A DNA stretch of 32,808 bases from Candidatus Hydrogenedentota bacterium (GTDB lineage Bacteria > Hydrogenedentota > Hydrogenedentia > Hydrogenedentales > SLHB01). This document shows, piece by piece, positions 1 to 32,808 of the stretch; the first letter of the stretch is position 1; the number at the start of each line of letters is the position of its first letter. The notes beneath the pieces are model-generated. The model saw nothing but the letters and a program-made list of their open reading frames with translations, was not told where the DNA came from and did not search any database. The position numbers were made by a program, and so were the translations under genes. The stretch is from positions 1-32,808 of the forward strand of contig JADLCA010000447.1 of the NCBI GenBank assembly GCA_020847495.1, given 5' to 3'.

Positions 1-1
1 T

Positions 2-520
2 CTCGCCCGGGCCGCGGGGTGCGAGCCATGGGTAAAACTCGAGCTGACGCCCGAACCACGCTACCTGCTCCCCGATCCGATTGAAACACTGCGCGCCGCG
101 GAACTGCTTGTGAAGGATGGATTTGTCGTGCTGCCATACATCCAGGCCGACCCGGTCCTCGCGAAGCGCCTCGAAGAAGCGGGCACGGCAACCGTCATGC
201 CTCTGGGCGCGCCCATCGGCAGCAACCGAGGCGTCAAGACGCGCGACCTCATCCGGATCATCATCGAAAAGGCCCGCGTGCCGGTCGTCGTGGACGCGGG
301 ACTCGGCGCGCCGTCGCATGCCGCAGAATCCATGGAACTCGGCGCGGACGCCGTGCTCGTGAACACCGCCCTCGCCGATGCACACGATCACGCCGCCATG
401 GCCCGCGCCTTCGCGATGGCCACCGAAGCCGGCCGCATGGCCTACCTCGCCGGGCTCGGCCCCGTCCGCGACACCGCCGAGGCGTCATCTCCCCTCACCG
501 GTTTCCTCGATAGCCTGTAG
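2..520 (+). CDS. thiG: Thiazole synthase ThiG, C-terminal part (5' end outside window)
   Basis: ThiG forms the thiazole phosphate ring of thiamine from deoxyxylulose 5-phosphate, dehydroglycine and the ThiS thiocarboxylate. The reading frame is open from base 2, and residues before the first ATG still match the family ([18 protein letters not shown]), so the gene enters from the left and the ATG at 110 is internal. Visible family signatures are the phosphate-binding GAPIGSNRG and [20 protein letters not shown], followed by ADAVLVNTA. The N-terminal half with the Schiff-base lysine lies outside the window. The end looks complete, with a TAG stop at 518-520. No other thi gene is seen downstream, so any thiamine operon would lie to the left. 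Confidence 0.95.
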
Positions 521-562
521 TGCATTCAGGGTATCCTGGGGATCGGTCACTCGCTTCACGGC

Positions 563-603
563 ATTCGTCCGTCCGATCGGTCCTATTCGTCCGATCCGTC
601 GGA
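563..603. repeat. CCGATCSGT-type short tandem repeat (copy 1)
   Basis: A degenerate tandem array of about 10-base units of the type CGTCCGATCGGTC and CGTCCGATCCGTC lies between thiG and the family-A repeat element. A cleaner array of the same unit is at 7931-7974. It has no convincing coding content. Its function is unknown. Confidence 0.6.
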
Positions 604-614
604 TAACCGCTAAA

Positions 615-891
615 GACACAGGCGAGGGCGCCTGTGCCACACTCGCTTGCCCAGCCTTGGGTTTCTTCTTCTATTCTCCGGTCCTCGATTTGCACGAAGA
701 CCAGAAAAATCTCAAACAGCCAGGGGCCGTGGATAGCCGTGTGGCACAGGCGACGGCGCATGTGCCACACTCGCTTCCCCAGCCTCGGGCTTCTTCAATT
801 CTCCGGTCCTTGGCTCGCACGAAGACCAGAAGAATCTCAAACAGCCAGGGGCCGTGGATAGCCGTGTGGCACAGGCGCCCTCGCCTGTGTC
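615..891. repeat. Family A inverted-end element, tandemly expanded copy (A1)
   Basis: The element is bounded by two inverted copies of a hairpin half: CACAGGCG-AGGG-CGCCTGTG on the left (about 617-636) and its reverse complement on the right (about 870-889), each followed inward by GTGTGGC/GCCACAC. In the middle (739-770) a right half and a left half are fused into one palindrome, GTGTGGCACA...TGTGCCACAC. Two near-identical internal units, both containing AAACAGCCAGGGGCCGTGG, lie on either side. The length (277 bp) equals the 153 bp of copies A2 and A3 plus one extra 124-bp unit. The right end lies 1 base from the stop codon of the minus-strand glycosyltransferase. No open frame in it looks genuine. 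Confidence 0.85.
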
Positions 892-892
892 T

Positions 893-1867
893 TCAATCCG
901 CAGACTCGCCTTCTCCCATCAGTCGCTTCAATTCGTCGATCGAGATGCGCCTTGTCCTTTGGATCTTCCTGCGCTCGCGCAGGCAATGCGGTATCGCTGT
1001 CAGCGTGTCGAAGCCCGCCGCTCCGAGCATGGCCAACGCGCGCACGAGCCCGAACTCCGTGCGCGCCGAGGACACCAGCCTGCGCGCCTGGTGCAATCGC
1101 TCACGCACGATCGACGGGAAGTTGCGCACGAATAGCGGCAATGGGAGATTCTTGATTATCAACAGCGCGTGGTTGCGAAAACACTGCCGCGAACGCCACC
1201 ACGTCTTGCCGCCCAGGCTCGCAGAGCCGACATGATACGCAATCGCCTCGCGCACGAGATTGGCATCGAAGCCTGCGAGCCTCGCGCGGAAGTTCAGATC
1301 GCTGTCTTCAAAGTACGCGATGAATCGTTCGTCCAGCAGGCCCACGCGGTCGAAGACCTCGCGTCTGTACAGACCCGCTCCGCCGGAGACACCGAATATA
1401 GTCTTCGGGAATCGGAATCCTTCAAGACGCTGACGAAAACCAATTGCTTCCGGCCGCCCGTCTGCACGTTGCCGATCGCCCGCGGAGTAGATTGTGTCCG
1501 GGTCGTCGCGGAAAAGCGCCAGCGGCGCGAGCATTGCCGCAACGCCTTCGCACGCCGCTTCCATCAGGCGTTCCAAGCAATCCGCCGCAAGCGTCATGTC
1601 GTTGTTCAGTAGAAACACCCAATCGCCGGTCGCGGCGCGAATTCCCGAGTTGACGGCTGCGCAGAAGCCCGAGTTCTTCTCCAGACGCACAAGCCGCACG
1701 TCCGGCCATTCGCGCGCGACATAGACAGCGGTGTCATCTGTCGACCCATCGTCCACCACAATGATTTCGCCGGCTTGCCGCGATTGCGCCGCAAGCGACT
1801 TCAGGCATTCCGCGAGCAAGTCGCGGTGGTTCCAGGTTGGTATGACGACACTCAGAGTCGCGCTCAT
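893..1867 (-). CDS. Family 2 glycosyltransferase
   Basis: The 324-residue protein has a GT-A fold that transfers a sugar from a nucleotide donor to a growing glycan, probably at the cytoplasmic face of the membrane. Seen: an N-terminal LSVVIPTWN, the nucleotide-binding VVDDGSTDDT, the metal-binding region LLNNDMTL, and the acceptor-side EDSDLNFR typical of rhamnosyl-type GT2 enzymes (WbbL-like). The track ORF begins 50 codons earlier, but ATG at 1867 is preferred. It overlaps the upstream methyltransferase stop as ATGA (4 bases), which indicates translational coupling, and the motif begins right after it. The gene is last in a three-gene minus-strand set with the methyltransferase and a membrane GT-C-like protein. 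The sugar and the product are unknown. Confidence 0.9.
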   Translation of the reverse strand: MSATLSVVIPTWNHRDLLAECLKSLAAQSRQAGEIIVVDDGSTDDTAVYVAREWPDVRLVRLEKNSGFCAAVNSGIRAATGDWVFLLNNDMTLAADCLERLMEAACEGVAAMLAPLALFRDDPDTIYSAGDRQRADGRPEAIGFRQRLEGFRFPKTIFGVSGGAGLYRREVFDRVGLLDERFIAYFEDSDLNFRARLAGFDANLVREAIAYHVGSASLGGKTWWRSRQCFRNHALLIIKNLPLPLFVRNFPSIVRERLHQARRLVSSARTEFGLVRALAMLGAAGFDTLTAIPHCLRERRKIQRTRRISIDELKRLMGEGESAD

Positions 1868-2622
1868 GACCGGGGCTCCATCCATACAATGGCCCGGTAG
1901 CACGCGCCGAAATGCATGAGGCACAACAGCGGCGTACACCATCGCAGGAAGACCTGGCACAGCGCATTGCCGCGTCCCGGCCACCCGCACATCAGGATGC
2001 GCCACATGAAGGTCCACACGCGCGCGTTGGCGTTCTTATCCACCGTGATACGACGCCCCGCGCCCGCGTGCCGCGCAATGGTATCTGCAATCTCCCGCAC
2101 ATCCGGCAGCGGGAACTGCGCGTGCTCTTCGAGCCATTTCAGTTGGCGTCCACAAAAGGCGAAGTGCTCCATGCGGATCATCTGTTCCGCGCGCGCAGCG
2201 GCCTCGCCGGAGGGAAAGCCTACCGCGGCGACGCCCGGCGCCGCGGTCACGCGGACGATCTCGCGCGCGGCGCGTTCACGCGTGTCCGCGTCGAAATGCT
2301 CAAACGTGTCGATGCAGACACAGACTTCGAACGCGCCGTCGCGAAAGGGCAATGCGCCCGCGTCCGCCACGACCGGAAGCACAGGTTGGGCCCCGCGCGC
2401 CGCAGCAAGATGCGCACGCGCCACGTCCACGCAGATCGTGCGCGTGCCGGTGAACCGCGCGAGGCCGTTCTCGTTTGCGCCGATTTCCAGCACGCGCGCG
2501 CCTTCACGCAGAAAGCGGCGCACGCGCCGCGCGACGGGCATGTAACGCATAGCCCAGTCCGGATAACCGCGCCCGTCCTTCTCGGCGTACGCGCGCAGTC
2601 TCTCACCGATTCCCTTGCCCAC
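1864..2622 (-). CDS. Class I SAM-dependent methyltransferase
   Basis: This 252-residue protein has a Rossmann-type methyltransferase core. Motif I reads VLEIGANENGLARF near residue 45, followed by the acidic strand TICVDVA, the adenine-region VVADAGALPFRDGAFEV, and CIDTFEHF as motif IV. The family is that of Methyltransf_11/23 enzymes, often glycan or lipid modifiers. The C-terminal third is cysteine- and tryptophan-rich and could lie against a membrane (ALCQVFLRWCTPLLCLM). It starts at GTG 2622, six bases after the stop of the membrane protein, and overlaps the glycosyltransferase start by four bases. The arrangement suggests methylation of a sugar or lipid-linked intermediate, but the substrate cannot be read from the sequence. 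Confidence 0.85.
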   Translation of the reverse strand: MGKGIGERLRAYAEKDGRGYPDWAMRYMPVARRVRRFLREGARVLEIGANENGLARFTGTRTICVDVARAHLAAARGAQPVLPVVADAGALPFRDGAFEVCVCIDTFEHFDADTRERAAREIVRVTAAPGVAAVGFPSGEAAARAEQMIRMEHFAFCGRQLKWLEEHAQFPLPDVREIADTIARHAGAGRRITVDKNANARVWTFMWRILMCGWPGRGNALCQVFLRWCTPLLCLMHFGACYRAIVWMEPRS

Positions 2623-2628
2623 GCGCGT

Positions 2629-4425
2629 TCAGCCGCCTCCCCAGTCCACTTCGTAGATCTCCACGATCTCCCGGCCGCGCGCCTTCGGGCGCTCGATGTC
2701 AAAGCGCTGGAGCAACTGGAAATGCGCCGTGTCCGCACGCCAGGCTTCAAGCACCTCTCCCACGCCGGTTTCGCGAAACGCCGGTGACTCCGTAACATAC
2801 GCCTCGGGATACAGCAGGTAGCGAATGCCATGCGCGCGCAGCCAGTCCAAGCGCTTCGCGCTATCCATCGGCACCAGCGGCTTCAATGCTTCAAAATTCA
2901 CGAAGCTGGGCCCTTCGTAATAGTAGCCGCGCGGGTCAAGCGTAAGCAGCACTCCGCGCGTGTCCAGGTGTTCGTTTCCCCACGCAAACGCCGAATACCG
3001 TTCCACGCGGCGCGACAGATACGAGTCTCTGCTTTCCAGTCCCACCGCCGCCGGCAAGCGAATCATGGCCAGTGCGCCCGCGAGCGCAATGCCCACGGCA
3101 TAGCACCCGCCCAGCACCAGCCATACAAGCGGTTTCAAGCGCGACGCGCGGCACGCCGACACAGCGCCCACAACGATCATCGGCGCGAAAAACGGCGCGA
3201 GATACCGCGCGAAGCGCCGGAAGAAGAACATGCAGGCAATACCCGCGCCGCTGAATGCGCCCACGCGCCGCGCCTGTGCTCCGCCTGCTATCAACCCTGG
3301 AATCCCCAGCAGCAAGAGCGCGAGCCCGGGCGAGTCCATCCATCCGCCGTATGCCCGCGGTTGCAGCACAACGCGAAGGGGAAACAGGATGAAGTCGAGC
3401 GCACCGGTGCCTTGAATCGATGAATGATTGAGGACCAACGCAGCGTCCACATCCGGCACGGTCGCGGGCCCAAACCACTGTGAAAACAACGGGTAGAAGG
3501 GATTGCCCGAGACGGCCGCGCTCCGCGCGAGCCACGGGAACGCCCCCAGCGTTGCGTACATCGAGAACAGCGTGACCGCGCGCAAGCGGCCCGTGCCGCG
3601 CTCCACGAGCGTCATCCCCGCCAACAGCGCGCAAGCTAGGTAGCCGGTGTGCCGCACTCCGCATGACGAGCCCGCCAGCAACCCGGCCATCAGCAGCCAT
3701 GGCGTATGGCGGTCGTGCCGCCAGGCCAGCCATGCATTCAGCGCCGCGAGCGTTATGGCCGTGAACGCGAGGTCCAGCGACGGGTTTCCTGCCTGATCGA
3801 TGAAAAGCGGCATCGTCGCAACCAGCGCCGCCGCGATGAGCCCGCAACGCCTCCCCTCCAATCGCGCGCCCATCGAGTACGCCATGCCGCACGCCAGCGC
3901 CGCGAACAGCCAGCTTACGAGGGTCATGCTGCGCTCGCCCTCGTAGATTGCCACAGCATAAAGGGTATGCATCAAGTGCGGATACGCGGAGTAATTGTTG
4001 CCGTCCACCAGCGCGATCTGTCCCGTGCGCGCGTAGTGCGCAGGCAATGCGGCGTGGGCCACGCCGGCATCCCATCCGGTCACTGGGGCAAGCGCGCAGA
4101 TGAAGGTCATGAACAACACGCAGACAACAACGGCCAGCGATACGCGTTCGAGCCAATCGAGCGACGCCCTCACACCGCCGCACACGATCCACCCGCGCCG
4201 CGCGGCAAATGCAAGATGCACGGCACCCACGGCCGAAACGCCTGCCAGGAACCACCACGCCCCGCGCAGCGCCAGACTTCCAAACACCAGGGCCAGCAAG
4301 GCCGCTGCAATCAGGCCGATCATCACCCGGTAAGACAGACGCTCAACCCCGCCCGCGGCCGGGACAAAATGCGTGGTCCACGTCCCCAGTGCGAATGAAG
4401 CGAGTAGGAGAACGATGATACTCAT
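2629..4425 (-). CDS. Polytopic membrane protein, GT-C (GT39/PMT-like) glycosyltransferase-like
   Basis: This is a 598-residue protein with about ten to twelve hydrophobic helices through residue ~455 and a soluble C-terminal domain. After the second helical block it has TGWDAGVAHAALPAHYARTG, which matches the position and style of the first luminal loop of GT-C enzymes: an acidic residue, then a H/Y-L-P-x-A motif. Such enzymes use polyprenyl-phosphate sugars outside the membrane. ATG 4425 is chosen. The track uses GTG 4437, four codons earlier, and neither has a strong ribosome site. It is first in the cassette with the methyltransferase and GT2. The assignment to a specific GT-C family is an inference. 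A general polysaccharide-polymerase-like role is the alternative. Confidence 0.7.
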   Translation of the reverse strand: MSIIVLLLASFALGTWTTHFVPAAGGVERLSYRVMIGLIAAALLALVFGSLALRGAWWFLAGVSAVGAVHLAFAARRGWIVCGGVRASLDWLERVSLAVVVCVLFMTFICALAPVTGWDAGVAHAALPAHYARTGQIALVDGNNYSAYPHLMHTLYAVAIYEGERSMTLVSWLFAALACGMAYSMGARLEGRRCGLIAAALVATMPLFIDQAGNPSLDLAFTAITLAALNAWLAWRHDRHTPWLLMAGLLAGSSCGVRHTGYLACALLAGMTLVERGTGRLRAVTLFSMYATLGAFPWLARSAAVSGNPFYPLFSQWFGPATVPDVDAALVLNHSSIQGTGALDFILFPLRVVLQPRAYGGWMDSPGLALLLLGIPGLIAGGAQARRVGAFSGAGIACMFFFRRFARYLAPFFAPMIVVGAVSACRASRLKPLVWLVLGGCYAVGIALAGALAMIRLPAAVGLESRDSYLSRRVERYSAFAWGNEHLDTRGVLLTLDPRGYYYEGPSFVNFEALKPLVPMDSAKRLDWLRAHGIRYLLYPEAYVTESPAFRETGVGEVLEAWRADTAHFQLLQRFDIERPKARGREIVEIYEVDWGGG

Positions 4426-4790
4426 GGCTGCCCGCACGATATCACGGCCCCTGCGGAAAGAAAAGACTCGCGCTTCCGCTTCGTTTCATTGGACGTTTTT
4501 GAAGCGCGGCGCAGTCAAGCCACTGCCAGAATGACCACCCCCGGGCTCTCAAAGAGTGACGATGGACGCGAGACGTTCCCCCTTCTCGGGAATGACGCAA
4601 CAGGCAGACCATGTGCAGATCGACAAACGGACGCGCAACCCTGATACTGTCCCCCCGTCAGGAGGTGTCCGTGAACTGCCGCCTTGTATTCGGTTCAGGC
4701 ATTGCGGACAATCGAACGCGTATATGCGGCTACGCTGCGTGGTCTGCCGTGTGGCACGGACTGCGATTCAAACAAACCGGAGGACGGCCC
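4426..4790. other. Intergenic region between divergent genes; no gene seen
   Basis: It separates the minus-strand GT-C-like gene from the plus-strand DinB-like gene, so it must hold promoters for both. No strong -35/-10 pair was recognised. The short plus-strand ORF starting at 4556 lacks coding character. The DinB frame stays open back to 4611, with a second possible GTG start at 4671 (see the DinB entry). Confidence 0.5.
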
Positions 4791-5291
4791 GTGTTTCGAT
4801 CAATTGAGGACTTTCTGGCGACGTGGCGTCATGAGCAGGACGCGACTCACACCCTGTATGCGAAGTTGACGGATGCCTCCCTTGCGCAGCCAGTAGTGGA
4901 AGGCGGGCGCACGCTCGGGTTCATTGCCTGGCACACGGTTCAGACGCTGGGCGAGATGATGGCCCGCGTGGACCTGAAGGTCGATGCGCCCAGCGAGCAT
5001 GAGCCGGTTCCCGCGCACGCCGCCGACATCGTCGCAGCGCTGGACCGCGCGTCTGAATCGCTATTGGAGCAGATCAAGGTGAAGTGGTCGGATGCGACGC
5101 TGCTGGAAGAAGATGACATGTACGGCGAGCGGTGGAAGCGCGGCACGACACTCCATGCGCTGGTGGCGCACCACGCGCATCATCGCGGACAGATAACGGT
5201 GTTGATGCGGCAGGCCGGCATCGCGCCCAGCGGGGTGTATGGGCCTGCGAAAGAAGAGTGGAAGGCGTTTGGGATGGAGCCGTTGCCGTAA
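4791..5291 (+). CDS. DinB/YfiT-type four-helix metal-binding protein
   Basis: This 166-residue protein is of usual DinB size. DinB-fold proteins are small four-helix bundles that bind a divalent metal through three histidines and include thiol transferases and damage-inducible proteins. Here the histidines are His48 in IAWHTVQ, and His127 and His131 in HHAHHRGQ, followed by the family's conserved GQ and a proline-rich C-terminal tail. Start choice: GTG 4791 is preceded by GGAGGA at a 6-base spacing and gives a typical N-terminus (FRSIEDFLATW). GTG 4671 also has AGGAGG at 5 bases, but it would add 40 residues with no family resemblance. The substrate is unknown. Confidence 0.85.
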   Translation: MFRSIEDFLATWRHEQDATHTLYAKLTDASLAQPVVEGGRTLGFIAWHTVQTLGEMMARVDLKVDAPSEHEPVPAHAADIVAALDRASESLLEQIKVKWSDATLLEEDDMYGERWKRGTTLHALVAHHAHHRGQITVLMRQAGIAPSGVYGPAKEEWKAFGMEPLP

Positions 5292-5354
5292 GGGGCGCGC
5301 CCCCGCCCATGAAGGGCGGCCGGTGGACACGGACGTGCACGGACCGGCACGGAC

Positions 5355-5442
5355 ACATCCCCCTCGACCGTGCGGGCCTGCCCCCTTCAAAGGGGAACCT
5401 TGTGCGCGCGCCCTTCGGGCCGCGCGTTTTTGCGGCCCATGG
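5355..5442. repeat. Family B palindromic repeat, partial copy (B1)
   Basis: It starts with ACATCCCCCTCG and contains TGCGGGCCTGCCCCCTTCAA-type sequence, a CCCTTCGGGCCGCG hairpin and GCGGCCCA. The order is the same as in the left part of B2 (25851-26032). The inverted right end seen in B2 and B3 is not present here. Just to the left (5325-5355) lies a degenerate CACGGAC-type repeat. It is 3' of the DinB-like gene. Confidence 0.75.
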
Positions 5443-5465
5443 CGTTCGTTTAATCATCCTGAAAA

Positions 5466-5588
5466 CGGCAGTTGAATGGGACTGATACCGACTTTCGCGT
5501 AGGCTTTGCGCGCCGAGACTCATCTCTCCCGGCAGCGAAACACGGTGTCTCTCCCTCGCACGTTAAACCCGAGCGCGTTCAACTGCCG
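5466..5588. repeat. Family C inverted repeat with outer terminal repeats (C1)
   Basis: Outer ends CGGCAGTTGAA (5466-5476) and TTCAACTGCCG (5578-5588) are exact inverted repeats. Inside are hairpin arms GGGACTGATACCGACTTTCGC-like (5478-5498) and its imperfect inverse GCGAAACACGGTGTC-like (5535-5555). Its right edge is 9 bases from the stop codon of glgC on the minus strand, as in copies C2 and C3, which also directly follow minus-strand stops. It may fold in the 3' end of the mRNA. Confidence 0.8.
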
Positions 5589-5597
5589 GGTTGGGGA

Positions 5598-6908
5598 TCA
5601 GCCGATCCGGGTGCCGTCCGGGATGACCGCGTTCTTGAGAATGATCACGATGCCGTCGCGAATCGCGTAGCCATCGCCATCGGAGTCCGGCAGGGAGTCG
5701 GAACCGCGGATAACGACGTTCTTTCCGATACGGGCTCCCTTGTCCACGATGGCGTTGACGATCTCGGAATTCTCGCCAATTCCCATGGGGACTTCGCGGC
5801 GGTAGCTGCGTTCTTCCTCGTAGTAGTCGGCGCCCATGATGACGCTGCGCTCGATGCGGGCGCCGCACCGCACGACCATGCGGATGCCCACGATGGAGTC
5901 AATGATGGTCGCGTCGCAGATCTTGGTGCCTTCACACACCACCGAATTGGTGATGGAGGCGTTGCCAATTCGCGCGCCGGGCAGATACCGCGGCCGGCTG
6001 TAAATGGGTTTTCCATCCACGTGGAAGTCGAAGTTGGGGGTAGGCGAGGCCATCTGAAGGCTCGTTTCGTAGTAGGAGCGCACGGTCCCGATGTCTTCCC
6101 AATAGCCTGAAAACAGGTGGGACTGGACCCGGAGCCGATTGAGCGACTTGGGAATGACGTCCTTGCCAAAATCGATCCAGCTTGGTTCCGTACTTAGAAT
6201 GCTCTCAAGCACCTGAGGCTTGAATACGTACACGCCCATGGAGCCGAGGTAGGGCTTGCCTTCCGCCTGCAACCCGAATTCCGAAAAAACCGCGTCCGGG
6301 GTTACGAGCCGTGCGAGATCGGCTTCGGCGTTGGGTTTTTCAACGAACTCGACGATGCGCCCTTCGCCGTCCACCTTCAGAATGCCGAATCCGCGGGCTT
6401 GTTCGCGCGTCACGGGGAGGGCCGCGACTGTGATGTCCGCATCGGATTTCAGGTGGGTCTCGAGCATGGTCCGGTAATCCATTCGATAGAGCTGGTCACC
6501 GGAGAGGATGAGGTACTGGCTGGCTTGCAGGTGGTTGATCTCGCGCAAGTGTTTGCGCACCGCGTCGGCCGTGCCCTGAAACCAATCGCCGCTTTCGGCC
6601 CGCAACTCGGCCGCGAGGATTTCGACGAAGCCCTTCGAGAAGTTGTCGAACTTGTAGGTGTTGTTGATGTGCCGGTGCAGCGAGGCGCTGTTGAATTGCG
6701 TCAGCACGAAGATCCGGTTGATGCCGGAATGAATGCAGTTGCTGAGGGGAATGTCGACGAGGCGGTAGCGTCCGCCGAGGGGCACGGCGGGTTTCGCGCG
6801 TTCGGCGGTGAGCGGGGAGAGGCGCGTGCCGCGGCCTCCGCCCAGTACCAGCGCAATGATCTTTTCGTTGGTTTCCCCGATATTGACGAGCTTCTGCCGG
6901 TTCCCCAT
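5598..6908 (-). CDS. glgC: Glucose-1-phosphate adenylyltransferase (ADP-glucose synthase)
   Basis: GlgC makes ADP-glucose from ATP and glucose 1-phosphate, the committed step of bacterial glycogen synthesis. The 436-residue length is normal. Residues 23-34 read GGGRGTRLSPLT, the nucleotidyltransferase loop. They are followed by KPAVPLGGRYRLVDIPLSN, LSGDQLYRMDY (metal/substrate aspartate), GFGILKVD with FVEKP, GSMGVYVF and GYWEDIGTVRSYY. The last ~130 residues form the left-handed beta-helix typical of the family (GARIGNASITNSVV..., GIGENSEIVNAIVDKG). ATG 6908 has GAGAGG about nine bases upstream. No other glycogen gene is adjacent. The UbiA-family gene lies 65 bases upstream on the same strand, so co-transcription is possible. 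Allosteric control by glycolytic intermediates is expected from the family. Confidence 0.97.
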   Translation of the reverse strand: MGNRQKLVNIGETNEKIIALVLGGGRGTRLSPLTAERAKPAVPLGGRYRLVDIPLSNCIHSGINRIFVLTQFNSASLHRHINNTYKFDNFSKGFVEILAAELRAESGDWFQGTADAVRKHLREINHLQASQYLILSGDQLYRMDYRTMLETHLKSDADITVAALPVTREQARGFGILKVDGEGRIVEFVEKPNAEADLARLVTPDAVFSEFGLQAEGKPYLGSMGVYVFKPQVLESILSTEPSWIDFGKDVIPKSLNRLRVQSHLFSGYWEDIGTVRSYYETSLQMASPTPNFDFHVDGKPIYSRPRYLPGARIGNASITNSVVCEGTKICDATIIDSIVGIRMVVRCGARIERSVIMGADYYEEERSYRREVPMGIGENSEIVNAIVDKGARIGKNVVIRGSDSLPDSDGDGYAIRDGIVIILKNAVIPDGTRIG

Positions 6909-6973
6909 GGTCTACTGCCTCTCTTGGTTGCGCCCAGGCACAAGGCGCCAACGGACTCCGCCTGGCTCCCGCC

Positions 6974-7882
6974 TCAGCTCAGCTGGAAGATGCGCTCACC
7001 GTATATGATTGCGATACTCGCCAGTCCCCAGAGCAAGACCGTAATCAGCAGCGGCGCATCCGTCAGGAGGGTGCGGCTTGGGTCGCCCCCTCCGCGCTTA
7101 TGATGAACCAAGTAGAGGTAACGGAACAAGCCATATACCACAAATGGAAGGAGGAGATAGAGCTTGTCGGTGCCGGTGCGATGGATCACCTCGGGCGAAC
7201 AGGTGTAAATGGTGTAGGTCAACAGGGTTGCTGCCGCGAGAATGACCATCAGGGAGTCAAGATACGGCACGCTGTAGTGTCCAAGGACCTCGCGATGGTT
7301 AACTGCCTCGGCGTCGAGCAGACCGATTTCCCGGCGGCGTTTCCCCAGACCGAGGAAGAGGGCCAAAAAAAGGGTACAGACGACGAGCCAGTTCGAGAAG
7401 GCAACGTCGAGCACGACGGCCCCGGCGATACCCCGGAGCACGAATCCGCCCGCGATGGCGAGCACATCGACCAGCATGATGCGTTTCAGCACGAAGGTGT
7501 AGCACAGATTGAGCGCAAGGAACCCCAACACCGCCAAGAGAAACCGGTAGCCCAGGAAGCAGGCCGGCGCCAGGCAGGCCGCCAGGAGCAAGATCAACAG
7601 CGTCCAGGCCGCGGGCACGGGCACGCGTCCGGAGGCGATGGGGCGGTTCCGCTTGTCGGGGTGGGCACGGTCCTTCTCGATGTCCACGAGATCGTTCAGC
7701 ACGTAGACGGCGCTCGATGCCGCGCAGAGCACGAGGAAGGCGGCAAGACTGCGGAGGACCTGAGCGGGGTCCGTGAGCTGAAAGGCAAAGACCAGCGCCG
7801 CAAAGACGACGAAGTTCTTGGGCCACTGGTAAACACGCAGTGCCCCGGCGTAGGCGGCTATGAAGTTTTGGCGAGCGCTCAT
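6974..7882 (-). CDS. UbiA-family prenyltransferase, decaprenyl-phosphate phosphoribosyltransferase-like
   Basis: This 302-residue integral membrane protein has about eight or nine hydrophobic helices. The first aspartate-rich motif is [20 protein letters not shown] (residues 63-82). The HP.K.NRPIASG extension is characteristic of the subgroup that transfers 5-phosphoribose from PRPP to a polyprenyl phosphate (DPPR synthase, Rv3806c-like), rather than of quinone or heme prenyltransferases. [12 protein letters not shown] and SVPYLDSLM correspond to the second conserved region. In actinobacteria this is the first step to decaprenyl-phosphoryl arabinose. Here the end product is unknown, and no DprE-like partner is in the window. 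It starts at ATG 7882 and shares a divergent promoter region with yebC. Confidence 0.85.
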
Positions 7883-7930
7883 GATGGCGTCTCATTCTCC
7901 GTCAGCGGACGGCGCAAGTCAAGGACTGGG

Positions 7931-7974
7931 GGTCGGACGGATCGGTCCGATCCGTCCGATCCGTCCGATCGGTC
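7931..7974. repeat. CCGATCCGT tandem repeat (copy 2)
   Basis: About four head-to-tail units of roughly 9-10 bases (GTCCGATCC type) sit in the divergent gap between the UbiA-family gene and yebC, upstream of the predicted yebC promoter. The same unit appears, more degenerate, at 563-603. It could be a simple-sequence expansion or an array of protein-binding sites. The sequence cannot decide between these. Confidence 0.75.
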
Positions 7975-7991
7975 TGAAATCTGTTTGCGCG

Positions 7992-8021
7992 TTGCGGAAG
8001 TTCGCGGAATATGGTTATAAT
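7992..8021 (+). promoter_or_regulatory. Predicted sigma70-type promoter of yebC-ruvC
   Basis: A perfect TATAAT lies at 8016-8021, with TTGCGG at 7992-7997 as a weak -35 (18-base spacer). It is about 63 bases upstream of the yebC ATG and is the only clear hexamer pair in the gap. Confidence 0.55.
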
Positions 8022-8084
8022 AAGGGGCGATTGTGCGGGAGTCTTGAATCACAACGTCATCGGGAAGTCTGGAAAGGCACGTTT

Positions 8085-8834
8085 ATGTCGGGTCATAGCA
8101 AGTGGAGCACCATCAAGCGCAAGAAGGGCGCCGCGGACGCCAAGCGCGGCAAGATCTTTTCCAAGCTGGCCAAGGAGATCACCGTGGCCGCCAAAATCGG
8201 CGGAGGCGATCCGGCGGGGAACCCCCGTCTGCGAACGGTGCTGATCGCGGCGCGCGGGCAGAATATGCCCAAGGACAACGTTGAGCGGGCCATCAAGAAG
8301 GGTACCGGCGAAATCCCCGGGGTGGTGTATGAAGAGATCCGCTACGAGTGTTACGGAGCCGCGGGTGTCGCCGTCATCATCGATGTCCTCACGGACAACA
8401 AGAACCGCACGGTGGCCGAAATCCGCCATGCCGTGACCAAGAACGGCGGGAGCATGGCCGAAAACGGGGCCGTGAGCTGGAATTTCGAGCGCAAGGGCGT
8501 GATTTCGGTATCCAAGACCGGCCGCACCGACGACGAGATCTTCGAGAAGGCCGTGGAAGCCGGGGCCGAAGACGTGGACACCGAAGGCGACATGTACGAA
8601 ATCACCACGGAACCATCTCAACTGCACGCTGTCACGGAAGCCTTGGAAGCCATGGGGATCAAGTCGGAGAACGCGGAACTCACGATGGTGCCCAAGACGA
8701 CGATCAAGGTCGAGGGCGCCAACGTGGGCCAGGTTCTCCGGATGATGGAAACGTTGGAAGACCACGACGACGTCCAGAACGTCTACGCCAACTTCGACAT
8801 CTCCGACGAGGAGATGGCCGCGGCCGTCGAGTAG
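8085..8834 (+). CDS. yebC: YebC/PmpR-family (TACO1-like) protein
   Basis: This 249-residue protein is of the normal length for the family. It opens with [20 protein letters not shown], the family hallmark, followed by [12 protein letters not shown] and [20 protein letters not shown]. Members have been described as DNA-binding regulators (PmpR), and more recently as translation factors that relieve ribosome stalling on proline-rich stretches. They act in the cytoplasm. The track ORF begins 75 codons upstream, through the CCGATCC repeat. ATG 8085, with AAAGG about seven bases before it, is the conserved start. ruvC follows after 4 bases, the common bacterial yebC-ruvC arrangement, so the two are surely co-transcribed. 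Confidence 0.97.
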
Positions 8835-8838
8835 CGGG

Positions 8839-9321
8839 GTGCGCGTCCTGGGGTTTGACCCGGGCACGGCCACCACGGGCTACGGGGTAGTCGAGGGAAA
8901 AGGGTCCCGGCTGACCCACATCGCGCATGGCGCGATCACGACGCCCGCGGGACAACCCTTCGCCACACGCCTGAAAACCATCTACGAGGAGTCCTGCCGC
9001 CTTATCGAGGAGTACCGGCCGGATGCAATCGCGCTGGAGAAGCTCTACTTTTCGCGCAATGTGACGACCGGTATCGCCGTGGCGCAGGCGCGCGGCGTCA
9101 TTGCCCTCGCGTGCGAGCTGGCCGGAAAACCGGTCGGCGAGTACAGCCCCCTGGAGGTGAAGAACGCCGTGGTGGGCTATGGCAAGGCCACAAAACAGCA
9201 GATCCAGGAGATGGTGAAGATTCTCCTGTCCCTCAAAGAACGCCCCCGCCCCGACGATGCCGCCGACGCCATTGCCCTCGCCATCTGCCAAATCCACGCC
9301 GGTCGCAGCCCCGGCCGGTAG
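8839..9321 (+). CDS. ruvC: Crossover junction endodeoxyribonuclease RuvC
   Basis: RuvC resolves Holliday junctions by paired nicks and acts with the RuvAB branch-migration motor. The 160-residue protein keeps the acidic catalytic set: Asp7 in LGFDPGTA, Glu67 in IALEKLYFSRN, and Asp140/Asp143 in RPDDAADAIA. It also has GVIALACE and the VKNAVVGYGKATKQQIQ DNA-contact region. The start is GTG 8839, four bases past the yebC stop, and the G-rich CGGGG before it may serve as a weak ribosome site. ruvA and ruvB, which often follow, are absent, because the next 760 bases are non-coding. The gene pair therefore ends here. Confidence 0.97.
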   Translation: MRVLGFDPGTATTGYGVVEGKGSRLTHIAHGAITTPAGQPFATRLKTIYEESCRLIEEYRPDAIALEKLYFSRNVTTGIAVAQARGVIALACELAGKPVGEYSPLEVKNAVVGYGKATKQQIQEMVKILLSLKERPRPDDAADAIALAICQIHAGRSPGR

Positions 9322-9805
9322 ACGGAAGAGGGGTAGAGTCTCACGAGGGCGCGGCGCGCCCGTAACCAAACCGGGAGGTTCCTCCATCGATTTCACCGTT
9401 TTTGGAAAGAGACCCAGCAAGGGGGAACGGGTGTCTCGCCCGTGATTGGAATGCACTTCAATGCGGAGGTGCGGAGTTCGCAGAGGAACGCAGAGAATCA
9501 AATGGGCGAAGCCAGAGAGGGAGGAAGAGTTCGTCCACAGATTGCACCGATTTACACAGATTTGAAGAGAAGAGATGAAATCGAAATGGTGACAGGATCT
9601 CACGAATCTGAACGTGAGTGGCACAGATGAACGCAGGGGATATGGGAGCGGGGATCTAACCCGGATTGCTTACACGCACGCACCGCTGCTCGATCAATCC
9701 CAGTCGAATTAGCTGTTTCCATGACCTTGGCACGTCCTCTCTGCTTACACGTTGTGCGTGTGAGAATTCCTCTCGAGTGAGCCTGTGGGCCATTGCTAGA
9801 GCATG

Positions 9806-9837
9806 TCTCACCGCCCGCTACGCGGGGGGCGGTGAGA
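9806..9837. terminator. Strong hairpin, terminator-like without T-tract
   Basis: TCTCACCGCCC and GGGCGGTGAGA form a perfect 11-bp stem with a 10-base loop. No run of T follows on either side, so intrinsic termination is uncertain. It could be a REP-type repeat or a structured RNA part. It lies about 490 bases after ruvC. Confidence 0.5.
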
Positions 9838-9868
9838 TATGGGGACTAACCGGTGGGCCGTGTATTGC

Positions 9869-9924
9869 GGCCTGAAAGGCCAAAACCATACTAGCCCTGG
9901 ACGCAGCGAAGCGGAGCCCAGGGT
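9869..9924. repeat. Paired hairpins, REP-like sequence
   Basis: GGCCT-GAA-AGGCC is followed by CCCTGG...CCAGGG enclosing CGCAGCGAAGCGG, which folds internally. In the antisense frame it reads LGSASLRP...LVWFWPFRP, a type of peptide I associate from memory with a recurring planctomycete repeat often mis-annotated as a small protein. That link is unverified. It is treated here as non-coding repeat DNA. Confidence 0.5.
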
Positions 9925-9999
9925 CATAGGTCCCCCCTCCGATCCTGAGCGCTGAAGGTGCGATGCAATACACTTGCGGCCTCCTCTGGCCGTTGGTGA

Positions 10000-10005
10000 T
10001 ATAAT
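10000..10005 (+). promoter_or_regulatory. Predicted -10 element before DUF2281-like gene
   Basis: TATAAT lies about 80 bases upstream of the ATG at 10085. The nearest -35-like sequence, TTGCGG at 9974, is 20 bases away. That is long but resembles the yebC promoter's -35. Confidence 0.4.
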
Positions 10006-10084
10006 ACGGACAATGATATGGCGCATGAAGCCGGAAGTGCCCGCATGATGGCGAGGCGTATTACTAGGGACCGGGAGCGCAGGA

Positions 10085-10294
10085 ATGAACGGAGCTATTA
10101 AGACAAAAGTCATCGAGAAACTGGAGAGGTTACCCGAGCATCTGCAGCGTGAAGTGTTGGCATATGTGGAGGCGCTGCAGACGCCCGAGCGCCCCGGTGT
10201 GCCTGGCAAGCAACTGCTGGATTTCGCGGGCGTTGTGTCTTCTCAAGACGTCGATCTGATCCAGCGAGCGATAGATGACGGGTGTCGAGGTTGA
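10085..10294 (+). CDS. Small DUF2281-like protein (antitoxin-type N-terminus)
   Basis: This 69-residue acidic protein is predicted to be helical. Residues 8-31 (KVIEKLERLPEHLQREVLAYVEAL) have the pattern of DUF2281 proteins, which often act as antitoxin-like partners in small two-gene modules. AGGA precedes the ATG at a short distance. A 40-codon ORF (10275-10397) begins inside the 3' end with a 20-base overlap, so a coupled pair is possible. The toxin normally expected (PIN or RelE type) is not visible. It may be lost or never present. Confidence 0.65.
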   Translation: MNGAIKTKVIEKLERLPEHLQREVLAYVEALQTPERPGVPGKQLLDFAGVVSSQDVDLIQRAIDDGCRG

Positions 10295-10397
10295 GTTTCG
10301 CTACACATCGTCTGCGCGAGATGCGGTGTCACTCCCGTTCACCTACTGGCTTCGCAGTGAGGTACTTTTCCGCGTCTTGGCGGCTTGGCGAGAGTAA
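10275..10397 (+). CDS. Very small ORF overlapping the DUF2281-like gene
   Basis: This 40-codon ORF is below the cut-off of the supplied track. ATG 10275 overlaps the preceding stop region by 20 bases, and the frame ends with TAA 10395-10397. The peptide contains VEFRYTSSARDAVSLPF and is not recognised. It has no good ribosome site of its own and would depend on coupling. It could be a genuine partner, a remnant of a larger toxin gene, or chance. Confidence 0.25.
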   Translation: MTGVEVEFRYTSSARDAVSLPFTYWLRSEVLFRVLAAWRE

Positions 10398-10414
10398 AGG
10401 TCCGGGGCGCGTCT

Positions 10415-12013
10415 TCAGCCTTCGCAGACGGCATTGGCGACAATCTGCAGATCGTCGGCGTTGACTTCGCCGTTGCCGTCGGCGTCGGCGTAGGTGCTCT
10501 TGGATTCGCCGAGGATGGATGCCACGACCAACTGCACGTCGACGGCGTTGACCTTGCCGTCGCCGTTGATGTCGGTCTTGACGATGAGCGGTTGCAGTTT
10601 CACGTTGACCCGGGTCGCACGGCCATCGGCCACCACGACATCGTGCCTGCGCTTGTTCTTGTAGCCGGGCGCGGAGAATTTCAGGGTGTACGTGCCGGGC
10701 AGCAGCATGCGGTGATAGTCGCCCGCATCCGGGTCCGTGAATCCGGGCTGCTCATTGCCGATGACCTCGACCTTCGCGTAGATGGGTTCCAAGGTTAGCT
10801 TGTCGCGCACGAGCCCGCGCACGCCGATATCGGCCGCCTCCAAATACGCGAGCATGGATTCCCTGTTGTCGTCCCACAGGTCCGGCAGCGCGCTGGCGGA
10901 AGGCGTTTTGGTGGTGGATAGCTCGATGGTCACCTCGTTGCACGCGGCGTAGCGGTAGTTCCAGTCCTGCATGCCGCCGTCCACCTGGTACCACACGGAC
11001 CCGTTTGTGATGCCCTTGGGATAGCTGGGCGACGAATTCGTGTACATGGGGGTGTTGTGGATCGAGTAGCGCTCGGAGATGTTCTCGAACAGCAGGTCGT
11101 CGGGCGTGGGCGCGTCGTTGCCCGAACCCTTGCCATCGTCGTCAAAGGGGTAGTTCACGAGCAGCGCGCCCGTGTGGAGGTTCGCGGACAGCGTGAAGCT
11201 GTTCTCCGCGGTCCACTGCATAATGTGCTGCACTTCCGGCTGCCTGCCCTGCACGTCGACCGGGGCGCCGTCGAAGAGCGTGCCGGAGAACTCGCTTGGC
11301 CACGATGGAAACGCGCGGTTCAGGTCGATGCCGTTGGCGTTGTACCGCGTGCCGGCGGTGAGACCATCCGGGTTCATCAGCGGGACGATCCAGATTGCGG
11401 TGCGGTTCACGGCGCGCGTGACGCGGCCGTTGTTCCCATAGTGGCCAAGCAGGTAGTCGATCAAGTACAGACAAAGTTCGGCGCCCACGGGTTCGTCGCC
11501 GTGGATCGAGCCCACGTACTTGAACTCCGGCTCGAATTCCTCCGCGTCCGGATTGTCCGTGATGAGCATGGCCCAGAGTTCCCGCCCCTGGGCGGATTGG
11601 CCCAGCGAAACCAGCCGGCAGATGTCGGGGTTCACTGCCTGGGCAGAGCCGTACGCGTCCGCATAGGCGGCCAGCGCGGTGGTGAGGTCGGCGTAGGAGT
11701 GGTACTGGCCCAAAGCCTTCGCCCCGCCTTTCGGAGCGAGGGGACTCGGTTGCTGTTCGATGACCGTGTAGTCGTAGCCGTCCACCTTCAGCCAGAGCAA
11801 GTCGTCGACGCTGGCGTAAATGGTCAGGCGGTTGCCGTTTACGTTGCCGACGGAGAATCCATTGGCGGAAAGCGCGTCGATTTCGGCGGGGCTGTCCACA
11901 GTGACTTCGACCACATAGATGGGTCCCAGGTGCGGACGCGGCCCTTCCGCGGCGCCAGCCATGCACAGCATGAGCGCGCAGGATACGGCGACGGCGTGTG
12001 TCCGAATCGTCAT
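10415..12013 (-). CDS. Secreted M14 zinc carboxypeptidase with C-terminal dockerin
   Basis: The 532 residues are: signal peptide 1-~22 (hydrophobic SCALMLCMAGAAEG), a propeptide-like region to ~115, the M14 peptidase domain ~120-380, a carboxypeptidase-regulatory-like beta domain ~385-460, and a type I dockerin-like pair of calcium loops (DINGDGKVNAVD and DADGNGEVNADD) at the end. Zinc ligands are the His and Glu of GSIHGDEPVGAE near residue 170 and the His of ANLHTGA near 279. The catalytic Glu is in NEVTIELS. NPDGLTAGTRYNANGIDLNR is the typical substrate loop. It should trim C-terminal residues from proteins or peptides outside the cell, and the dockerin would dock it to a cohesin or surface partner. 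The track start is 41 codons too early. ATG 12013 gives the signal peptide. Confidence 0.92.
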   Translation of the reverse strand: MTIRTHAVAVSCALMLCMAGAAEGPRPHLGPIYVVEVTVDSPAEIDALSANGFSVGNVNGNRLTIYASVDDLLWLKVDGYDYTVIEQQPSPLAPKGGAKALGQYHSYADLTTALAAYADAYGSAQAVNPDICRLVSLGQSAQGRELWAMLITDNPDAEEFEPEFKYVGSIHGDEPVGAELCLYLIDYLLGHYGNNGRVTRAVNRTAIWIVPLMNPDGLTAGTRYNANGIDLNRAFPSWPSEFSGTLFDGAPVDVQGRQPEVQHIMQWTAENSFTLSANLHTGALLVNYPFDDDGKGSGNDAPTPDDLLFENISERYSIHNTPMYTNSSPSYPKGITNGSVWYQVDGGMQDWNYRYAACNEVTIELSTTKTPSASALPDLWDDNRESMLAYLEAADIGVRGLVRDKLTLEPIYAKVEVIGNEQPGFTDPDAGDYHRMLLPGTYTLKFSAPGYKNKRRHDVVVADGRATRVNVKLQPLIVKTDINGDGKVNAVDVQLVVASILGESKSTYADADGNGEVNADDLQIVANAVCEG

Positions 12014-12192
12014 CGACTGAACCTTACCCCAACTCTCCGTACTGGACGCGGGCCGCAGGAGTTTATTCGACCGGCCCGCGCGACATGCAGGTGGACACAG
12101 CGTCCACGCGGTACATGGCGTACTGCGCACCCTCACGGAGGAATTGTACCCGGAATCTGAGAGAGACGCGGGAATATTCCCTGAGCTCTATC

Positions 12193-12221
12193 AAGGTAAG
12201 CGTATTTTGTGTTCTTGTCAA
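12193..12221 (-). promoter_or_regulatory. Possible promoter of the carboxypeptidase gene
   Basis: Reading the minus strand, a perfect TTGACA (12221-12216) is followed after 17 bases by TACCTT (12198-12193), a weak -10. It sits in a locally AT-rich stretch just past the GNAT stop and about 180 bases before the carboxypeptidase ATG, so a long leader would result. Confidence 0.35.
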
Positions 12222-12230
12222 CAGTTTATA

Positions 12231-12674
12231 CTATATTTGGGTATTTGGCAAGGGGATATCCAGCGTAAATAACTCGATCTCGTCCCGCAGTCTCCAGCGC
12301 TGAGCTAGCCAGAAATCCATCCCTTCCCTATTGTTGGCGAGTACGAAGAGGTGGCAACGGCGGATCCCGAAGGCTCTCAGGGCGTCGACGGCCGCATCGG
12401 CGAGGGCTGTCCCTATGCCCCTGCGGCGGAGGTGGGGAACTACGGCCAAGTGGTAGATGAAACCCCGGCGTCCGTCATGGCCGCAAAGGATGGTGCCCAC
12501 AAGCTCGCCCTCAGCCAAGGCGACAAAGCTCAGGCCGGGATTCCGGTCCAGGAAGATGCGGATGCCCTCGGGGGTGTCGTCTTCGTGACTAAGTCCAATT
12601 CCCGGCGTGGTGTACCAAAGCTTGTGCGCAGCGGGAAAGTCTGCGAGTTCAAAGGGGCGGATTGTAATGCTCAT
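12231..12674 (-). CDS. GNAT-family N-acetyltransferase
   Basis: This 147-residue GNAT protein transfers an acetyl group from acetyl-CoA to an amine. MSITIRPFELADFPA is the usual first strand and helix. VALAEGELVGTILCGHDG is the central strand, and HLAVVPHLRRRGIGTAL carries the CoA-pyrophosphate loop RRRGIG. CHLFVLANNREGMDFWLAQRWRLRDE is the C-terminal motif seen in RimI/PhnO-like members. The start is ATG 12674. It lies 72 bases downstream of the YihY-type gene on the same strand, separated by a degenerate repeat. The substrate is unknown. Confidence 0.92.
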   Translation of the reverse strand: MSITIRPFELADFPAAHKLWYTTPGIGLSHEDDTPEGIRIFLDRNPGLSFVALAEGELVGTILCGHDGRRGFIYHLAVVPHLRRRGIGTALADAAVDALRAFGIRRCHLFVLANNREGMDFWLAQRWRLRDEIELFTLDIPLPNTQI

Positions 12675-12700
12675 GGGGTGATGCGGGGCCTTTCATGGAA

Positions 12701-12730
12701 GAACGCAGACGAACACGGACTAACACAGAA
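12701..12730. repeat. Degenerate AACGCAGA/AACACGGA repeat
   Basis: The sequence GAACGCAGAC-GAACACGGAC-TAACACAGAA consists of three consecutive 10-base variants of one unit. It lies in the gap between the YihY-like and GNAT genes. The same type of unit appears in the 9450-9630 gap. Confidence 0.6.
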
Positions 12731-12746
12731 GCGAATCGACGAGCAA

Positions 12747-14348
12747 TCATGGCTGTTCGCGGGGATCCATAGCGGAATCGGGGGAGCCGGTGGGCGCGGC
12801 CGCGTTTGCGGGGAGAGCCGCTTCGGGGGCATCCAGGAGGCCGGAGGCGCCGCTATCCACGGGCAACGCGCGCTCGGGGGGGAAGAGGCGGCGGACCACG
12901 TCGCTCATGGGGGCCTGCATGATTTGGGAACGGTGACCTTCGACCTCGCGCAGCAGCGGCTCCAGAACCTGATCGACGCGGAGGTCCGAGGGCTCGCGGC
13001 CCGCGTCCCGCAAGGCGGCGACTACATTCCCGATGGTGATTTTGTCGAGGGAACGGGCCGGGGCGAAGGTGATGGGCTCGCCCGCGCAACGCCGGACGAG
13101 GCCAGCCTCGTCCAGCTGGCTCAAGGTCTCGTTGAGCAAGCGCAGGGGGACATTCCATTCCTCGGCGGCTTGGTCCGCGGCGAGGCCGGACTGGCCGGTT
13201 TCGAAGCGGCGGGCGACTTCCAACATGGCGCGCAAGGCGACGGCTTCGCGATAGCCGTGGCTGGCCCCAGCCGCGAGGCGTTCCATCGCAAAGGTCTTTT
13301 CGTTCTGGTAGGCGAAGGTCAGTTCCGCGCCAAAGAGCAGGATGGTCCAGCTCAGGTAGATCCAGATAAGCAGCAGCGGGAACAAGGCGAAGGTGGAGTA
13401 GACCATGCTGTTGCGGCTCAGGCCGTATTGCAGACCGAAATAGGCTGCCGAGGTCAGGCTCCACAAGGTGCCAGCAACAAACCCTCCGAGCAGGGCATAG
13501 CGCCATTTGACCTTGGTGTTGGGAACGAGCGCGTACAGCGCGGTGAAGGCCAGTGATATGACCCCGAATTGCAGAACGCGAACGCCATACGAAAACCCGC
13601 CGAGACGCTCCACAAAAGACGAACTGCCCAGGGCGGCGGTCAGGCCGATGATACCCATCACGACAAACGGCAACAGGATGGTCACCATCATGTAGTCGCT
13701 GAACATGCGGTACCACGAGCGGGTAGCCCGCAATCCCCAGATCGAGTTGAAGGACGATTCGATGTTCTGCATGAGCCCGAAGATTGCGGTGAGGATGAAG
13801 ATCAGGCCCAGTGTTCCCAGTGCCTTCGGGTTGGCATTCCGGCTCGCAGTGTCCAGGAGCCAGTCGATGGGGTTCTGATAGGTGGCGCCATTTGTAGTCA
13901 CGGCCCCGGCTGCATCCGGGGTGGCGCCAGTCCCCGGAGCCGATGGGCTCCCCATGGTTTCCGTAAGGCCCGGCACGACCAGATCGATGATCTCTTTCAA
14001 CTGGCGGTTGGGGTCGCCCGAGGCCTCAATATGGAGTTCCTTGCCGCCGGTCCATTGTACCGCCCACTCGGCAATGCTCGGGCCGAGGTCGAACTGCTGG
14101 ATGACGAAGTACATCACCGCCAGAAACGGTACGAGCGAGAGGAGCGTGGTATACGTCAGCGCCGCGGCCCGCAGGAGCAGGGCGTCCTGCACCATGTTCT
14201 TCATGAGCAGAATTATGACGCGCACCTGCTTGATGACGAACCCGTAGGGGACTTCCTCGCCGGGGCGGCCGACGTACCACACGTCGTGGGTGACGAAGCG
14301 CCTTCCCCGGTCCAAGGCCTCAAACGCGCGCTGCACGTAATCTCTCAT
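12747..14348 (-). CDS. YihY/BrkB-family inner membrane protein with C-terminal winged-helix-like region
   Basis: At 533 residues it is longer than the ~300-residue core of the family. The membrane core (~45-345) has the family features LLRAAALTYTTLLSLVPFLAV, IWGLRATRSWYRM, PNTKVKWRYALLGGFVAG and YSTFALFPLLLIWIYLSW, with about six helices. Between the first two helices is an extra-membrane insert of ~80 residues rich in Gly/Ala/Pro (SAPGTGATPDAAGAV). The C-terminal ~150 residues include a winged-helix-like stretch (AAEEWNVPLRLLNETLSQLDEAGLV) followed by a disordered, proline-rich tail. The family was once called ribonuclease BN, but that is not supported. Its transport or membrane role is unsettled. 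ATG 14348. Confidence 0.9.
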   Translation of the reverse strand: MRDYVQRAFEALDRGRRFVTHDVWYVGRPGEEVPYGFVIKQVRVIILLMKNMVQDALLLRAAALTYTTLLSLVPFLAVMYFVIQQFDLGPSIAEWAVQWTGGKELHIEASGDPNRQLKEIIDLVVPGLTETMGSPSAPGTGATPDAAGAVTTNGATYQNPIDWLLDTASRNANPKALGTLGLIFILTAIFGLMQNIESSFNSIWGLRATRSWYRMFSDYMMVTILLPFVVMGIIGLTAALGSSSFVERLGGFSYGVRVLQFGVISLAFTALYALVPNTKVKWRYALLGGFVAGTLWSLTSAAYFGLQYGLSRNSMVYSTFALFPLLLIWIYLSWTILLFGAELTFAYQNEKTFAMERLAAGASHGYREAVALRAMLEVARRFETGQSGLAADQAAEEWNVPLRLLNETLSQLDEAGLVRRCAGEPITFAPARSLDKITIGNVVAALRDAGREPSDLRVDQVLEPLLREVEGHRSQIMQAPMSDVVRRLFPPERALPVDSGASGLLDAPEAALPANAAAPTGSPDSAMDPREQP

Positions 14349-14394
14349 GCATCTATGCTACACGGAGGGGCCGCCCGTTGCGAATCGGACTGAA

Positions 14395-14547
14395 GACACA
14401 GGCGAGGGCGCCTGTGCCACACGCGCTTGCCTTGCTTTGATTGCTTCTACTCTTCGTTCTGTTTCTGGTTTGTCCACAAGCACCAAGAATTCCGGATAGA
14501 CAAAGGACTGGAGATAGACGTGTGGCACAGGCGCCCTCGCCTGTGTC
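14395..14547. repeat. Family A inverted-end element, single unit (A2)
   Basis: It is 153 bp with exact inverted ends of 28 bases, each carrying the hairpin CACAGGCG-AGGG-CGCCTGTG or its complement plus GCCACAC. The inner sequence differs from A1 and A3 but shares CGCGCTTGC near the left end and a GGTTTG stretch in the middle. It lies between divergent genes, 46 bases from the YihY-type start. Confidence 0.88.
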
Positions 14548-14604
14548 TTGATCCGGGCCGAATTCAGCGGATTGGACCGAGCAAACAAGAGATGCGAACT
14601 GCTA

Positions 14605-14633
14605 TTGACCCCGCCGTCGTTGCGGGGCATGAT
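14605..14633 (+). promoter_or_regulatory. Possible promoter of the GxGYxYP gene
   Basis: TTGACC (14605-14610) and CATGAT (14628-14633) are separated by 17 bases and lie about 40 bases before the ATG at 14674. Each hexamer departs from consensus. Confidence 0.35.
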
Positions 14634-14673
14634 GGGCGCGCATTGAGACGCGAATGCCAAAGAGGACCCTTCC

Positions 14674-16440
14674 ATGAATCTGCTTCTTGTGATTGCTGGC
14701 GTCCTGTGCGCGGCGGAGCCCGGACTCGTCCGCTTTGATCTCGAGAAGTGTCTCGCGGACCTGCCAGATGATTCCGTACTGCGCTACGACGTGGTGAAGA
14801 TGACGGCGTCCTTGCAGGGCGTGGTGAATCGTGACGGGCCGCGTTTGGCGGTTCGCTTCCTGCATGGCGCAGGCACCAACATCGACGACTACTGGTTCAC
14901 GAAGCTGCGCGAAGGCTGGTTGAAAGACTTGCCGGTCGAGGAGGTGAACTCCCTCGAAGACCTGCTTTCCCGCTTCGCGGGCGATATCGACGGCGTCGTG
15001 GTGTGGGACCCGGCCGTCGTCGCAACGGCGAATGTGGCCGCGACTGTGTGCGGTGTGGAAGGCTGGCTACCCGTGCGCGCGGATTCCGCGTTGTATGCGC
15101 GTATCGTCGAAGGAGGCCCGCACCTGCCGGTGCGTTTGTCGCTGGTGGGCAAGTTTGACGGCTCGATCTCGGGCAGCGCCAAGATCGACGCGTACCAGTG
15201 GGCCAAGGAAAACTATCTGGACAAGGGTAAGTGCCACCCGGCGCTCTTGGCGTACTTCATCGACGCGTACACGCAGCAACCCGGCACGCCGGGTTTTCAC
15301 TACCCGGATCTATTCAATGCGACTCTTGCGAACCACGATTACTACATCGCAAACCGCGCGTTCTTCTTCGATCTGAGCCCGTGGGCCGATGAAGCGCCCG
15401 TCGATGATCCGCGGCAGCCGCTCGGCGCGGATAAGCAGATGCTCACCGCGATTCTGCGCGACCAGGTTGAACGGAATGCAGGCAAGGCCTTCACCACGGT
15501 CGGCGGCTTCGTGCCTTGGAACCTCAAGTACACGTCGCACGGGGCGGCAGGAGGCAAGCACGAGCCGGTGCCGAGCGAATGGGAGTATGCGGGGATTCTC
15601 TCCGCGCACAACGCGATCATGGACGCCGATGCCCTCGGGCTCGCCTGCCTCACCAACGCGTCCGCCTACATGCACTTCCCGTTGCAGCCGCGCTATGAGC
15701 AGAACGCGCGCCCCGTGCCGGGCGAACTCGAGCCCAAGACCTACGTGCTCGTGTACATGGGCGATTACGACTCCGCGGCCTGGCTGTCCAGCAACATCCC
15801 GTCAATTTGGGACGACCCCGCGCGCGGCCAGATGCCGATGGCGTGGGCCTTCAATCCGAATCTTGCGGCCCGCGTGCCGTACGTGTTCGATCATGTCTAC
15901 CGCACGAAGACGGCGAATGACTGGTTCATTGGGGGTGACTCGGGTGCGGGCTATCTCAATCCCAACCTGCTCACGGGTCAGCGCCTTGGCAGCGGCGTGC
16001 CGGATGCGCTCGACATGTGGGTCCAGCACAATCTCGAGTCGTATGGGCGCTTTGACTACGACATCACCGGTTTCGTGATCAATGGCTTTCACGGGGACAT
16101 GCCGCTTGCGGTGCAAGAGGCGTATTCGCGCTTCTCGCCGCGCGGCGTCGGCATGCAACTGGGATTTGCGCAACCGGTCGTGAACGGCACCCCATTCCTG
16201 CGGCATGTGAGCGACATCTACCCGAAACGCGACAAACTCGGCGAGACCGCCGCGGAGATGGTGCGCTTCGCGAAGCCGGAGAAACCACAGTTCCTCATCT
16301 ACCGCATGATTCTCCAACGGCCCGGTACCGTGATGGCCGTGCGCGACCACTTGAACGCGGATTACCCGGACGCGCGCTGGGAGTTCTGCGATCCCTACAC
16401 CTTCTTCGACCTGTACAAGCGATCGCTCGGCGCGGAGTAG
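14674..16440 (+). CDS. GxGYxYP-family secreted protein, putative carbohydrate-related
   Basis: The 588-residue protein has a short N-terminal hydrophobic segment (MNLLLVIAGVLCAAEPG) that reads as a signal peptide. Near residue 423 GGDSGAGYLNPNLL matches the GxGYxxP signature that names the family (GxGYxYP_N and _C domains). VYMGDYDSAAW and WAFNPNLAARVPYVFD are neighbouring conserved blocks. Members are found with glycoside hydrolases and are presumed to act on carbohydrates. No reaction is established. AGAGGA lies about eight bases before the ATG. It is convergent with the SGNH/MBOAT set, with only 10 bases between stops. Confidence 0.85.
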   Translation: MNLLLVIAGVLCAAEPGLVRFDLEKCLADLPDDSVLRYDVVKMTASLQGVVNRDGPRLAVRFLHGAGTNIDDYWFTKLREGWLKDLPVEEVNSLEDLLSRFAGDIDGVVVWDPAVVATANVAATVCGVEGWLPVRADSALYARIVEGGPHLPVRLSLVGKFDGSISGSAKIDAYQWAKENYLDKGKCHPALLAYFIDAYTQQPGTPGFHYPDLFNATLANHDYYIANRAFFFDLSPWADEAPVDDPRQPLGADKQMLTAILRDQVERNAGKAFTTVGGFVPWNLKYTSHGAAGGKHEPVPSEWEYAGILSAHNAIMDADALGLACLTNASAYMHFPLQPRYEQNARPVPGELEPKTYVLVYMGDYDSAAWLSSNIPSIWDDPARGQMPMAWAFNPNLAARVPYVFDHVYRTKTANDWFIGGDSGAGYLNPNLLTGQRLGSGVPDALDMWVQHNLESYGRFDYDITGFVINGFHGDMPLAVQEAYSRFSPRGVGMQLGFAQPVVNGTPFLRHVSDIYPKRDKLGETAAEMVRFAKPEKPQFLIYRMILQRPGTVMAVRDHLNADYPDARWEFCDPYTFFDLYKRSLGAE

Positions 16441-16450
16441 ATTGCGCTCG

Positions 16451-17449
16451 CTACTGGCGCAGCGCCTCGGCGAGGCGGTCGGCCACGGCCTGGCGTCCGG
16501 TGTCGCGCAGGTGCTCATCGGGATGACTGCCGCGGATGAAGCAGGTTCCCGGCAATGCCTCGGACATGTCGAGCAGTTGCACGCCCCGCGCCGCGGCCGC
16601 CTGTTTGAAGTGCGCGATGTTCTCGCGTGCGCGTGCCCGAAAGCGGTCGCCGAGATAATGCTCTCCCGTTTCCATGTCCAGCGGCGTGACGTAGGGCAAT
16701 GCGCGAATCCCCGCGCGATTCAGCGCGTCCAACGCACGTCCGAACTCCACGAGGGTCTGGCTCTCCGGCGTCAGCGAATACATGTAGAAGAATGTGACGA
16801 GCCGGGCACGCTGCTCCTCCGTGGTGCGGGCCTCGGCATGCGGCTGGTAACTGCCCACTGGTCCGAGATTCGCGAAGCCATCCAGTACCGGTAGTTTCTG
16901 AAAGTCTTCTGTGAGAACAGGCCGGAACGTGAAAGCCTTGAATGACGCCAGGGGCCTGTAGGCCACGTGAAAAAGGACGTAGTCGTGACGCAGGAACAGC
17001 AGCTCCTTGTCAAAGTACCGGTAAGGCAGGGTCTCGAGTTGCGGCGCCACGAGACGCATGTTGATTGGAAACACGACAGTCCCGACGGGGACGTCCTTCT
17101 CTTCGAGATACGCGGCAACCGCCTCGTAGAAAGTCAGATTGCATCCCCCGTCGTAGACGTGAACGACACGAAGGTCCGGGGCGGCGCGCTGCAGCATCTC
17201 CGGCGTGCTGGAGAGATCCGCATCGCCCTTGCCCGTGGCCATGGTGCTATCTCCTAGAAACAACACGTCCGCAGGGTCATCGCGAAGCTCCATGATCTTG
17301 AGCACAGCTGGCGGGATGTCGCCCGGCCACTCCAACCAGTAGATTGCCATCTGCCCCGCGCACACGAGCGCAATCAACACGGCGCAGCGCGCGAAGAAGC
17401 GCAACCCTGCGCGGCGATCAGAACTGGAAGTAGATGAATGAGGCTTCAT
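16451..17449 (-). CDS. SGNH-hydrolase-like membrane-anchored protein, MBOAT partner
   Basis: The 332-residue protein has one N-terminal transmembrane segment (~17-36, ARCAVLIALVCAGQMAIYWL) and an exported domain. FLGDSTMATG at residues 64-73 is the block I serine region of SGNH/GDSL enzymes (Ser68). GSHPDEHLRDTGRQ near the C-terminus is a block V-like D..H site. This layout matches AlgJ/AlgX/PatB-type partners, which move an acyl group from the MBOAT membrane protein onto an exported polysaccharide or peptidoglycan. The ATG lies within the MBOAT 3' end (32-base overlap), so translation is probably coupled. The substrate is inferred only from context. Confidence 0.82.
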   Translation of the reverse strand: MKPHSSTSSSDRRAGLRFFARCAVLIALVCAGQMAIYWLEWPGDIPPAVLKIMELRDDPADVLFLGDSTMATGKGDADLSSTPEMLQRAAPDLRVVHVYDGGCNLTFYEAVAAYLEEKDVPVGTVVFPINMRLVAPQLETLPYRYFDKELLFLRHDYVLFHVAYRPLASFKAFTFRPVLTEDFQKLPVLDGFANLGPVGSYQPHAEARTTEEQRARLVTFFYMYSLTPESQTLVEFGRALDALNRAGIRALPYVTPLDMETGEHYLGDRFRARARENIAHFKQAAAARGVQLLDMSEALPGTCFIRGSHPDEHLRDTGRQAVADRLAEALRQ

Positions 17450-18884
17450 TCACAACCCCCAAGTTCATGACGATGAGACACAGTAAGGCATAGGCGGGAT
17501 AACGCACCCATGCGGGACTCTCGTTGATTACGCGATCAAACCAGGGCTTCTCCGAGGCCCATTCGCCGATAAGGAGCACGGCGAGCGGCCAGCATATCGT
17601 GATGAGATTGTCCGGGTAGATGCGCAGGCGCGCTTCAAGCGCGAGCCAGCCTCCCGGACCCAGGAAGGCGTCCCAACCCTGGAATGAGCCCACACAGATG
17701 TACACGGCCTCCTTGATCGAGCCCGCGCGGAAGAAGACCCAGCCCACGTTGACCAGTGCGAAGGTGACCGCGATCTCGATCGCGGCGCGGACGCGCGGCA
17801 AGCGCGCAAGACCCGTCTTTGCGTAAAGCCACTTACGCGGCCGCGCGGTCCATTGCTGCGCGAGGTAGTAGGCGGCGTGCAGCAGGCCCCACACCACGAA
17901 GGTCCAGTTGGCCCCATGCCACAGCCCGCTGAGTCCGAACACGGCGAGGATATTGACGGATTGGCGGCCGCGTCCGGCCCGGTTGCCGCCCAGCGGGATG
18001 TAGACGTAGTCGCGGAACCACGTCGACAGCGAGATGTGCCAGCGGCTCCAGAATTCCTGGATCGAGCGGGCCGTGTACGGGCGGTTGAAGTTGCGCATGA
18101 GATCGACATTGAGCGTGCGGGCGGTGCCGATTGCGATGTCGGAATAGCCCGAGAAATCGCAGTAGATCTGGAACGCGAAGCAAACCGTCGCAATGATGAG
18201 GATGGGGCCTTCGAAGTGGAAGGGGGTCTCGTAAACGCGATTCACGACGATGGCGAGTCGGTCCGCAATCACCATCTTCTTGAAGAGGCCCCAAAGGATC
18301 AGGCGCAATCCGCTGTACATCAACTCCGAATCAAACGCGAAATGCTGCCTCAACTGGGGCAGCAGCGAACCGGAGCGCTCTATGGGCCCCGCGACCAGTT
18401 GTGGAAAGAAGGTCACGTAGAGGGCGAAGCGTCCGAAGTTGCGTTCCGGTTCTTGTCTTTCGAGAAAGACATCGATCGTATAACTCATGGATTGGAACGA
18501 GTAAAACGAGATGCCCACAGGCAGCAGCAGATTCATCAATGGAATGTCGGCCGGCAGATGCGCCAAGTCGCAGACCCACCCCGCGCTGCGCAGAAAGAAG
18601 TCGAGATACTTGAAGGTGAAGAGCAGGCCGAGATTGGACGACATGCTGAGGATGAGATACAGGCGCCGCCTGCGCGGGTCGCGCGTGGCCCCGAGGGCAA
18701 GCCCGGCCCAATAGTCGATTGTCGTGCTCATGAGGATGAGCACGATGTACGCGGGCTTCCACGCCATGTAGAACGCGTAACTCGCGGCCAGCAGGAATAC
18801 CCACTGCCAGCGCCACGGAAGGGAGAAACATACAATCAGCACGAGCGGGAAGAAGATCAGAAACTCGATACTGTTGAAGAGCAC
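17418..18884 (-). CDS. MBOAT-family O-acyltransferase (AlgI/DltB-like)
   Basis: The 488-residue polytopic protein carries an acyl group, usually acetyl, across the inner membrane for O-acylation of exocellular glycans. It begins MLFNSIEFLIFFPLVL, the standard AlgI-type start, here from GTG 18884. Conserved blocks include LLPVGISFYSFQSMSYTIDV, FFPQLVAGPIER, QIYCDFSGYSDIAIG, EFWSRWHISLSTWFRDYVYI and SGLWHGANWTFVVWG. The histidine of the last block, near residue 320, is the family's catalytic residue. The SGNH-like partner overlaps it by 32 bases. The CgeB-like glycosyltransferase lies upstream on the same strand after 128 bases. It is not certain that the three act together. Confidence 0.95.
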   Translation of the reverse strand: MLFNSIEFLIFFPLVLIVCFSLPWRWQWVFLLAASYAFYMAWKPAYIVLILMSTTIDYWAGLALGATRDPRRRRLYLILSMSSNLGLLFTFKYLDFFLRSAGWVCDLAHLPADIPLMNLLLPVGISFYSFQSMSYTIDVFLERQEPERNFGRFALYVTFFPQLVAGPIERSGSLLPQLRQHFAFDSELMYSGLRLILWGLFKKMVIADRLAIVVNRVYETPFHFEGPILIIATVCFAFQIYCDFSGYSDIAIGTARTLNVDLMRNFNRPYTARSIQEFWSRWHISLSTWFRDYVYIPLGGNRAGRGRQSVNILAVFGLSGLWHGANWTFVVWGLLHAAYYLAQQWTARPRKWLYAKTGLARLPRVRAAIEIAVTFALVNVGWVFFRAGSIKEAVYICVGSFQGWDAFLGPGGWLALEARLRIYPDNLITICWPLAVLLIGEWASEKPWFDRVINESPAWVRYPAYALLCLIVMNLGVVNEASFIYFQF

Positions 18885-19012
18885 CGCGCCCCGCCCCTGT
18901 TGGAAAACATGAACCCGCGAGTGTTCCGGACACCTCCCCGCGCGAATCGCAGCACCTTACCGCAGGCGCGCGCGTGCGCGCAAATCGCGCGGGGGCCGGT
19001 GCGATCTGCGCG

Positions 19013-20689
19013 CTACGGGTAGAAGGGCTGGCAGGCGCGGGCGATGAGCATGGAGTCCTCCGCAAGTGCGCGCGCTTCCTCGTCGCGGCCGGTCTCAGCC
19101 AGCATTTCGCACAGGCGCTCGCGGGGTGCGGCATTCATGGGCTGGCGCGCCATGCCATCGTACAAGGTGGCAATCGCTTCTTCTCTTCGGCCTGAGACCC
19201 ACTGAAGTTCCGCGAGGAGGTCCATGCCGCCGGTATTGTGCGGGTCGAGGAGGCCGGCCTGGGCAAGGTGTTCCTCCGCATGCGACGGCTCTCCCTGGCC
19301 CGCGAGCACATGCGCCATGCGGATGTGCGCTTCCGCGTGGAGCATGGCCAGTGTGGCGGTCTTTTCGGCCACGGCGCGTTGCCACCGGATGAGGAAGGGG
19401 TATCCGCTCGATCCCACCAGATACTGTGGTCCTTCGAGGGACGTGGCGAGCAGGGCCAGATTGAGGCTGTCCACCTCCTGGCTGACGAGCTGGCACGCGC
19501 GCGCGGCGGTGGCGAGATTGAGGGCGCACGGTGCTGAACTGGGTGCGAGGCGCTGGGCCTGGGCGAAAGCCTTCAGGTATCGAATGCGCCGCTGCGCGTC
19601 GTCGCCTGCGTCGCTGTACGCGTTGGCGAGGTGCTGTCCGAGGGAGGTCCAGGCGCGTGGGTCGTTGGGGAGAGCCCTCATCATGTGGGGCAGCAGCTCG
19701 CATTCTATCGCGTGGTACACGTTCCATTGCGAGAAGGCGTACATCGTGAAATCCTGGTACAACCGCTCTTCAGGCGCTAGATCGCGGAACGGGCGGCCGC
19801 TTGAAGGTAACGTCGCGGCGCAGTCGATGAGTTCCGTGAGGCGGTTCTCGCCGGCAAAGCGCTCGACCTTTGCCATCCCCCGTTCGGCGATGGCACTCGC
19901 TTCGCCGGGATGGGCAAGGTAATGGGCGATGCATTCTTCGAAGTTCGCTTGGTTGTACAGCACAAGGTCGCGGGCCGGTTCAAACCAGTTCCTGACTTCC
20001 AGGTTATCTTCTTCGAGCAAGGCCAGAGAACCGCACGCCATCGTCTCGAAGACGCGCAGGTTCAGTTCGCCCCGGATCGAATGATTGAACACGATCCGCG
20101 CACGGCTCAGGAGACGCCCGTAGTCTTCGCCGTGAACCTGCGTCGCGATGACAATGCGATAACGGCTGGAGAGGCGCGCGAGGCGTTCCAGATAGCGGGC
20201 CCTGACCGAATGGGCCGTGTGGTTCAGGTTGCCCACAAAGGCCACGTCGATGTCCTTGGGTTCCGGATAAGGTCTGTGGAACTTCGTGATTTGGGAATAG
20301 AGCGGGAAGAGGTGGTGGGGCGACACGAGGCTGTTCTTCAGAGCGCGCACCCCCGGCGTATCGCATAGCACGGCGTCGTAGCGCGCGAGATTCGTCTCCA
20401 AGAGGGGGTAGAAGACGTTCCAGTCGGACACCAGCGCCACCGTGGGGATTTGCACCTCCTCGATGTGCAAGGGCGGCGGGTGAATCTCGGGCATCCAGCA
20501 GAGAAGCAGGCCGGGCCGCCAATCCCGGCTTATGCGGGAGATGAGGGCCGGAGCGTCTTCCTCGCGCGGATCGTAGCGGTAGTAAGCGTTTTCGAAGTTC
20601 CCGGCGGTCCGCACCTCATGAGGGCCTGAATAGCGGTCCAGGCAGTCGTAGCTGCTGAAGAAGGGCGTGCCATGTGACAATACATTCAT
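19013..20689 (-). CDS. CgeB-like glycosyltransferase with C-terminal TPR-type repeats
   Basis: This 558-residue protein has two halves. Residues 1-~290 resemble the glycosyl transferase group 1 subfamily of CgeB/YkvP type: VALVSDWNVFYP, DIDVAFVGNLN, and the donor-site block FNHSIRGELNLRVFETMACGSLALLEED. Residues ~300-558 are all helical and contain TPR-like stretches such as WTSLGQHLANAYSDAGDDAQRRIRYLKAF, AHIRMAHVLAGQGEPSHAEEHLAQA and LLAELQWVSGRREEAIATLYDG. The track uses a TTG start, but the adjacent ATG 20689 is preferred. It probably glycosylates a surface protein or glycan, with the repeats holding a partner. The target is unknown. Confidence 0.82.
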   Translation of the reverse strand: MNVLSHGTPFFSSYDCLDRYSGPHEVRTAGNFENAYYRYDPREEDAPALISRISRDWRPGLLLCWMPEIHPPPLHIEEVQIPTVALVSDWNVFYPLLETNLARYDAVLCDTPGVRALKNSLVSPHHLFPLYSQITKFHRPYPEPKDIDVAFVGNLNHTAHSVRARYLERLARLSSRYRIVIATQVHGEDYGRLLSRARIVFNHSIRGELNLRVFETMACGSLALLEEDNLEVRNWFEPARDLVLYNQANFEECIAHYLAHPGEASAIAERGMAKVERFAGENRLTELIDCAATLPSSGRPFRDLAPEERLYQDFTMYAFSQWNVYHAIECELLPHMMRALPNDPRAWTSLGQHLANAYSDAGDDAQRRIRYLKAFAQAQRLAPSSAPCALNLATAARACQLVSQEVDSLNLALLATSLEGPQYLVGSSGYPFLIRWQRAVAEKTATLAMLHAEAHIRMAHVLAGQGEPSHAEEHLAQAGLLDPHNTGGMDLLAELQWVSGRREEAIATLYDGMARQPMNAAPRERLCEMLAETGRDEEARALAEDSMLIARACQPFYP

Positions 20690-20804
20690 CAACGATGACT
20701 CTCGATTAAAGCCTGAGGTGACATCCCACTGACTTTCAACGTGTTACCGCGCAATCACCAAACCGTCAATCCGGTGGAATCGCGCTCCATGCGCTTCGAC
20801 ACAA

Positions 20805-20833
20805 TTGACAGGTGGCCCTCTTTATTCTATAGT
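20805..20833 (+). promoter_or_regulatory. Strong sigma70-type promoter of the HDOD gene
   Basis: TTGACA (20805-20810), a 17-base spacer and TATAGT (20828-20833) form a near-consensus promoter about 68 bases upstream of the HDOD ATG. It is the best hexamer pair in the window. Confidence 0.75.
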
Positions 20834-20901
20834 TGATCAGCGGGCATTAGGTAACCTACGGCGCTGACGGAACGCGTTCATAATCGGGGAGTTCAGAGCC
20901 C

Positions 20902-21777
20902 ATGGCAGAGGTGTGGATTTCCGATGTCCGCGAGAAGGTGTGGGCATTAGACGAGGTGGCCACCCTTCCTTCCACGCTGGTGCGCATCCTCTCCGTTGTG
21001 CAAGACGAATCCACGACCGCACTCGACCTCGCAGCGGAGATTTCCGCCGATCCCGCCTTGACGATGAAGATCTTGGGGACCGTGAATTCGAGTTATTATG
21101 GATTCCATCGCCAAATCAACAGTATCCCCGATGCCGTTGTCATCCTTGGATTTGACGAAGTCGAGCGGCTCGCGCTGGCCATTTCCGTAATCAACCTATT
21201 CGGCAGGGACCGCGAGAGCGCGCGGGCCCTGCACATGTTGTGGAGGCATAGCCTGGCGTGTTCGGTGGTGGCCGGCTGCCTCGAAACCCACTTCCGCTCC
21301 AGGCTTGCAAGGGTAAACGGCGCGCACATCGCAGGACTGCTCCACGATATCGGCAAGGCGGTCATCAACCAGTTCTTCCCCGAGGCGGTGGCGCCGGTGG
21401 CGCGGCTGGTGCAGGAAGACGGCCTCACGCTGTGTGAAGCCGAGCGGGAAATTCTGGAGGGCTGCACGCATTGCGAGGTCGGCGCGTGGGTGGCCGAGCG
21501 ATGGGCTCTGCCCAAGGATCTGGTGGAAAGCATTGCCATGCACCACACCCCGGAGTTGGTGCCCCCGGACCATCTGTTGACGCACACCACGCATCTGGCG
21601 GATGCCATCTGCAACCGGGTGGGCATCAAGACCATGAACACCGGTGTGCCCTGTGAAGTCTCGCCGAATCTCTCCCCCGAACTGGACGTGGACAACAATC
21701 TGGTCGCTCAGATCGAGCAGCGTCTCGACAAGCAGCGCGGCCTGATCAGCGCCATGGCCGCTGGCGGAGCCTACTGA
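20902..21777 (+). CDS. HDOD-domain signalling protein
   Basis: The 291-residue protein is a single HDOD domain (about 15-215) with a short tail. LPSTLVRILSVVQDESTTALDLAAEISADPALTMKIL is the standard HDOD opening, with the following NSSYYG and INSIPDAVVILG. AHIAGLLHDIGKAVINQFFP keeps an HD pair, whereas many HDOD proteins have lost it, so residual metal binding is possible. IAMHHTPE follows. HDOD proteins regulate motility, stress and second-messenger pathways, and often pair with response regulators or kinases. Here a hybrid histidine kinase lies next door on the opposite strand, facing it. The start ATG 20902 has only a weak ribosome site, GGGGAG about 11 bases upstream. Confidence 0.93.
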   Translation: MAEVWISDVREKVWALDEVATLPSTLVRILSVVQDESTTALDLAAEISADPALTMKILGTVNSSYYGFHRQINSIPDAVVILGFDEVERLALAISVINLFGRDRESARALHMLWRHSLACSVVAGCLETHFRSRLARVNGAHIAGLLHDIGKAVINQFFPEAVAPVARLVQEDGLTLCEAEREILEGCTHCEVGAWVAERWALPKDLVESIAMHHTPELVPPDHLLTHTTHLADAICNRVGIKTMNTGVPCEVSPNLSPELDVDNNLVAQIEQRLDKQRGLISAMAAGGAY

Positions 21778-21827
21778 CGGGCAACGGACCCTGTGTTTCG
21801 CTGCGCCAGGCCGGACCGGCCGGGAGC

Positions 21828-21845
21828 GCCGGCATCCCTGCCGGC
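21828..21845. repeat. Short REP-type hairpin
   Basis: GCCGGCA-TCCC-TGCCGGC is a perfect 7-bp stem with a 4-base loop, 50 bases past the HDOD stop. Just to the left, ACCCTGTGTTTCGC resembles one arm of family C. It may be a terminator for HDOD transcription or a separate repeat family. Confidence 0.6.
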
Positions 21846-21893
21846 TCTTGGAGAGGCTTCCTCTCGCAAAGGCGCAAAGGCTACTCCAATAGA

Positions 21894-22046
21894 GACACAG
21901 GCGAGGGTGCCCGTGCCACACGCGCTTGCTTGGCCCGCAGGGATTCTCCCCATCTTGCCGTCCTTGGTTTGCACGGAGAATTCAAGCGTTTCAGAGAGGC
22001 GAGGTATGGTAGACGGACGTGTGGCACAGGCGCCCTCGCCTGTGTC
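21894..22046. repeat. Family A inverted-end element, single unit (A3)
   Basis: It is 153 bp, exactly the length of A2. The right end is identical to the A1 and A2 right ends. The left end carries two base changes that weaken its stem (GGTGCCCGTG in place of GGCGCCTGTG). The inner sequence is different but again has CGCGCTTGCTTG and a GGTTTGCAC stretch. It lies between convergent genes (HDOD and the kinase). Confidence 0.87.
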
Positions 22047-22097
22047 CCATTTCCATTTCCCGCAGGCAAGCCTCCGCTCCAGAAGTTAGTGCCATTC

Positions 22098-22175
22098 GGG
22101 ACTGACCCCGTCTTTCGCGTAGGCTTTGCGCGCCGAGACTCATCGCTCTCGGCCGCGAAACACGGGGTCTGTCCC
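22098..22175. repeat. Family C hairpin element (C2)
   Basis: Left arm GGGACTGACCCCGTCTTTCG and its right inverse (22155-22175) pair over about 21 bases with two mismatches. The loop holds TAGGCTTTGCGCGCC, as in C1. Its right edge is 15 bases from the kinase stop codon, so a minus-strand transcript would fold it right after translation ends. Confidence 0.82.
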
Positions 22176-22190
22176 CTCACCCATGACGGG

Positions 22191-24263
<2,073 letters not shown>

Positions 24264-24435
24264 AGGAATAATCGCGCCACGGTCCCCTCCGTACGCAACG
24301 GACTCTCATATGCGTGCGCAGTGCACAACGTCGATGGGCAACGGCCCCCATTCCGCTCGAACGACACGCGGCTTCGCGGGTGTCCCACAACTATCCGACA
24401 TCGTATGTATTCGCAAACACCAATTCAACCTAAAA

Positions 24436-24503
24436 CGGCAGTTGAATGGGACTGACCCCGTCTTTCGCGTAGGCTTTGCGGAGCGAAACACGGGGTCTGT
24501 CCC
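24436..24503. repeat. Family C hairpin element (C3)
   Basis: It begins CGGCAGTTGAATGGGACTGA, as in C1, and carries the arms GGGACTGACCCCGT and ACGGGGTCTGTCCC with a shortened loop. Compared with C2, about 10 bases are missing from the loop. The right edge lies 28 bases from the stop codon of the minus-strand cupin gene. Confidence 0.82.
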
Positions 24504-24531
24504 CTCACCCTGAGCAGCGAGGGCGGATAGG

Positions 24532-25725
24532 TTACCGCGGAGCGGCGGGAGTGAGGAATTCCCGTATGCTGGTGTAATTCTTGAGCCCGAACAGATCCGC
24601 ATTGTATGGACCGTTGCTGCAATGATCCGCGATGTCACGGTCCATGTAGTACTCGTTGTGCGGCCTGAAACCGGGAATGGTTATCACATTTACGAACACG
24701 TCGAGACCCCGGTGTCCGGTGCCGGGCGGGATGTGAACGAAGCTGCCGGGCTCCAACGGGTGCTCCTCGAAACGGCTCAGGTCAAGCAGATCGGGATATG
24801 TGACCAGCGAAGGCCTGCGGCCGTGCGTGTGCAATGCGTACGCGCCAGGGTCCAGCACGAGGTAGAACTCGTTCTGGGCACACCCCTCGCCAATGCAGTG
24901 GGGCGGGTGGAAATGAGAAGGCGAGGTTTCCTTCGCGATGTTTACCACGTGACTGTTGACGAAGTTGACCCCGTCGTCCTGCTGGCCGGGTCTGTCCATG
25001 TACCACGTGAGCGGCAGGCGCCGGAACGGATCGAAGTCGAAGTTGCAGCCCCCGGAGGTGTCCTTGAGAAAGCGCAGGCGCATGGCAGCGGGGACATGAC
25101 TCGTGTGGCGGTTCGCGTTGTCCAGCGTGAGGCATGCAAATGTGCCACGCACGCGCAGCCTCTCCTCGCCGGCCACGATGAGTTGGTCGCCTTCCATGAT
25201 CGGTTCCCAGGAGGCGTGGGTCTTGCGCGAGTACCCTGCGGCAAAACACAAGCCGAAGAGACGCTCGAGCGCGTCGTGGACTCGCGGGTCGCCGGACCAC
25301 GGCGCGGGAAGGTGCTCCAGCTTCCAAAGGTCGCCGGCAAAGTCGCCCAGAAAGACATCGCCGTGCCAGCGGCTGAGGATGGCCTGCACGGGCACCCTGG
25401 CCCCCTCGGCAAGCGTGTCCTGCCCGTCGCGCAGAATCGCGAGAGTCTCCGCGAGCGCGGGGTCGATGGCCTCGGGAGTGTACTCCGCGGGCAGGCGACT
25501 GCCGTCCCCTTCTTTCGTGCGATAGCCCGCGGGTAAGAACACTTCGCCGCGCCCTTCGTAGAGCCAGAAGACGGTCATGCCGCCTAACGGCGAAACCAGT
25601 TCCGCTTCGTGCGCGTGGAGGTGATAGCGCCCGAAACGCAGCGCCGGGTGCTCCTCGCGAAAGGCGTCCGAGAAGGTCTTGAGCGCGCGCTCTTCGCGCA
25701 TGTGCATGATGCTGACCTTGGGCAT
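24532..25725 (-). CDS. Cupin-like protein of unknown function
   Basis: This 397-residue soluble protein has no signal peptide. The last third has a cupin layout: SHFHPPHCIGEGCAQNEFYLVL supplies His-rich and Glu positions, and PGSFVHIPPGTGHRGLDVFV the second motif (PGT.H). A metal site for an isomerase, dioxygenase or binding protein is therefore likely. The N-terminal ~200 residues (ALRFGRYHLHAHEAELVSPLGG and onward) also contain a His-rich stretch and may be a second, degraded cupin. The track ORF runs 253 codons further upstream through family-B repeat DNA and antisense to the sulfatase. That part is rejected and ATG 25725 used. I do not recognise a characterised homologue. Confidence 0.75.
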   Translation of the reverse strand: MPKVSIMHMREERALKTFSDAFREEHPALRFGRYHLHAHEAELVSPLGGMTVFWLYEGRGEVFLPAGYRTKEGDGSRLPAEYTPEAIDPALAETLAILRDGQDTLAEGARVPVQAILSRWHGDVFLGDFAGDLWKLEHLPAPWSGDPRVHDALERLFGLCFAAGYSRKTHASWEPIMEGDQLIVAGEERLRVRGTFACLTLDNANRHTSHVPAAMRLRFLKDTSGGCNFDFDPFRRLPLTWYMDRPGQQDDGVNFVNSHVVNIAKETSPSHFHPPHCIGEGCAQNEFYLVLDPGAYALHTHGRRPSLVTYPDLLDLSRFEEHPLEPGSFVHIPPGTGHRGLDVFVNVITIPGFRPHNEYYMDRDIADHCSNGPYNADLFGLKNYTSIREFLTPAAPR

Positions 25726-25781
25726 GGCGACAGTATACCTGCAAGCCAACAAGCGTGCGAAGCAGAGGGGCGGAGGATGGA

Positions 25782-25799
25782 TGCCCGCCTGCGCGGGCA
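25782..25799. repeat. Short REP-type hairpin
   Basis: TGCCCGC-CTGC-GCGGGCA is a perfect 7-bp stem with a 4-base loop, 57 bases upstream of the cupin gene start. Sequence of this form is common as a REP in several GC-rich genomes. Confidence 0.55.
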
Positions 25800-25850
25800 T
25801 ACTGGTGCTCGGGATACGTGGAGGAGATGCCTGAAGATGAGGCCGTGGGC

Positions 25851-26032
25851 GAAGAACATCCCCCTCGGCCCTGCGGGCCTGCCCCCTTCGAAGGGGGACC
25901 TTGTGCGCGTGCCCTTCGGGCCGCGTGATATGGCGGCCCACTGCCCCTGTGCAGCCATTGGATGCCGGATTTATCCACAAATATAGTGTTGCAAACGTCC
26001 CCCTTTGAAGGGGGTGTAGGGGGATGTTCTTC
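25851..26032. repeat. Family B inverted-end element, complete copy (B2)
   Basis: The 182-bp element has 15-base inverted ends: GAAGAACATCCCCCT at 25851-25865 and AGGGGGATGTTCTTC at 26018-26032. Internal parts include TGCGGGCC, CCCCCTTCGAAGGGGG (a perfect palindrome) and CCCTTCGGGCCGCG. The same palindrome type recurs near the right end (CCCCTTTGAAGGGGG). It lies between the cupin gene start and the sulfatase stop. Confidence 0.85.
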
Positions 26033-26063
26033 TCTTCTCGGCGGAGAAGTGCTTCGAGGCCCG

Positions 26064-28796
26064 CTATTCGCCGGTGTAACCGAGCGCGCGGAGTTCCTCC
26101 ACTACATCCTCCGACAGCGATTTCGCGGCGGAGCGTTTCGTCGTGGGCGGCACGTACCATACGCGCAGCGCGGTCTTTCCCTTCGGGTCGAGCGACGGCA
26201 AGGGGAACTCGCCCTCGGCGGGGTCGAGATTGAGAGTGAATTGTGTACCGGTCCGCAGTTCCTGATTGCCCGCCGCGAGCGTCATCTCGGATCCCGACGT
26301 GGCCGTGACCACGAGCTTTGTGGACGGGTCCGTGGTGCGCAGGATGAGTTCGTCTTTCCCATCGCGGCCCATGATCACGCGTATGGTATTGCCTTTGAGG
26401 ATCATATTCTGCCGGTCGCGGCCCTGTGCGAGGATCGCCGTATCCAGCGCGCTGTCGGCGGTGACCTCCAGTTCGCCCCGCCATTCAGGGTCGGGCGAAC
26501 TGTAGGCAAAATGCCAGCCCTCCGGATTCACCTGGAAGAAGTCAAGGAGGTCCGCGCGCATCTCATCGATCGGCCCGGGCGGGGTCTCGTAGAGGTCGTT
26601 GCGTTCCTGTTTGTCGCTTGTCATGTCGAAGAGTTCGTAGTTGCCGCTCACGACGTCGCGGATGAGCTTGACGGCGTCTGTGCGGATCGCGCGCTGGTTC
26701 ATGCGCTGAATGTAGGCCTTGCCTTGCGGCGGCCGGGACTTCTCGAGGAGGGCCTTGAGATCCTGGCCGTCCACGGGATGCGGCAGCGGAACGCCGATCA
26801 CGCTGAGCACGGTCGGGTACAAGTCGGTGACCTGCACGATGCCGGAGTGCCGCGTGCCCGCATGGTGGCCCTGGGGAAAACGAATGATGAGCGGAACGCG
26901 CGCGCTGGGCTCGTACACGGTGCCGTGGCCGTACTCGCCGTGCTCGCCGAATTCTTCGCCGTGATCGGAGGTGACGATGATCAGCGCGCGGTCGTACAGG
27001 CCAAGTTCCTTCATCTTTTCGAAGAACCCGTGCAGGCTGTGGTCGACCATGCGAATGCAGTCGTCGTAAAGGGCGATGCAATAGGCGACTTCTTCCTGCG
27101 TCGGGGTCAGTTCGCCGCGGTTGGCGGCGAGCATGAAGGCCTCCGCGTCGATCTTCGTGCGGCCTTCCCGCTCGAAGGTGGGCGGCGAGGTGAATTCCTT
27201 GGAGAAGTGCAAGAAAGCTGGATCATCGGGGCCGTAGGGCAGGCCGTCGTACTGGCGCGCGGGTTTCGAGTGCACGTCGAAATTGTGGAAGAAGACGAAC
27301 TGGTTCGGCACAGGATGGTTTTCCATCCAGCCGAGCACAAGCTCCTGCGTTTCGAAAATGCCGCGGAACCGCCAATCGGGGACGTTGTACACGTCGAAGC
27401 CGTGCGCGAAGCCGCGCCAGGGATACAGCCAGAAACTGAAGCCGGTATAGCCCGCGGTGAGATAGCCCGCGCCGCGCAAGGCTTCGGCGAGCGTCACGGT
27501 GGATTCAGGGAGATTCGCATTGGCCGTGAGACCGTGGTTCTTCGGATAAAGCCCGGTAAACATCGTGCCGTGCGAGGGAAGCGTCCAGGTCTCCTGCGCG
27601 ATGGCGTTTTCAAAAACGACGGCCTCCTTGGCGAAGGCGTCGAGATGAGGCGACGTCTCGCGCAGATAGCCATAAGTGGACAAATGGTCCGCGCGCAGCG
27701 TGTCGCACACGATGAGTATGACGGGAATCGAGGCGATGTCCTGGACCTTGCTGTAAACGATGGGGTTGCCCCAGAACGCGTAGTCCGCCGCGGTCAGTTC
27801 GAGGCAATCCACGGAGAAGTGGAGCGTCACCTCTTGGCCGGCGTATTCGGAGAGATCCTTCTCGAAGGGGACCCACATGCGGTGCGGCTCGACCGTGGCA
27901 GGTTCGAGCGTCTCATCCAACAGGTCCACGCGCTTGCCGCCAGATTCCAGCGCGACGTGAAAACGCGCACGGCCGGTCCGCCCGTCTTCCCAAGCGCGCG
28001 GCAGCATGCCGAGGTGCAGATCGAGCGCAGCTGAAGGCGGCACGGTGATGCGCCACGGAGGCAGGGTGCCGTAGAGGGCCTCGTGGGTCTGCGCTTCGAG
28101 CGTGACGCGCGCCGGCGCTTCGGGGGCCGCGTAGAGGAAACGCAATGATGTGAGTTCCACGTTCGCGGGCTGGTCGGAGGGGTAAAACGCGAAACTCTTA
28201 ATCTGTCCCTGCCAGGTCTCGGCGGTGTACGGATCGAGCGGAATCCGGTAGGTGTGGAACTGCTTGTCCGCGAAGATGGGCGTCCCCACGCCTTTGTTAT
28301 GCAGCACCGACGGTTCCAAATCGCTCGACCAGCTCATGCTGCAGCGCGTGCCCACGTCCGCCTTCATGGTCACTTCGAGAACGTTGTAGTGGTCAGCGCG
28401 GAAAGGCAGGTTTGCCTCGACGCTGCTGTACTGGTCGCCCGCGGCGATGCGGATGGAATTCTCGCCATGTTCGACGTATTTGGCGAGGTCGGACTTTTCG
28501 AGCTTCCCCGCGTCACGGAGACCCACTGAGACCCGCAGCGAGGACAAGTCCACGGAAAGCGGCTCGCGCTGCACCTCTTTGCGGCGGAGCAGCAGGTCGT
28601 CCGTGATGCGGAAGACCTGGGCTTTGCCGTCCACGGTCGAAACGAGTTTTGCGGACAGGGGCGCGGAATCCGCCGCGTCCTCCTGGTGCAACTTCGAGAC
28701 GGGGCCGCGCCGGCACCCCGCGAAGGGAAACGCCAACAAGAGAACGAGAACGGCCAGTGCCAATGCGCGGCACCGCGCCAGTCGAGTCGCGAACAT
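26064..28796 (-). CDS. Sulfatase-superfamily lipoprotein with unusual active-site motif
   Basis: The 910-residue protein starts with a lipoprotein-type signal (LLLAFPFAGC; Cys28), so it is probably anchored outside the cytoplasm. Residues ~35-355 are beta-rich with no recognised fold name. The alkaline-phosphatase/sulfatase catalytic domain spans ~355-760: VILIVCDTLRADH (metal aspartates), TWTLPSHGTMFTG (nucleophile loop) and TSDHGEEFGEHGEYGHG. The formylglycine consensus C/S-x-P-x-R is replaced by T-L-P-S-H (Thr405, His409), so a standard FGly sulfatase reaction is doubtful. A Thr-nucleophile phosphotransferase or hydrolase role is an alternative. The C-terminal ~150 residues form another beta domain. 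Start: ATG 28796 is used, but TTG 28802 has a better-spaced GAAGG (seven bases). Confidence 0.88.
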   Translation of the reverse strand: MFATRLARCRALALAVLVLLLAFPFAGCRRGPVSKLHQEDAADSAPLSAKLVSTVDGKAQVFRITDDLLLRRKEVQREPLSVDLSSLRVSVGLRDAGKLEKSDLAKYVEHGENSIRIAAGDQYSSVEANLPFRADHYNVLEVTMKADVGTRCSMSWSSDLEPSVLHNKGVGTPIFADKQFHTYRIPLDPYTAETWQGQIKSFAFYPSDQPANVELTSLRFLYAAPEAPARVTLEAQTHEALYGTLPPWRITVPPSAALDLHLGMLPRAWEDGRTGRARFHVALESGGKRVDLLDETLEPATVEPHRMWVPFEKDLSEYAGQEVTLHFSVDCLELTAADYAFWGNPIVYSKVQDIASIPVILIVCDTLRADHLSTYGYLRETSPHLDAFAKEAVVFENAIAQETWTLPSHGTMFTGLYPKNHGLTANANLPESTVTLAEALRGAGYLTAGYTGFSFWLYPWRGFAHGFDVYNVPDWRFRGIFETQELVLGWMENHPVPNQFVFFHNFDVHSKPARQYDGLPYGPDDPAFLHFSKEFTSPPTFEREGRTKIDAEAFMLAANRGELTPTQEEVAYCIALYDDCIRMVDHSLHGFFEKMKELGLYDRALIIVTSDHGEEFGEHGEYGHGTVYEPSARVPLIIRFPQGHHAGTRHSGIVQVTDLYPTVLSVIGVPLPHPVDGQDLKALLEKSRPPQGKAYIQRMNQRAIRTDAVKLIRDVVSGNYELFDMTSDKQERNDLYETPPGPIDEMRADLLDFFQVNPEGWHFAYSSPDPEWRGELEVTADSALDTAILAQGRDRQNMILKGNTIRVIMGRDGKDELILRTTDPSTKLVVTATSGSEMTLAAGNQELRTGTQFTLNLDPAEGEFPLPSLDPKGKTALRVWYVPPTTKRSAAKSLSEDVVEELRALGYTGE

Positions 28797-29082
28797 GATC
28801 AACGATGTACCTTCATGGTAGGCAGGAAATTGACAGTTGCGGCCAGCACCAAAGCGGAGCCGGCAATGCTCCGAGGTCGAACCTTAGCGCAGGGTGAAAT
28901 CGGGAGTCAAACCGGGATCCCGCGGCTCTAGCGTTCGGGATTCAAAGCTCCCGGCGTGATATTGAGGCTGCTTCACGCCGTCAATCCCCGCAAGCGGAAA
29001 TCCCTCATTGTTTTCACGCCCCCGTGCAACGCGCCGGGTCTTAAGGATGGAACGCAGACATCAACCCTGAGAGGTGCGGCGC
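28797..29082. other. Intergenic region between divergent genes; left boundary of phage module
   Basis: It lies between the sulfatase start and the portal gene start, which are divergent. No tRNA, direct repeat that could be an attachment site, integrase or terminase fragment was seen. GAGAGG at 29069-29074 is the ribosome site of the portal gene. No clear promoter hexamers were recognised. Confidence 0.5.
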
Positions 29083-30360
29083 ATGGCGCGATGGTTGGAT
29101 TGGCTACGAGGAAATGCAAAGGCGGCTGGCGCTTCGCATCCGGCCGCGCAGGTGGGGACCTTCGAATCGCGCGAGCACGCGGCCTCCACACTGCCCCTTT
29201 CGCTCGCGGAGGACCAGCGCCTGTGGCGCGGGCTCGGCTCGGAGTACGTCGCGCTGCCGAACAACACGCCCTTCTCGATGCTTCAGGTGTACCGCTTCCT
29301 CAGCGACGCGATCCCCGACGTATCCGACGCCATCTGGACCTGGAAACGCCTTTGCCAGACCGGATACGACATCGAGATCATCAAGCCGTCCTCGGATGTG
29401 GCGCGGCGTCGCGCGCAACGGCTCCTGCGCGAACTCGATCAGCGCGTCAACAGCGGCGACCGCGGCATGGATGGACTGCTGGATGTCTTCTACACCTCGC
29501 TCTTCACCTACGGTGCGGCGGCGCTCGAAATCGTGTTGACGCAGAGCCGCGAGTCCATCTTTGATGTGATTCCCGTCGATGTGTGGACCGTGCGGTTCCG
29601 CCGCGAGGATGGCCAACTCCAGCCGTATCAAGTCATCGACGGCGAAGCAATTCGTCTGCCCCGTGAACGCTTCATCTACATCGGGCTCGACCGCGACGGC
29701 ACCAACCCTTACGGCCGGTCCATGCTGCGCGCGCTGCCCTTCGTGCTGAAGATTCAGCAGCGGCTCATCGAGGACATGGCGAAGGCCACGCACAACGCCG
29801 GCTGGTCGAAGCTCCACGTGCGCTATACGCCGGACGAGCGCCAGCGCGGCGAATCAGCCGACGCGTACGAGAAACGCATCAACGGCAACTTCGACTCGTT
29901 GCGCGAGAAACTATCCGGGCTCAAGGTGGACCAGAATCTCGTCACCTACGACAACGTCCAGATCGACGTTATTCACGGCGATCAGCATGCGCAGGTCTTC
30001 TACGACAACCACAAGGCGATCGAGGAGCAGGTGATCACGGGCATGCACCTCATGCCAATCCTGCTCGGACGCAACTACGGCACGACCGAAACCTATGGCA
30101 CGGCGCAGTTCGAGATCATCAACCGCCACGTCGAGGCCGTGAATCGCAGCGTCAAGCGCATCCTCGAGCGCCTGTACGGCTTCGAACTCGCGTTGATGTG
30201 GGGCTACGCGGAGGCGCGCGTGAAGATGCGCGGCAACCGTACGGTCGATGTCCTGCGGGAAGCGAACGCGCGTTCACGCGAAATCGCCAACGCGATCCAA
30301 CTCCGCGACGCGGGCTTCATCAATCACGAAGAGGCCGCCAAGACACTCGGCATCGCCTGA
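29083..30360 (+). CDS. Phage portal protein-like
   Basis: The 425-residue protein resembles portal proteins, which form the dodecameric DNA gate at one capsid vertex. Features: IPDVSDAIWTWKRLCQTGYDIEI near residue 75, the YTSLFTYGAAALEIVL strand, DVWTVRFRREDGQLQPYQ, FIYIGLDRDGTNPYGRSMLRALPFVL (a portal hallmark: ...D..G.PYGRSLL) and a C-terminal helical block LLGRNYGTTETYGTAQFEIINRHVEAVNRS. The track starts at GTG 29074. ATG 29083 has GAGAGG eight bases upstream and is preferred. It is the first gene of a plus-strand run of structural genes. The usual terminase upstream of a portal is missing; the preceding gene is the divergent sulfatase. Confidence 0.82.
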   Translation: MARWLDWLRGNAKAAGASHPAAQVGTFESREHAASTLPLSLAEDQRLWRGLGSEYVALPNNTPFSMLQVYRFLSDAIPDVSDAIWTWKRLCQTGYDIEIIKPSSDVARRRAQRLLRELDQRVNSGDRGMDGLLDVFYTSLFTYGAAALEIVLTQSRESIFDVIPVDVWTVRFRREDGQLQPYQVIDGEAIRLPRERFIYIGLDRDGTNPYGRSMLRALPFVLKIQQRLIEDMAKATHNAGWSKLHVRYTPDERQRGESADAYEKRINGNFDSLREKLSGLKVDQNLVTYDNVQIDVIHGDQHAQVFYDNHKAIEEQVITGMHLMPILLGRNYGTTETYGTAQFEIINRHVEAVNRSVKRILERLYGFELALMWGYAEARVKMRGNRTVDVLREANARSREIANAIQLRDAGFINHEEAAKTLGIA

Positions 30361-30392
30361 TCGAAACGAACCTCCAACACGGGAGCATACGC

Positions 30393-31088
30393 ATGGAACT
30401 GGAACCCTTTGTCTTCCGGCGCGAAGGCGCCCTCGTCGCGGCGCGGTCGCTTGCCGAAGAGAACGTCGCGGACGACGTCAGCCGCTTCGCGCTGCGTCCG
30501 CTGGAGCCGCACGAGTTCGCGGTGTTCACACTCGACCTCTGCCACGACCAAATCGACCGCCACTTCAGCCGCTTTCCGCAGGAGGAGTTGACTAAGATCA
30601 ACGCGATGACGCCCGGGCGCCCGCTCATGGAGCGCCACGACCTGCGCGGGTCGCTGCCACGCGGCACCTTCTTCCGGTCGCGCGTACACGATGGCAATGG
30701 CCGTGTGTCGGTGCGCCCGGATGTCTACGTGCTGCGCACGCAACAGAACGCCGGCTTCATTCTCAACATCGAGGGCGGTGTCTACCGCGAGACCTCCATC
30801 GGATTCTCCTTCGAGACGCCTGAATGCTCGATCTGCCACAAAGACCTGCGCACTTGCGACCACGTGCCCGGCAGGACCTACGGCGACCAGCAGTGCCATT
30901 ACGTGATGCGCAACGTGCTCGAAGTCATCGAAGGCTCCATCGTCTCCTCGGGCTCTCAAGGCACCGGCTTCGTCTCCGCGCAACAGGCGGAGCGCGCGTA
31001 CCCGCTGGCACAGGCGTTGAAACGCGCGCGCGACGCGTACCACGAGCCCATCGTGCTGCGCTCGCCTTCGTGGTGGTCCCATGAGTAG
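30393..31088 (+). CDS. Prohead-protease-like phage protein with Cys/His cluster
   Basis: The 231-residue protein follows the portal directly, as prohead proteases do. Candidate catalytic residues fit the U35/HK97-type pattern: His82 in PLMERHDLRG and Ser135 in RETSIGFSF. RFPQEELTKINAMTPGRPL and FFRSRVHDGNGRVSVRPDVYVLR are the expected strands. Unusual for the simple form is a cysteine/histidine cluster, C145-x2-C148-x6-C155-x-H157, in ECSICHKDLRTCDHVPGRTY, which looks like a small zinc knuckle. It would mature the capsid by cleavage. The start is ATG 30393. The track ORF begins 65 codons earlier inside the portal gene. If not a protease, it is at least a conserved head-module protein. Confidence 0.65.
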   Translation: MELEPFVFRREGALVAARSLAEENVADDVSRFALRPLEPHEFAVFTLDLCHDQIDRHFSRFPQEELTKINAMTPGRPLMERHDLRGSLPRGTFFRSRVHDGNGRVSVRPDVYVLRTQQNAGFILNIEGGVYRETSIGFSFETPECSICHKDLRTCDHVPGRTYGDQQCHYVMRNVLEVIEGSIVSSGSQGTGFVSAQQAERAYPLAQALKRARDAYHEPIVLRSPSWWSHE

Positions 31089-31122
31089 CGGCGTGCACGA
31101 GCAAACCGGGAGGACCTGTGCC

Positions 31123-31317
31123 ATGAACTCCGAACCCGAGCGTTGCCCTTACAACATGGTGCACGACGTGCAGATGAACAACCTCGCGGAGGACATCAAG
31201 GAACTGCACCTCCGCGTGCGCAGTCTCGAAACCACCCTCACCCGCGGCGTGATGCTGCTCGTCGCGAACCTCGTCGCCGTCATCGTGTCCCTCGGCCAGC
31301 AACTGCTGCAACCCTGA
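31123..31317 (+). CDS. Small coiled-coil/single-TM protein, XhlA-like layout
   Basis: The 64-residue protein has residues ~15-40 as an amphipathic helix with heptads (NLAEDIKELHLRVRSLETTL) and residues ~42-58 as one transmembrane segment (GVMLLVANLVAVIVSL). This resembles phage XhlA-type holin-associated proteins, where a coiled coil precedes a C-terminal membrane helix. GGGAGGA precedes ATG 31123 by about eight bases. The earlier ATG at 31081 (track) overlaps the protease gene and adds residues without pattern. A holin-like gene would be out of place between protease and capsid genes, so another membrane role is possible. Confidence 0.55.
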   Translation: MNSEPERCPYNMVHDVQMNNLAEDIKELHLRVRSLETTLTRGVMLLVANLVAVIVSLGQQLLQP

Positions 31318-31333
31318 GCGAAAGGAAGTCTTC

Positions 31334-32047
31334 ATGTATTGGAGAGTCACAAGCGAGGAAGTCTCGGGCGGCGCGCGGGAGTCACGTGAGTTCGCGGACG
31401 GTTCCTTCGTACTGCACCGCCATCGCGACGCGGACGGCCCGCACCTCGACCTGCGCATCGAGTGCGGCGACTGCCTCATGGGCTGGCGTATCGACGCGTG
31501 CACTTTCGACGGCGAGCCCTGGGCGACAGAAAAGGCCCCGCACGACCGGCGCTGGCTCGAGCAACACGGCGACGCCGAGTGCGTCGATGCCGGCCTCTAC
31601 CGCTGGGCCGAGCAACGTCCCGACGCACGAGCGCTGCTGCTCATGGGGCGCAACGCGGATCGCATGATCCGTATCGAACGCGCGGAGGGGTTGAATCCAT
31701 CCACCGTACGCGCCGTGCGCGACGCGCTATCCGCATGCAACGTGGAGGCCGCGCACGCGGCGCAATTGATCACGGACGGCGTCACTGCGCGCACGCGCGC
31801 CATCGAGCGTGTCTGCGGCCTCGGCCGTGAACTCGATGGTTCGGCCTTCGACGATGGCCTTTGGCGCCGCACGCTCGCGCAGCTCTCGCTTGACGAGATC
31901 CACGTGCACCTCCGCGCGCTCGAGCTGCGCTTCGACGCCAAGTACCCGCCCAGTCCTGTGTCCCGTCCCGAGCCGCTGCCCTCGCGCGAAGCGGGCCGGC
32001 ACGCGGAACGGGCTCTGACGATCCTTCGCGAAGACGCGCGTGTGTAG
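31334..32047 (+). CDS. Protein with DNA-ligase-D 3'-phosphoesterase-like N-terminus
   Basis: In this 237-residue protein, residues 24-~110 resemble the LigD N-terminal phosphoesterase domain: SFVLHRHRD, then PHLDLRIECGDCLMGWRID. The residues equivalent to the metal-binding His, the second His and the Asp of the LigD H...HYDxRLE block are kept (His30, His37, Asp39). The later GLYRWAEQ...ALLLMGRNADRMIRIER matches the end of such domains. The C-terminal ~120 residues are helical, unrecognised, and end in a proline-rich stretch. The family removes 3' phosphates and ribonucleotides from DNA ends. In a phage head module it might act on packaged or broken DNA, or be a structural protein that reuses the fold. 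Homology by eye only. Confidence 0.5.
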   Translation: MYWRVTSEEVSGGARESREFADGSFVLHRHRDADGPHLDLRIECGDCLMGWRIDACTFDGEPWATEKAPHDRRWLEQHGDAECVDAGLYRWAEQRPDARALLLMGRNADRMIRIERAEGLNPSTVRAVRDALSACNVEAAHAAQLITDGVTARTRAIERVCGLGRELDGSAFDDGLWRRTLAQLSLDEIHVHLRALELRFDAKYPPSPVSRPEPLPSREAGRHAERALTILREDARV

Positions 32048-32098
32048 ACGCTTCGCGGCAATTTCGACAGCAACTTCCCAGAATCAAGGAGAACCATC

Positions 32099-32479
32099 AT
32101 GGCATTTGGAGACGTAGGCGGCGCGGTGACCGAATTGGTCATCACCTGCAAGACCCCGGCCAGCGGCACTGTGAACATCGCCACCGGAGATGCGGTGAAG
32201 CTCACGGGCGCATACACCATCGACAACGCGACCGCCGACGAGGACGCGATCTTCGGCCAGGCGCTGGCCAGTGCGTCCGCAAACGGCATCGGCATTCCGG
32301 TGAAAGTCCGGGGCATCTGCATCTTCACCTACACGGGGGCCGCGCCCGCCGTGGACGGTGTGAAAGGCGTGCTGTGCTCTGCCACGGACGGCACGGTGAA
32401 GGCGCCCGCCTCCGGGAACGGCAAGGGCATCAACCTCAAGGTCGACACGGGGACGAGCAAAGTCCACGTGCTGCTCTAA
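32099..32479 (+). CDS. Capsid decoration/cement protein-like (DUF2190-type)
   Basis: This 126-residue protein is rich in Gly, Ala, Thr and Val, predicted beta, with no charged helices. ATGDAVKLTGAYTIDNATADEDAIFGQAL followed by VKVRGICIFTYTGAAPAVDG is the pattern of small capsid-decorating proteins of the DUF2190 type: an early strand with control over a value, then a shared domain ending in a VDG-type loop. It stabilises the outer capsid surface in known phages. AAGGAG lies about eight bases before ATG 32099. It precedes what should be the major capsid gene. Confidence 0.6.
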   Translation: MAFGDVGGAVTELVITCKTPASGTVNIATGDAVKLTGAYTIDNATADEDAIFGQALASASANGIGIPVKVRGICIFTYTGAAPAVDGVKGVLCSATDGTVKAPASGNGKGINLKVDTGTSKVHVLL

Positions 32480-32529
32480 TCGCGCCAGAGCATGTGGCGG
32501 CTCACATGGCGCTGGGTGTGTGACTGAAA

Positions 32530-32699
32530 GAACATCCCCCTGCACCCCCTTCAAAGGGGGACGTGCATAACTTCACAGTTATGGATTTGCGGCAATGCTT
32601 GGGGTCGCACAAAGGCTTCGGATCACCGGCATATGAAGGCCCGAAGGGCCTCTTGCGTCCCCCTTTGAAGGGGCAGGCCCGCAGGGCCGAGGGGGATGT
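32530..32699. repeat. Family B inverted-end element, reversed copy inside phage operon (B3)
   Basis: The 170-bp element has inverted ends GAACATCCCCCT at the left and AGGGGGATGT at the right (32690-32699). The right half, read in reverse, follows the left half of B2 closely (TCGGCCCTGCGGGCCTGCCC...), so B3 is inverted relative to B2. An internal GGCCCGAAGGGCC hairpin and CCCCTTTGAAGGGG palindromes are present. It separates the decoration-like gene from the next gene. Confidence 0.85.
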
Positions 32700-32747
32700 G
32701 AGGGCAACCAAGCGGCCCCTGATTCAAATCAACGGAGAACATCGAAC

Positions 32748-32808
32748 ATGAACTATCGAGACGATCTCGTGAAGGAACGCCTGGCCTTTCTGAGCCAGGA
32801 ACCCGAGA
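32748..32808 (+). CDS. Start of next phage gene (major capsid protein by position)
   Basis: Only the first 20 codons are visible, beginning MNYRDDLVKERLAFLSQ and running off the window. GGAGA about 10 bases before the ATG is a usable ribosome site. After portal, protease and decoration genes, the major capsid protein is the expected next gene. The visible residues are too few to confirm this. Confidence 0.45.
   Translation, partial: MNYRDDLVKERLAFLSQEPE

Follow-up and report, generated by a model that had tools for sequence, protein, structure and literature searches.

REPINs of about 153 bp and a REPIN-flanked RAYT gene in Candidatus Hydrogenedentota

Here we report a family of dispersed repeats in a Candidatus Hydrogenedentota MAG (6.94 Mb in 800 contigs, 81% complete; G000 below), three members of which lie on the contig analyzed here (C447; the window, 32,808 nucleotides). 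These elements are very probably REPINs, non-autonomous units of ~153 bp that occur in at least 150 copies and are disseminated by a RAYT encoded elsewhere in the same genome. The family, the pairing of its hairpins, and the RAYT together identify a REPIN-RAYT system, which is of an already known kind and is found here in Hydrogenedentota; no REPIN-RAYT pair for Hydrogenedentota was found in the open-access literature that we searched.

All three elements of the window (Table 1) are intergenic. A2 lies between the divergent genes of a BrkB/YihY-like membrane protein (12747-14348, minus strand) and a GxGYxYP glycoside hydrolase-like protein (14674-16440, plus strand), and its arms of 31 nt are 100% complementary. 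A3 and A1 have convergent neighbors, which encode an HDOD protein (20902-21777, plus strand) and a PAS-histidine kinase-response regulator (22191-24263, minus strand) around A3, and ThiG and a glycosyltransferase around A1. The two cores of A1 are 90% identical to each other. Hairpins of the form CACAGGCG-NNNN-CGCCTGTG with at most three mismatches occur eight times in the window versus 0.27 expected, and no Rfam RNA families were found in it. The initial annotation had described A2 and A3 as a family of elements of exactly 153 bp with inverted 28-base halves. Their coordinates and lengths hold, and the left arm of A3 carries exactly the two changes reported for it (AGGGTGCCCGTG); the ends are inverted hairpins as described, with longer arms in A2, and the family has to be extended to the three-hairpin array A1.

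Table 1. Coordinates of the REPINs in the window and of the REPIN-flanked RAYT gene on another contig of the same genome.
Feature	Contig	Coordinates	Strand	Size	Details
REPIN A2	C447	14395..14547	+	153 bp	Family model E 1.4e-31
A2 left end	C447	14395..14422	-		REP hairpin GACACAGGCG-AGGG-CGCCTGTG + CCACAC; minus strand reads GTGG + hairpin
A2 right end	C447	14520..14547	+		GTGTGG + hairpin CACAGGCG-CCCT-CGCCTGTG + TC
REPIN A3	C447	21894..22046	+	153 bp	Family model E 4.2e-32; left hairpin with two changes
REPIN array A1	C447	615..891	+		Hairpin-core-hairpin-core-hairpin; degenerate middle hairpin (745-764) common to both units
C237 RAYT	C237	4180-4737		185 aa	REPINs at 3952-4103 and 4746-4898

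The window also holds other repeats. One dispersed repeat (GGGACTGACCCCGTCTTTCGCGTAGGCTTTGCGCGCCGAGAC) is present at 5462-5555, 22082-22175, and 24432-24510, and one of its copies is directly downstream of A3. Intergenic short repeats of the GATCCGTCCGATC type were observed at 567-604 and 7923-7978; at the 7937-7949 copy of this type, the sister species described below carries a REPIN array and the window has none. A further dispersed family, centered on CCCCCTTCAAAGGGG with ACATCCCCCT ends, is represented by inverted and direct copies at 5355-5439, 25856-25940, 25973-26031, and 32528-32700.

Each copy of the REPIN family consists of two inverted hairpins, each of the form GACACAGGCG-AGGG-CGCCTGTG-CCACAC, that enclose a diverged core. 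Element length, measured in 43 copies, is 145-155 bp, with 15 copies at 152 bp and 17 at 153 bp (32 of the 43 together), and thus the 153-bp length proposed as fixed is the mode of a distribution and not an invariant. The element is asymmetric, as the subterminal words CGCGCTTGCC and AGATAGAC distinguish its left from its right; the left end reads (AA)GACACAGGCGAGGGCGCCTGTGCCACACGCGCTTGCC and the right end AGATAGACGTGTGGCACAGGCGCCCTCGCCTGTGTC(TT), which gives the element a direction. A nearly invariant GTGG, one base off GTAG, directly precedes each hairpin (5') on the core side, and the edge dinucleotides AA and TT, found in 35 and 27 of 42 copies, respectively, lengthen the inverted repeat. 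Direct target-site duplications of 2-9 bp at the element edges were found in none of the 42 copies. The cores, initially seen as strongly different, are indeed diverged, yet they remain homologous, alignable, and directional, so that each element has a left and a right end.

The end hairpins change in a manner that preserves their pairing. Among 310 REP halves with 26 distinct stems, both-side changes preserving the pair were observed in 13 cells, compared with a mean of 2.9 and a maximum of 8 in 1000 shuffles, figures that serve as a comparison and not as a p-value, since the distinct stems are non-independent. A frequent stem variant reads as a C.A pair on one strand but as T.G on its complement, and it is the T.G strand that starts with GTGG, which may hint at the strand that folds in life. 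For the core, RNAalifold pairs the ends only, with 0 of 26 pairs changed on both sides and a covariation term of 0.2; the possibility that the fold of the core is under constraint was therefore rejected. Divergence of the core looks like ordinary drift and exchange rather than the evolution of a folded core. The earlier suggestion that length or fold is constrained accordingly stands for element length and for the hairpins at the ends, with their compensatory changes, and falls for the core.

Genome-wide, when at most two mismatches are allowed, the pattern GACACAGGCG-NNNN-CGCCTGTG matches G000 at 174 forward and 176 reverse positions, counts in which some near-palindromic hairpins are scored on both strands, versus 0 and 1 for the reversed control pattern. 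A pattern demanding two perfect inverted hairpins retrieved 24 elements with an outer span of 141-155 bp, where random arrangement would give 0.17 pairs per 40-bp spacing window. For nearly all hairpins sampled, a partner in inverted orientation lies 121-133 bp away, with a preferred hairpin spacing of ~128-131 bp. The predictions of numerous copies and of inverted halves paired at a preferred spacing are thus borne out, as is that of a RAYT associated with the same ends (see below). A search with a whole-element sequence model, in which 150 candidates were scored per genome, identified at least 151 copies in G000; for its congener and sister species, Candidatus Hydrogenedentota bacterium SJ408 (G001; assembly 93% complete), the lower bound is 152. 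Each of the two genomes holds both type I and type II copies, which differ in their hairpin stem; G001 has ~120-136 type-I half-matches. The third congener, G002, was considered as an outgroup; its assembly is 72% complete and offers little comparable sequence, and it has no near relative of the RAYT and no family copy, with a single marginal match to the whole-element model. Among 60 relatives screened for the hairpin, it is abundant in G000 and G001 only, with one match in G016, and isolated hairpin matches were found in MAGs of Verrucomicrobia, Acidobacteria, and Chloroflexi. The family avoids long open frames: these cross 42% of elements versus 84% of background segments, an indirect measure of extragenic location.

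The G000 genome has 12 Y1_Tnp genes, one of which, on contig C237, is bounded on both sides by complete REPINs of the family. It lies 76 bp after one REPIN and 8 bp before the other, and the chance that any of the 12 Y1 genes would be so flanked is ~4e-4. Judged by its sequence, the gene is a RAYT with the HUH motif and the single tyrosine of the Y1 domain. Its product narrowly passes the NCBIfam model REP_Tyr_transpos (NF047646; 80.1 bits at a cut-off of 80), the only PDB entry related to it in sequence is TnpA-REP (4er8; phmmer E 5e-4), with the tyrosine aligned, and the motif H83-V-H85 and Y148 are invariant across five RAYTs. The nearest relative in G001 (contig C323, 180 aa, 61-65% identity; NF047646, 89.0 bits) sits between two type II REPINs with the hairpin GAGCACAGCCG-AGGG-CGGCTATGCCAC, whose stem, CACAGCCG/CGGCTATG, is a compensated change relative to type I. 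Another relative, in G008, is located between CGCAGCCG/CGGCTGCG hairpins, and its frame contains one TGA. The change of the hairpin stem thus tracks the divergence of the RAYTs, as is expected for a protein and its site. The assemblies of G000 and G001 each show a RAYT with just one of the two flanking types, and as the C237 and C323 loci are not syntenic, the two RAYTs are probably paralogues. No type-I-flanked RAYT was found in the 93%-complete G001 assembly, and therefore the type-I copies of that genome may not be mobile, or the divergent RAYT may serve them.

RAYTs with other hairpins were also observed. A second RAYT of G000 (contig C322, locus L039, 400-1540; 276 aa; NF047646, 98.3 bits) has near-identical REPINs on either side that belong to a different family, with the hairpin CTGCCTCGCTCGC..GAGCGCGGCAG and hairpin starts 138 bp apart. 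A RAYT relative in Verrucomicrobia (L136, CAIJLV010000053.1, 2109-6578; about 35% identity by tblastn) has the same GTGGCACAGGCG hairpins on both sides, and this unit is in frame within a 1489-aa open frame, as if a unit flanked by REPs had inserted into a gene and left its frame intact.

We propose that the C237 RAYT moves these copies in the following manner. In single-stranded DNA, for example the lagging-strand template, each REPIN end would fold as 5'-GTGG-hairpin-3'; the RAYT would recognize the hairpin together with GTGG, and then cut and join alongside it via the catalytic tyrosine. The unit would be copied or moved into new intergenic sites without target duplication, and the core would serve as a filler whose sequence counts for less than its length. 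Once the unit is inserted, the inverted ends of 28-31 bp could double as recombination points at which cores are inverted, stacked, exchanged, or lost, and RAYT-linked selection, conversion among the hundreds of copies, or both would keep the hairpins.

Comparison with known systems supports the assignment and delimits it. Like the REPINs of Pseudomonas fluorescens SBW25 (Bertels and Rainey 2011, PMC3116915), the unit consists of a pair of REPs in inverted orientation at a constant distance; it is extragenic and present in hundreds of copies, with conserved ends, a less conserved spacer, a RAYT nearby, and both clusters and single REPs. The Hydrogenedentota elements differ from those of SBW25 in the phylum, in the GTGG motif, in size (~153 bp versus 71 bp between the first residues of the GI 16-mers), and in a core without compensatory pairing, which in SBW25 GI spacers is reported to be common (PMC3116915). 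In other REP-dimer families, the spacers vary freely (PMC3733652), and thus we take core pairing to be a trait of the SBW25 type and not of all REPINs. The GTAG-tagged TT-type REP dimers (Di Nocera et al. 2013, PMC3733652) are similar in their tail-tail arrangement with the tetranucleotide inside, in variable spacers of similar length, and in the presence of homodimers and heterodimers; REPs were reported in the same study from the PVC superphylum. They differ in having GTAG where we found GTGG, and some homodimers here are heterodimers at the sister-species site, one whole tip apart. The TnpA-REP/RAYT systems of Escherichia coli, Stenotrophomonas, and Marinomonas (PMC8266576; PDB 4er8) likewise have a Y1/HUH protein beside its own REPs, the perfect-palindrome REPs described here resemble their group 3 type, and in the Marinomonas Mb system a GTGG variant is still cleaved (PMC8266576). 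Those proteins are distant in sequence from the C237 RAYT, which has complete REPINs on both sides.

Thirty G000 REPINs were placed in G001 through both flanks, and most compared sites are occupied in both species. Between the two genomes, the resident elements have undergone inversion, tip swapping, stacking, core replacement, reduction to one hairpin, or loss; no description of in-place changes of this sort was found in a limited search of open-access text. About 13 of the 30 sites have the core of the same copy, about 80-95% identical, against a baseline for unrelated cores (median identity 0.70, 95th percentile 0.77). Two elements are inverted in place (L061 and L050_2692), the latter of which has a similar neighbor, from which it may have been converted. 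Roughly seven sites have a different core within REPIN DNA (L010, L015, L019, L024, L043, L046, and L055; some with ragged flanks), a single hairpin is left in G001 at L053 and L058, and no such hairpin was found at the G001 sites of L001, L030, L062, and A2, among which the surrounding rearrangement is understood at A2 only. The remaining sites have single hairpins, type III hairpins, or ambiguous remains in G001. Arrays with a common hairpin were found at L018/L122 and L045/L155. With respect to the empty sites that were sought in related genomes, the A2 element is absent from G001, but a 2.4-kb gene duplication is present there and the site is not clean; the flanks of A3 fall on two separate G001 contigs. 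At the RAYT locus (C237, 3952-4898), both outermost hairpins are kept at the same positions in G001 (contig C181, L267), where the RAYT and the inner parts are replaced by 245 bp of unrelated DNA bearing a type III-like hairpin.

The 13 same-core elements have 26 ends in G001, of which 19 keep type and register, four are tip-swapped, two are array-joined, and one is affected by a deletion. The swapped tips are of type III (CACAGCCACGCCGCGGCGTGGCTGTG) or its relative; in L013, L049, L057_8100, and the flipped L050_2692, a wholly different tip is found within the same outer bases at one end only, and the core identity is 86-93%. Ends differ at 16 of 532 positions (3.0%) versus 142 of 1167 (12.2%) in cores (p 7e-11 by the Fisher test, which assumes independent positions). 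The former count is a hand recount of the 19 ends keeping type and register, including the identical right end of L029 (L029 RE) and excluding the four tip-swapped ends, the two array-joined ends, and the one end with a deletion; automatic counts into which array-joined, deleted, or mis-registered ends had been mixed were higher (33/504, 6.5%, and 48/588, 8.2%). Some bias remains because the G000 copies were picked for intact ends; each of the 26 G001 ends has been assigned, and thus the contrast was not made by discarding decayed ends.

Several alternatives to the REPIN-RAYT interpretation, or to its mechanism, were considered. MITEs, which derive from a DDE insertion sequence by internal deletion, share its terminal inverted repeats, and move as double-stranded DNA, would likewise have terminal inverted repeats, a small fixed size, and a high copy number. 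The initial annotation had left a choice between REPIN-like and MITE-like elements moved by a transposase elsewhere in the genome, of which the REPIN-like part stands, with a RAYT flanked by the same elements. A MITE with target duplication was rejected given the lack of such duplications; moreover, the ends differ from simple terminal repeats in that each forms a hairpin of its own, with compensated changes, and the only transposase found with the same ends, in a search among Y1 genes, is the Y1/HUH RAYT. We therefore regard a MITE origin as extremely improbable. The elements could also be old REPINs that are no longer mobile, the hairpins of which are kept for a host function such as transcription termination, protection of mRNA 3' ends, or control of supercoiling, a view compatible with the REPIN-RAYT interpretation. 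The conservation of ends over cores at orthologous sites, the occupancy of most sites in both species, and the location of A3 and A1 between convergent genes agree with it. A terminator is unexpected between the divergent neighbors of A2, however, four of the 30 located sites are without such a hairpin in G001, and a family with arrays, solo hairpins, and changed cores is a dynamic one, so that we find a purely host-maintained, immobile family unlikely.

The constancy of the ends could alternatively result from gene conversion among hundreds of copies and not from selection, with tip swaps and core exchange as its visible tracks, which we regard as a serious possibility that falls somewhat short of probable. 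The one-end tip swaps next to cores that are still largely identical, and the sites that retain their ends around a different core, are what conversion would produce. On the other hand, the same core changes would arise if a new REPIN were inserted at a resident REP and a deletion then followed, the hairpin-sharing arrays resemble intermediates of such insertion and deletion, and the direction of change is not polarized without an outgroup. A tentative and rather doubtful extension of the REPIN-RAYT interpretation is that the REP hairpins of this genus are long-lived anchors with an exchangeable filling, on which conversion-like in-place exchange takes place beside transposition: hairpins would stay, or exchange their entire tips, and the intervening DNA would be inverted, receive another core, or, as at the RAYT locus, give way to unrelated DNA. 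This constant shell with changing filling may result from selection linked to the RAYT, from conversion among copies, or from insertion into resident REPs with subsequent deletion.

Because individual copies can be paired by site between two congeners, the fate of resident copies becomes separable from their spread, which single-genome studies cannot achieve. If ends persist under changing fillings, either selection or conversion would maintain the REPs in place, and a few more genomes could distinguish the two. RAYTs with matched REP variants, type I and the compensated stem change of type II, would be usable for tests of specificity.
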